Shown here piece after piece: positions 1-64,000 of a stretch of 64,000 nucleotides of DNA. The stretch's first letter is position 1. Every line of letters begins with the position of its first letter. The stretch covers positions 1,302,001 through 1,366,000 of the forward strand of contig SAXG01000002.1 in NCBI GenBank assembly GCA_012932865.1, in the 5' to 3' direction. Below the pieces are notes generated by a model. It ran no database searches, had not been told where the DNA came from, and was given only the letters and a program-made list of their open reading frames with translations. The position numbers and the translations under genes are program-made. Source of the DNA: Amylostereum areolatum. Its lineage: Eukaryota; Basidiomycota; Agaricomycetes; Russulales; Stereaceae.

Positions 1-95
1 TGCGATGCCGTCTAATATATATGCATACAGTACGCTCATCGACGAGATGCCTTCATTGGGAACCTAAGTAGTGCTGAGTTGTGGAAATGAAAGCG

Positions 96-861
96 ATTCC
101 CGTCACGTGGTTCTCGGGAACCAGACACGATCGCGAAGGAGGGCGTCTACGGTACGCCTCTTATTCACTCCACCATCTCCTGGGCTCGAGCAAAGGCAAA
201 GTCCCAAGCGTTGAAAGCCTGGAGATCCGAATGGGCAGCCCGCCCACACAACAACCTCGCATCAGTTGCACTACGACATCCTCCATCCACCAACCTATCC
301 CCCTTCCATCGCAATTTTGACGGCCCCCGCGACGTACACACCCGCATCATCCAAACCGTCCTTGGCCATGGATTCCGTGGCGACTACTATGCCCGATTCG
401 TTCCCACAGAATCAACTGCCTGCCCGTGCTGCAACGCTCCCATCCAAACCCGAGACCACATTCTTGCCGACTGCCCACTCTTCGAAGACCATCGACACCA
501 CCTCCGCACCGCCTCGCGCACTCTTTCCACCCCCTTCATCCTAGGCACTCAAACCGGTCTGTCGGCCCTCGCCAAGTCCGTCGGTGCAACGCGCGCTTTT
601 GCCAAGGTAGCCCCGATTGAACCTCCCCCCCCTCCCCCCGAACCAGACGACGTGGACCCAGGATAGATTCTATTAGACTACTCTACCATTAACTACATCT
701 CACCCCTCCTACAATACAATGACCCTCATAGAACTTGTCCTACTCATACAACCCGCCTCCCTTCCGCACTACCATACTGCTGCCGCATTTAGTCATAGGT
801 ACTTGACACGGGATATAAATGTATTTAAAAATAAAATAAATAAATAATTCCCATCACGTGG
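96..861 (+). mobile_element. 5'-truncated LINE (non-LTR retrotransposon) with target-site duplication
   Basis: A 15-base direct repeat, differing at one base, brackets the element at 96-110 and 847-861. The first copy is ATTCCCGTCACGTGG and the second has A for G at its seventh base. Between them lie an open reading frame remnant (112-666), a short 3' untranslated part and an A-rich tail of AAATA/AAATAAATA units at about 828-846. A 5'-truncated body, an A-rich 3' end and flanking duplications are the hallmarks of target-primed reverse transcription. No reverse transcriptase domain remains; only the region downstream of it is present. The repeat and tail are seen directly; the insertion mechanism is inferred from them. 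Confidence 0.8.
112..666 (+). pseudogene. C-terminal remnant of LINE ORF2 (zinc-knuckle tail)
   Basis: The frame is open from just inside the left target-site repeat to the stop at 664-666, about 184 codons, with no start codon because the 5' end is lost. It carries the cysteine/histidine motif that follows the RT/RNase H region in many fungal LINE ORF2 proteins: a C-P-C-C cluster, then a D-H-I-L-x-D-C-P block near residues 105-125 of the remnant. It ends in a proline-rich tail. It cannot transpose alone. A host gene is unlikely, given the truncation exactly at the repeat and the A-rich tail behind it. Confidence 0.75.
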
Positions 862-971
862 ACCCGTACGACGCGCCGGAAATTTCTTGATCGAACTCAA
901 CATTGCAGAACTTCGACTCTTTCCTTCATCTTCTCTCTATACCTCCCAGTCACGGACGATACCCTTGCACT

Positions 972-2218
972 ATGAACTACTCGCTAGATGGAAGGTCTCT
1001 CAAGCTTGATACGCGCGCCGACATCGAACCCTATCTGCGCGAGATTGACCCATCCAACCTCGAAGAAATCCACCTCGGTGGGAACACCATCGGTGTAGAA
1101 GCAGCGCGGGCACTTGCAGAGACTCTTCAGAAGGCATCCAAACTTAAGGTAATATCGATCGATTGGACTCCTCCCACTCAGCTAATGCGCACGACAAACC
1201 CAAGGTCGCCGATTTCGCAGACATCTTCACTGGTCGTCTGATCAGCGAGATCCCACTTGCACTCTCCGCGCTCTGCGACGCGCTCATAGACAAACAGCAA
1301 CTTGTCGAGATCAATCTTTCAGACAACGCTTTCGGAGGCCGCTCCGTCGACCCAATCGTTCCCTTCTTAACACAAAATCGCGCCTTCCAAGTCCTCAAGT
1401 TGAACAACAATGGCCTCGGACCGGCAGGCGGCACCGTCATCGCTGAAGCCTTGCGCACCTCAGCCGAGCTCAGCAAGAAGGAGGGCAGAACCAGCAACCT
1501 ACGAACCGTTATCTGCGGTCGGAATCGTCTCGAGAACGGCAGCGCAGATGCGTGGGCAGCCGCATTTGCCGCGCATGGCACTCTCCAAGACGTCCGTATG
1601 CCACAGAATGGCATCCGAATGGAAGGCATCACTGCTCTCGCCGGTGGTCTGGCTGCCAATGCCAAGCTGGAACACCTCGACCTCCAAGACAACACATTCT
1701 CGCAGGCCGGAGAGCAAGCCTTCGCCAAATCACTTCCACTGTGGCCCGCTCTCCACACACTCAACTTCTCCGACTGCGTGCTCTCAGACGAAGGAGGAGA
1801 AGTTCCCCGAACAATCGAGGTACTCGCCCAGGGCTCGAACCCCGCGTTGCGAAATTTGTTCTTACAGAACAACAACCTCGACTCCAAGACAGCTGCCGTG
1901 CTCGCGGGTGGCATTGGCACACACCTCAAGGCCGTCACCCGGATCGAGTTCCAGTGGAATGAGGTGGAAGAAGACGACGAGGATGTGCAGACACTAGCGG
2001 ATAATATGACGGCGAGGGGTGGCAAGTTCTTGTTGGAAGATGAAGACGAGGATGCGACCGACGTAGACGCAGCTGATGAGGAGCTCGACGAACCAGCTGT
2101 TCCCGCACCAGCATCGGATGTAGTCGAGGATGAAGCGAAAGCAGAGAAGGCAGCAGCAGACAAAGCAGCAGATGATCTCGCCGATATACTTGGGAAGGTA
2201 TCGTTGGACAAGGCGTAA
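972..2218 (+). CDS. RNA1: Ran GTPase-activating protein (RanGAP1/Rna1)
   Basis: Two exons (972-1148 and 1205-2218) separated by a 56-nt intron give about 396 residues, the usual fungal length. The protein is a run of leucine-rich repeats with L-x-x-I/L-x-L-x-x-N units, starting around residue 30. It contains the family block A-D-F-A-D-I-F-T-G-R right after the splice, which supports the AAG acceptor at 1202-1204. The C-terminus is strongly acidic (runs of E and D from about residue 310), as in Rna1 proteins. RanGAP stimulates GTP hydrolysis by Ran in the cytoplasm and so sets the direction of nuclear transport. The start at 972 gives the standard short N-terminus before the first repeat. No frame break is seen. 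Confidence 0.93.
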
Positions 2219-2386
2219 CTGACGAGCATCGAACTCGAAACTTTGCAGTCTGTCTTCAATTTTTGTATTTACTTTTCATTGGGGTCAACGAACCATGGAG
2301 CAGATATCATAACACGAGTGTAGCATTCGTTGTACTGTACATGTGGAAAGGCAAAGTTAGCGCGTCACAAATTTATATAAGTAGCT

Positions 2387-3634
2387 TCAACGCTTGTTTT
2401 TCACGACCCAACGACCCTCCGCCCCTTCCTTTTGGCTGATTTCCTCCTTTTCTTCCCTGACTTTTAGCCACGCGTCGAGCGCCATCCCCGAAACCTCGGG
2501 AAGGAGAAGCTGGCGTGTAAGCCAGGTCCGAGTGTCTGCTACAGGAAGGCCAAACTCGTGATATGCGCTTCGCAGGATACGCCAAGAAGCTTGGCGAGAC
2601 AGGTCGCGAATGGCTTCAAGAAGAGATTCTACGGCAAGGCCATGCAGTGGAGGAATCGTAGACTGGACGTTGTCTATTGTCTTCTGAGGGATAATGGTAG
2701 TAGGTCTTCTACTTGAGCAAGTTGAGCTCTCCTGGGAGAGCTGGAGGGGTTCATTCCTATGCAGTGAGCGGGCAACGCCTTTGATCCACAAGTCCAGAGC
2801 ATGAGATAGACGGCATGATGGCAGTATCTCACGACATTTATCGTAGAATGCCTGTTGAGAGGGGTGGTGGGCGAGTAAAGAGTGTAACAGGGCGAGGAGG
2901 ACCGTCCACTGAGATGGTGTCTTCTTCGAGGTAGCATATAGGTCCGGTAATAAATGAGATAAGATGGATATGGTTTGATTGGAGGAAGAGAAGATGACGG
3001 AGAGATGGAGTGAGGTTTCATATACTGCAAAAGCAGGTCGAGACTATGTTAGCCACGCGAAAGAAGAAAGCACACCTTCAACGGCGAAGTCGTCTTGCCG
3101 TTTGGAAGAGGAGATCCCCTCTCTGAGTTTTCCTGTGGAAGAGATCATAGATAAGAAGAGGGCGCAAGGCATTGCAACTCGACGCACGAAACATAATTAA
3201 AATGTTTCCTTCCATTTCAACACGTGTTCTCTCTGCGTTTGCATCCAGACAAATCCCCTCCGTCCGATATTGCTTCCAATACCCCTGAAGCTATACAGTT
3301 GAAGGGTGTGAGCTGATGTCTTACAGGCAACGGGAACACCCACTTTTTCCTGCACGAAACCACGATACTCTTCCTGTACGGAAGCATTCTTCAACCTGAC
3401 AACATGTATTGTCATCGCGATCGACCCCACGACGTGTTGATGTACAAAAAACACTCACGTATCGCCGTCCTTTTCCAAACCACTGCTACGACTAACAGAT
3501 GCAATAAATTCAAAGTTACGTCCTCGTTCATCTGCAGGGGCCACAAGTCCACGTCCGCGTCCTCGCCCGCGTCGCCACGGAACGGTGCTCTCTTGTATGG
3601 GGCGAGGTTGAATCTTTTGACCTCTAGGCGGCAT
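2387..3634 (-). CDS. Conserved helical protein with RG-rich N-terminus, possibly SAC3/GANP-like
   Basis: I can build five exons in one consistent frame: 3634-3459, 3395-3344, 3290-3224, 3132-3076 and 3024-2387, about 329 residues, with introns of 51-91 nt. The N-terminus is rich in Arg-Gly (R-G-R-G-R-G-R-G near residue 23). The middle has a tryptophan-tyrosine rich helix (Y-W-K-Q-Y-R) and a segment around F-A-V-E-V-Y-E-T. That segment recalls the V-E-V-Y-E-x-H-A-R block of SAC3/GANP (THP3/LENG8) proteins, which act in mRNA processing and export. The resemblance is weak and covers one short motif, so the family call is tentative. The C-terminal half is helical and ends in a charged Lys/Glu tail. 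It is transcribed toward RanGAP. Confidence 0.55.
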
Positions 3635-3983
3635 TGTGGCGATGGAGGGATGCGATTGGAACGGTTGAAAAGCTTCAAACGGTTGCTCGCCTTACGGATT
3701 AGATAAGCGAGCCAAACAGCGAGAGTGGTGTCACCCAATCCACGACCAGTACAGTGTACACGTCGTTGAGCATCCCGCACGACTCACGAGCCATACATCT
3801 AGGTGCGTGGGCCTAGAGGCCGACGGTGACGCGGTGACGACTCATATTTACAGCGATGTAACAGACATTTAGAAGCAATCTTCGTACCTTGACCAGTATT
3901 CCTACTACGCTGCAAGTTTCATCCAATTTCCAGTTGACATCGTTGGATCTTCCGCCTCCATAGCCTCAGAAATACATTCAAAG
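3635..3983. promoter_or_regulatory. Divergent intergenic promoter region
   Basis: This 350-base spacer separates the start of the minus-strand helical protein from the start of the plus-strand DUF3605 gene, so it must hold both promoters. I see no clear TATA box or repeat in it. Confidence 0.4.
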
Positions 3984-5086
3984 ATGACTTTGGATAGTGT
4001 TCATGGTGTGACCGACATCACCCTCTCGCCGGATACTGTGCCCCTTGGCGAAGGCCCTCCAACGAAGGAACAGATGCTCGTCTACTACCCGGCAAAGTTC
4101 ACCTGGAAGCAGATCAAGACTTTTGTCAACTCGGGGTGCGTCAATCAATGTGACTTCGTGCTCGCTGGCCAATCATCAGTCTGCTAGCGACCTAGGCCTG
4201 CTAAAGCGCTCTCGCACTCTCCAGAAACGTTACGACGCATGGTCCGTAGGGATCAAGGAGGAGTATGGCTCGATGGGTCAGTGACCGTCGTGATTATGCC
4301 ACGAACTTTGAGCTGATAGGTGCTTCAGTGAACTATCTTCTTAGCTACCGCCTCCAGTGGGGCAAGCCAGACACGCTTTCGAATCTGCCATCTAGGTTGG
4401 ACCTCCCTAGAGACGTGCATGGTCTCAGCACCGAACCGAAAAACGGGATGACTTCCAATGGCATACGCCACCAAGCATCAATACCTACCGTTCCTCCTGA
4501 CGCACCCATATATTTCACTGCGGACATCCGACCTGAGCTCATCAGTATCATCCAAAACGATTGGCCTTACTCTGGTGAGCTTTCTGCCCGATCAAACTTG
4601 GAAACCTTCGTCTCACAGAGTATCAAGTCCCTGCAAACATTGAACATACGCTCATATGGACAGTCGTTTCCATTCTGCCTTCCCTATATCCCCTCGGCGA
4701 TCAAGCCCCGCCTCCACCAAGACGGCCTCTGGGGTTTCACGGGGTATCCCACCTAACTCTCCACCCCCTTCTCCCTCCCTTCTTTCCAACTGCCTCCCAG
4801 CCCTCGCAGAGTGGGGAGTTACAGAGGACAAGCTTGTACGCAGCGCTGAAAGGAAACGAGGATGAAGAGCGAGCAGTGAGAGAGGTCGGGAAGGAAATAC
4901 AGACTTTCGTTAAGAAGAGATGGGATGAAGAGGAATGGGAGACAGCATGGTTCGTCAACCCTCCGGTGAGCTGATTATTTGAAGGTGATGCACTCTGAGT
5001 CGCAGTGCTGAGCAATGTTGTAGCGGTTACAAAGCGTGCCCGGACTGGCGCATATCCACGTCTTCGCTCGTTACAAAAGATATTGA
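3984..5086 (+). CDS. DUF3605 family protein
   Basis: Five exons fit one frame: 3984-4135, 4188-4276, 4329-4574, 4628-4965 and 5024-5086, giving 295 residues. Splicing restores the family's signature: F-T-W-K-Q-I-K near residue 40, then a charged helix ending K-R-Y-D-A-W, then Y-L-L-S-Y-R-L-Q-W. The C-terminal block is W-F-V-N-P-P followed by H-I-H-V-F-A-R-Y, the usual end of DUF3605 proteins. A proline-rich insert sits between about residues 205 and 250. The function of DUF3605 is unknown; it is common in ascomycetes and basidiomycetes. Two acceptors are not CAG (TAG at 4185-4187, AAG at 4625-4627) but are required by the conserved frame. Confidence 0.85.
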
Positions 5087-5580
5087 GGCTTTCAAGGGCG
5101 TATGTCAGGGTTGTCGCTGAACCCATAGATCATCATCAGACTGTCTCGAAGTCGACACTTCATTGGAGGAACGGCTCACCTGTCCTTCCTCTGCTTGTTA
5201 TATCCTTATTCGTCTTTCAGCGGATGGTCGTAGAACGATTACCAAGCCTTCGTCTGCTGAGTGTGTAAAATCGATTTTTCCTCCAAGACGAGTTCGGGTA
5301 AGAGGTCGGTCTTCGGCGTTCATAAGCATCATCGAGCTTGCTCACACATCAAGTACAGGCGCTGTGCACAACTGTATCGATACCATGCGAGATATTGCCG
5401 GTGGACTTTCTGAGCTCGTGAGACTGGTCCTTTGTCATGTTCGCGTTCAGGACGCATGCTCGTGACCGTTCTCTAGGACGCATTTCACATGTCTAGTATG
5501 GCAGGGCCAAAAAACTACTTATAACACCGACAGCTTTGAACACCATCCCCTAATTATCCCCGTTTCCTTTTATCCACATC

Positions 5581-7806
5581 ATGTCTCAGGACACTCCTTC
5601 TGTCGCCATTTTTTCTCCGTGGCAGGTGGTGGCCAAAGCCAAACAAGGTGCAGTCTACAGCAAGATCCCGTCCCAATGGCGCATCGATGACATCCCGGAC
5701 GCTAACGAGATGCGAGACGCGTCAAAGTATCCGAGGACATTAATGAGCCCGCGTGCGCACGAGATCACGGAAACAATTGATGCCTACACACTTCTATCCA
5801 AGATTGCGACTGGCGAGTATTCCGCCGTGGAAGTGACAGAAGCTTTTTGCCACCGCGCGGCTATCGCCCACCAAGTTGTACGTCCCTTTCTTCAAGCTTG
5901 TCTCAGGCCACTCGTCTGACACCATTCAAATTTGATTGTCAGGTCAATGCCCTCTCCGAGATCATGTTTGAAGAAGCTTTATCTCGCGCCCGGGAGCTTG
6001 ACGAGTACTACGCTACATACAAGAAGACTGCGGGTCCACTTCACGGCCTGCCTGTCTCTCTCAAAGACTCGTTCCGCGTCAGAGGAACCAACGCGGCGAT
6101 TGGCCTGGTCGGGCTCGTCGACGAGCTGGATACCCCCGATACAGAGTCGTTCGTAGTCAAGGAACTACGCGAACTTGGTGCCATCATTTATGTGAAAACA
6201 ACCGTACCTATGGGGTCCAACGTCAGTGCAATGGCACACATGAACATAGACTTTCCTCATGTTGACTATTCATTCGCAGCACATCGACACGAGCAATAAC
6301 GTCACTGGAATAACATACAGCCCGCGCAACAGACTGATGTCCGCCGGTGGATCATCCGGAGGTGAGTGTCCTTGTGACTCCACTGTCGAACATTGTCTTA
6401 CAAGCAATTGCATCGCTGCAGGGGAAGGCGCGTTGATTAGCATGCACGGCAGTATCGTGGGGGATAGGTACTGACATCGGTATATCCTCCGCCTTCATAG
6501 CTCTGTCATTCGACCTCTGACCTGAGAACTCAACAGGCGCGTCTAGTCGTCTCCCGGCAGCGTTCAATGGAATTTATGGGCTAAAGCCTTCTCAAGGTCG
6601 ATTCCCTTACATGGGGACGAGAGACATGGTGTGTGTTCGCGAGTATCACATGCTCTATCTATCGCCTAACCACGCGTGCAGATTATTGGCAACGATGCCG
6701 CGCCCTTTGTCGTCGGCCCCATGGGTACGACAGTAGCAAACCTCAAGCTCATGGCAGAGTCCCTCCTTCATCGACAACCTTGGTTGCACGACCCCAAGGT
6801 CATAGAACTTCCATGGCGTTCTTCGGAATACGACGATACCTTTGCGCGTGGTGAGCGCGGGGGCCTGGTACTTGGAATGCTGATGTTCGACGGTGTGATC
6901 ATGCCTCATCCTCCAGTACTTCGTGCTATTAAGGAACTGAAGGAGAAACTGGAAGCCGCTGGGCACGAGGTATGCTCATGTTCGAATTGCGAATGCGTCG
7001 TGGAGTAAGTATGACTTTACAGGTTATTGACTGGACTCCTCCCCCTCATGCAGAAGCCACCGAGATTATGGTATGCCACCTGTGGATAGATAGTCTCCAA
7101 CCCTGACGTGCATGTTCACATAGATGACTTTCCTCCAAGCAGATGGGAGAAACACCATACATTCAATCCTTGCTCGCGCTGGCGAACCACCTGTGAAGGC
7201 AACTGTCGACGTTATTGGCACGAAGCCCGGAAACCCCGTCTCCGTACTGGACCTCTGGAATGCGAACACCAAGAGATACACATACCAAACGAAGTATGCA
7301 CATTTTGGAACAACACGAACAAGGTCACAAAGTCTGGACAAGTTGTCGACGCCGTAATCTTCCCAACGTATCCGGGGGCTTCATTCCGACCAGGAAATGG
7401 GCTTTACTTTGGTTTGCGCAGCGCATTGTATGTCAAACATTCTGTACTAATGAACCGATGACAGGATACACCATGCCCACAAACCTGTTGGACTACAGTT
7501 CTGTGGTCATCCCAGTATCACAGGGTGGACAAACTCAAAGATCACAGAGCAATCAATCATACGCCTGTCAACGATCTCGATAAACTCATCCAGTCTCACT
7601 GTAAGTGGTTTCACTGGTCCTGATTTAGTAGGTCTCTTACCAGCTCGGCCTGTCTAGACGACCCGGAAGAGTTCGATGGCTCGCCTATTGGCTTGCAGAT
7701 CATGGGCCGTAGGCTACAGGAAGAGAAAGTACTTGCGCTAGCGGCTGTCATTGATCGCCTTGCCAGCAATCCTTTGATATCTCCGGCAAAAAACTCCAAC
7801 TTGTAA
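5581..7806 (+). CDS. Amidase signature family protein (acetamidase/fatty-acid amide hydrolase type), frame interrupted
   Basis: Ten exons can be traced: 5581-5877, 5943-6221, 6280-6361, 6422-6479, 6537-6628, 6682-6969, 7023-7070, 7124-7411, 7465-7600 and 7658-7806. The amidase signature is clear. The catalytic lysine lies in L-H-G-L-P-V-S-L-K-D, the Gly/Ser loop is A-G-G-S-S-G-G-E, and the Ser nucleophile region follows as T-D-I-G-A-S-S-R. Members hydrolyse small or fatty acid amides. Three single-base breaks interrupt the frame: an extra G in the G-run at 6459-6463, a missing T in the T-run at 7303-7306, and an extra base at about 7518-7525. All conserved blocks survive around them, so they may be sequencing errors instead of decay. 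If they are real, this is a recent pseudogene. Confidence 0.8.
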
Positions 7807-10800
7807 TTTACTTTCTGTCGCACTCCAATTCTTCTTGTCATATATTCTGACAGGGCCTAGAGCGCCATGTCTAGACGCGATCTGTGAAGTGCTATGTAAG
7901 CATTGCTGGAACTCTGACGCCGCTGGATCACCTTAGACCACCGTGACACCAGCACAAATACCCTAGGCTATAGTTGCTTTTGATCTCAACCACGCTTACG
8001 ACGACCTCGACCGCGCCCAGATTCATCAACTAAGTACGACGCTCGCATCGGCACACCGACAGTGCTCTCCACTTGCAACCCGGTCTTGATCTTGCCTGCT
8101 CAGGGGTCAGGGTTTGGGCCACATGTCTTCTATATTTGCATATTGTCAAGGCTCCGTGCATTTGTCAGGACAGATTTCCACACACAGTACGTGCGTACAA
8201 TGTCTGCAAGTTTCCCGTCTTTCTTATCTTGCGGTTATTACTTACCATCATGGGCACATGTATCGTGTTATATTGTACGTGCTCAGGGGTTGTTTTTCAA
8301 GTACGTTCGGGCTCATACAGCCATATCGGCAAGTGCTTGCGACTCTGGCCAAGTGCCCACCATCCCCACTGTCGTTACAACACCCCTCTTCGAACAAACT
8401 GTGCTAGTGTATGGCATGTGCTCAGTCTGTTCGCTTCACACACCGCTATACTTCCTGTCCAGAAGACCCGGTATTCCCCGTCCTCTCGCTATTCCACTCA
8501 CTTGTGGCTTTGATGCAATTCGGGGGGCGCTCATGACCCCATCCGCGGCCTTCGTGTTCTATCCGAGCGCTTGGTCGAGCATAAGTAGGCTTGCAGATGA
8601 TCACGCTTCGCAGTTTCGAAGCATCCTTCCAGATCGCTCCCCACGTTCATGAGAATTTTGTCTGCCGTCGAGAAGACCACAGACATCCAAATTGTGTTTC
8701 TGTCGTGTCTATTTATAGGTGTCGAGGCGTTCGCCGAGCCTATGGGGTGCACAGGCGCTTGTACCCCGCACGATATCGAACCTTGAAGCTGGCATTGCTA
8801 CGGCATGGAGTAAAGAAGGCACCTCGTTGAATTGGTGTTGGTCTTCTGCGTTGACGCTCGAACTCCCCGCATTCGCGAATCGCCGCTCCCATAGTGGCCG
8901 TTCTATGCGAGCGATTGAATCACTTCCGTGAATATGATATGAATGGCCTTGCGGGTATGAGCGCGGATGGAAATGAACGTCTCAGAGAGCACGTAGGCAT
9001 GCACCTGTACGTAAGTAACATACAGTGCGTCCTCGTCTTCGGACAAGGCGATGCCAGAATCGAACGTTGCTGATGTTGTGCTAATGTATACCGTGACTGC
9101 CGACATCACCACTAACCATCGAGCAGACGCTCGGTCAGCCAAAGGTGTTATGGGATATCGTGCGCGACGTGCTGGTCAGGTTTGTGAAGCATGTCCTAGG
9201 ACCGAGCCGTGTCTGAGAGATAGATGGTTAGTCAAACCCTGCAGGAGCCACAACGACGGAACGAAGGATAGTGGGAGATGGTGACAGTGAATCTACGACA
9301 ATAGATTCGGCTCGCCGCATCATCGATCCGACTGCTCGAGCAGCCCCATATGCCCATCTGAACAATGCCGTACAAGTTCACCACCGTCGTGATACTGGCC
9401 TGATGTGATAGAAAGGGGCCAAAAATGTCGAAGCACCAGCGCTTTCCCGAGGCGTACAGCGAAGTGCACGCAAAGTGCATGAGGCGCGAGTCCTGGCGAG
9501 GGCTATGCCGACAAAGTCGGGTGGAGGGGTTTGAACGGGAGACAAGTCCCTCGTCTCCCAGACATAGATTCGGCGAGGCCTCGCATAGGGAATCGTGGAA
9601 GGGAACCACATCTTTCTGACCGTACACCGTGTTCCGCGCGCGTCCACAGCCCCCAGCGCTTTTGCGATAGCACATACGAAAGGCGCACACGCCACACGAA
9701 AGAAACGGCAGCAGCCAACCAATTCCAAACCCAAAACATTCGACGGGGACTTCGCGCGTCGGCGTCAAAACCCAGGTTCCACAGGCCCTCCGGCTCCCTG
9801 CCGATTATCGGTAGTCACCGTGAGCGGCCCTGCGAGAGCAACGGCAAGGTGTGACTCTGCACAAGTGATCAAGTTCCTCTCATCACGGACAGACCTGTCT
9901 GGGACAGCACTTCGGACCGACATCGCACACCGGGGGAAGAGATACCACAACTGGATGAGAACGCTCACCAGGGACGACCCAATCCGATTGCCAACCCCGG
10001 GCCCCTAAACCCCTGCAAAACCCTCCGTGCCCTGCCTTTCCCGCCGTCCTTCCTCGCGCATCTTTTGCCTGTGACTCCCATGACGCAGTGTACCGACCCG
10101 GGGAAACGTCGTAGCCTTGAAGAAGACTTGCTATCACCGGGCAGCGCGGCACAATGAACGACGATCGATGTCTGGGGATTGCTAGTCAGAAACCCGTTTC
10201 GAGAGCGTCCGAGCCGATCGCAACGCGTTACGCAAGGCGCGGCGACACGAAACGTGCGAGCGGCTGTGTTAAGGCGGTCTTCACAGTTCACATGCGCGTC
10301 ACCAGGAATCCACGCGCCGGAATTTTGCGGCCTCGCCTTCGCACGGCGCAAGGCGCAAGGTGATACTCGAGGAGGGGAACGAGGATCGAGGGGAACGATG
10401 TGTGGTGGGGGTGTTCGGCGGAGCGCTGGGGAGTATCCGAGCATACAGTCGCTGTGTGAACGCGTCGGAAGCCGGGGCGAGCAGAGGGCGCGTAAGGGGA
10501 TGAAGACGCTCGTGTTCAACGGGGGAGTGTGCCGGAGAACGCGTCCCAAGGGAGGGAAGGTGCGCAACGCCCGCCGCCAACACGGTAGGTTAGGCGCCCC
10601 GTCGGTGCGGGACGTTACGGCATCCAGCATTCGAACGCGGGTGCGCAAAGAGCCGGCTAGACAAGACGATGTCACATCGGCGACTAAGACCGTGTTGTAC
10701 GCTGGCGGGTGCTTCGCTGCTTGGACGCCGGGGGTCGGGATCGGCTGTTGTGCGTCGTTGGCCGCCCTTGACAGTGACCGACGGCATCCGGATTTGGTAT

Positions 10801-13800
10801 CATCCCGACGTATGAAGGCGAGTAGTGTTTTTCTAGCCTGGGAATAACCCAAGTCTGGATGCCTGATTCGTAAACAAATGCAGGAGGAACGAGAGGGAGA
10901 AAATCGCACGTACGGGACAATACTCTTTGGATATAATCCGCTTCGAGGAACGAAGGCAATTTTGCCTCGTCTCCTTCCTACCGTCGTGACCTTCTGGATG
11001 GATGTGACCTTCTGTGGACGTATGAAACTAGGTTGACGGTATGTTGCGAAATTTGCTGTTCGTCATACTGTAACCATCTTATCAGGCGATGTCTAGGCAG
11101 TCGTGCAATGTCGAGACGAGGAATCTACCGCCAGAAATCATGGCTGCAACCACGGTAGGGTGAGCCCCGACGCAAAAAGAAAGGAAGACCAGAGCGACGA
11201 GGCGACGACAAAGGAAGGTGGTAGAATGATGATGGACGTGACTGAAGAGGAGCGTAGAGCTTGGAGTTGGAGCCACATCCAATCCCGAAATCACCTCCGA
11301 CCTCTCCCGCCTCTCCCGCAGCCAAATCCGAGCCTTTTCTGCCGCACCATTCTCCTCGCCTTCAACGACGACGAGTGACACTTGCATCGCTTTGGACAGA
11401 CGTCTACCTCCCAGCGCATTCCAAAAAGGTCTCATCGTTCCGTACGACGGGTATGCTTCGATGCTGTTTTCATTCCCGGGGAATGAGCTAACGAGAACTG
11501 AATTCAATCTCCTCGTTTCTCAGGTTCTTCGGAATGTCCGTCCTATCCTGGCAGATCGTTTCCATCGCAGCACACACATGGACCACGGTACGCATCCTCG
11601 GCCACTGAGTCTGAACATTGTGGGCAAACTTTTGTTCGTCGTATCCCTCAACACCAAGTCCTCTCTGAATCTCTGTACGCCGGATGCGACGCAGGCCACT
11701 CTGAAAGCCGATCCTTACGCTCTCCCCTATATCTCCCGTGCCGACACACACATATATATGACTGCATCGAACGGCGTCGCCTTTCTGCCTTTCCGCCTTC
11801 GCGCCCACCGCAAGTTACCGTCGGTCACTTATGCACCATGACTCACAGTCCGGGCTTCTAGCCGCAACGTGGTTCGACAGCATTTCGATCTTTCTCCAAC
11901 AGTATCCACTCGACATAGACCCCCGTTGTCCAGAAACATCTGGACATGACCTCGTTCCGGTATCCGAGGCTCCATGAACTCACTGGGAACTATCATCTTT
12001 TAATACTTCCATGTCTCGTTCTGCACTCCATCTTGTTTTACCCACACACACCGAGCTCCAAATTAAACCTCCCTGCGTTCGCAAGTAGCCGCGCCCTCGC
12101 GATCAGCCGACATCTCGTTCGTCCGCGTTCCTCTCCCAGGATCGCAGCGATCATACGACCTCCTCCGGCGTCTTTCGACGCACCTTTGGGCCGCCGGTCG
12201 GCCTCTTATCGCATGCCCATCATACTGACCGACTGTCGACGTTCTTCTCGGGGCGCTCGAGCTATTGTGACATGATGAGGGGTATGCACGCGGGAGCCTG
12301 CGGGAGCACGTCCAAGTTCTAGGGGGCCGTCTCGTCCTGGGCTGGATGGGACTAACGGACGCAATATGCAGGCGGGTACGTCAACGCCCCCCCCCCTTTT
12401 CTCCCTGTCTCCCACTGACCGTGGTGCATCTGACCACATTTTCCTTCATTCTATCGGCAGACATACGGCAGGGCGTCCGTTTTCCTGCACGCACCTGACG
12501 GCCCACTCCCACGCCATCTCCTCGCCCTCGATTAGCGCGATCGCCTGCCCGGCTCTGGACGGCTACTTACCCCGGCAACTCGGCCGCCTTTCCCTACACC
12601 TTCGTCGATCTCGGGTCCCCCGTCAAGACGCCGGCGCAATTGTTGAAGTCGGTCGGTCACCTTGCTGGGCTTGTAACTAGAACGATCGGGCTGTGGGTCG
12701 CCGGTGAAGAGTAAGACTGGTATGCGGACACATTATGTGCGATCGTGGTGAATGATTGTGTGTTTGAGCTGCGTTTAGACATGAACTCTCCCCCGTACAC
12801 TAAATGAACATGCGTAATTGATCGTTGAACGTTGACGGTTGAAGAGCTGCGATTCGCTGGGTCAAGAGCACGCAGGTTTAGGCCCTAGGGCAGAGGGTTG
12901 TACGGAGGGTGGGTCTGAACAGCGGGAAGGAAGCTTGTTGCTCGCGCCAGTGAGCCAGTCGTACGTCTTTCTCTCCGTTCACGCTTCTCGTCTTTGTAGG
13001 TCCGCATATACTTGTATTTTTCACCAAAATGAAAGAAAAACACTTGGCATCGCCAAGCAGGTCACCGACCCGTCGAGGCGTGGGAATTTCTAGATCGACG
13101 TCGCTCTTTGTCGTTCCGATCGTGTATCAAGAGGGGCGGGTGGAGCGGTGGCTGTGACGTCCCCCTCCGGGATCGACGTCGCGTCGGGTTCTGCCATTTG
13201 CCTTTTCTTTCATTTTGTTCGTTGCCTCCCGTCGGGGTTCCCGCCCCTTCCCGACATTTTCCCGCTCCCTCTGCCCCAACTCTGCCCCCGTCCCGTCGAA
13301 AAAAGGCTGTTTGGCTTGCGTCCCGACCGCAATTCTTTGTAAGTGCTGGCTTGGCGGTGGCGCGAGTCTGAGTAAAGTTGAAGGCTGGCTAAAAGGCTAT
13401 CTGGTGTAGGCTGCGTTCACTCCGCCGTCAATCTTTTTTATGGTTCTCAATGTGGCGTCAAGGTTTTACACTACAGCGTTCTACTGGATATACCCCGCGA
13501 TAGCGTGTATTGATGTCCTATACGAGGATCACGGGCAGAAAAACATCAACGACTCGCCTAGCAAAGACTCGGACGCGATCTGTGGCCGCCTGCCGTAATC
13601 TCAGTGCGTCTGTCATTTTTGTACACACGCACGTGTACGGCGTCGCCCGACGTCGTAAGCTCAAGCTCACGATGAGGGATAGGCTCACGGCGGCCATAAC
13701 CTTGGCATATATGCGTCCTGACTCGCGATCAAAGGAGGGGACATTGTATGTATGCGCATACACGCATGCTACTAAGTAATATATGAAGTTGCATTTTCCT

Positions 13801-16503
13801 TGGATTTCATCAACACAAATGAACGGCCACTACCCGGAAATGGTACCGTAAACCCGCACTGTTGTCCACCCCGTATCCATCTTCACGAAACCACTCTCAG
13901 CCTCAGGGCCAGCCACGCAGCCAGGCTCGGAGATTATGCTGGCGCATTGCTATCGTCCACCCGGTGTAACGCAATGACGACGGGGTGTTCGTCTTCACCT
14001 TTTCGTTCTCCTTCTCCCGGCACACTCGGCGTCTCAAGAAGAAGGAGAGACAACGAAAACGAAACGCGCAGGCAGGATCGCCGGCCGTTGACCTTGTCAC
14101 CTTGAGGCGCCCCTGCTCGTCATTCATTTCGTCCCGCGTGCGGACGCGCGGTGACCTCATGAGAACGTTTTCTACAGATGCTTCTTCTCTTGTGCGTGGA
14201 CGCGATAACGGACGAAGGGATCAAAGGGACCGTGATCTGTGCGTGTAAATTTTAGGTGCAGTGGTTGATTTACAATGACGCGTTCTCCCGCCTTAAGCCT
14301 TCTCTGCCGCCGGTGCATGTGTTTGATCATCCATACCCCAACGGCCGCAGGATGCGAATATACCTGCATGATACGCTTTGCGCGCGGAGAACAGCTGACG
14401 ACCGTCGACGTCCAGACATCAAAAGTGAGTTAAGAACATGATTGGATCGGGAGTAAACCTGATGGATTACCTTAGGAACACACAACGTATTGCCAGATGT
14501 TTAATGACGTTCGTGTGCGTTTTCTCGAAGATGAGTTGCCTTCGAGATGCCATACTAGGTCGGCGGTAGCGGATATAGATTTCAGGTATCCTTCGGACCA
14601 CCGGTACGAGCAGACGAAGGGCGAGCCCACGTCGTCATGCGTGCGCTGATGCGGTCTCGAACTGGCAGGGATGCGGCATACGTACGGGGGCGTCGTTGCA
14701 GGCGTCGCCGCGCGTCATCCCGAACCTGAGCAAGGCGCGCATAGGAAGCGTACACTACCGGAGGGCCAACCGAAGTTCCGACCTGAAGTACTTACGCGCC
14801 GCCCGATTCTGGACGGTCGAGAAAGGCGGAACTGGCCTAGACTGGTGGCGTCATCGCACAGGTGGCAGACTCATCAAATAGAGTTTGCGTTTGACGTCGA
14901 GGTTTTGCGATAGGGGATAGGGACGAGGGCGGACGCGGTCGTGCTCGTTCCGTGAGCTCATGGAATGCGAGTCTGTCCCGGCTATCTGCGTCATCCACCG
15001 TACGGCGTCTTTCCGGCCTCGCGTTTCTACCTCGTATGGTCAGTTGGGTGCGCCCCGGTCACATACAGCGCGTATAATCGGTCCGTACTGACCTATGTTG
15101 CTTCCAAGGTGTGGCCTGTGCATCGTTCAGGAGAGCGGTTTGCAGAATGAAAGAACGCACGATCCAAGGACAACCTGCGTCATGATGTCGTGCATCACGG
15201 TGAGGACGAGGACGCGCATTGACGTCTATTAACACATCTTGGACCCCCTCGACGCAACGTGCGGGCATTCGTCCCGACAATCCGAGGGTCATTACGGTAA
15301 CCTGGGATGCAAGCGCAGGCTAGGAGATGACCGAGATGACGGTTGAGGCTTTGGGTTCGAGTTATAATTACCGCGGCGGAGGCAAATCTTCCCCATTGGG
15401 TGTACGGCGACCTCGGACTTCGGACCGGAGAACATAGTGGCCGCGTCGACGAGTCCAGATCCCGGCGTCTTACGCGCGTCTACTGCCCATCCCGGTCCCC
15501 GCCTTTCCTCCCGCCACCTACCTCATTCTCCCGACTTCTTCGTACAACGCCTGTTCCGGTCCCCGCCCTCCTCACACACTCCTACACTCCTTGGAACATC
15601 GACGTGCCGCTCGCCGAATGCACCTCCGATACGCGTTCAATGCGTCCCCAAATTCATCCGCCACGCCGGGTCGTGATGATGTGGGCGCGGGAGGAGCCGT
15701 GATACGAACGAGCGAACGAGCGAACAAGTGGGCGCCTGCTGCCTGTCTGACACCGTGCCGCGGCCGCCACAGATGATGGTGCTTCGAGTTCGTTGCGCCC
15801 GCGCCCGCACGGCTTCCTGCGGTTCCATCCTGGGATCTGTACTCGCGCATCCTGCATTAGGACAAACCTCGCTTGCTCGATTATCGGTCCGAGGCCGAGT
15901 GCGTCCTCCAAAATTAAACACCGGGCATCGCCAGCCAGCAATCGGCCACGGCCGCGGCCGCATTGTTCGACGCCCATTGGCGGGGCTACGGGCTCGTTGG
16001 CCTGCGGGCGGGCGCGTGCAGAGTCGACGGTCATTCCGGGGCTATGTTGCTGAATGGGATGTTCAATGTGCAGACCGGCAGGAACCGAGGACGTGTAAGC
16101 GGGGCAGAGCGGGAGGAAGAGACGATCGAAGAACGTGATGCACAAGATGCAGAGAGGGGGGTGGAAGAAAATGCGGCGGAGGTCGGGGCAAAGGCCTGGC
16201 AGCGAGCGTCCGATCAATTGGCGAGATGGGTCGAGTAGGCGCTCATGCGGACGAGGGAAGAGGACGAGTGCCTGATGCGGATGCCACAGCCAGACTCTCA
16301 GTCTCTGCGCCTCTCTCACCCTCTCAGTTCTTCATGCCGGCAGCGCGGCTTCCGTCACTCGTTTCCCGCTTTTTGGCGCGTTCAAGTTGCGGGACGGACT
16401 CTCCGAATCGACCTCCTCCTCCAGCAGCCCTTTCTGGCACTTGGTTATAATCCATGGCCCTTACCCTCTGCCGTCCTCTTCACCCCCCTCCCCTTTACCA
16501 GAC
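7807..16503. other. 8.7-kb GC-rich stretch without a supportable gene
   Basis: I searched both strands for conserved motifs, consistent splice chains and tRNA-like folds and found none I can defend. Long open frames on both strands at 9.9-10.9 kb and 15.6-16.3 kb overlap each other and look like products of high GC. Two short plus-strand patches have protein-like composition (about 8590-9020 and 12480-12700) but no recognisable domain. The part nearest 16.5 kb probably holds the upstream region of the transcription factor. The rest may be degenerate transposon or regulatory DNA. Confidence 0.5.
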
Positions 16504-19357
16504 ATGCAGGCATTCTACGACACACGACCCGCCTTGACGCACTCCCTCTCTGCCTCTTCCTCCGGCTCAGAGTCTAATTTGTCCACCGTGGGAGATCATC
16601 ACTCTCCTCGGATGCGTTCCCATCGGGGCAACCGCCCATCGCTTCCTCAGACCAAGCACTGTCCTCTCTGCCCCGCCAAGTTCACCCGCACCACCCACCT
16701 CAACCGTCACCTTAGGACGCGTGAGTTCAACATTTGCCTTTGCGTTTTCGCCTATCTTTCCATTGCTTACGATATATCCCCTATGCAGACACCAACGAGC
16801 GCCTTCATCGCTGTGATGTAGGACAACCAACCAGCTCGTCCTCCTCCTTCCCCATCTCACCCCCTTCCCAGACTTGTCTCTCCGAATTCACCAGGAGTGA
16901 CCTCCTTACTCGTCACAAACGCAGCTGCGGCGACCTGTACGTCTTATCTTATTCTCATGCACGCGCCAGCTCACACCTGCGACGGCGCCAGCGCCAACCA
17001 GAACAAGTCACGCCGCAAGTCATGTCAGGCTTGCGCCGAGTCCAAAGTCAAGTGCGATCTCAAGCAGCCCTGCACCAAGTGTACTACCCGCGGCAAGGAA
17101 TGCGTCTTCATCAACGACCCCAAGGCCTCCCGCGAGAAAAAGGCCGCAGCCGCCGCACGCAAACGCGCCAAAGCGGCCGCTTATGAGGCCGAGTGCTCTT
17201 CTGGCCGCTCTTCTCCCTCACCACCCGCCTTCTCCGCCGACTATTCCACCGCGTCCGATGCACCACCAACACCCTCATGCGCATGCAGTGCACCACCCGC
17301 ACTTCGCATACGATGGGAACACAGTGCTCAACGTGTCGACAGCCTCAGATATGTCTGTGTTTGACATGTCGGCGTCCGACTTCCTCTTCGCGTCACCCGT
17401 CGACGGCGCTCCGCCCTGCCCGCCCCTCACCACATCGAGCACCTCAAGCTCGTCCATGTCGCCCCGCTCGGATCTGTTCGACGTCCCACCCGAACTTTCC
17501 TATGCTATTCAGCCCGAGATGGATATGCTCGACGAGTCGCTGGCGAAGTTGATGCCGACGGACAGCATGATGATGTCTGCCTTTGGCGAGCACGGCGCGT
17601 ACGGCCTCGGTGCACCAGACATGCACCACCTCAACTTCGGAGGTATGGATTTCGACGCGCAAAACTGGCTGAACGACAATGTGCCGACGCCGTCCTTTCG
17701 GATGATGTCCTCGTACATGGGCGCGCCTGAGGACGACTACACCGCCTTCAGCATACCCATCGTGGAGAGCGCTCACCCGCTCTCGGCGTACGAGGCTCCG
17801 TCGGACATTCCGCCTCCCGCGCTCTCGGAGTCCATCGGGGCGCCCGACGACTCGGAGTTGGACCTCTACAGTGCGTGTTAACTCCTTCTACTTTTCCATT
17901 GCGTATCTTCTCACATGCATACTGCAGTGTACCATTTCCAGAACACTTTCTTGTCGCACATGCCGATCCTGCACATGCCAACATGGAGATTCTCCGGCAA
18001 GCCGACCGGTGCTTGTGCGCTGCAATGCAGGCGTGCGGTGCGCTGTTCGTCAAGACCCGTACCTCTGAGGACTTCGTGGCCAACACTCTCGCGACCACAC
18101 GGGAGACGCTCATCCAGGAGGTGGTGCGTGTACTTCATCCTTTTCACTTACACTACAGCAGCTAACCCGTGTTTTGCAGGCGAAAAACACGAAGGACCCG
18201 CAAGAGCAGATGTACTTAATTCTCGCGGGCCTCCTTCTGCAGTCCATTGGTCTCTTCGATCAGAACATTGACCAGCGCACCTCTTCCAACCTCTACCACG
18301 GCATGCTCGTCATGGTGCGTTCGATCTTTCCTTATCTCTTAGCAAGGACCTTCGCCGTCTGACCTCTTTCGGCCGCGGTATTCGCAGATGATCCATCGAT
18401 GTGGCTTGATCACCAAGTGCACAAGTTGGACGCCCCCGGATTTGTCCGACGCAGACTCGGCCACGGTCGAAGCTGCATGGAAAGATTGGTCACTCCAGGA
18501 GACGATTAAGCGGTACGCAATCCTCCTATCTACGCTTCCTTCGCCATCATCTGACCTCTATCCTGCTCCGCAGAACTTTGTGGCTCGCCTATCTCCACGA
18601 CACCTGCCACACCGTCTGGTTCTCCCTCCCGCCATCCTTCTCCCAGAACGAGCTCAACTGGTGTCTCCCCTCTGATGACGCCCTCTGGCGCGCCAGCTCA
18701 TCTCGCGAGTGGCTTACGCTTCTCCGCCAGCCGTCGCCTTACGGTGCGGTGTCGACAAGACTGACCGGCTACAACATGCAGGCGGCACTCGCCGTCCTCG
18801 GGGACATGCACGTGACGCCCATCTCGCTCCCGCTCTCGCCATTCGCGCACTTTGTACTCATCCACGCGGTCCTTGCGGCCGTCTATCTCTCCTGCATCGA
18901 CCTTGCGCCTTCCTCTTCCTCGTCGTCTTCCCACTCCATGCAACCCGTGCAACCTCCGCAGCCGCAACCTGCGGGCACGAAAGGCAGTTCTTTCGTCTTG
19001 CAATACACGCTGCACAACTGGCTGCACAGCTGGCTACACGCGCCAGATGCTCCCGAAGACACCGGAGGAGAAGCCCCGCGCTTCATGCAAAACGCGATGC
19101 CGTACTATTGGCTCGCACAGGTGTCGCTCATGGCCTCGCAGCAGGGTGCCACCGCGAGCTTCTTCACGTTTGCGCCCGAAGCGCGCTACCGCGTGCTCAC
19201 GCGCTGGCTCTTCCACATCCGCGGGTTCCTGCGGAGCGGAGACCAGGCGCCTGCAACATTATGGACGGAGCTGATGGCTATGGCGGAGGAGGGCGGCGAG
19301 AGCGAGGAGGGGGACGTCGCGGAGAACCTCGTGTCGTTCTTCCCCGGCGATCTCTGA
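16504..19357 (+). CDS. Transcription factor with C2H2 fingers plus Zn2Cys6 cluster and fungal TF middle-homology domain
   Basis: Eight exons: 16504-16720, 16789-16817, 16872-16936, 16992-17870, 17928-18123 (end uncertain by 3 nt), 18180-18314, 18388-18512 and 18574-19357. Two C2H2 fingers come first (C-P-L-C-P-A-K-F with H-L-N-R-H-L-R-T-H, then C-x-x-C-L-S-E-F with H-K-R-S-C). A Zn2Cys6 cluster follows directly (C-Q-A-C-A-E-S-K-V-K-C-D, then C-T-K-C, then C-V-F). The second half is the fungal-specific TF domain, recognisable by A-M-Q-A-C-G-A-L-F-V-K, Y-H-G-M-L-V-M and W-L-A-Y-L-H-D-T-C-H. The protein is nuclear and DNA-binding by family; its targets are unknown. Two frame breaks interrupt it, an extra base near 17255-17265 and a missing base near 18009-18013. 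Both lie between conserved blocks. Confidence 0.88.
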
Positions 19358-21410
19358 AGAGCGAGTGGTTGTTTTCTTCTTTGAAGTAACTTATCATCTT
19401 GCTCTTTTCTCCCCGTCTATTCTCTAAACGGCAGGCCCTTGTGTTTTTAGCTGTTTTCTATGTACTACAGATTCGCCCTCTCCACTGCATTGTTTCTGAC
19501 TAGGACGTGCCTGCGGTCCTGCGATGTCGGCTATGTACTCTTTACAATCGTTTACGCCTTCCCTTATGCTCCTCTCATCGGGTTTGATGTTGTCGCTTTT
19601 CCTTGTACTACCAACTACTGTAGATGACCTTCTCACTTTTTATGGACACCCTCGAACGCCCCAGCGATTAGATTGTACTTATATGTATATGTAAACCTCT
19701 CCGTACCCGCATATACCATTCTCTTTTGCTCTCCACCTTGACCTTGAGTGCGTGACCGTCCCGAGAGATGCAGGAGGAAGACCGCGGCCCACAGATCTAC
19801 GGTCTTGCGCATCGTGATGACTGGATGTTGCTTCGTATGACTCTGGACTCAAAAGATGCACGTTCGAAAGCTTGTTCCGAGCCCTTTTCGTCGGCGTAAT
19901 TCGCGGGTGAAGCCTATGTGCGGTCCGTACCTTGGACTGCGGCCTCGACGAGGGCGTGTAGATACCATACATGGCATTCTGAGAAATGGCTATGGAATTC
20001 GGCAGGGTGGCCGGTGATCCTAAGAACGAAGGGTAGCGCTCGCTCGGGTTGGATGGTGAGAGTGACAGGCGGGAAGGATGTCAGATGAAGTGGATGGGGA
20101 TTCGAGGGGAATGTGTACGAGTCGCTGTACTCGTACCGAACACCCGAGCATCCTCGCCGCCCATCGAAGGGCTGCGTCGAACGACGCCAGCGCCGCATAG
20201 GCACGTTCGCAGCAGATTCCTTTTCGAACTCAAGACGTCATCAATATACGGACCGTGGATCAGTGATCAGTGGGAACCCTTGGGGAACCCGCCGACAGCG
20301 CCTGTCATTCCGAGGCGTCGAGAGTTTGGGGGTGTTTAATAAGGGATGCAATCGGGCTCGGAGAGGCGTACCGGTGGACGACGAGCGTTGCACCTCGGGT
20401 TACGGTACGGGGTTCGGACGGCATTTATGGTCGGACCAGGCCCGGTGTTCCTGTTGTCATCGTTCTCCCAAATTATGAGACGTCGATGTTATATGTCATC
20501 TGTATTAATGAGCGTTGGACCTGGGTCGGTCAGCCCTTGACGAGTCTGTCGACGGTGGTGAGCCGTGGAGGCTACCACGCTCCAAATGAGGGAGGTGCCA
20601 CTGGGTGGAGTCGGAGTCGAGTTGCAACTACCAAGAAGACACCTAGTGCAACAATGGGTTTTGATGGCATGTCGTCCGTGCGGAGATAGCTACGAGTAAC
20701 ACGAAGTTCTGAGGAAGGGTCGATCGGTTCTGGCCAGAGCCGGTTGAGCGACTTGCACGGGGATCAGGAGCGCCTACCGTACCGCGCAACCGCGATAGAC
20801 AGTGTGAGAGGTAAAGATATGGAATGACGCTTTGAATGAAAAAGGTACTGGCTAGAAAGAAGATGGCGAGAACTCCGAGTCCGAGAGGATGCTGTGGGAA
20901 GTGTTGCCAAACCTGGTTCCATAGGCCTAGCCTAGGGTGGAGTACTCCGCCTGCTGGGTGTCGGACTGAAAAGGAGGTTGGAGATACCGCCGACAAGACC
21001 GCTGTCTCTGTGGTGTGCGACAGGGCCGAGACTCGAAGCTTTTCTCCGAAGGAACGAGCCCATACAAACGTCGTTGTTCGAGTCGCGCGATGAATCGATG
21101 GAAGTTCGATGAAAGTTCAAACTTCAAAGAGCGCGAACTTGAAGGAGAAATTTGAAAAACGGTCGACGCGCCGGGGCACGTGACCAATAGCCGGGGTATC
21201 TCCCGACCGGGAATGGCTTGCCTGACTTGTTTCGAGTTGTCACGGAGACTGGACGAGCTCATCGTCAACAACAGCGGCGACGGTGCTCTTGGACAACGAC
21301 GATCCTCGCCCTCGACGACGGCACAGACGACGACACAACCTGACCCACCGACACTCGTTGACTCCCAGTCACTTCTGAATCTCTCGCTTCAACCAAGAAC
21401 AACATAGAAC
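19358..21410. other. Intergenic region between the transcription factor and MOB2
   Basis: Mostly unexplained sequence. On the minus strand three short open patches have protein-like character: about 20932-21120 (Ser/Arg-rich, G-L-V-G-G-I-S-N-L-L-F), about 20643-20996 (one hydrophobic segment) and 19914-20204. They may be exons of one unrecognised minus-strand gene divergent from MOB2. The last few hundred bases must also carry the MOB2 promoter. Confidence 0.4.
19914..21120 (-). CDS. Possible unrecognised multi-exon gene
   Basis: This is a tentative grouping of three minus-strand open segments. The first (around 21120-20932) starts M-G-S-F-L-R-R-K and is rich in Ser, Gly and Arg. The second has a hydrophobic stretch that could span a membrane (L-G-V-L-A-I-F-F-L-A-S-T-F-F). 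The third (20204-19914) contains the neutral block F-P-P-V-T-L-T-I-Q-P-E-R and ends near a plausible donor site. I could not join them with a full set of splice sites, and no family is recognised. It could equally be noncoding. Confidence 0.22.
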
Positions 21411-22540
21411 ATGTCTTTCTTCAACTCGATAGGGTGTGTTCTCCTTGCCCCCCTTCTCCTAGATGCTGGCATTCAACTCGCCTCGCTCGCAGGCGCTCCA
21501 TGCAGCGCTCGGCGCCCCGCTCGCAGAAGCGATCACCGACCCCGACGTCCGCCACCTTCCCCACCTCTGCCGGCGACCTTCCTCCGCCTTCCCCCTCCTC
21601 CAACCCCAACCAGAAGCCTCTTTACCTCTGTAGCCCCTTCGTCGAAGCCGCCCTCGTCAAGGGCAACTTCAAGACCATTGTCATGCTTCCCAAGTACGTC
21701 GACGTCACGGAATGGGTCGCCGTTAACGGTGCGTTGTGCTTTCTCCTCTTTCTATACGATCGCGTGTTGACAGACTGTCCTGTCTTCGGCGCTCGTCACT
21801 CTCTGCTCTGCTCTACCAGTCTTCGACTTTTTTCAGAACCTGAATATGTTCTACGGTGTGATTTCTGAGTGCTGCACTCAGCAGTCGTGTCCGACTATGA
21901 CCGCCGGTCCCGCGTACGTCTTCTCACCACCCCCGCGCGCCGCCGTTTTTACGTTGTGCTGATCGATCGACGCGTATTCTATTGCCTCGTGCTTTTCTCC
22001 ATCTTCTCTAGCCTGAACTATACGTGGATCAACCAGGACCGCAAGAGCGTGCAGCTGCCCGCCCCAACCTATATTGACTATGTCATGACCTGGGTACAGA
22101 ACCTGCTCGACGACGAAACTACGTTTCCCACTAAGTCGGGTATGTTCGCATTCCCTCTTTGTCTGCTCATCCCCCCCGCACCCCGCACTCTCCATTATCC
22201 ATCCATCTTTCGATCTTGCCTTAGCACCTCGCTTACAACCGCATTCCCCTCTTCCCCTGTACTAGGCACTGAATTCCCCGCCACGTTCCCCGCGACAATC
22301 AAGCACGTCTACCGCCAGCTTCTACGCGTGTTTGCGCACATCTACCACGCGCACTACCCGCAGATTCTCCACCTCCGCTCCGAACCGCACTTTAACTCGC
22401 TCTTCGCGCACTTCCTCGCCTTCGGCCGTGAGTATGAGCTACTCGACATCAAGGATGTGCGCGGCCCACCTAACACGCCCGTCGTCGGCATCGGTGCGCT
22501 GTGGGAGAGGTGGAAGGAGATGGGCATTCTCGAGGGGTAG
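21411..22540 (+). CDS. MOB2: MOB2-type kinase activator
   Basis: Five exons (21411-21433, 21493-21728, 21820-21913, 22012-22139, 22266-22540) give 251 residues with no frame break. The protein begins M-S-F-F-N-S-I-G, as fungal Mob2 proteins do, and has a Ser/Pro-rich N-terminal tail. The Mob domain follows: V-K-G-N-F-K-T-I-V, then L-P-K-Y-V-D-V-T-E-W-V-A, then C-P-T-M-T-A-G-P with its zinc-site cysteine, then H-I-Y-H-A-H-Y. The block P-K-Y-V-D-V-x-E-W-V-A distinguishes Mob2 from Mob1. Mob2 binds and activates NDR-family kinases (Orb6/Cbk1) in polarised growth and cell separation. The first exon codes for only seven and two-thirds residues. Confidence 0.93.
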
Positions 22541-24462
22541 ATCCCGAGGGACGGCGTGGGGGTTGGCGCTGGATCGGTAGTTTGCTCTCATTGGATTCTG
22601 GAATCGAAGTCGGGTGCGCGCGCACCGGGGCAGGCATGGGCGTGCTTTTTTGCATACTTACATTGATACACACATTCGCAGTACGTACACACATACACTC
22701 GAGTCTTGCCTTTGCTTTCATTGAGCTAGCCACCCGTGCCTCGTTCAACGAGAGAGGCGTCTGTGAGCTTGCGCATTCCACCTTCGTGGCGGCCGTTACG
22801 AGAGTATGGAAGTCAGGAGGGGAGCATTCGGGTTGTCGTCGGTGTATACTTGCGCACCGGGGTTGAAGTCGAATGTTGGCCAACAATTGACATGTCGCGC
22901 GTCTGAGCGTTCTTCGGCCCCATTGGATGGGAGGCTACACAACATCGGATCTGGAAAAAGGGTTCGCATTCCTGCTTCCTTATCGACATATGTTCGAGAA
23001 ACAAGTTCTTCATTGGGAATGAACAAGTCGGCAACTGCCACAAAGTTCAGTCCGGAGATCGCCAAGTATGTGAGAATTTCGCGAAGAGCTTCGAGGGGGA
23101 CTTCGAGCGTCTGCTATACATGTCGTACATAATGCATGGGAAATGGGTGGTGTGAGTGTGGTGGGGGAATTGGGAAGTCCGCGTGTAACGCATCCGCAAG
23201 CATAGATGATCCTGAGGGAACAGAGGGGGCACGCAGTACAAGCCCAACGCGAGTTGGACGCCCAAACATGCCTTGCACGCACGACAAATAATGCCGGCAT
23301 AGTGCCCCCTCTTGTCTTCGCTATCCTTGGACCGCCTGCGAGTGAGAAGACCAAGTGCCAGAGCGCTCGTGGAGAGGCTTTGCATCACCTATCGTGTCCT
23401 TGTCCGAACATTGCGCGTTGAGCTTGGCTAAGTCCGCCGTAGACCTTGTCCCTCGAAGATAGCCGTGGTATTGCCATAAGACGGGAATAACTGGGGCTGC
23501 TGTCTGCACGTATGCCTGAGATGGTCTGGGAGATTAGGGGATAGCAGTGCAATCGCTCTCGTAACGGAAGGAACTCCCAGGGAGGAGCCTGCATTTGTCC
23601 TGCATCGCATAGGTAGAGCCGTCCGGCAACCCGAAAAAGATACATTCATGCAACCTGCTTTGGGTGTGTTGTGCTTCGCAGAGCTCATATTGGGACGCAT
23701 GGAACGAGATCGAGCTGTGAAACAAAATCGGACCTATGTCGAGTGGAGAGGCTCGACATGAGGATATGGTCGTCGGAGTTGGGGTCTTGCACCGTTGAGT
23801 CGATACGGGCTAGTGCTCTCGTTGGCTGAGGAGAACGTAGTACTTAGAGTAGTTGGTAGAGTGGAGCATCTGCTCCAAAGGCGTCGGGGCTCCGGTACGA
23901 GGTCTTTCGTTGACCTAACAAAGAAAACGAGACGCAACTAGGAGTTCCTGCGCAGATTTGTTAGTGCGGGTATCAACCTGATATTAGTTGTGACATCTGT
24001 GGTGTGATGGCATATTCGCAGTTTGCGGGCAGTCGTTGAGGCGAAATACACGCACATGTTGACTGGAATGATTAAGCCATGATTTTACCATACCGGACTT
24101 GGAGGGACAAGGCATCGATTGTACGTTTGGGAGAGGCTTGGGAAAGGCTGGCCCGAGAGTAGAATCTAGAAGAGGAAAATGGATTATGTTCTTACGGCGA
24201 CCGTGATACAACTTTAGTGTAATGAGGAGTATTTTGAAGGTTGACGCCACCACGAGTCTCTGCGAATCTACAACAGTGGACCGTGGACGACAGTCGGAGT
24301 CCGAGCTCTCGGGGTGCTGTTGACGCATGCTTGTCCTTGTTATGCAACAGCCTTAGAATCAAACAATGCCACGTGCGTTCCGTCTTGTTTGAGTTTGTCA
24401 GCTCAGGTCGTCTAGTCTACTTTTCTCCAAATGCCATATTGCCTTTTCGTTTGACATCCTCT
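22541..24462. other. Intergenic region between MOB2 and PPCDC
   Basis: No gene can be supported over 1.9 kb. A minus-strand open stretch at 22796-23130 includes the segment L-R-E-I-L-T-Y-L-A-I-S-G-L-N, preceded by a plausible acceptor site. It loosely recalls the C-terminal part of small fungal membrane proteins, but no upstream transmembrane exons could be joined. The last 300 bases should contain the PPCDC promoter. Confidence 0.4.
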
Positions 24463-25266
24463 ATGACCTTACGTGTCCCATTTGATGCTTCCTCAAGTCG
24501 ACGTGAGGGATACACTCATATACTTCTGATGACAACGGGTAGTGTTGCATCGGTCAAGGCTCCCCTCATCGTCGAAGAACTACAAACGGCGTGTTTGCTT
24601 GCCATTTATCCCTACTTTTCTTCTAACAGACTCTCTATTGCACAGTATGACAATGTTCTTATCCAGGTCGTCGCGACAAAACCTTCGCTGACGTTCTTCA
24701 ATGCTGACGACATTCGGAAGCAAGGCGTCAATGTGTGGTTGGACGAGGATGAATGGGATGTACGCCAGTGACTTTTGACGATGCGCGACAGCTCTCAGCG
24801 CGTGGCACTGTAGTCAAGCTACCGCATAGGCGATCCGATCCTGCACATCGAGCTTCGACGGTGGGCCGATGTCGTTCTGATCGCGCCTTGCTCTGCCAAC
24901 ACTCTGGCGAAGATCGCCAATGGTATCTGTGACAACCTAGCGGTGCGTTTTCCTCTTCCTTTCTACTTGTGCTTTAACTTATACCTTATTCACCTTTTGG
25001 TGCTGCACAGACGTCCCTTCTACGCGCACTCTCACCCACCACACCCACCTTCGTATATCCGGCCATGAACACGCTCATGTACGAGCATCCTCTCACGGCC
25101 GAGCACCTACGGGTAGTCCGAGACGTGGATCGGATATACCTGTCGTTGGTCCCATATCGAAAAGGCCTTGCCTGTGGAGATATCGGCGTAGGCGCTATGG
25201 TTCGAGTGGCACGACATTGTGGGGAGCGCTCGTGGTGAAGTTTGGCCTGTCGAAGTGTCAAAGTAG
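24463..25266 (+). CDS. Phosphopantothenoylcysteine decarboxylase (HAL3/CAB3 flavoprotein), 3' exon frame interrupted
   Basis: Exons 24463-24759, 24814-24942 and 25011-25266 would give about 225 residues, the usual length of the enzyme. It decarboxylates 4'-phosphopantothenoylcysteine to phosphopantetheine in CoA synthesis, using FMN. Visible family blocks are I-L-L-M-T-T-G-S-V-A-S-V-K near the N-terminus, then W-A-D-V-V-L-I-A-P-C-S-A-N-T-L-A-K-I-A-N-G and P-A-M-N-T-L-M-Y, which carries the substrate-binding asparagine. Downstream, G-L-A-C-G-D-I-G-V-G-A-M holds the conserved cysteine. Within 25120-25205 there are four apparent one-base insertions (near 25127, 25141, 25160-25163 and 25201), each between conserved residues. 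Without them the frame ends at the TAG at 25264. An essential single-copy enzyme is unlikely to be this broken, so sequencing error is the likelier cause. Confidence 0.85.
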
Positions 25267-26143
25267 GCTGGACCCGGCGTAGAAGTAGCAACGCCGAGGC
25301 CTTTGCACCTGGGTGGGCCAAAGTTGTTGATCTTCTTTTCTGGAGGCATACGGTGGTCCCATATTAGCTAGCAGAGCGTAAGTCCCTGATGCAGATGCTT
25401 CACTGCAAGCATAATGTCCCACATTCCAATGTCATTTACGGACGTTTTCGCCTTATTCATCCATTCTGTCCCAGCGACCGGCCTTGTCTGTACTAATGTT
25501 GGCGGACTGCATAACCCGTTAGCCCCAGTCACTGATCCAATCTGGCAACGGGAAGAAACCAGAGCACTTTTTTCAGTTTCCTGACTTTCGTACTTAGGTG
25601 TCGGTACCTGCAGGTGTCTGCTTGCTTTGTTCAGTTCAAGCCACCAGCGCATTTCAGCCGCTCCGACTCTTCGTGTGAGCTTGTACCGGCTTCATATACT
25701 CCGTGTTCTCATTTAGGCTGTCTAGGACAAGCGTGCCTTCTGCCTGCAACGTCAACATGGGGTGCCCTTGTCGATCGACGGTGGCAGAACTCTCTAAGCG
25801 CCCGTGCGTTGTTTTCTGATACACAAAGACATCCACTGGGCATGCGCTCTATATGGTACATTGGCTTTGTTTGTGGGCGTCGCTATCACTACCGTCAACT
25901 GATAAGCGTACATCGTCACAGGCTGGTCACCCATGCCCTCTCCTCGTGGCTGAAGACATTGTACTCTCGGATGCAGGTCGACTCGAAGGCTTTATCCTCC
26001 AGCACGTATAAAATGTCCCCACCATTTGCGCGAATAATTCGTCATGACAAGCGTACTATTCCATCTGTAGGCCATCCGCTTACCTTGGCCTATAAAACAC
26101 TGAATCTTTCTTTCCCTTTCAAGTTGTATACCCCAAACCGACA
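25267..26143. other. Intergenic region upstream of the F-box gene
   Basis: No gene is supported here. A plus-strand frame that opens here runs on into the F-box gene in the wrong frame and has no recognisable motif, so I treat it as a shadow. The F-box promoter lies at the right end. Confidence 0.4.
26091..26097 (+). promoter_or_regulatory. TATA box of the F-box gene
   Basis: TATAAAA, 47 bases before the ATG at 26144, followed by a pyrimidine-rich stretch. Position and sequence fit a core promoter with a very short leader. Confidence 0.5.
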
Positions 26144-27989
26144 ATGTATCCCATCATACCAAGGCGCACATACGGCCTCCGCTACTGTCAGAGATACCCA
26201 GCCTGCTCTTCAATATCGGTCCCGCATCAATTCACAAGGCTACCCAAGCGGGCTATACGACGAATACCCTCGTACCATATCCGGTGCCACTATGTCTCAC
26301 CCTCCTTTCACCCCGTCTCCAACGAAGCCCAATGTTTCCAATTCCTCCTCAATTCCGAGGTCCTCCCTCCTTGCACCCCCGCGCTGGATCGACTGTCTTC
26401 CCATGAATACTCTCACCAGTCCACACCCAGTGCCACAGGCAGGCAACATATCGCTCTTTCTCGCGAGCAGCGCGGGCGCTGTCATATAGCGGGTCTTCCC
26501 TTCGAGATCCTCTCCACTATCATGGGCCATGTCGCTGCGCGAGAGGAACCCATGGACATAAATGTCCGCCCCCGTCCGTTGGACAATCTCAAGGCTTTAT
26601 CGCAGACATGCAGCCACTGGCGGAAGGTCTTGCTCGAGAGCAAAGAGGTGTGGACCGACATACCCCTGAGCAGTGCGGGCTGGACCAAGGTCGCATTAGC
26701 CAACTCTACTCCGCGGGCCATCCAGCTCGCGGCAAATTCTGACTTCGTCCGCACGAACAGCGAGCGATTGATGGAGTCTTTGGAACACATCCACCGCGCA
26801 GATTCCCTTGCCTTATACGAGCTATTTACCCCGGAGGTTCAAGCGAAGCTCATTGGTCGTCCTGCGCCGAAGCTCGAGAATTTAACCATCACTTACGACC
26901 CAAACCCCAGCGAGGGGTACAAGATCACCATTCACGAGGATTTGTTCGCCAGACAAGTTCCCAAGCTACGCATGCTCAACCTGGCTTCCTGCATAATACC
27001 ATCAACCATTTTCCTTCTTCAAGCTCCTCTCACTATCCTTAACCTAGAAAATTGTGCCGTATGGCGCTCTATGAACGACCTGATAAACACTTTCCGTCAC
27101 CTTTCCCGTCTAGAGCACCTTTCTCTCTTCCATTCCATACCAGTGGCCGAGGTTCCGCCGGAAGGCCCTCCCTCTGTTTACCTCCCACGCCTCAAAACCC
27201 TGAGTTTCTCAGGCCTATCAGAGCAACTGGCGCCCGCTCTGTGCACAGTCGGCTTTCCCGCTGCTCTCGATATCCTCAAAATGGAGCTCTGGCTTCAAAC
27301 ACCTCCCAACACAGCATTGACCCACGAGGAAGCCGTGTTGAACATGGACTACGTATTAGCGAAGCGCTTCTTTGTGGACGCCTATCCGAGCGGGCGTGTC
27401 CTATGATTATGTCGGGATAGAAGCGACCGAGTGTCGGTATCCCGGTATACGCTGTCTCGACCCGCCCCCGCACAGTGCTCTGCCGAGACGCCTTGATTTG
27501 CTCGTGCATTGCATCGAGCGGCCCAAGTATCAGGACCGACCTTGGACCAAGAGTGACTGGCACAGCATCCTGTATTTCCTCCGGAATGCCTTCCCTATCG
27601 CCAAAGCCAGTCAAGTGTTCGTCGGCCTTATACAGGTAGAGAACTGGCACTGGATCAGACTCCTCGGTGGATTCACCAACCTCGTCCAACTCGAACTATG
27701 TGGCATGGCTTGTACAAGTCTCGCACGACGACGGGAACGGGAGGAAGCCCTCGACATACTTCCGGAACTGGTAACCCTAGTTGTTCGAGGGGCCCCAATG
27801 GACGATCCAAAAACGTTCAAGGCCGTCGAGATCCTCATCGAGATCATGAAGAGAACACCAAGGAAACGCGGATGGAAAGGGTCGTTGGTATTGAAGAACT
27901 GCAGATTACCCCACAAACTTACGGGGTGGTTGAATCACGCCGAGGGGATGGGATATCTCGAGTGGCATGGTCCTCGCGGAACGATATAG
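26144..27989 (+). CDS. F-box/LRR-like protein, one frame break
   Basis: An intronless gene of about 614 codons. After a long low-complexity N-terminus the F-box starts near residue 120 with L-P-F-E-I-L-S-T-I-M, continuing through L-S-Q-T-C-S-H-W-R-K-V-L to V-W-T-D-I-P-L. This is the typical agaricomycete F-box with its trailing tryptophan. The rest is a set of irregular leucine-rich repeats (L-R-M-L-N-L-A-S-C, L-T-I-L-N-L-E-N-C, L-E-H-L-S-L-F). F-box proteins are substrate receptors of SCF ubiquitin ligases, and this group is greatly expanded in agaricomycetes. An apparent extra C at 27400-27401 shifts the frame; the reading frame downstream continues the protein to 27989. The substrate is unknown. 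Confidence 0.82.
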
Positions 27990-28049
27990 ACTATACCGCT
28001 AAAAAACAGAATACAGAATGTATGTTGTGACAACACAAATAGATGAAGG

Positions 28050-31000
28050 TTATGTTCCACGCAATACTGCCGATTCTAAATAATCACAGCCATCCCTGAT
28101 AGCGTTCGAGACGGAGTCGACCTGCATACGATAAAACGGTATCTTCAGCGTTGATTGTATGTCAAACTAAGGGAAGACTTACATTCAGCGTATGGAACGG
28201 CGAGAAATGATGCCCAGGGATGTCGATGACCTTCACTGGCGAGCTGACAAGACTTTCCCAGCCCAACGTCGCCTGCTTTGGGTCGCGCCTATCCGCGAGC
28301 CATGCAGGTATGTCTGGAACGCCTACAGGGTTATAGCCGTCCCTGGAACGCAAAAGGACGAGTGGAGGGTAGGGGCCGCCACCCTTGCTGCCGTCATACT
28401 CGCCGAGGAGACGCGCGTTCATCTGGAACTGCATCTTGACAAGAAGGCCTAAATCGGAGGATGACGAACGTCCCTCCACCCGTGCGACAGTGTCGAGAAG
28501 GTCATCTGAAAGAGGAACATGGTCGACCGGGCTAGGAGAGTCGATGAGCACCACTCCCGTCACATCAACACCACTCCTCATGAGTTGACGAGCTGCCTCG
28601 AAGGCGACAACTCCGCCAAATGACCAACCTGGTGGAAGTGTAAGTACGAGGCGAACGAAACTCCTGAAAGGACGTACCACCGAGTATCACTGAGCCTGTC
28701 GCCGTTTTCTTGACGTGTTCCCCATATTCTTTTGCCATGGCTGAGAGACTGTCCCAAGGTTGTCCAGATAAGAGTTTCGGATTATTGAATCCCCAAAGGC
28801 TGCGACCGATGAGGGACAACCGGGTTAGGTAGTTGATCACACCTCCGCCGTCGTGAATGAGAAAGAAGGGGAGCGTGCGTCCTATCCGACGAGGGTTGTA
28901 TCGACACCGGGATATTGTCCAACTGAAACGTCGCCGTCATGCGGTCTAGGACGGTTTGTGAGATTTGGTGACGATACAAAGGCTGCAATCCAGGACCTGT
29001 CGATAAGACCACAGGCGAGAGCGCCGGCGACTGAGAAGAAATATATGCCCGGATATCTCCTGGGGTCTTGTGGGAGACAAAAATGTCTGTGGGTAGGACC
29101 AAGTCGAAAACTTTCTGCAATGCCGCGTGCGCTTCTATCGCCGTCAACGAGTCTAACCCGAGGGCCTCGAAGTCAGCGTCGTCCGTGATCTCGTCGATGT
29201 CGACGCCCAATGCCAACGCTAGCACGTTCTTGACTTCCATGGCTTCATCCACGGCGGCAGTCGACGTCTCCGACGGGCAAGTGTCTGGGGACGGCACATC
29301 GAAGGGAACGGTAGGGGGGCTGCCGTTGGTTGCGACCCCTCGGATGATATCCCCTACTGTTCGACACGCGCTGAGCGCCTGAGAGTTGAAGCCCGCGTTA
29401 GGAAATGCTGCCGCGAGCTTGTGGAGGAGCTCGATAGACAGAAGTGAGTCAACGCCATGCGCCTCCAAGTCCGCATCCACGTCGAGCGCAGCAGGACTGA
29501 TGTCGCACGTTTCAGCAACAATACGGACCACCTCGGACGTAACTTTTCGAAGCAGAGTTTGTGAGGTGGGGATGGCGGAAGGCGTTGTGGGACGTCCGGC
29601 AACGGTTCGTCGTAGTGACGGTTGTAATTGCTGGGGTTCTCGTTGGGATTGACCATTGCTGCTGGCCAGACTGCGCTTGAGGCTGCTCAGCTGCACTTTC
29701 CGGAAATGCATGCCCTTCAAATGTGCGACGACCTTCCGTGACGCGCCCAGATCGACAGCGTAAGCCTCTGCTAACATGACGCGTTCGTCCGCAAGCCAGG
29801 CGTTGCTGATGTATACTGCCATATGACGCATGAGCGTCAAAAAGCTCCGGGATGACCTTGACAGAGTCGACCTTGCTGCAAATGAACGCGTCTTTACTAC
29901 CGCCCTGCATGTTGGCTACGAACCCAGCGACGTGCAGGAGAGTGTCCATGAATACTGGGTGGACCACGAAGGGGCTTTGATCATGGTTCTGCGGGAGTTG
30001 AATAATCGAATAACCTTCCATGCCGTCAGGACTGACGGTCAGGGTCTTCATGGTGTGGTACTCTTTGGCGTAGTCGACAACGCGTGGAAAGATGATCTCA
30101 TAGGCGGTACGGGTAGAGAAGGTTTCGGCATCCCCATGGGCGATCACGGCTGCGATTTGACGCAAAACGACAGGTTGGACCTGTGTGAAACTTGGTAGTC
30201 GTCGTTGCCAAGGGCTGGAACCGGAATAACCCAACGCAGTTGTCGTTCTCAGGGGATGAATCTACTTGCGAGGAGACTTTCCATGAACCGGAACCATTGG
30301 GAATTCAGGGTGATGGATGTCCGAACAGAGCAGGATACGGCGTCACGGTAGACCAACGGCTTGGCGTAGTCGATACTTCCAAGGGCAACAAACGTATCTT
30401 TGAACTTCAGCCCAAGTTGCTTGGCGGTGAGCTGCACTCCTGAGAGGGCAAGTTCGTGGTAGACAGATGCTGGGCAAAGTGGGTGATCAGCCAACTTTGT
30501 GCCCGAGGATGGACTTGGCCAGGCGTGCGATGGGCGTCTCGAATATTGCAGTTTGCCCGTTAGTCTCCGACGGGTACTGCACCCATGCATGTAGCATAGA
30601 GTATTCCGATATGAGGTGCGACGGAGGAAGTTGCGAAGGAGACAGCCCGTGAGCGTCCTCCTTGAACGGGACCCAGAACTTGGACCTAGACCACGGGTAG
30701 GCGGGCAAAGGTATGCAGGCGATCGATGGTAGGTGGGAGAAAACTTTCCGCCACTTCACGTCGACCTGTGTGGTATAAAGCTGTGCTAACGTCGAGGCCA
30801 TCGTCGTCCATCCGTCCTGGTGTTTCTTGGCCGACGCCAACAATTTAGACCCTTTCGCGAGTAAGGGGTGCACTTTGATCATTGGTAGTGTAGAGGGGTG
30901 TGGGCCAATTTCGATCCACACATCGATGTCCTCCAACCCTGTTGTCTGGAGTAGCGCCGTCATGCCCTTCAAGAATTGCACTGGTTCAGAGCAATGGCAG

Positions 31001-34000
31001 GGCGTAGTACTCTGGGTTGAACACGCCTTGCGTGCCAGGGATGGATGACCTTTCCGGAAGAGTTTGAGACGACGGGAATGGTGGGAGGTTGTATAGTGAC
31101 GCGGTTGCCGACTTCGATGAGATCAGAGAGGAAAGGCTGCATGGCAGGGCTGTGGTACCCAAATGGCACAGACAGAAGGGCGTTCTTGCACTGCACCTCA
31201 GCATCGAGGTGGGTCTTCAGGATGTGCAACTGTTTGAGAGGTCCCGCTACTACGCAATCGCTGTGGCTGTTGTAACATGCGATAGATATCTCAGACAAAG
31301 ATGATAGGGATGTCAGAATGGACTGGACGACATCCGGGCTTCTGTTGATTGCAATCATCCCCGTCGTGTTAACAGGGCATTGCGAAACCATGAACCTGAC
31401 GCGGTTGGCGATCAAAGTCAATGCTCCTTTGAGAGACAACACGCCCGCGACCACATGTGCCGCGTATTCACCTAAGCTGGAGACCGCTGTCAGAAGACGC
31501 GCACAGAACAGGGGTGAAATAAACTGACCTGTGTCCGACGACAACCACAGGGGAAAGCCCCCAGGACATCCACACTCGTGCGAGCGCGTACTCCAATCGT
31601 AAATATGGCCGGCTGATACACCTCGAATTCCTCCTCCTTGCGACATGTCCCCCGGCATGTTCTCAGGTATGATGGCCTGCAAGACACCTGGAAACCCCGA
31701 CGTCGTCAAGAACGAGTGACACTCGTCCACGATTTCCCTGAAGAGTGGAATGGTTCTGTAGAATGATGCGCCCATCCCGCGGTACTGGCTGCCCTGTCCA
31801 GAGAACACAAACGCGATCTTTCGTGTAGAAGGCGGCGACGACAGTCCCAGACGCTGCAGATAGTTTATGGATCGCTTCGTCCTTGCTGCTCGCCGTCAAG
31901 GCAAGTCGATGATCATACACAATGCGTCGCGCAGTGGAGGTGTAAGCGATGTCGGGAAGAGAGGTAGTGGCGTTTTCTGGGTTTCGAAGCCAGTCCAGGA
32001 AGCGGGTTTGGAGTTTGGATAGCGCCTCGTCTGTTTTAGCCGACAGTCCAATGACAAACGACGATGCGGGTGTTTCAAGAGCTCGGGTTGAGTTAGTAGG
32101 GAATGTGTTCCTCCAGCAGAAGGGCCCCGTTGGACCCATGCCGCCCCAAAGTTGTTCAATAGCGCAATCCGCGGTTCCTTCGTAGAAGTACAACCACGGT
32201 ACGTGATCGGTGTCGATAAGGGTATTGTCCAATGTAAGGTCCGCGATTCGGGGGATTGAGTTCCTTCAGTGAGATCTGCCGAGGAATCATCTGATGCTTC
32301 AGCATGAGGAGCAGCTTTGCTAGTCCGGCACTGCCAGAGGCGGCCTCTAAATGGCCGATGTTAGCCTTGACGGATGTAATGTGCAGCGGGTTGCCCTTCG
32401 CTCGGCGGACGGCGAACACTCCACGAATGCTTTCCAGTTCATTTGGGTCGCCGGCCTGTGTACCCGTCCCGTGCGCCTCTACCACGCTCACGCGGTGTGC
32501 ATCGATACCTGTGCGCTCCAGGATCTGCTTGAACAGCGCCATCTGCGTAGGGGGGTGGGGGTGCGTGATGGAGTGCGCCAGACCGCTTTGGTTGACCTCT
32601 ACGCCGCGGATGATTCCTAGGATATTGTCATGTTCCTCGAGGGCATCGTCCAGCCGCTTGAGAACGAAGAGTCCACAGCCTTCGCTGCGGGAATAGCCAT
32701 CGGCGGATGCATCAAATGCTTTGCACTGGCCAGTAGGACTGAGAAAATGTCCGCGGTCCAAACCAACGAACATCTGCGAGTATATGTGAGGATCGCTTGC
32801 TATAGCTCAAAAGGGGACGGAACGTACGTCAGGACTAGTGATGATGTTCACACCGCCCGCCAGAGCTGCGTTGCAATCGTGATTCATCAACGCACGACAC
32901 GCTTGATAGATGGCCACCAAAGAACTAGAACACGCTGTGTCTACCACGACCGAAGGGCCGCCGAGTCTCATGGCATATGAAATCCGACCGCTCAGAAACG
33001 CGCGTAGGGTGCCTGTATGCGTTCATCGTCAGCTCAAGCTCTGTAGCTATTAGCACCGGGCGAAGCTTACCAGTACTGTAATAGACGTCGACGTCATTGC
33101 GCAAATTTTGCACGTAGTCACCCGTGGCCACGCCCACATAGCAGCCGAACGTCTCAGGCTGGAACGAAGGTGTTGCACCCGGTACGTATCCCGAGTCCTC
33201 CAGCGCTTCGTATGCGGTGTGTAGCAGCACGCGCGCCTGCGGGTCCATGCTCCGGGCCTCCCTCGGCGAAATCTTGAAAAACTTGTGGTCGAACGCGTCA
33301 GGACAATCTATGAAATTGCCCGTGTGTGCATTCATGCTTCGCCCAGCGCTCGTCGAGGCTGGGTCCCTGTAGTCCGAAACTTTAAATCGGTGTTCGGGGA
33401 TCTACAGGGGCTATAAGTGTTAGTATGGCGTCATCCCGAGTGTTACAACCGCGGGAGCGCGCACCTCAGAGATCGTGTTCATTCCCTTCTCGAGAACTTG
33501 CCAGAGCTTCGCCACATCCGGCGCGCCAGGCATATTCACAGCCATGCCCACAATAGCAACCGGCACTTGGATGGGGTACGAAGCGTTGTTGACTGCAAGT
33601 GGTTTCTGCGATACCGTCAGGTCTAACATGAGCACACTCTCCTGTGGAAACGGCGCGCTTCACAGACTTCGCGAGCCCCGAGCCAGGTCCGACATTAACG
33701 AGTCGCACATCGTGTTGCCCGGACGCGGTGACGAGGGATTGCATCACTTGATCCCAGTGAATGGGTTGCGTCAGGATCATGTCCACAATGGCAGCGACGA
33801 GAGACATAGATGCCTGTTGGTCAATCGGTTGACCCGTATATGTCGACCAGATAGGTACCTTGACGTCGTTGAAGGTGGGGAATCGGATATTACGACGGAC
33901 AATGTCTTCAAGCACGGCGTTGCGAGTTGCTCCCGCGTGAACTTCTGTGTGGTAGAGCGTGTTGAGGGACGTCTTATGCATGATCATGGAAGCCGGAGCT

Positions 34001-34783
34001 TCTCTCGCAAAGACATCGAGGACGTCTGGGCGGCCGGATATGGTGACAGAAGACTCTGCCATTACCGCGGTGAGATACAGTGGAGGAAGATCCTGATGCT
34101 GTAGAGAGTGTGAGCTCAGAATCTGTGGACGATCGCGCATGGCTTACCGTCGCGGAAAATGTAGCAAGAGCGTCTGATGCCTCGAACTGCCCAACGCCAG
34201 AGAGAACAAGACTCCACGGCCTTGCATCGCCGACAGGAAGACCTGCAGCTTGCAACGAGGTGCGGCGATACTTCTGGGTGCGGACGCCAATCCAAAACGC
34301 CAGTCGAAACGCCGCGACAGTGTTGGCGATATATTCTAGCACCGTGGATGATGTCGCCGCCACGCATGCAGAAAGGGAGCCAGACGATAACCCGAATACA
34401 CCGAGGGTCTGTTTGGCGCTATTCTGGCTGGATAGGAAAGTCGATGTGTTGGTGAGTGCGGCTTGGTAAGTCAAGGTCTGTATCAGAAGGAGGTTGATGC
34501 CGGATACGAGGGGGTTGAGGGCGTATTGGGGGAACGGGACGGTAAGAAGGGTCGAAGGGGTCTTGAAATCATCGAGGTCGATGGCGACTTCGAGCTGGTC
34601 GGAAGAACGCAAGGACTTAAATTCATCGTGGAAGGCCTCCCAGCATGAAGAGAGGAGGAGACTGCCTGGAGGGGACGACGCGTTCTGCAAGGCTTGTTCT
34701 CGCGTGTGGGGTGTGCCCACGGCTGAAGTACCTTGACCGGGAAAGATTGGGACGTTGAGTGGTTGCAACATGATGAGGCGCAA
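28050..34783 (-). CDS. Non-reducing polyketide synthase, SAT-KS-AT-PT-ACP-ACP-TE (orsellinic-acid-synthase type), frame interrupted
   Basis: Domain order from the start at 34783 (or the in-frame ATG at 34771): SAT about 34770-33660 (G-L-S-S-G-S, so Ser where many SATs have Cys); KS about 33600-32100 ([24 protein letters not shown]); AT about 31850-30900 (S-L-G-E-Y-A-A, completed by splicing); PT about 30500-29800 ([10 protein letters not shown] and [10 protein letters not shown]); ACP1 at 29,450 (H-G-V-D-S-L-L-S); ACP2 at 29,150 (L-G-L-D-S-L-T-A); TE to 28050 (G-W-S-F-G-G after an intron, final His in P-G-H-H-F-S). Ketoreductase, dehydratase and enoylreductase domains are absent, so the product should be an aromatic acid released by the TE. 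At least nine single-base breaks, nearly all one extra base, lie between conserved blocks, with four between about 32100 and 32185. The catalytic motifs are intact. Confidence 0.9.
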
Positions 34784-36088
34784 TGCCGTACGACGAGTAA
34801 AGTGGGGGTGAGGGAGGCCGTAATGTTTTCGGCCTTGAGGGACGCGATCGATCTATGAAGGGTGAAAAAAGTGGACATGTCAGCAGCTGAGTTATGTTGA
34901 ACCAAGGCGAAGTCGGAGAAAGAAGAAATGACCGGGTCCGTGAAAATCTGGTCGCAGCACAAGAGTATTGCAAAGCGAACGGTCCAGACGGATGAGCGCG
35001 GTATTGCCAGTAAGTGCCGGTACGTAACCTGATATTTGCAGCAAGTTTGCAGATAATTTTGGAACCAAGCGTTCGTCCAATCATCTGTGCGGCATGGCGA
35101 CGACGTCATAGCCAGCCTCTTGGATGGGTATCTCCGCTCACTCCGCATCATGTCTCAGGGAAGGAGGATGGAGAGAGGGAAGGGGAATCGAAAACTCACC
35201 GAGCCCGATATCTCGATAATAATCACTCGAACACGATCGCTGGCTTCCACTGGCTACCCTGATCGCGGACTTGACTGACTTGCACGATTGCTGCCCCAAG
35301 TAGGTCGACACCAAAATCTTTATGACTGTGGCAAAGAGAAAGGCATAAAACTGGCTGACATGGGGATCTCGACCTTGTTTGGGTCGCCCTGTCCCGATCG
35401 CCAAAGATGGACGTGCATTGTGGAAGATGATCGATGACAAGCATGAATGAATGCACGACACAAACGATAGTCCAACAGTAGATGTAGCGGGGTGCAGTGG
35501 TAAGATCTCGGGTGGCGGTAGGTGGAAGATGTCGCCGGACACCGTTGTAAGACTTGGGCTCAGTCAAGGAGCCTTAGGCCTGCATTGGGCCTGCACAAGG
35601 CCTGCTCATTGAGTCGTAGCGTTCCGCAGTGCCACCAGAATTACTTACGTAACGGGACGGGGCGCGTCATTGAGTAGAGTTCAACAGTCAGTCCATCGTT
35701 CAACTCATCTCCAGACCTCTTCAGACCTCAAAGCTGCTCAAGCGCTGAACCACTCTCGCCCTGCGAGCTGTCCAGCGATTCTCGTATCGCATTCCCACAG
35801 AAGAATCGCAACATGAATACCCCTGTAGCTCTCCCGCTGGAACGTCTGTTACAGTCGGACAGGCAACTCGATACTATAGGCAACCGATATCCACCAGTAA
35901 CTCGATCCAAATTTCGCTAACTCCGATTAGCCTACTTACTTAAGGCGTAAGTGTCTTATATATCCTATCCTCCACCAACGACACTCTACACTTTAACAGA
36001 ACACTACCTGCTCGTCTCGTCAGTGTTCGTTAAAGACTCGGCCTCCAGTCCAACTCTACACTACATTCCGAATCCCTAACGGTTCCTC
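34784..36088. promoter_or_regulatory. Bidirectional promoter region between the PKS and the reductase
   Basis: This 1.3-kb spacer separates two divergent genes expected to act in one pathway, so it probably holds their shared control region. A minus-strand open frame at 34483-35151 overlaps the PKS start in another frame and has no recognisable domain; I do not call it a gene. I cannot name a transcription-factor site here with confidence. Confidence 0.55.
35957..35963 (+). promoter_or_regulatory. TATA box of the adenylation-reductase gene
   Basis: TATATAT about 126 bases before the ATG at 36089, followed by a C/T-rich leader. The spacing implies a 5' leader of roughly 95 bases. Confidence 0.45.
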
Positions 36089-39000
36089 ATGACGACCCAG
36101 GTCAAGGCATTCGTTCGACCATGTCTCAATGCAGGCCACAGCTCCAACACCCCCAATGTCATTCGTTCTCTTCCGGAGCTCATCGAGTTCAATGCGCAAC
36201 ACAACTCTGAACATGTTTTTGGCGCACAGATGCGCTCAGGAAATGGCCCCTCGCAGTGGCTGCGTATGACTTTCTCGGACCTTCAAACCGCTGCCGAGCG
36301 TGCATCTGCCTGGCTCATGCAATGTGGAGCAACAAGGGAAAGGCTGAGCAGAGATAAATCAGTGCCACCGGTCGCCATCTTCCTGGGAAGCGACATCACC
36401 ATCTTCTTATACATGGCAGCACTTCTACGCATTGGGACCCCAGTGAGTCAGAGTCCATTGAAATTATTGCCAGGCCCTTTCGCTAAGCCTCCTCAGGTTC
36501 TACTGTTATCAGCGAGGCTGACGCCATTAGCTATCGTCCATCTCATTAAAGCAACCTCTCCTTCCACTGTTCTCATCAGTGCACAAACATCCAGGACCGC
36601 CAAGGAGACTAATCTGCTCCTGGATTCCCCTAGCCCATTATTTCTGAATACCTTAAGTTACGACAGATTTTTTGACAAGCCTAATCTCCCATCCCTGGAT
36701 TTTCCGATCCCTCCAGCATATACTGGGTTTCATTATGGCGATTTGGACGCTATCATCATGCATTCTTCGGGGACGACAGGGCTTCCGAAGCCTATTTACC
36801 ACGCTCATGCTTACCTTCTGAGTTACGCGGCTTGTCATCGCATTCCTGAGCAGCCGGACTCGCTCGACTTCAACGTTTCCACACTACCCCTCTATCATGT
36901 TTGTTGATCGTCATTTTCTTTGATATCGCTTTGACCGATTCATCCATCAGGGCTTTGGTCTTCTCGCCCCATCGTTATCCCTATCAATTGGAATGCCTTT
37001 TGTTCTTCCCTCGGCATCTGCCATACCTACGGCCCGCTCTACCATTGCAAGCCTGGAACTCACTGGCGCTCGTTCGATGTTCTCAGTCCCTTCTATACTC
37101 GAAGACATTGTCCGGCTTCCCGACGGTGCAGGTATCGAGGTACTGCAGAAGCTCGACTTCATCGCCATCGGAGGCGCGCCTATGAAAGAATCTGTAGCAC
37201 TCACCCTGGCCTCCAACGGTGTCAACCTGCTCAATCATTGGGGTATGTCATTGTTTTCTCGTCTAGTGTTCTTAGCATAGTAACGTGGTCACACCCTGCA
37301 GGCGCAACTGAAATCGGCGCTATTGCACCCATACAACGGCCCCCACCAGGTTATGATTTTCACTATCTCATTCCGCGTGACGACATAGGGCTTCAAATCG
37401 TGCCCGTCGCAGACACGGAGCGTACGTTCCGACTCATCGGCCAAGCACCAGGCTGGAAAGAGCCGTTTGAGGTGCAAGATCTCCTCGAGGCGCACCCACA
37501 TGATCCGACGCAATTCAGGATCCTCGGACGCACTGACGACCTCATTGTGCTTGGCACCGGGGAAAAGGTGCGGCCCTCGAACATGGAACACGCTGTGTCC
37601 GAGCATCCCAACGTCAAAGCCGCTCTCGTCTTCGGAGATGGACAGTTCTCCCTGGGCTTGCTCGTTGAGCTCCAAGTTCATGACATCGATGTGGCCCGCG
37701 ACGCCCTCGTGGCCTCCATCGATCCCTTCCTAGTCCGCGGAAATAGGCTCATGGACAAGCACGCGAAGATAACGAAAGATATGCTCGTGTTCACCTATGC
37801 AGACGTGAAGCCCCTCATACGCACCGATAAAGGCAGCCTCGCGCGCAAAGAGACGTTCGCAGCCTTTGACCAGGAAATCAAAGCTTGCTATTATCATGCC
37901 GAAGTTTCCCCTTCCGACCCTTTCCCACTCCCCACTGCTGAATCCGGCGAGGCGCTTTCACGGGCGCTCCGCGCACTCGTCGCCTCAATGCTGAATGTCA
38001 CGCATCTCAGCGACGATGCCGATTTTTTCGAGGCAGGCATGGATAGCTTGCAAGCGGCGCGCCTCCGACGGGCCATTCTCAATGGACTTCGTGCTACCCC
38101 TGACCTCCCGACGCCGATCAACGATTTGGAACCCGATTTCGTGTTCGAGAACTCCTCCTTCAGCAAGCTGCTCCAGAGCGTAAGTCAAGGTCATGGATGG
38201 AAATATCGTCAGTAAAAGCGAGCACCGTCTAGAAGGGAGGCGGGTTCAAGAGATGGAGGAGATTGTCATGGCGTACTCAGAGGAGCTTATGTCTTACGCG
38301 TCCCATGCTGAGCGCGCACACGAGGCTCGACGCAAGAGTACCCACACCAACGGCGAGAAAAACGAAGGAACGTGTTGTACTCCTCACCGGATCAACCGGA
38401 AGCCTGGGTTGTATGCTTTTAGCACGAATCGCTATGGATTCCGAGCATCAAGAAAGTCATATGTCTGAGCAGGGCACAGGAGGGCTTTGCAGATGTGCTT
38501 GCACGTCAGAAGGAGACAATGAAGCAACGCGGGGCCGTGCTTGAGAGCACAGCGTGGACGAAGGTCTCCGTCTTCGAATCTGACATGAGTCGTGCCGACT
38601 TTGGGCTATCGCACGACCACTTCCAGGAGGTGTGTAATATGCTTATCGCACGCACTTTGGGTTTCTTTTGACACTCACGCCTTTGAACTAGCTACTGGAC
38701 GTGACCCACATCGTTCACAATGCGTGGCCAATGAACTTCAATCGTACTCTCACCTCTTTCAGTGCACACATCAAGGCGTTGTGTCACCTCATCAGGCTGG
38801 CCTTACTCAGCGTCGTCGCGTACCCATCCAAAACGTCCGCACGACGCATCCTCTTCTCCTCGTCCATCGCTGTTGTAGGCCGTTTTCCTTTATTACATCC
38901 AGGTCCAGTGCCAGAGGACCCACAGCCTGCCGACGCGACTGCCGACTTCGGGTACCCTGAAGCAAAATGGGTCTGCGAGCGGCTACTGCAAACGGCAACG

Positions 39001-39640
39001 GCGCTGTACGGCAAGAGCGAAGAGGGCACATCGCCGCTGCTCGCAACGTCGAGTGTGCGTATTGGGCAGATGACGGGCCCCGAGGGCTCAGGCGTGTGGA
39101 ACGAAAACGAGCATTTCCCCCTCATTGTGCGCGCCTCTCAAAAAATCAACGCGGTTCCCGAACTTCACGGTGTGCGTCTCGTCTGCTTTCCTCTTGACAA
39201 TGTCCACGGGCTGACGCATGCTCGTGATCCAGTCTTTGTCGTGGATGCCTGTCAACCGTGCAGCGGCAGTGATCTCCGAACTGCTCTTCTCCAAGCCCTT
39301 TAGACCCATGTACCACCTCGAGAACCCCAGTCGACAGCCCTTGGGCCCTGTCCTCGACGACTTCGCCTATCTCCTTGGCGGCCTTCCCTCGTCTCCCTTT
39401 CAATCAGTGGCTCGGACCAAGTGCGCGCGCTCGGCTCCGATCCCCGAAACCAACCCTGCACACGGCATCCTCGTCTTCTTGGAAAAGGACTTCGTCCGGA
39501 TGGCTGCAGGCTCTGTGGTGTTGGGGACAAACAAGGCGCGAGAAGACTCTGCCACGATGCGGACGAGCGGAGCGTTGGAGAGGTGGCATCTGGCAGAGTA
39601 TGTTACGTATTGGAAGAGTGTGAGTGCGTGGAAAGGTTAA
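36089..39640 (+). CDS. Adenylate-forming reductase (A-T-R, NRPS-like carboxylic acid reductase), frame interrupted
   Basis: Seven exons: 36089-36442, 36497-36898, 36951-37242, 37302-38179, 38223-38629, 38692-39171 and 39233-39640. The adenylation domain (about residues 20-520) has the AMP-binding loop H-S-S-G-T-T-G-L-P-K-P, then G-A-T-E-I-G and R-T-D-D. The thiolation domain carries its phosphopantetheine serine in F-F-E-A-G-M-D-S-L-Q. The reductase domain has the NADPH loop L-L-T-G-S-T-G-S-L-G and the Tyr-x3-Lys pair in G-Y-P-E-A-K. There is no condensation domain, so the enzyme should activate a carboxylic acid and release it as the aldehyde. Extra single bases appear at 38357-38361 (A-run), about 38445-38450, and more than once near 39395-39470. 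The divergent PKS next door suggests its aromatic acid as substrate; that is inference. Confidence 0.88.
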
Positions 39641-40769
39641 TAGGAATGTATAGCCTGCGTGCACAAGTGGCAATTATACATCGCCTCAGCTCGCTGTGGT
39701 GCCAGGACTTCAAAGTCATGCAACTATACGCCGTCGTCTCGAGTTTGTTCAGGGCCGATTGCTGGATGGCGTTCCCAGGGATTTGAAGGTCACTCAACAT
39801 AGTTTCTCGGTATCACACTATAGACACAGGTCACAGTCGTCAATCGGGATCCCATGGACAGCGATGATCGCTCTGGGTATATCTAGCGCCCACAAGCTCC
39901 GAGGCTGCGTTCGATCCGAAACAAGAGTGTGGCACGGTATGATTTCTCCTTCAAGTCACATTTTCCGCACATTTAACGCAATTTTAGACAAGACAAAGGC
40001 ACCTTGAAAAGTACCTCAATACATACTTACCCGTGGCGGCAGGCCTCGTTGCAGAGGAACCCGAACCTCTCTGGACTCCAGTAGGTACATACGTTGCCCT
40101 CTCGATTGCTCGGGATGGCCACGGATCTGATATTAACTTCTTTGCTCCGCTCTCTTTGCGCCGGCACGATGGTATCTGCTCCATGTTGCTCTAAATCGCG
40201 AGCAGCAAGTCGTGCGGCGACTCGTGGATCCTACGATTGGACCCGATAACCAACCAGGCGCTCCGACATCAATACCATCCTAAACACATTGTATCCCGCA
40301 TCCACTGCGCCCGTCTTCTATGAACTCGATTTCAATAGGGACGGGCTTATGTTGTCGCGATCTGTGCTCTCGTGTTCTAGGCGAGGCAGATGGTGTCGGC
40401 GCTCCTGGAGATGGTCTTCGCGATACACGAGTTCGGGGAGCTATCGCGGCTCGACATGTTCCTCTATTTTCTCGCACTATCACACCCGCAAAGTTCTGGC
40501 GGCGGAGCAGTCCAATTGTGGATTCATTATCACCGGCACATACACAGTCGCTGTACAATCTAGTCGAAGCAATCCGCCTCCAACTTAGGATGGAGTATCA
40601 TGTCTTACTCCCCGCCCCCAAAGTACCTTGTGCGGGGACACGACCGCATCCTCATGTTGAAGAAGGGTCGTGTAACACAACAACCTCCGCACTTCTAGCA
40701 CTATATAAAGTCTGGCACAACAGTCGACCCAACTCCAACTTCCTTTCCTTCGCGCGCATTACCATAACC
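39641..40769. other. Intergenic region upstream of DM9-vWA gene 1
   Basis: No gene is supported. From about 40070 it becomes the first copy of a segment repeated upstream of the second DM9-vWA gene. The core promoter sits at its right end. Confidence 0.5.
40702..40710 (+). promoter_or_regulatory. TATA box of DM9-vWA gene 1
   Basis: TATATAAAG 60 bases before the ATG. The same nine bases, followed by a similar TCTGGCAC/TCTAGCAC block, stand before the second copy, so the core promoter was duplicated and kept. Confidence 0.65.
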
Positions 40770-42598
40770 ATGGCTTACCGCGCTAACCCACAGTATATGC
40801 CATCCCCTGTGTCCACGACCACATATGGCCCTTCCTCAAGCGTCTACGGCGGTCTCCGCCCCGAGATTTATCCCCAAGCCCCAGCAAACTATTATGCCAT
40901 TCCTCCTCGTGTTTCCCCTCAAGCTTCTCCCGTCTTCAGTAGCTCCCCGCCAGCCCCTGTCGCCGCCGCCCTCAAGGTACCCCGCACACTCCTTCAGTGG
41001 ACTAACAATGCCAAGGAAACAACATATGAAGTACAGAGGAATGGGTCCACGTCTCCATTCGCTTGGGTGAGTTGTTCTTTGTCACTCTGCGCATTACGGG
41101 ATCGCTCATATCTGGACAGATCTTTGTTGAAGGTAACGATATTCCCCCGAACGCCATCGTTGGAGGCGACGACCGTGGCCGCCCTCTTTACATCGCTCGA
41201 ACCTTCTATGAGGTATGGATCTTCTCTCGCCTTGCTTCTATCTTGGCCTTATGTTGTCTGTTCTAGGGTGGTATCCGTAAGTATACGTCCGATCACATCC
41301 AAGTTTATCTGATCTTCTGCGTCTTTCAGAGATCGGGAAGGCCGGGAGGCACTTGAGGCTGGGCGCCGCAGTGTCATACAACGGTCGTGAAATTGACGTA
41401 GGATTCAGTAAATTTTCTATATCGGGGCTTCTGACTATTTACAACAGGTTCCATCGTACGAAGTTCTGGTTGAATTGAACTCCCAACCTCGCTGGGTCTA
41501 CCAACCATCGGGGGGCGCTGTTGAGATGCCTGCCGCCGGTGTCGGGCTCCGTCCTACCAGTCCCCGCGCTCTTCTTGAGCAGCGTCTGAAGTACGTCGCT
41601 TCTCTTCTGCGCTCTGTACCGCTTGATCTAAATCCCCGATAATTATAATATGAACATGTAGGGAATTCAAAACGGTCATCATTGTCGACGATTCCTTGTC
41701 GGTATGTGCAAAGTTCATTTCGCGCAATGTCGTGGCATCTAAATGACGACCTATAGATGGCAGGCCAAGCGTGGACCGATGCTAAGGAGGCTCTCGCTGG
41801 CGTCGCCGAGATGACGAGGAACTATGGTGCAGACGGCCTGGACATATATTTCTTGAATGATTTCCGCTCCCGCATTGACGTGAAGGTTCGTGTCGTACTG
41901 TTTCGACTCGAGGGATTGTGCCTTATGTCACTGCCCATAGGACCGTCAAGCTGTTCGGAGTTTATTCGAGGTGGTTGCCCCTGAAGGTATGTTCCCCTCT
42001 ATGTTTTATGTTGTAGATCTCGACATGGGTTATACCAGGGCAAACCCCGACGGGCAAGAAACTCGACGAGGTTCTCAAGCTCTACATTCCCAGGCTCGAG
42101 GATCGCAGGATCCAGCAGAAGCCGATCAGTATCATCGTCATTACGGATGGTGTTCCAAGTACGTGGAGTCCATTCCATACTACTCGACCACTGCTTGACG
42201 GACCTACGACCAGCCGATGATCCCGAGGAAGTTATCATTCATGCTGCTCGTCGCCTCGACGCCAGCGGCGTCCCCTCGCGCATGTTGGGGATCCAGTTCG
42301 TTCAAATTGGGGACGACCTCCATGCGACGGAAGCCCTTCGCCAGCTCGATGACGACCTCGCTCACACGCACGGCATCAGGGTTCGTCTGCAATATCATTT
42401 CGCCTTCTTTGAACGATTACTCACTATTTTCCTTCGCTGCAGGATATGGTGGATACGACGTTGTTCAACCCGAACGACCCGCTCTTCGGCACTGAGACGA
42501 TGATCAAGATATTAATGGGCTCGATGCATCACGCTTTGGACAACGAAGTCAGCTCCCCCCCTCCCGCTGTGCAGCCGTGGGGTGCCCCACTTATCTAA
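40770..42598 (+). CDS. DM9 repeat (DUF3421) plus von Willebrand factor A domain protein, copy 1
   Basis: Eleven exons fit one unbroken frame: 40770-41066, 41120-41212, 41267-41276, 41330-41397, 41448-41590, 41662-41701, 41757-41885, 41941-41986, 42039-42158, 42214-42380 and 42443-42598, 422 residues. Residues 1-75 are a Pro/Tyr/Ser-rich tail. A DM9-like domain follows: I-P-P-N-A-I-V-G-G-D-D, then P-L-Y-I-A-R, then I-G-K-A-G, then Y-E-V-L-V-E. The vWA domain starts near residue 215 with the MIDAS motif D-D-S-L-S (D-x-S-x-S), its threonine in T-P-T-G-K-K, and the aspartate in V-I-T-D-G-V-P, so metal binding looks intact. DM9 proteins in animals bind sugars; vWA domains bind protein ligands through Mg2+. 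There is no signal peptide, so it is probably cytosolic. Its role in fungi is unknown to me. The third exon is only 10 nt. Confidence 0.85.
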
Positions 42599-44142
42599 GG
42601 TTCGAGTAGATTCTCCTCCCTTCCACACGCTTCGAGTAGTCGCACTCTCCGTTCCATTTGGATGCAACCCCTTCTGCTTTGACTCCTCCACATTACCATA
42701 GCATCATAACATGTTTGTGTACTATATGCCTCTGTATTGTTTCATTTTCGATATCCTTGCTACCAGTGCTGGCGCTATCCGGCTCGTGCTCTCATTATGT
42801 GATGAGACTTGCCCATCAATGTCCCGGAGCACCACTTAGCTTTGTGTGGGATCACTGCGAGCGGCCCACTGGGATAATGTGACGGGATCTTGTTGCAAAT
42901 TCGCTCGTGGGAGTGGCGCCAGCTCTCCCGGCCCTGTATTATAGCAATATCATTAGCATGACTCCCAAAGGGATGGTTTAGTAGCTTCATTCTGTCAGAC
43001 TGCCGTGTTCTATAGACGGGTACCACCGTACCAGAAATTCAACATATCATGCCGCGCCGTAGTCCTGGGCCGACCCAGTCTGCCGGCGTCTGCCCGTTCA
43101 ACGTTCAGATTTCTGTCGGGGGCTTTTAACGGACTCAGCGGACTCGGCTGCACCCCCCCCAACGTCATCGGACGACGGACTCTATCACAGACATTTCCAA
43201 GTTCACAGACGTTAGCCCAGGCTATCCCATCCATGGATAGTGAAAATTCCTCAGGATAGATTCCGCTCACGGCTGCACAAGAATCCGAACTATAGCAGAG
43301 GCATGCTTCTTTCTTCAAGTGACGGTATACTAATTCATTTTCCAGCATACTAACACGCGGGTTCAGACAAAGTAAAAGGCGCTCCCGCCCTCGAGCTTGC
43401 CATATATGTACTGTCCGCAGAAGCGAGAATTCTTCAAAGGAATCCCGCACGTCAGTACGTATGTTGCCATCTCTATTGCTCGGATGGCCACGTATCTGAT
43501 ATCAACACCTTTGCTCCACCCTCTTTGTATGATATCTACTCCGTTCTCTTCCAAATCGCGCACAGGAATTCGTACGAGGCCTATGATTGGACGTGATAAA
43601 CGACGAGGCGCTCTGACGCGTCATGAAGGGCAATGCCATCCCGAACTTCGCATTGTATTCTCGATCCACGCGCTCCCATTTCAATGAATCAGGTCTCAAT
43701 GCGGAATGGGCTCGTGTTTCTACGATGCGTTCTTTTGTGCCACAGGCGAGGCAGATGGCGCCTGCGATCTTGGAGATGGCCTTCGCGATACACGAGTTTG
43801 GGGGCCCACTGTCGTGACTCATTTTGTCGCTCTGTCTTCTCGCCTGGCTCTGGATTCTGGAATACGGAGCGCCGAATCATGGATTTATCAGGCAGTGTAC
43901 CAGAGTTGCAGCACCGTGTAGCCGGGGTGACTCGGACCTAGACTGGCTTGGGCGTCGGATCGCTACCTTCCGCCCCTCAACTACGTTGTTGTCACTCGTG
44001 CGAAGACACAACCATATCTTCATGTTGGAACCGGTGGTGGAACACAAGAGTCAACACTTCTGCGTTATATAAAGTCTAGCACGACAGTCGGGTCAAACCC
44101 AGCGTCAGCTTCCCTTCACTCCTTCCACGCAATACTACAGTC
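42599..44142. other. Intergenic region between the two DM9-vWA genes
   Basis: The left 800 bases are unique and show nothing I recognise. From about 43450 the sequence repeats the block found upstream of gene 1. A 64-codon plus-strand open frame at 43623-43817 spans the best conserved part but is not open in the same way in copy 1, so I do not call a gene. Confidence 0.5.
44066..44074 (+). promoter_or_regulatory. TATA box of DM9-vWA gene 2
   Basis: TATATAAAG 69 bases before the ATG at 44143, identical to the element before copy 1. Confidence 0.65.
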
Positions 44143-45797
44143 ATGGCTTACCGTCAGGGGCCAGGAAACCAGTACGGGACCCTCCCTCGTCTGTCTCCTC
44201 CCTCAGCCCCCCACAAGGTACCGAAAACACTCAAACAGTGGATCAACGACGCCAAGGAAACGACAGATGAAGTACAGAAGAATGGATCTACGTCTCCATT
44301 CGCTTGGGTGTGTTGCTCTTTGCTGCTCCTTGCTGCGTAATAGCGTCTCTCATTCTGGGACAGGTCTTCGTCGAAGGAACCGATATTCCGCCGAATGCTA
44401 TCGTCGGAGGCGACGATCGTGGGCGGCCTCTTTACATTGCACGAGCTTTCTATGAGGTACGAGCTTTTCCGCTCCTTCGCTCCCCATGACCTCACGTTTT
44501 CTGTTCTAGGGTGGCCTCCGTAAGTATACGCCCGATTTAGTTCAATCCGTGTTTTACATTCTCGATCTTTCAGAGCTCGGGGAAGGCCGGGAAACACTTG
44601 AAGTCGGGCGCCGCAGTGTTCTATCACAGTCGTGAAATTGACGTAGGATCTTATGCGCCCTCCGCGTCGATTCCCTCTGACCGTCTTATAGGTCCCAGCA
44701 TACGAAGTCCTGGTTGAATTGAACGCCCCGTCTCGCTGGGTGTACCAACCGTCATCAGGCGCCGTTGAAATGCCTGTCGCGGTGGTTGCGCCCCGCTCGC
44801 AAGCTCTTCTTGAGCAACGCTTCAAGTATACTGTTTCTCTTCAGTGCCTCTCATCACTTGACCCAATCACCGACATCTTTGATATCTAGGGAATTCAAAA
44901 CGGTTATCATCGTGGACGATTCCCTGTCGGTATGTACAACATTTCCGCCATCAAGCTAGGCCCTCTTGTTGACGGACTCTAGATGGAAGGTCAATCGTGG
45001 ATCGATGCTAGGGAGGCTCTCGCTGGAGTCGCCGAAATGACGAGGAACTACGGTGCAGATGGCCTGGATATATACTTCCTAAACGATTCCCGTTTCCGTC
45101 TTGATGTGAAGGTTCGTGCCGCAGTGCCTTGATTTGACTCAGGATCCTATCTTATGCAACCACTCATAGGATCGTGGAACAGTCCAGACCTTGTTCGGGA
45201 TAGTTTCCCCTGAGGGTAAATTTCCCTCTACGCTATCAGTTGTAGAAGTTTTGACATATCTCATGCCAGGTCAAACCCCGACGGGAAAAAAGCTTGACGA
45301 GCTTTTCAACCGCTACATCCCCAAGCTCGAGGATCGTAATGTCCAGCAGAAACCGATCAGTATCATTGTTATCACGGATGGCGTTCCAAGTAAGTCTCAC
45401 ATTGCCAATGCCTCTGAGTCCATGGTTGACGCGTTTGCGGACAGCCGATGACCCCGAGGAAGTCATCATCAAAACCGCGCGCCGCCTCGACGACAGCGGT
45501 GTCCCCTCGCGCATGTTGGGCATTCAGTTCGTCCAAATCGGCGACGACCCCAATGCGACGGATGCCCTACGCGAGCTCGACGACGACCTCGCTCACAAAC
45601 ACGGCATCAGGGTCCGTCTCACCCATCGTTTAGTCCTCCTTGCACATTACTCACGCAGTATCTCGTTGCAGGATATGGTGGATACGACGTTGTTTAACCC
45701 GAACGACCCTCTCTTCGGCACTGAAACCATGGTCAAGATCCTGATGGGCTCGATGCAGCACGCTTTGGACAACGAAGTTGGCCCTCCCCCTGTTTAG
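44143..45797 (+). CDS. DM9 repeat plus von Willebrand factor A domain protein, copy 2, one frame break
   Basis: Eleven exons match copy 1: 44143-44307, 44364-44456, 44510-44519, 44574-44642, 44692-44825, 44890-44929, 44983-45111, 45170-45215, 45270-45389, 45445-45611 and 45672-45797, about 365 residues. The Pro/Tyr-rich N-terminal tail of copy 1 is mostly missing. The DM9 part has I-P-P-N-A-I-V-G-G-D-D and P-L-Y-I-A-R-A-F-Y-E. The vWA part keeps D-D-S-L-S, T-P-T-G-K-K and V-I-T-D-G-V-P, so the metal site is complete. Exon 4 is 69 nt against 68 in copy 1: the G-run at about 44579-44582 has one extra G that breaks the frame. The exon is otherwise closely conserved, so an assembly error is likely; if real, this copy is inactive. 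Confidence 0.82.
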
Positions 45798-46598
45798 CCA
45801 TGGTCCAAACGTCTTTCAACAAAACGATTTTTCTCGCGTCTTGAGGAGTTGGTTCCTTTACTCCGCTACCAAATTTATACACTACTGCCCTTCTGCTTTG
45901 AATTTGTACTACAACGTCGCATCGTAACTCGTGCTTTTGCATTTGTCCTCCTTGTGTCCATCTAAGTTACTTATTCGCGTCGAAGCCGCCCTGAATATCC
46001 GGACCCGAGTCCGAGATGCTTAGGGTCATAGGCAAAGAGATTGCAAGTTTAACCATACCGACAAGGCGGACTACTTACTACGACTCCGAGCGAATATGGA
46101 CGCTTGTTGACAGTTATAACTTAAATAAAAGGGTCCCTCGATCTCCGATTTGATCATGATGCAATGATAATCCAAGCTAATCTTATCTAGCTTCTCGGCG
46201 TTCGAGTTCCTAACGAACCTGGACCGACGGCATGGTGTCCCTCGGTAAACTTGCAAGACGAGCCATACGACCAGAATCTCCAGTGACACAGCTCCCGCTA
46301 TGCAGGTTTCTTATAGCGTCCTTGGCCTTTTTATCCAGTCGTTCTTGAGCATAAACCCCTTGTGAATGGCCGGGCATAACCAGCCAAAACATATTGTCCG
46401 AGCCGGCGGAGGCTTCCTTAGATTCCCCTTGAACTCCCCTGATACGCGGGGCGAGCTTATGGCTTCCCTGCCCCCCCTTGCAAACCCCTGGCTCAACAGA
46501 CACCAACAACTCGGTCCAAACCCTGCCATTTGCGAGAAAAGCGCTCCAGTTTTCTGCAGGCCTGGACGAGTGTCTTCTCGGTCTTTCCCCCGTGCGTA
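45798..46598. other. Intergenic region between DM9-vWA gene 2 and the permease
   Basis: About 800 bases with no supportable gene. It holds the 3' end of the DM9-vWA gene and the promoter of the permease. I see no clear repeat or TATA box. Confidence 0.4.
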
Positions 46599-49500
46599 AT
46601 GTCTTCCCATAATGTCTCGCGAAGTCCCGACATCGACGAGAAGACTCGGTCCTACGATGTGGAGTCTATGCATGTATCCAACCCGGAGACAAGTACTGAA
46701 TTCTACAATGCCAATCTCGACAGGGTGCAGCGGAAGCTCAATGGACGGCATATGCAGATGTGCGTGGCGTTCTCAAGTTTGTCCCCAGTGCAACTGACCT
46801 ATCCCTCTTGTGTGGCTTGCCTCTGTTAATGCCTATCAGGTTCGCGGTGCGTACTGCTTCTCCTCGATGTTTTCGCGAACCTGACTATTATACCTGCAGA
46901 TTGGCACGGTGATTGGCACGGGTCTTTTCCTTGGGATGGGCCAGCTCCTCGCCGTCGCTGGTCCCCTCGGCGCTCTCCTCGTCTTCATTCATGTCGGCGG
47001 TGTAGGGTACGCGTGAGTGATGTCCGACCATCGCATCGTCGCTGTGTTCGACGCCTGCCTTCTGTAGGTCTCTTGCGTCCATTACGGAGATGGCAACATT
47101 CGCTCCCGTGTCTGGTTCCATGTCTCACTACGGTGCGTACGCCTGCGGTTCAGCGCCACTCGACCAATTGCTCACACTACTTCCGCTTGTTTACACAGCG
47201 GCACGTTGGGTGGATCCAGCGCTTGGTTTTGCGGTACGTTCCTAGTGTACGCCACATTTTTAGTCCCTGACTAGACTGTTCCTAGGTTGGCTGGGTACGA
47301 GCTCGCTCTTCCGACTCCTTACATCATACCTCACCTCTGTGCCCGACCTTCGCAGAACTATTTCTACGTGAGTGGTCGTGTGATACCCCAGGAAACCCGC
47401 GAGGGGGCTTATCCGGTTCTTTAGACATGCGCTATCACCCTCCCGGCTGAAATCACGGCAGCCGCAGTGCTCATCGGTTACTGGGACTCTAACGTATGTG
47501 CACTGTAATCATACTTACGCATACGACCTTCTTCCTGAAGAAATGAGTAGGCGGACCATGTGGCGATCTACATTGCTGTCTTCATTCTGGTGGCGTATGC
47601 TGTCAATCTAATCGGAGCTAGGTGAACATTCTCCTTTCAGGTATAGCGACTCACGCTGATACTGGTGGCAGGACGTTCGGAAACAGTACGTTGAGCCTCT
47701 TGTCACCAGATACCTTGGTTGACGGAAGGTTGATTAGCTGAGATCGTTTTTTCTACTTTGAAGTGTGCGTTCAAGTTCATGCCTATAGAAAGCAATGTTC
47801 TTTGCTGATCTCATTCTTCAGTGATGCTCGTAGCTGGCCTCGTACGTTGTTGGTAGACACTCCGTTCCTTGTTATCCATGACCTTGAATTCTCTTTCCTC
47901 TCGCAGATCATCGGCGGTCTTGCAATCAACCTGGGAGGGGGCCCTGATCACGAACGGTACGTCACATTCAATTTTTCTGTTCCGAGTACATGGACACCCA
48001 TACGATGACAGGCACGGGTTCCAAGTGAGTGGCGTGGAAACGCGATTATAATGATTGCTCACAGCACCTAGTACTGGAAAAACCCTGGCCCGTTTGTGTC
48101 GTGTAAGTTATGCTCAACATCCTGTGCCATGTGCCTTAGATACTAAAGTCTGTGGATATGAAGCTCTTGAGCCGGGCGCGCGGGGGCGCTGGATAGGCTT
48201 GTTGCTAGCAGTCATCCCTGCGGCCTTTTCCATGAACGGGATGGAGATTCTCACTCTGTACGCTGGTGCCGCCTACCGGAGCCTATAGATCATCAACCTG
48301 AATTTTTTTCAATCCCCTCCTAGCGCCGCGGCAGAGACTCGCAATCCCCGGAAGAACCTGATTATCTCGATGAGGACGGTCTTCTTCCGCATCTTCGTCT
48401 GCTATGTGAGTGTTTAGAGAGGGCGCAGCCATGTGACCAAGAGATTGACGCCTCCCTGGGAGATTCTCACAACACTTGTGGTGGGAATGCTCATTCCGTC
48501 GGCGGATCCAGCTCTACTCAGGTAAATATTCCTCGCGACCGATTTCGCGCACTTCTATCTAGGTTAACTTGATCATGCTTGTAGGAAAACGGGCAATGCT
48601 GCCCAATCGCCCTTCGTCCTCGTTTTTGAACGCGCCGGCGTCAAAGGTTCGTGTGCATCCACTAATAATTCATCCTTTCTAACCCTCTAATCTCCAGTTC
48701 TCCCGCATATCGTGAATGCTGTGGTTATGACCAGCGCGCTTTCTTCAGGAAATGGCATGTTGTACTGCTCGTCGCGTATGCTCTTCTCCCTTGGTATACA
48801 GGGTCATGCACCAAAGATCGTCGCCCGCGTTAACCGCGATGGCCTTCCATATGTTGCTATCATGGTTTCAGTGCGTAGTCCCCTCCTAAAGTGTCCGTCC
48901 CGGGCCCAATAGACTATCTAGGGGTTATTCTCTTTCCTCGCGTTCTTGAACGTCAACAACGACGGTGGAACTGTCTTCACGTATGTGTAAACCTTCTGAT
49001 GGTATCCCAGGGCGCTGATAACTGCTTGCTTCAGATGGTTCGCAAGCCTTTGTGAGCCACTTACAGTGCCATAATGGAAAGTTTTACTCACCTTATCCGT
49101 CCCTTAGCCGCTGTTGGTGGTCTGCTCAAGTACGTCTCCCACAAGGTCTCGAAATTCATCAGGAACTTACTCTATCCATCATAGCTGGCTATCTATCGGT
49201 ATCACCTATCTACGATATTGTACGTGAAGTCTTTTGCTGGCGCATGTCCCTTCGTCTACTGAGCTTTCCCTTCAGATTATGGGTTGAAAAAACAAGGCCT
49301 AGCTCGTTCCAGCTTCGATGGAATCTATCGACCTCATATCCAGCCCTTTGCTTCGCTTTGGGTAATATTTTGGTACACCGCTAATTTCAGGCTAGGATCT
49401 CGAACTAAAGATAACATCGCAGGTCCACATTCTTCATCCTCGTCAGCGGCCTCTCTATCTTCTGGAAATTTGATGGCTCTGACTTTGTTGCTGCCTGTAA

Positions 49501-49843
49501 GCATTGAAACCACCCTTCCGTGACTCCCGCTTATTCGTTTTCGTGACAGACATCAACATCCCTATATTTGTGATGTTATACTCTGGGTGGAAAATCTGGA
49601 AGAGAACTAAGATCGTGCGCCATTCTTGACCAGTGTGCCCATGTTTTCTCTGAAGTCTTATTACATCCGCAGATTCCTCTAGCTGACCTTGACTTCGTCA
49701 CTGTACGTCCTTCCGGAGTCTTCCATGCGAGCCTGCGGTCTGATGATGGTCTTCTTCAGGGCATTCCTTCTGTGGAGGAAACTGAGGAGACAGGCACCGT
49801 GGAAAAGGCTCACGGGCGCAAACAAGTTAGGCAATGGATGTAA
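46599..49843 (+). CDS. Amino-acid permease (APC superfamily, yeast amino-acid transporter family)
   Basis: A many-exon gene whose first exons are 46599-46759, 46840-46846 (7 nt), 46900-47012 and 47068-47132. Splicing yields the family start: R-H-M-Q-M-F-A-I-G-T-V-I-G-T-G-L-F-L-G at the end of a hydrophilic N-terminus, then E-M-A-T-F-A-P-V-S-G-S. Later blocks are A-A-A-E-T-R-N-P-R-K-N, S-S-G-N-G-M-L-Y-C-S-S-R and W-L-S-I-G-I-T-Y-L-R-Y. About twelve hydrophobic segments are expected from the family, and most can be seen. It should import amino acids by proton symport at the plasma membrane; which ones cannot be told. The C-terminus is hydrophilic and acidic, ending at the TAA at 49841. I found no frame break. 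Confidence 0.88.
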
Positions 49844-50350
49844 TAATTATAGTTGCAAGTCTATTTTGCACACCAGTCTATCTCGTACGCCCCCCCGCAC
49901 TCTACCCCGTTGGTGTAATCACGCTTTGCCTATGTTTTCATGCTCTTCGATGCTCTTAGCCCCACGACCTGGGGTGCTGTTCCAAATGAACTGCATGTGC
50001 AATACGCATGGTCAGCCTCAGAGTTATGTATTAGATACTAGAGTCGGAAAGTTTTGCAGACTTGCAGTACTAGCTTTTACTTATCTGTATGTACCACGTA
50101 CAGTGTCTATGTGCATTGTACACAGTACAAGACCCATTACCCGAAGCCCGTCGAAGGATTCCCATTTGCTCTGATAATGATTCTAATTCTCAATTGAGGA
50201 TTTCTCATTCTGATTCTACCTCTGGAAGACTGGAATCTGGATCCGGAGTCTGTAGTTGTACTGTAAGTCTGTAAGTCTGTAACAAGTCTTAACTTTTAAC
50301 TTTTAAGATGGTAGCTGACAAAGGCAACCTGGTTGGGAAAAAATTATATG
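49844..50350. other. Intergenic region with short tandem repeats before the tRNA
   Basis: No coding gene is seen. Around 50258-50282 the unit TGTAAGTC is repeated, followed by AACTTTTAACTTTT near 50290-50305. The A/T-rich run TTATATG ends just outside the tRNA 3' end. Confidence 0.4.
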
Positions 50351-50428
50351 CATTAACGGAGAATCGAACTCCGGGCGGGTCGAGTCAGGAATGGCAACGA
50401 CCCAGGTTACCACTACCCCACTAATGCT
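50351..50428 (-). tRNA. tRNA-Gly (anticodon GCC) with an 8-nt intron
   Basis: On the minus strand the cloverleaf is complete. The acceptor stem pairs GCATTAG with TTAATGC (one G-T wobble), and the D stem is GGGT/ACCT with loop AGTGGTA. The anticodon stem is GGTCG/CGACC, and the T arm is CGGAG-TTCGATT-CTCCG. The anticodon loop reads TTGCCA followed by nine more bases before the stem closes. That fits anticodon GCC (plus strand 50394-50396) with an intron of 8 nt after position 37, at about 50385-50392. No CCA is encoded, as expected for a nuclear tRNA gene. Confidence 0.9.
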
Positions 50429-50602
50429 TGGATATGACCTTGGTGGTGAACTTTACAACTGTCATGGTACACGTATCTCACAGTACTTAAGTACACATTC
50501 CCCTGAGTGGTTGTATGATTATCATTGTACATGTACATGTGCACAGTGTATCATGGATTGCTCAACGAGGCTGGCAAAGTGAAGTTACACCGCTGATAAG
50601 TA

Positions 50603-52156
50603 TCATAGATTCGAAAGATAGATGCGACGGGTCCACCGTCGGCGTCTGGTCATGCCTCCCTGTACCTTCCAGTCGTCGACAGGCAGTGGATGGGGCTCTA
50701 GCCACGCATCGTTCGTATACACCCATCCACCTGAAGACGTGACGGATCAACATATAAGGACCAAAACACGACAGGAGATGCTCACCATCGTCTGACCCCA
50801 CTGCGCTCCATCTAGCTTCCACATCGGTCCTCCAGTCCTCGGTCTCGACAAATGCCCATCTTGGTTCGAGGGCGAACGTTAGATTACTACTGCAAGACGT
50901 GAGAAACACGGATATACGCATGAGAAGGCCGTGGGGGTATACTGGAAGCACACGGACCTGACGTCGCCGCTTCCGTCAGCGGAGACCGCGCTCCAGCCAT
51001 CTTGTCCTCGCGTCCACGCTACGCGGTCGATACTCTTGAGATGGCCTTTACTCCATCCACCAGTTTGCGAGTCCCCGCTCCATCTTTCGTTCTCGAAAAG
51101 TTCGACCTCACGCAGAGGGCTTTGCCAGTGGTTATCCTTCAGCCGATCGTCGTCGATGAGACGCGTTGTTCGGGCCCGTATACTCCGCAGGGGAAGAGTG
51201 GATAAAACGAAGGGTAGCGTGTGCTGGACGAGAGGATGGGTGAGGACGAACGGCGCGAGACCAAAGATGAGAAAGACAGGTCGGAGGGGGATTGTAGGTA
51301 GAGAAGGGAGGGAAAAAAGCGAGAGGAGAACTACAAATGTGAGTATGTGGGGAGTGTAAGGCGTCGAATATGTAAGATGGAGGATGTGAGGAAAGACAGC
51401 GTCGTAGGCATCGGCGCTACAGTGAATGTCAGCGTCAACGACAAGCACAAGATGCGAGGAGCATACAATGCCCCCATAAGGTTTTGTATGCCTTGTATAT
51501 TCGCCAACCATTCCGCGCTGCCTTCACGAGCATTAGCACGAGGCGGTAATCGCCTCTCCTCGACCTCAGGATCGGTCGAGCGACGAGAGGGGTGATTGGC
51601 TAATATGACACCGATAATGATAATATTCGGAAGAAGCAATATTAGCCTCGGGAAATAGCCTGCTCGGAGGCGAGTCAGCGACATGTGATGCAACAAAGCG
51701 AAGTTACAACGAACACAGAAAGGCGTACGCAGCCATCCACATCACCGTCGTTTTCCACCCCTTCCGCCAGAGCACGATCTCCTCTATTCGATCTTGCAGC
51801 CAAAACACAGGCCCAACCTTGCTTATGAAGCGCCGAAAGTTGACGGTGGTTATGGGCACGGACAAAGGGTCTCGCGTAGAGAGCAGTGGACCTTTTCTCG
51901 TGCTTCCTTCGGGAATGTTTGCAGGTATTGGAAGAGCGGAGGCCAGCAGCATGCCTGGAAGGTTGCCAAACGTGGAGCGGATCGGAGAATTTGAACGGAT
52001 GGACGGCGAGGGAGGATTCTCCGATGTGGGAGAAGATACGGGTAAGGCAGTCGTGGATGTAGGAGCGGGCTGCATCTTTGACGTGTCCGATGATGGCACA
52101 TCTGGTGGTAAACGGGTCGCGTATGTTGGAATCTCGACATATTCAAAATCGTCCAT
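50603..52156 (-). CDS. PEX30/PEX24-type integral peroxisomal membrane peroxin with dysferlin motifs
   Basis: Five exons read in one frame: 52156-51715, 51659-51467, 51416-50958, 50889-50786 and 50730-50603, 441 residues with no break. A Ser/Pro-rich N-terminus leads to F-I-S-K-V-G-P-V-F-W-L-Q-D-R-I-E-E and then membrane segments (W-M-A-A-Y-A-F-L-C, and I-L-L-L-P-N-I-I-I-I-G-V-I-L-A). The reticulon-like middle carries H-I-L-T-F-V-V-L-L-S and T-P-L/H-P-L stretches. The C-terminal half has the dysferlin pair F-E-N-E-R-W with W-S-K-G, then W-A-F-V-E-T-E-D-W. It ends in a basic tail M-T-R-R-R-R-W-T-R-R. Family members sit in ER subdomains and peroxisome membranes and control peroxisome number and size. 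Confidence 0.9.
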
Positions 52157-52692
52157 GTTTCCTGTAACTTTGTGAATGCGATGAATATGAGAAGGTGGAT
52201 TGGTATGCACGGGCAACATGCCTGTACTCCTTGGAATCCTTGCACAGTTTGAGTGAGTTGGAAGAAATACCTACACGGATTCAATTTGCGAAAAGATGGA
52301 CGAGGATGGGGAATCGGGGATGAGATACGCGAGTTGTTGGCGAGTCCGTTGTCAGTTGACTCCGCTGAGTCGGGGAACGGCGCGTTGTTTGTGCGTGTTG
52401 TACTCGACTCGCCTATTGTTCATTCACTGATTCAGTCGCCACTCGCCGTGTTCAACAGCGACGCCCACTACCACCCACTACCACCTCCCCGTTCAATACC
52501 GCTTTTTTGTTGGACCTGGGTTTATTATTCTCCAAGCTAGTATTTTTGTGCTGTCCAGGCTCGGTGCGTCTACCATGGTTCTTATGTATGTAATCATCGT
52601 ATTAAACTCTCATTGAAGTTCGATCTACTTAGACTTCGTGACTTGACACGCTGCCGTCCGACGTTCTCAACCTGGGCCTAATTGACGATCCC
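52157..52692. promoter_or_regulatory. Divergent promoter region between the peroxin and DUF5745 genes
   Basis: A 536-base spacer between two divergent starts. It contains the direct repeat CTACCACC at about 52489-52504 but no clear TATA box. Confidence 0.4.
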
Positions 52693-53711
52693 ATGTTGTC
52701 ACAGGATTCCTTCAATGACCCTTTGGTATCGACTCTTAATCGCCTTCTAATGAGCATCGGCCTACCTTTCGATTTGGAGACACCTCTCGACCTCACTCCC
52801 TCCCTACTCCTTGCCATCTTGGAATCTCTCCTCGAAAACCGCCTTCCCATACCACAAGCAGTTCGAGAATCGCGAGACCACCCTTCCAAAGTACATGCAA
52901 TGAAGGTTTTTCTCGGCGTGCTCGAGAGCGACGTAATCAAGCAAGACGTCGGTCTCAGTGACATTGATCCCCGCCGTCTCGCCTCCGGTGACTGGGAGGA
53001 GACCGTATTCGTTGGTGAACTATTATGCTGGCTGGGAAGGCAGACGGGCATTCTTCCTCCCATTCAAGGATCCAGCGAACCTCCCCCCGAACGCGCTACC
53101 AGTCGCTCCAGTGGAAGCCAACCTGCGCGCATGTTCTCCCCTTCCACGCACTCCTCCCTCACCACCAGTGCCCTCTCAGTCGCCGGAATCGAGGAGGATT
53201 CGAATACAACAATAACATCCTTTACAAGTGATGTACCAACACGTCATAATGATACCAGGCATACCAGCCTACCCCTCTGCATTCATGAACTCGAAGATCC
53301 CTCGTTCCTCGGACCGGTAGATCATGACGCTGATTCCGCGGGTGATGTGTCGCATTCTTTCTGCCATTGCGCCGAAGAGACCGGCGCGTCAATTGACCGT
53401 TCCGTGCTTCCTGTGCGTTACGACGGATATATCGAAGAAGTGGATGCCGAATTGGAGTTACGAGCATTCGAAAAGACGCGAACGAGGCAACCCCACACTC
53501 GCGTACGCCGGCCCCCTGGAGATGTCGTATGAGCGTTCATTCAATGAGTTTCGATAACGAGCTGACGAGTCTCTGACAGGTCGCGACCCCCCGTCCTGCC
53601 GGGAAACATGTGCTGACGAGACACACATCCCCTACACAACACACTCTAGCACTGCTCAACGAGCGCGCCAAACTATTGTCGGAGCTTGCTCGTCTGGATC
53701 TCACGCGCTAA
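52693..53711 (+). CDS. DUF5745 domain protein (centrosomal/spindle-pole-associated family)
   Basis: Two exons (52693-53526 and 53580-53711) give 321 residues. The N-terminal 130 residues are the DUF5745 region shared with animal CEP95: L-N-R-L-L-M-S-I-G-L-P, then T-P-S-L-L-L-A-I-L-E, then V-K-I/M-K-V-F-L-G-V-L-E-S-D, then D-P-R-R-L-A-S-G and F-V-G-E-L-L-C-W-L-G-R-Q. The fold is related to calponin-homology domains, and animal members localise to centrosomes. The remainder is acidic and probably disordered, ending in a short helix L-L-N-E-R-A-K-L-L-S-E-L-A-R-L that could form a coiled coil. A role at the spindle pole body is inferred from the family, not seen here. Confidence 0.78.
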
Positions 53712-54304
53712 CATGTCCATATATGTCCATGTCGATCCGCGTCACATCCTCCTAATCCCAATCTTCCGTTTCTCCTGGGACGCCGCAAGCTACATTTCGT
53801 GTTTTGTCGATCCGGCTTAGTTCCTCTGGGCGAAGGTTTCATTTGTACCTCGATTTGCAAGATCTGTGCCGTCGTTGCGGCCAACATTACAATGTGTATC
53901 CCCTGGACCTTGAAGACATCCCGATCCTAGAGGAGATTTCTTGTCGATGGACAGGCGAAGGCTTCTGCATATATGCCGGGAGTGCGCTAATGTCCATTCT
54001 GTTCGGCGAATTGACCACGTGACCTCGTCAATTCGTGTGTTGTCTCCCCCCGGCTCAGGCGCCAGAGCACCGCCGGATGACTCTAATTGGCCAAACACTG
54101 CGCAAGGACTCCCCCCATACATCGTTATCGGCTCCCCGCGCTATTGTGTAATGTTTCGTGGTTAGGGCCGGCGGGAACCTGTTGCATATAATTGGCCGGT
54201 TACACCTCAGGATCGTGTCCGTGGTCCTTTTGTCCTCCCATTCCCCTTCGCATTGTCGCACACCATTGCCGCCTACAGGCTATCACCCTCAGATCCCCTC
54301 CACA
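53712..54304. other. Intergenic region between the DUF5745 and RING genes
   Basis: No gene is supported. Short open frames on both strands have no motif. The pyrimidine-rich stretch just before 54305 probably belongs to the RING gene's leader. Confidence 0.4.
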
Positions 54305-55338
54305 ATGACACATCCCTTCGCTCCGGCGTCATCTTCACCTCTCACCACTCCTCCGATCCTATCCCAAAGTCCACCCGCAACAACACCGTCATCGTCCACA
54401 TCGTCGTCCCCAACATCATCTCCCCAATCTCGACCTCGACGACTTCCCCGTGTCAACTCCCGCAAACGCATCACGCCACGCCCCTCTCTCTCTAGCATCG
54501 TCGAAGAAGGTCAACCTGGGTCTATCAATGCACCGTCCAGTACCGGACGGGAATCTTCATCCTCGATCGTGCAAAGCTCTAAGCCCTCAGATCATGGGAA
54601 AGAGGGGGTAAACGTCGTCAAGTCCGGGGCGGTCCCACGGCCGTTGAACTGGAACGGGAAGAGCGGTATTTCAGTAGGGAAGGGCATGAGAGACGTCTGC
54701 GGGATATGGTGAGGCGATCTTGTTACCATATTTTCCCTGCGCGACGACTGATTGATAATCGGCAGCTTCGAGGTCGCAGTGAAACCGAACAAGACTCGAT
54801 GCTGTGGGCAGCTTTTCTGCTTCCAACATCTCTCCGATGTATGTGCTCCCCTCTATGATCGGTTCCCCAACTTTGATGCTAATTACCCGTGTAGTGGCTG
54901 AATGCGCAGGGCGCCGATGGTCGTTGTCCATCATGTCGTGTTCCGCTGTCTATAGAATCGGATACCATCTTCTTGCACCCGCCACAGAAAGTGACGGTCT
55001 CCCTTCCCCCACCTTTACGACCTACCCTACGGAGTACATCCAGCCTTCCGCGCGCACTCAGACCTGGCCTTGCTATCTTGCACTCACGACACCGGGAGCC
55101 AAGCTCAAATTCAAGCGGTTCGGACGCGAGGATATCGGAAACCTCATCGTCAGATAGCGAGGACAGCATCCACCCACGCTCCCGTGGGAGGAGAACGCCC
55201 CCGCAGCAATCGTACTTGGTATACCCACAGTACGAGTCCGTGCAGGATCTTTTCTCGGCGCTCGTACCTCTGCGCGAGTTTGGTTCATTGCTGAGCGTGG
55301 TTGGATGTGCGCTCGTTGTCGGTACATTGCTGACATAG
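54305..55338 (+). CDS. RING-finger protein with C-terminal membrane anchor
   Basis: Three exons (54305-54708, 54766-54838, 54895-55338) give 306 residues. The first 125 residues are Ser/Pro/Thr-rich. The RING is assembled across both introns: C-G-I-C, then C-C-G-Q-L-F-C-F-Q-H-L, then G-R-C-P-S-C. The two splices put all cysteines in register, which supports the exon model. A low-complexity Ser/Arg-rich linker follows. The last 20 residues are hydrophobic (L-L-S-V-V-G-C-A-L-V-V-G-T-L-L-T) and end at the stop, the layout of a tail-anchored protein of the ER or outer mitochondrial membrane. It is probably an E3 ubiquitin ligase acting at a membrane. No named family is recognised. Confidence 0.82.
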
Positions 55339-55802
55339 GTGTTGTCCATCGTTACACTGCTTATAGATTATGGTTAGATCTCCTGGAGCATCCTTCGTTC
55401 TCCTTGCTCAGCGCCAATATGGCCACCTGCTTCAAAGACCGTCGTGTTGTACCATACTGTACTTACTTGTAAGTTGTGTCCACGTTGGATATCTATCGCG
55501 ATTGAAGATATATTGCCTTCTATTGTGTAGAGCTCCCCCGCGTCGTTTTGTCCATCCATCAGTGCATGTCGTGTCGACGACCACGAGATTTGCCAGAAAT
55601 AGCTCGCGTACTGTTGGACAGGACCGTAAGAGGGGATCTCGGCGATGGCTGCGCGTGCCCAAGTAACGGTAAGTATACAAGTACGAATGCGTACGATGAT
55701 CGAGAGTTCCCGTTGGTCCCACTCCTTTCTCCTTTCCCTCATTTTCTTGGGTTTTTCTGGTCTACATTCCCGCGCTGGTCGCTTCATACATCCACCTGCG
55801 CG
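55339..55802. other. Intergenic region upstream of the aspartic protease
   Basis: About 460 bases between the RING stop and the protease start. Only short open frames without motifs are present. Confidence 0.4.
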
Positions 55803-57958
55803 ATGAACCATGTCGTTCTTTACTTCTTCCTTCTCACTTTCGTCGGTTCTAGCCCCTCTGTCACCGGTCTACCTCACGTGTATTCCAACGACCGCCGCGC
55901 GGCGAATGTACCTCAACCCGCTACCTCAACCGCCGACCACTTCGGGTCTCCTAGGAGTTTCAGTTTACCTCTCAAGAGGACTGCATCGAAGAGGGCACAA
56001 AGCTTAGAAAGGCGCGGGATATACAGCGGGAACACGGGCCTGGGCGATTTTTTAGACTTGTAAGTCGCAGCGTTCCATGGCTCGTTCCTGCCTTCCGTCC
56101 GTCGCGTCGTTTGGTAATCTCTTTTTATGAAGGTTCTACACCGTCCCCATTACGCTCGGAAACACCACGACCGCTGTGAACATCGGTGAGCACATCGGTT
56201 TGATTCGTACCGTGCGACGTATTGATCAGTGCTACAAGACACGGGCTCGAGCGATCTGTGGGTGGTTTCCGACGCATGTTCGACGGATATATGTTCCAAG
56301 ACCAACGAGCCGCCCTATCCCACGTCTCGGCTCAGTCCCGCTGGCGGCTCCGTGAATCTACTGTATGGAGATTCAGTGACGGGCACACACGCCTCGGGGC
56401 CGATTGGACTAGACACGGGCACGATTGCGGGACTCGCAATGGAGCAGCAGGCGTTCGCCGCGGTGTCGGACACGAACAATACGAGCGTTATGAACGGGGC
56501 CAATGGCATATTTGGCCTCGGATTTCCGAGCGGGAGGTACGTTCGCTTACTTTTCATTTCGGAGGCGGGACGATTTTCTGATGAGCAACCTCGTGGATGC
56601 AGCCAAGTGCAGGCAGCCGTTATCAACAACAAGGTGCGTTTGGTCTAGTGCGTGTGTACGAAGCAAGATTTGCTGACGAGCCATGGGTTCTAGTTCAATT
56701 CACCGAGCACGACGGATGATTTCATTCTCAATACCGCAACAGACGGACCATTACTAGCCCGCTTGACAATGTCCGGTTACCTGGAACAACCCATGTTCTC
56801 TGTGAGTCATCCTTTGTAACTTGCATTGGCGAACCCTTGGCTGAAGCTGGCGCAGATCATGCTACAACGAAACCTTATCGATCTCAGCGGAGGCAACGGC
56901 GAAGTTAGCGTCGGAAAGCTCCCCGACGGCATCGATAATTCTTCGCTGACCTGGCTTCCTGTTCGGTTGTATACCTCCCGCGAAGGTGGATTAAATGCGC
57001 CCACATTCGCCCCCAAAGAGGTCCGTGACTTTTTGGGCTCAATTGGGGTTATGCAAACTTATCTGTGTGCTAGGTCTACCCCTTGTAAGTCGCAAGCCGA
57101 GTGCTTCCTAAGTATATCTGTTGATCCTCCGCAGGCGATGGGAAGTCGAGCTCGATGGCGTCTACCTTGACGGACAAAAATTGAACGACCCTGCCTCGTC
57201 CACCAATGGTAGTAAGGTTTCTGCTCTCATTGATACTGTGCGCATGCATCGTTTCCCCCCTCAGCATTACTCTGACCTGTGATTGATATAGGGGAACAGC
57301 ATCCTCCGCGGCCCCAGTGACGTTGTTACCAGCATCCTCAAGACAGTCTCTCCGGCCTTCGCAGCGAACCCCAACGCCGACCCTACCTATCCCTGCTTGA
57401 CGCCCCATAACTTATCCTTCCAGTTCGGTGGAAAGATGTTCCCCATCGACCCCCGCGATTTCGTGTCACAAGACAAGTCGGGAGACGCGAAGACGTGCAT
57501 CGCGAACAATGTCGTTGCGACAGATGCTCCCTCCTACGGAGCTTTGTTCAGCTGGAGTTTGGGAGACCCGTTTTTCAAGTCGTGCGTTTCCGACTCGTTA
57601 GTCATACGGCGCCTTCTCACCCTCCTTCTGTAGGAACCTCGTTGTATTCTATTATGGTAATATGACCCATCCATCGGTCGATCCACCTCGAATCGGATTC
57701 CTTTCCATGGTTCCTACCAACGCAGACGCGGAGCTGTCAGACGCTGTCAACCAGGCCGTGGCGAATGGCGGCAACTTCGAAAGTACGTGCATGTGCACGC
57801 TGTCCTCTTGACCTTGTCCGCCGTGCTTACATCTATTGCTAGGTACGTCGCAAGCAGCCCCGACGGCCTATGCATCCACTGTTGCTGTGGCTCCGACATC
57901 TCTTGTCACGCATGTCCCCACTGCAACGGGTTCAACCGTCCGACTCGTCCGGGGCTAG
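55803..57958 (+). CDS. Secreted pepsin-like aspartic protease (A1 family), possible membrane-anchored C-terminus
   Basis: Eleven exons: 55803-56059, 56133-56185, 56230-56536, 56603-56633, 56694-56801, 56856-57020, 57074-57084 (11 nt), 57135-57237, 57292-57581, 57634-57782 and 57843-57958. A signal peptide (F-F-L-L-T-F-V-G-S-S) and a basic propeptide precede the mature enzyme. The two catalytic aspartates are in D-T-G-S-S-D-L-W and, after a splice, in L-I-D-T-G-N-S. The flap region has L-L-Y-G-D-S, and two C-terminal cysteines are placed as in pepsins. In the annotated frame the protein stops at 57956. With one base fewer in the G-run at 57928-57930 it would continue to the TGA at 58047. It would then gain a Ser/Gly linker and a hydrophobic tail (F-V-S-V-G-I-W-I-A-S-I-A-L) like a GPI or membrane anchor. 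Confidence 0.85.
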
Positions 57959-58360
57959 CGGCCAACGAGGCGGAGGTATGCAAACACAGGTTGGTTTATG
58001 GACAGCGTTTGTCTCTGTAGGTATTTGGATAGCATCCATCGCGCTTTGATTCTGGACTTTTTCTCGCATTGGACTCAGCATACATACGGACATTGGATAG
58101 ATACGGACTTCGCACCCGCCTTCTTCGCACGTATACAATCAATACCCCTTATTCAGTGTTCATCGCTATCGCAAACTTGCATTTCGTTCCATCTGCACGC
58201 TACTTACGCTCAGTTGATTCCGGGTCGTTTGTCTCCTAATATCAGCACCAGGCGTTGCCTACCCACGATTGATTTTTACGCAGGTGGGCCGGAACAACGA
58301 TACACGAAGTCAACGACTCCTAATATGTTGCACCGAAGGAAAAGTACATTTTTATTGGTG

Positions 58361-59991
58361 TTACACCATTGGCCATTCCTCGAACGCACCCTCGCCGAGG
58401 CGGAAGAAACTGATAACACTTGCGTCCACGGCAGCGATGACCACCATCTTCTTTCCCTGACGTAGCGCCATGAATGGGTTGACGCGGCGCTCACGTACTA
58501 CAGGACCCGCCACTGATGCAGTCTCCCCCTGACGGAATGGTAAATGGGCAAGGATTCGAGCGAAGAAAGAGGGAGTCGGTGAAGATTCGGAAGGGATATG
58601 GGAGGGCGGGTTACGTTGGCGGGGGAGAGGTGGTGGGAGAATGGGAAGCGGGTCGAAAAGGGCCGTAAGTTCTGACAGTGTTGGTATTGGGGTGGTGCGT
58701 GCGCTACAAGAACACATTTAAATCATGTCGAACACAGACAAAAAAGGACACAGACTCGACCACGACGACGGACCACTCTGGAGGCGGAGGCGCTGTTTTT
58801 CGGAATGGTGTAGAAGGCTTGTATAGGTGGTAGAAGACCTCGTATGGGGAAGATGAGGGTTCCGAGGTCGTATTGAGAGGAATAGAGTGTCCGTGAGGTA
58901 TGAAACGTAACGATTTGAAGATGGACGCTGATTTGAAAAGTCAATACACAGCCATGCTGGACACCGACAAATGTACACACGATAGTCCATGTTGTGATGA
59001 AGCCGACGTCTGTGTATCAGAGGTTTCCACCAATCGAAACCCGGGCGGAAGAGGGAGGAAAACAGGCGCGAGAAGGGACGAAAGAATAGATGTGATCATA
59101 CTGTGAAGGTATGATGGCTTCAAAGTCGGAAGTTCGGGATAAGGGGCAGGAGGGGGGTAGGTTGGCGATGGAGGTTTTGCTCGCGTGACCATGTAGCCCA
59201 AACGGCGAAGATATGAAAATACCTAGAGACCGATTAGACCGCCAACTTGAACCAATACAAGGATATATACCTGGTATCGCTCGAGTGTGATATCTTCTGT
59301 TCCTATCATGGATGCAAAGGCTTCTTGAACGCTCATGGGAGCACCCTGCATCGCCCCGTCCGCGTCCACCTGGTCGCTGACATCCGTCACGCCGTCGACT
59401 GCCTTCCAGCAAAACAATGCGCCTTTTTCGACGAGGTAGAGGGCTTCTTCCGGAAGAAGTTCTAAGCGCTTGACCAATTTGTCGGACGTGGGCGATGGAC
59501 GAGCTATGGAGTGGCCCATGGAGGTATTGAAGTGGATTCCGCGTGCAGTGGTAACGTGAGCACGAGCTAGCACAGGGTACCACACAGCGTAGCTGATGGA
59601 TTTGCTGAAAAAATATCAAAGATCAGTATACTACACCATTATAACGTTATAAAGCACACCTTGAAATCGCGCGTGTAGACCTTAGCGCGTCGAACATGGC
59701 CAGGCGCGCACGGTCAAGGTTATGCATCTGCAGTCCCGATGGACCGTCCACATTGGGTTCGAAGTCTTTTTCTCCGCGTTTTGGAATGACTGGGCGATGT
59801 ATGTTCGATCCTTTACTACCTTACGAGATGTCGGGATAGAACTCTCAGTGACGTGAAAGAAGAGAGACATACGGAAGCTTGGTCCAATCGAGTCCTCCGT
59901 CTTCGTCCCCCGAAGATTGTTCATCTGCATCGTCGCGTGTCACATCCGCTGCTTGGGAGATGGGGCTAGGCCGCTCAAAAATGTCGTCCAT
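58361..59991 (-). CDS. SEN54: tRNA-splicing endonuclease subunit SEN54, one frame break
   Basis: Six exons: 59991-59873, 59815-59660, 59604-59271, 59222-58981, 58927-58750 and 58703-58361, about 390 residues. SEN54 is a non-catalytic partner in the heterotetramer that cuts introns out of pre-tRNA in or near the nucleus. The N-terminal domain is visible as A-R-L-A-M-F-D-A-L-R, then P-E-E-A-L-Y-L-V-E-K-G-A-L-F. The endonuclease-like fold follows: R-Y-Q-V-F-S-Y-L-R-R-L-G-Y. Later come G-F-D-W-W-K-P and, at the end, N-P-F-M-A-L-R-Q-G-K-K. An extra base in the CC/GG pair at 59047-59048 shifts the frame inside exon 4; both sides keep conserved blocks. The tRNA-Gly at 50.4 kb has an intron of the kind this complex removes. 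Confidence 0.87.
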
Positions 59992-60271
59992 GTTGATGGA
60001 TGTCGTTGGACGCGGAAGTGAACAGTGTGTACAGTGGAAAGAGGGAAAGAAAGAGTCACAAGGAGGCGTTGACATAGTATGTTCTCCGGCAAACCCCGAC
60101 TCACCCTACCTTAGCTAAAGCTCAAGCTCAAGTCTCTAGGCTACCCTCAGTTCTAGGACTCAACTCTGACTGGTGAATAACATCGTGCCTTTGAGAGAAG
60201 TACAATTTCTTATGTATGTATATCATACAACGGCGTATACATACATCACCGTTTGATATTCGAAAATCTCA
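59992..60271. promoter_or_regulatory. SEN54 upstream region and CoA-ligase 3' end
   Basis: A 280-base spacer between two minus-strand genes: SEN54's promoter lies here and the downstream end of the ligase transcript enters from the right. It contains two overlapping CTCAAG/CTCAAC-type repeats near 60121-60165, which are too short to interpret. Confidence 0.35.
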
Positions 60272-62498
60272 TCATAGCTTTGCCTGACTTGAATACATGC
60301 CACCCTCCTGCAGCTTCCTTCGTAAAACTTTGCCCGTCGGTGATTTTGGTATCTATAAAAGTAAGCATTACCCTGTACCATCCTTGAGCAGAATGTGAAA
60401 TAACGCACCTCCCGCACAACCTCGAACCCACCCCTGACCCACTTCGGACTGCTCAACCTCTCCCTCACCCACGCGTCCAACTCCCTGGCCACCGCCTGCC
60501 TTCCTAATTTGTAGCCTTTCTCTGAGAGCACTATCCACGCGCGGGGAACCTTTTCATCCAGCATACGCGACCCCGGGACACCGGCGACCGCTACGTCGGT
60601 TATGAGCCCTCCAGGGTGTTCGATGATTTCCACCTCGATCTCGCTGGGGGAGACTTGCGAGCCGGATACCTTGAGAGTATCCTGTTGCGGTGTTTGTCAA
60701 CATCCGACGCAGGGATGACCTGAAAGCCGGTGTACTTACTTTTATCCGGTCTATATAACTGCGGTAGATTGTCAGCTTTGGTGCTCGAGGAGACTAGAAG
60801 CGGAACTGTAACATACAAAAACCTGCCCGCATCGTCCGCCCTGAAACGGTCCCCGGTCCTTAGCCACCCATCAGGAAGAAAAGTGTCTTTGGTCGCCCTC
60901 TCGTTGTTCCAATATCCCAGTCCGACATTAGGTCCGCGTAGGATAAGCTCCCCGGGTTCGCCTATGGCTGCGTCCGTCCCATTTTCACGCAGAATGCGTG
61001 CCTCCATGCCAGGCAAGAGAACACCCGTCATCCCAGGAATATAGTCAACTCGGCCACCGAGCGAACCTGGATACGACGCGAATATTGCGCTAACAGTCTG
61101 GGAGAGAGAGCCAGCGTTCGTCAGGGAACACGCTTTCCGACAGGAGGAAAACGTACACATTCCGACATTCCGTACCCTAACGTGGGCATCAGTACAAAAA
61201 GGGTACGTATAGCAAGGTCAGGGCTTGCCTTCCAGAAACCAATCAATGTTCATGCGCGCGGTGAACCGCTCTCGCAAATCGACCGGAAGATACGCGGCAC
61301 CGGCACCGACGTTGGCGAGACTACTGAGATCCAACTTGGCGAATTTATCGGAGTTGACCAGCTGATGTACATGCGCCGGAACGAGGAAAAGGTTTGTCAC
61401 AGTATGTCTGAATTGCGCATAGTCAGTTTCCGATTCGGGAGCGAAATCCTGAGCCCCGGGTAGGAAGAAGGCGCACTTAGGGATCAACTCGAGAACCAAA
61501 TTTGTGTCCCACCTGGGTATGATGATACAGGTAGCGGGTGCGAGGAGGTGGCGCAGAACGTAGAAATGGAAACCCATGGCGTGGTACATCGGAGCAAGAC
61601 CGATGCCTATGGGGATGCCTTCGGACGTCTTTAGCTGCGGAGGCTGGAGAACGATCATAAGTTGATGCACTGTGAACGAAAGGGAGAAGATGGAATTCAC
61701 CGCGGCGACCTTTTCCATCTCCAACATTTGCAAGGCTGGTTGCAAGGCTGAACAGCCTAAATTACGGTGTGAGATCATGACGCCTGCATGGGACCACCTC
61801 GTCAGTAACGTGCGCGTGAACTTGATGGGGTCATACCCTTCGGTAGCCCACTGGTGCCGCTCGAAAAGACGATGTATGCAAGGGTATCCGATCGAATGGG
61901 ATGGGTGTTGACTCTCACGCGGTTGGCCCGTGCATGGTCTATCATGGAGGAGAATGTTGGCATATGGCCGACACGCCCGTGTAGCAGATATATCTTATCC
62001 TGTGGAAGTCCTATGCTTTGGGCAGCCGTTTGGGCCATAGACAGCAGCTTGGGGCTGACGAACAAATGTGAGACCTTCGTCAGTTTGAATAGCGCGTTGA
62101 TCTCTGTCGGGGTCGCGAAGGCGGGGAATAGTACATATGGCACCGCGATCTTGAGCAAGGAGCAGCAAATTGTGGCGTAGTCCTAAAGTAGGAATGGATC
62201 GAGCGTGTCAGATCAAAAGAGAGAAGGTAAGAGATGGACCACTCACCAAACAGTTTTCGCTCAGTACCCCAACCATCCCATTGTCTTCTATCCGTATCCC
62301 GAGCGAACCCGCGAGCGCGCCAGCCCCATTGTCTACGCGTCGCACAAACTCCCTGTACATCCACCTTTCACCTGTGATCCCGTCCATATAGACCGTGTAA
62401 TCAGGCCATTGTGCAACCTCCGGGCGAGAGAACAGAAAGTCGTAGTAGTTGGTATCGGGAAGGATTGGAAGAGGAGGGTAAAGTGTCTGGTATATCAT
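60272..62498 (-). CDS. Acyl/aryl-CoA ligase (4-coumarate-CoA-ligase-like) with peroxisomal AKL signal
   Basis: A multi-exon ANL-superfamily gene of about 560 residues. The AMP-binding loop is S-S-G-T-S-G-L-P-K-G; then come Y-H-A-M-G-F, Y-G-M-S-E-C (its own short exon near 61150-61170), G-W-L-R-T-G-D-R and D-R-I-K-D-T-L-K-V-S-G. The catalytic lysine is in S-P-T-G-K-V-L-R-R. It should form an acyl-AMP and then a CoA thioester; the chain cannot be told from aromatic acids by eye. The protein ends Q-A-K-L, and A-K-L fits the type-1 peroxisomal targeting rule, which favours fatty-acid or 4CL-like peroxisomal ligases. The start at 62498 gives a normal N-terminus. No frame break was found. Confidence 0.87.
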
Positions 62499-63654
62499 GA
62501 TGGGGACTTGGAGAGTCGATGGATTCGTGACGCCACAGATCTGTGCTTATAAGGTGGGAGTTGCTGATGTACCAGGGAAATTGCATCCCCTGTTAGCACG
62601 CTATTGCATGCGAAAACAAACTTCGACTGGAAGTCAATGAGGAAGTTACGGCTCTGTATGCCGTGACCCGAATCGAGTTCCTGGAAGGTCAATGATGTTC
62701 TTCGCACGCTCCCAGGTCATGTAGCCGGGAGCGCTTACTACATAGGTATGCAACCAAGCTTTTTCTGGCGGCAGAGACAGACACGCCACGATAAGGAGAA
62801 GTTTTAGGTTTGGTGCAATAGAAGGAATTTCTTTGACATGTTCCCTCGATGTCTTCGCTGGAAAGAGTCCCTGTAGTGGGTTTGAAAGTTAGAGCACGAC
62901 ATGCGGAAAAGCTGATCAAACTTCAAGCGATGCATCTACGTGAATTCCTATGCATACGATAAGCTGCCGAGTCAGGCTAAGGTGACCTTTCCTATAATAT
63001 AAGATACGCACTATTACACCTCGAGCGTGAACTGAATTTTCTTGAAGCCTTCAACTGTTGCTTCTCGATTCCATTTCGGCTCTGCCCTCAGTGCTCTGGC
63101 GCGCCGTTCACGTGCCCTCCACGATGCAATACGAAGCTTTGGACCGGGATCTAAAAACCAGTACCGTGCCCCGCTTATCCGCGCCCAAAGGGCCTTCTTC
63201 GGCTGCCGCGATACGAGCGCACTTCTGCAGGAAGTGTCGGAAAGGAAGTGGCTTGTGATACGCCAAAACGCGGTATGTCATGATCCTGCGTGCGAGATAT
63301 GAGACACGGATGAAAGGAAGAAGTGGACGAACATTGCAATGAGATACTTTTGCAGATAGAGATAGAGAGAGGCAGGACTCGGTTGTTTTTGAAGGGGAGC
63401 CGCCGCCGTTGACGATTCGCGGCAAGCGGCAGGCCAGTACCGTGCGGTGATGGCGAAGCACCGAGACAAAAATGTGGAAGGAGTGGAATGAATAATAGTA
63501 CGACATGATACAAAATCTGGTGGTGAGGATGTTCAATACATGACGATCCCTAAGATGGATCGGGATGCACAGTGCAAAACGCGTGATAACAAGTCACAAG
63601 TGCGGCAACGTTCGCGAGGGAATGCCCTGGAAAAAATAGGAGGTCAGCAGATGA
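62499..63654. other. Intergenic region near the right edge
   Basis: About 1.1 kb. It includes the upstream region of the CoA ligase. Minus-strand open frames at 63108-63536 lack motifs and overlap one another, so I call nothing. Confidence 0.35.
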
Positions 63655-64000
63655 CTAAACATCCACAGTCAGAACGGTGCGGCCGATACAGACAGGAATA
63701 CAAAGAACGCACCAAGGACCATCTTCTTTGCCTTTGTAAGTGTCAACTACAGCGAAGAGTCCATACAACGGGTTCCTCGTCTGGCTCGAGCCTAAAGAAT
63801 TTCGGGATGATAAAGCGAGATCCCATACTATGGGGAGATGCCCAGGACGAGGGATGATGTGACAGAGAGGTACCTTCCAGGAGGTGAACCGTTCAGCGAA
63901 TGCCTTGGACACATCGTCGTATGGAGTAATGTCATCCTCGACTCTTGCCCACCTTCATCTTCCACTGAATCTCCACAAAGTTTGCTTCGTCTCCGAGGTC
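63655..64000 (-). CDS. Partial unrecognised gene running off the right edge
   Basis: On the minus strand, sequence entering from the right edge is open (F-V-E-I-Q-W-K-M-K-V-G-K). After a frame change it continues as D-D-I-T-P-Y-D-D-V and F-A-E-R-F-T-S-W-K, then meets a good donor (GTACCT, near 63875). A further open stretch runs to the stop at 63655. The block composition is that of real protein, but I do not recognise a family and the 5' part is outside the window. Confidence 0.3.

What the first reader, a model, noticed from the sequence alone, without database searches (positions are those of the whole stretch)
40770..45797. DM9-vWA fusion proteins in tandem
A DM9 (DUF3421) domain, known in animals as a sugar-binding and immune-related module, is fused to a vWA domain with a complete MIDAS metal site. 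Lectin-like recognition joined to an adhesive protein-binding domain, in a cytosolic fungal protein without a signal peptide, has no role I know of. It could act in recognition of damaged membranes, foreign sugars or self/non-self. Tandem duplication hints at ongoing selection. This is my best candidate for an undescribed system in the window.
Basis: partly seen in the sequence, partly recalled or inferred. Interest (0 to 1): 0.75.

Follow-up and report, generated by a model that had tools for sequence, protein, structure and literature searches.

The report
Fungal sugar-binding DM9–vWA fusion genes
Two neighbouring genes of a wood-decay fungus encode proteins that join half of an animal-type mannose-binding lectin to a metal-dependent protein-binding domain; the fusion is old and widespread in mushroom-forming fungi, and relatives of its binding domain in other fungi carry membrane-anchor signals or, in a few cases, cell-death-type enzymes instead of the lectin.

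Summary
Window 40770-42598 and 44143-45797 (+) hold two 11-exon genes encoding a P-rich tail, a helix, one DM9 repeat and a vWA domain with full MIDAS. Copy 2 is frame-shifted as assembled; an otherwise identical intact Amylostereum chailletii protein is recorded. The fusion occurs in 132 of 289 collected relatives and, in a vWA tree, arose once. Mannose-site residues of oyster DM9 lectins are mostly kept (Asp/Glu22, Lys43 and Glu59 in 97 of 132), but only one of the two repeats that form the site is present. Related vWA-only proteins carry a myristoylation-type start (77 of 120) and PPxY (97 of 120); DM9 forms neither (0 of 104). In five ascomycete records a caspase-like domain and/or an α/β-hydrolase precedes the same vWA. 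Best reading: a cytosolic lectin-guided adaptor, DM9 choosing the place (mannose-type glycans normally hidden from the cytosol), vWA recruiting a partner. Main rivals: a non-sugar scaffold, or a stored defence lectin. Selection on the pair is purifying (dN/dS 0.16-0.19). Function is inferred, not shown.

The parts
40702..40709 (+). TATA-box-like element of gene 1, 68 bases before its ATG
   Evidence: pattern only; a matching element stands before gene 2
40770..42598 (+). gene 1: DM9-vWA fusion, 422 aa, 11 exons (40770-41066, 41120-41212, 41267-41276, 41330-41397, 41448-41590, 41662-41701, 41757-41885, 41941-41986, 42039-42158, 42214-42380, 42443-42598)
   Evidence: exon layout by hand from GT-AG sites and the open frame, no transcript data
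40989..41063 (+). gene 1 pre-DM9 helix region (residues 74-98)
   Evidence: a similar stretch stands before a DM9 domain at C1 in the same genome
41064..41471 (+). gene 1 single DM9 repeat (residues 99-164), over exons 1-5; Asp117, Lys137, Glu154 stand at the mannose-binding positions Asp22, Lys43, Glu59 of oyster CGL1
41663..42526 (+). gene 1 vWA domain (residues 205-399) with MIDAS Asp213, Ser215, Ser217, Thr280, Asp312
44066..44073 (+). TATA-box-like element of gene 2, 77 bases before its ATG
44143..45797 (+). gene 2: tandem copy, same 11-exon layout; shifted frame in exon 4 as assembled; 362 aa if the micro-exon is left out
44305..44715 (+). gene 2 DM9 repeat (interrupted by the frame difference)
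44891..45755 (+). gene 2 vWA domain with complete MIDAS
40085..40438 (+). upstream stretch, about 70% identical to 43455-43803: the duplicated unit includes some 700 bases of upstream DNA

Best explanation
A cytosolic, lectin-guided adaptor or receptor. SHOWN (by sequence and prediction): one DM9 repeat joined to a MIDAS vWA domain, a fusion inherited once in mushroom-forming fungi; the window pair is under purifying selection. SHOWN: related vWA proteins have other modules in the N-terminal place (a myristoylation-type start plus PPxY tail in many; a caspase-like domain and/or alpha/beta-hydrolase in a few Ascomycota). INFERRED: the N-terminal module decides where or how the shared vWA domain acts. 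INFERRED: two DM9 repeats pair in a homodimer, completing mannose-type sites that oyster lectins make from two repeats of one chain. INFERRED: as the protein has no visible export signal, the sugar is met in the cytosol, most likely high-mannose N-glycans of vacuole, ER or plasma membrane laid bare by rupture, or an invader's wall; binding gathers the proteins there and the vWA domain captures an acidic peptide of a partner that repairs the membrane, seals the compartment or starts cell death. It would work like cytosolic galectins at damaged endomembranes, with another fold and another sugar.
For: Fusion and domains. Wide and single origin: 132 of 289; one group, SH-aLRT 97, 39 rows: 37 with DM9 and 2 short or partial records without. 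Sugar residues: 81 of 132 have Asp22, Lys43 and Glu59 exactly, 97 of 132 with Glu allowed for Asp22, and an aromatic at site 55 in 124 of 132; D22A and K43A abolish mannose binding in the oyster protein (PMC5712788, passages). MIDAS complete in 129 of 132 fusions. Exchanged N-terminal module: myristoylation-type start 77 of 120 against 0 of 104, PPxY 97 of 120 against 0 of 104; PPxY in 98 of 131 vWA-only tails against a shuffled mean of 5.7. At least 14 named species have a protein of each form (names and Pfam columns). Cell-death-type partners: in P0277 caspase PF00656 at 2.1e-5, above its cut-off, and the bacterial EACC1-associated caspase family at 2.5e-8, below its cut-off; in P0276 an alpha/beta-hydrolase (Pfam just below cut-off; fold matches of a low-confidence model). 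SesB-like hydrolases are common effector domains of fungal NLR receptors (PMC4986451, PMC12258605, passages).
Against: No binding, localisation, expression or phenotype data. Sugar-site residues are not more conserved than the structural core (Glu59 ranks 10, Lys43 20, Asp22 25 of 65 columns), and the stacking His52 is not kept, so site retention may be mere inheritance. One repeat alone cannot make the oyster site; dimerisation is untested. Effector-vWA proteins are few here (five records named as Ascomycota, two of them of Neurospora crassa, and one HNH-vWA, among 289) and far from the fungus in question; in P0277 the serine of the hydrolase motif reads glycine (by eye), so that part may be inactive. 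No ESCRT (P[ST]AP) or LIR motif enrichment in the DM9 tails.
Confidence: 0.37

Rival explanations
1. DM9 here is a protein-binding or dimerisation module without sugar binding, like the lectin fold of the het-B protein that recognises a protein partner, or the DM9-like half of nematode MFP2; the fusion is an ordinary intracellular scaffold.
For: Only one of the two repeats needed for the oyster site is present; His52 is not kept; the site columns are no more conserved than the core; [quoted passage not shown] twin DM9 resembles half of MFP2 (PMC3110756, passages).
Against: Asp/Glu22, Lys43 and Glu59 all kept in 97 of 132.
Confidence: 0.25
2. Defence chimerolectin: the protein is stored in the cytosol and acts only when a nematode, insect or mite eats the hypha; DM9 binds gut glycans and vWA is a second binding or effector part.
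For: Cytosolic lectins without signal peptides serve this end in mushrooms, including multi-domain ones such as CCTX2 and MOA (PMC13324453, passages; further titles in the listing). The oyster DM9 lectin binds high-mannose glycans (PMC4932603, passages and abstract start). Amylostereum lives with woodwasps and their nematodes (recalled).
Against: I know of no toxic vWA domain (recalled). In the window pair the vWA part changes more slowly than DM9 (dN 0.08 against 0.13), and related vWA domains carry membrane-anchor signals. The main text of one C. cinerea armoury paper, searched for vWA and DM9 terms, has none (PMC4082614).
Confidence: 0.22
3. Housekeeping ubiquitin or trafficking adaptor like copines, RGLG or Vwa1: the vWA family helps a ubiquitin ligase at membranes, and DM9 merely replaced the myristoyl/PPxY tail as the docking device.
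For: RGLG2, BON1 copine and Rpn10 are among the vWA fold matches; PPxY is the usual docking motif of Nedd4/Rsp5 ligases (recalled); NPF motifs are also enriched in vWA-only tails (23 of 131, shuffled mean 2.0), which suits membrane traffic (recalled); a cytosolic vWA protein works with an F-box protein in Dictyostelium (PMC10539598, outline and section 22).
Against: Many vWA folds match equally well; the DM9 forms lack PPxY (0 of 104; the looser [LP]PxY in 6 of 104).
Confidence: 0.14
4. Artefact: two separate genes merged by a wrong exon reading.
For: Exons were joined without transcript data.
Against: Same fusion in 132 database proteins, DM9 before vWA in 132 of 132, and matching introns in both window copies.
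Confidence: 0.02

Closest known systems
Oyster DM9 lectins CGL1 / CgDM9CP-1 (N-type, 'oyster lectin' class)
   Same: DM9 repeat with Asp22, Lys43, Glu59 and an aromatic at site 55
   Different: two DM9 repeats and nothing else in the oyster protein; here one repeat plus a vWA domain; His52 not kept
Fungal 'oyster lectins' of the MycoLec survey (PMC8227253)
   Same: the class was predicted to be widespread in Agaricomycetes; these proteins may well be among those counted
   Different: the passages and term searches of the main text that I saw do not mention a vWA partner; supplements not seen
Fungal vWA-only proteins (e.g. P0114 Paramarasmius, P0098 Rhizoctonia)
   Same: related vWA domain (P0114 44-57% identical by exon to the window genes), MIDAS complete in 151 of 157
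   Different: in most, a myristoylation-type start and PPxY tail instead of DM9
Plant copine BON1 and RGLG2
   Same: intracellular MIDAS vWA fold; membrane-docked (recalled)
   Different: C2 or RING partners, no DM9; fold match only
Fungal NLR receptors with SesB-like or caspase-like effectors
   Same: exchangeable N-terminal domain on a constant core is the shared plan; alpha/beta-hydrolase and caspase-like domains occur in both
   Different: no NACHT or NB-ARC domain in the proteins scanned; the vWA stands where the NOD would be
Cytosolic galectins at damaged endomembranes
   Same: proposed way of working
   Different: other fold, other sugar; no homology claimed

Membership tests
DM9 (PF11901) domain family | profile score above the curated cut-off | tested here: met
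   gene 1 56.6 bits, gene 2 (micro-exon left out) 46.8 bits, cut-off 26.2
DM9 mannose lectins (CGL1/CgDM9CP-1) | two DM9 repeats forming the site between them | tested here: not met
   one repeat of 66 residues in gene 1 by alignment to CGL1 and by the model built here; Pfam, whose model is longer than one repeat, lists two stretches for gene 1. A second repeat hit in 2 of 132 relatives, one of them partial. A homodimer could replace it; not testable here
DM9 mannose lectins (CGL1/CgDM9CP-1) | Asp22 and Lys43 (essential), Glu59 | tested here: met
   Asp117, Lys137, Glu154 of gene 1
DM9 mannose lectins (CGL1/CgDM9CP-1) | measured mannose binding | not testable with these tools
   needs purified protein
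vWA with MIDAS | DxSxS...T...D and vWA fold | tested here: met
   129 of 132 fusions complete
Copine / RGLG | C2 or RING domain beside a copine-type vWA | tested here: not met
   no C2, RING or Copine domain listed for gene 1 or gene 2; Copine only 17.5 bits against a cut-off of 27 in P0016
Fungal NLR | NACHT or NB-ARC domain | tested here: not met
   none in Pfam scans of the two window proteins and eight relatives
Cytosolic fungal defence lectins | no signal peptide | tested here: met
   crude hydropathy test: no 12-residue stretch above 1.8 in the first 45 residues of gene 1, P0001 or 100 relatives; no dedicated predictor was run
Cytosolic fungal defence lectins | toxicity to or induction by grazers | not testable with these tools
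   needs assays

The most novel reading that the evidence does not exclude
Fungi have a NOD-free family of intracellular conflict proteins built on a constant C-terminal MIDAS vWA domain with an exchangeable N-terminal module (mannose-type DM9 lectin, myristoyl/PPxY anchor, caspase-like, alpha/beta-hydrolase, HNH nuclease), parallel to NLRs and to the bacterial vWA- and EACC1-caspase conflict systems; the DM9 form is the sensor arm of mushroom-forming fungi and reads exposed glycans inside the cell.
Probability: 0.22. Interest if true: 0.82.

Novelty: new variant of a known kind. Interest (0 to 1): 0.5.

Why it matters
Some NLR effector types common in Ascomycota are almost missing (SesB-like) or missing (PUP) from basidiomycete NLRs (PMC9815663, passages), so how mushroom cells sense damage and intruders is open. 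A conserved cytosolic lectin fused to an adaptor domain, with a related form that looks tied to membranes, is a concrete and quickly testable candidate. It would also show that DM9, studied as an animal immune lectin, has an intracellular role in fungi, and give the many 'VWFA domain-containing' hypothetical proteins of fungi a first framework.

Tried and rejected
Merged-gene artefact: rejected. Ongoing diversifying selection: not supported for this pair; dN 0.113 and dS 0.70 (NG86), 0.117 and 0.615 (YN00), 362 codons, gene 2 read without its micro-exon; vWA part 0.08/0.63, helix+DM9 part 0.13/0.58 (NG86). The aligned N-terminal tail (24 codons) changes faster in both classes. No selection test was made beyond this pair. 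Gene 2 as an old pseudogene: unlikely, as the frame is otherwise open, substitutions fall mainly on third positions (41, 40, 122), and an intact protein identical outside the site is recorded.

Motifs in DM9 tails (92 tails, 100 shuffles): P[ST]AP 0 (mean 2.5), LIR 32 (37.1), SH3-type 7 and 8 (10.3 and 9.7), NPF 1 (1.0), PPxY 0 (9.0): none enriched; QQ (29, shuffle maximum 24) and SSP (35, maximum 31) lie above their shuffles and were not pursued. A vWA-only paralogue in this genome: none in an exon-wise search with P0114 that did find the window genes. A Pfam VWA search found one other locus, ITIH/VIT-like by eye, and missed the window genes, so its silence means little. Allelic copy of the locus: none found, although another DM9 locus is present twice (C172 and C56). 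A bacterial promoter scan: of no use here.

Structure of the ascomycete relative P0276: low confidence (mean pLDDT 60.3, five sequences); its matches to vWA and α/β-hydrolases are supporting only. The RRM-like segment near its start is my reading by eye, with no significant hit (P0277: E 1.3 at best). The DM9 part of the fusion was not searched alone by fold; the fold lists are filled by vWA, so the case for DM9 rests on sequence and Pfam. NCBIfam and PADLOC on P0001 and P0114 gave nothing above a cut-off (one NCBIfam match of P0001 at 16.5 bits against 551.65); PADLOC's DUF626_VIII matched P0276 at 1.8e-6, meaning not checked.

Biases: the 289 proteins are the listed rows of three searches (120 of 410, 120 of 982, 112 of 112; in the first two only about 8,000 candidates were scored), the second begun from a protein with a myristoylation-type start, so 77 of 120 and 97 of 120 are not a census of vWA-only proteins; these counts leave out rows without a starting Met or with a tail under 40 residues. 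The tree used 80 of the 289, picked by me mainly for having names, plus window gene 1, and the quick method. A first, regex-based sorting of the proteins missed many DM9 domains and was replaced.

Not in print: searches for DM9 with von Willebrand and fungi; DUF3421 with fung; DM9 domain with basidiomycete; vWA with basidiomycete and domain architecture; von Willebrand with heterokaryon incompatibility; VWFA domain, Agaricomycetes, DUF3421, lectin and tandem gave no listed paper whose title or abstract start describes this fusion; long lists were cut to 20 of 111 and 10 of 61, the library holds open-licence papers only, and supplements were not read.


Full report
What is there. On the + strand, 40770-42598 and 44143-45797 hold two genes with the same 11-exon layout, ten short GT-AG introns each (49-71 bases) and one 10-base micro-exon. 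Gene 1 encodes 422 residues: a P/Y-rich tail (1-73), a helix (from 74), one DM9 repeat (99-164), a linker and a vWA domain (205-399). Gene 2 has a shorter tail. Its exon 4 is one base longer than that of gene 1, so the frame is lost after the micro-exon unless that exon is skipped. A recorded protein of Amylostereum chailletii (P0001, 365 aa) is identical to gene 2 outside that spot, so intact copies exist and the window genome is that species or a very close one. The two copies share 79% of 362 aligned residues, introns are 62% identical, and dN/dS is 0.16 (NG86) to 0.19 (YN00). The duplicated unit includes some 700 bases of upstream DNA, and each gene has a TATA-like element 68-77 bases before its ATG.

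How widespread. Of the 120 best listed database relatives of gene 1, 81 carry Pfam DM9. Pooling three searches, 132 of 289 proteins have both domains by models built here and 157 have vWA alone; DM9 stands before vWA in 132 of 132. In a tree of 81 vWA domains (80 of the 289 plus gene 1) the 37 DM9 rows and two short or partial records without DM9 fall in one supported group (SH-aLRT 97; quick method, no bootstrap); three label changes are needed against 27.1 in shuffles. Its genera are of Russulales, Polyporales, Atheliales, Agaricales and Boletales (orders recalled). So the fusion most likely arose once and is old; the window pair is a later duplication. Other species have several copies: Collybia nuda three, all listed with the same 57,339-base contig length, and Amanita rubescens two with consecutive gene numbers.

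The exchanged N-terminal module. Among proteins that start with Met and have a tail of 40 residues or more, 77 of 120 vWA-only proteins begin with a myristoylation-type sequence and 97 of 120 contain PPxY; of 104 DM9 proteins none has either (2 of 104 begin with MG without fitting the pattern, and 6 of 104 have the looser [LP]PxY). In a second count PPxY stands in 98 of 131 vWA-only tails against a shuffled mean of 5.7, and in 0 of 92 DM9 tails against 9.0; NPF is also enriched in vWA-only tails (23 of 131 against 2.0). Forty-one of the 120 vWA-only proteins do not start with MG. At least 14 named species have a protein of each form (for example Collybia nuda, Amanita inopinata, Daedalea quercina, Gyrodon lividus; names), so these are parallel paralogues. 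The window's genome shows no vWA-only paralogue in a search that recovers the window genes. The sample is biased, as told under Tried and rejected.

More distant relatives. Five records named as Ascomycota have the same vWA at the C-terminus. P0277 (Trapelia) has a caspase-like domain: PF00656 at 2.1e-5, above its cut-off, and the bacterial EACC1-associated caspase family at 2.5e-8, below its cut-off. P0276 (Candelina) has an α/β-hydrolase: Pfam just below cut-off, a GHSLGG motif by eye, and hydrolase matches from a low-confidence model. P0277, P0278, P0279 and P0286 share invariant columns with it over that part, but in P0277 the motif's serine reads glycine, and Pfam gave P0278 no family and P0286 only a weak one. 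One basidiomycete record, P0172, has an HNH nuclease domain (34.6 bits, cut-off 21); two others (P0269, P0270) carry PCI or transporter domains and look like merged gene models. SesB-like hydrolases are among the commonest N-terminal effector domains of fungal NLRs (PMC4986451, PMC12258605; passages), and caspase-like CHAT proteases act in fungal cell death (PMC12881547; passages). A figure legend in PMC12881547 also lists a vWA domain among Podospora NLR parts. EACC1-caspase pairs and vWA proteins are core parts of bacterial conflict systems (PMC7159879; passages). Together these hint that this vWA family belongs to conflict or cell-death biology, but the sample is small.

Sugar binding. In the oyster protein D22A and K43A abolish mannose binding (PMC5712788; passages); Glu59 also contacts mannose, and the site draws residues from both DM9 repeats (PMC4932603; passages). 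Gene 1 has Asp117, Lys137 and Glu154 at these places. Across 132 fusions, 81 have Asp, Lys and Glu exactly, 97 with Glu allowed for Asp22, and 124 an aromatic at site 55. Against: His52 is lost, and by column conservation the three rank only 25, 20 and 10 of 65. With one repeat per chain a complete site needs a second chain; I propose a homodimer, which would give two equal sites and place two vWA domains side by side. This is inference.

Most likely working. DM9 is the address part and vWA the recruiting part. Without a visible export signal, the protein would meet mannose-rich glycans only where a membrane has broken or a foreign cell has entered; clustering there would gather the vWA partner. 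Cytosolic galectins act at damaged lysosomes in animals (abstract starts seen in the listing). The rivals, in order, are a non-sugar scaffold, a stored defence lectin against grazers, and a ubiquitin or trafficking adaptor; see the fields above.

Novelty. DM9 in Agaricomycetes is reported as 'oyster lectin' (PMC8227253; passages), and DUF3421 as a likely oyster lectin (PMC7778903; passages). I found no paper describing the DM9-vWA fusion, its single origin or the exchange with myristoyl/PPxY tails (open-licence library only, listings cut). I rate it a new variant of a known kind, with real but unproven interest.

Noticed in passing
G000 C172:1178312-1178638 (L001) and C56:854368-854694 (L002): Another DM9 gene, with a charged/P-rich tail and no vWA in the frame seen, present as two near-identical copies on different contigs: the assembly may hold some haplotype pairs, though the window locus is found once.
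   Followed up: partly
G000 C1:703945-704560 (L003, L021): A third DM9 locus; a nearby frame resembles a chitin-type carbohydrate-binding module (CBM_5_12, 21.0 bits, under its cut-off of 26.2), and the stretch before DM9 resembles the helix of the window genes (39% identity to gene 1 over residues 74-135): perhaps another sugar-binding DM9 combination. Exons were not joined.
   Followed up: partly
window 40085-40438 and 43455-43803: Upstream DNA of the two genes is about 70% alike, more than their introns (62%); shared control elements or a worn gene remnant.
   Followed up: no
database proteins P0280, P0283, P0289: A separate basidiomycete vWA branch (long branch) with an N-terminal region of about 190 residues that has no Pfam hit in the two scanned, P0283 and P0289.
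   Followed up: no
window 46600-49860 and 36900-39600: By eye, downstream a many-intron amino-acid permease, upstream an NRPS-like adenylation/reductase gene; no family search was run on them. Neither suggests a functional cluster with the DM9-vWA pair.
   Followed up: no
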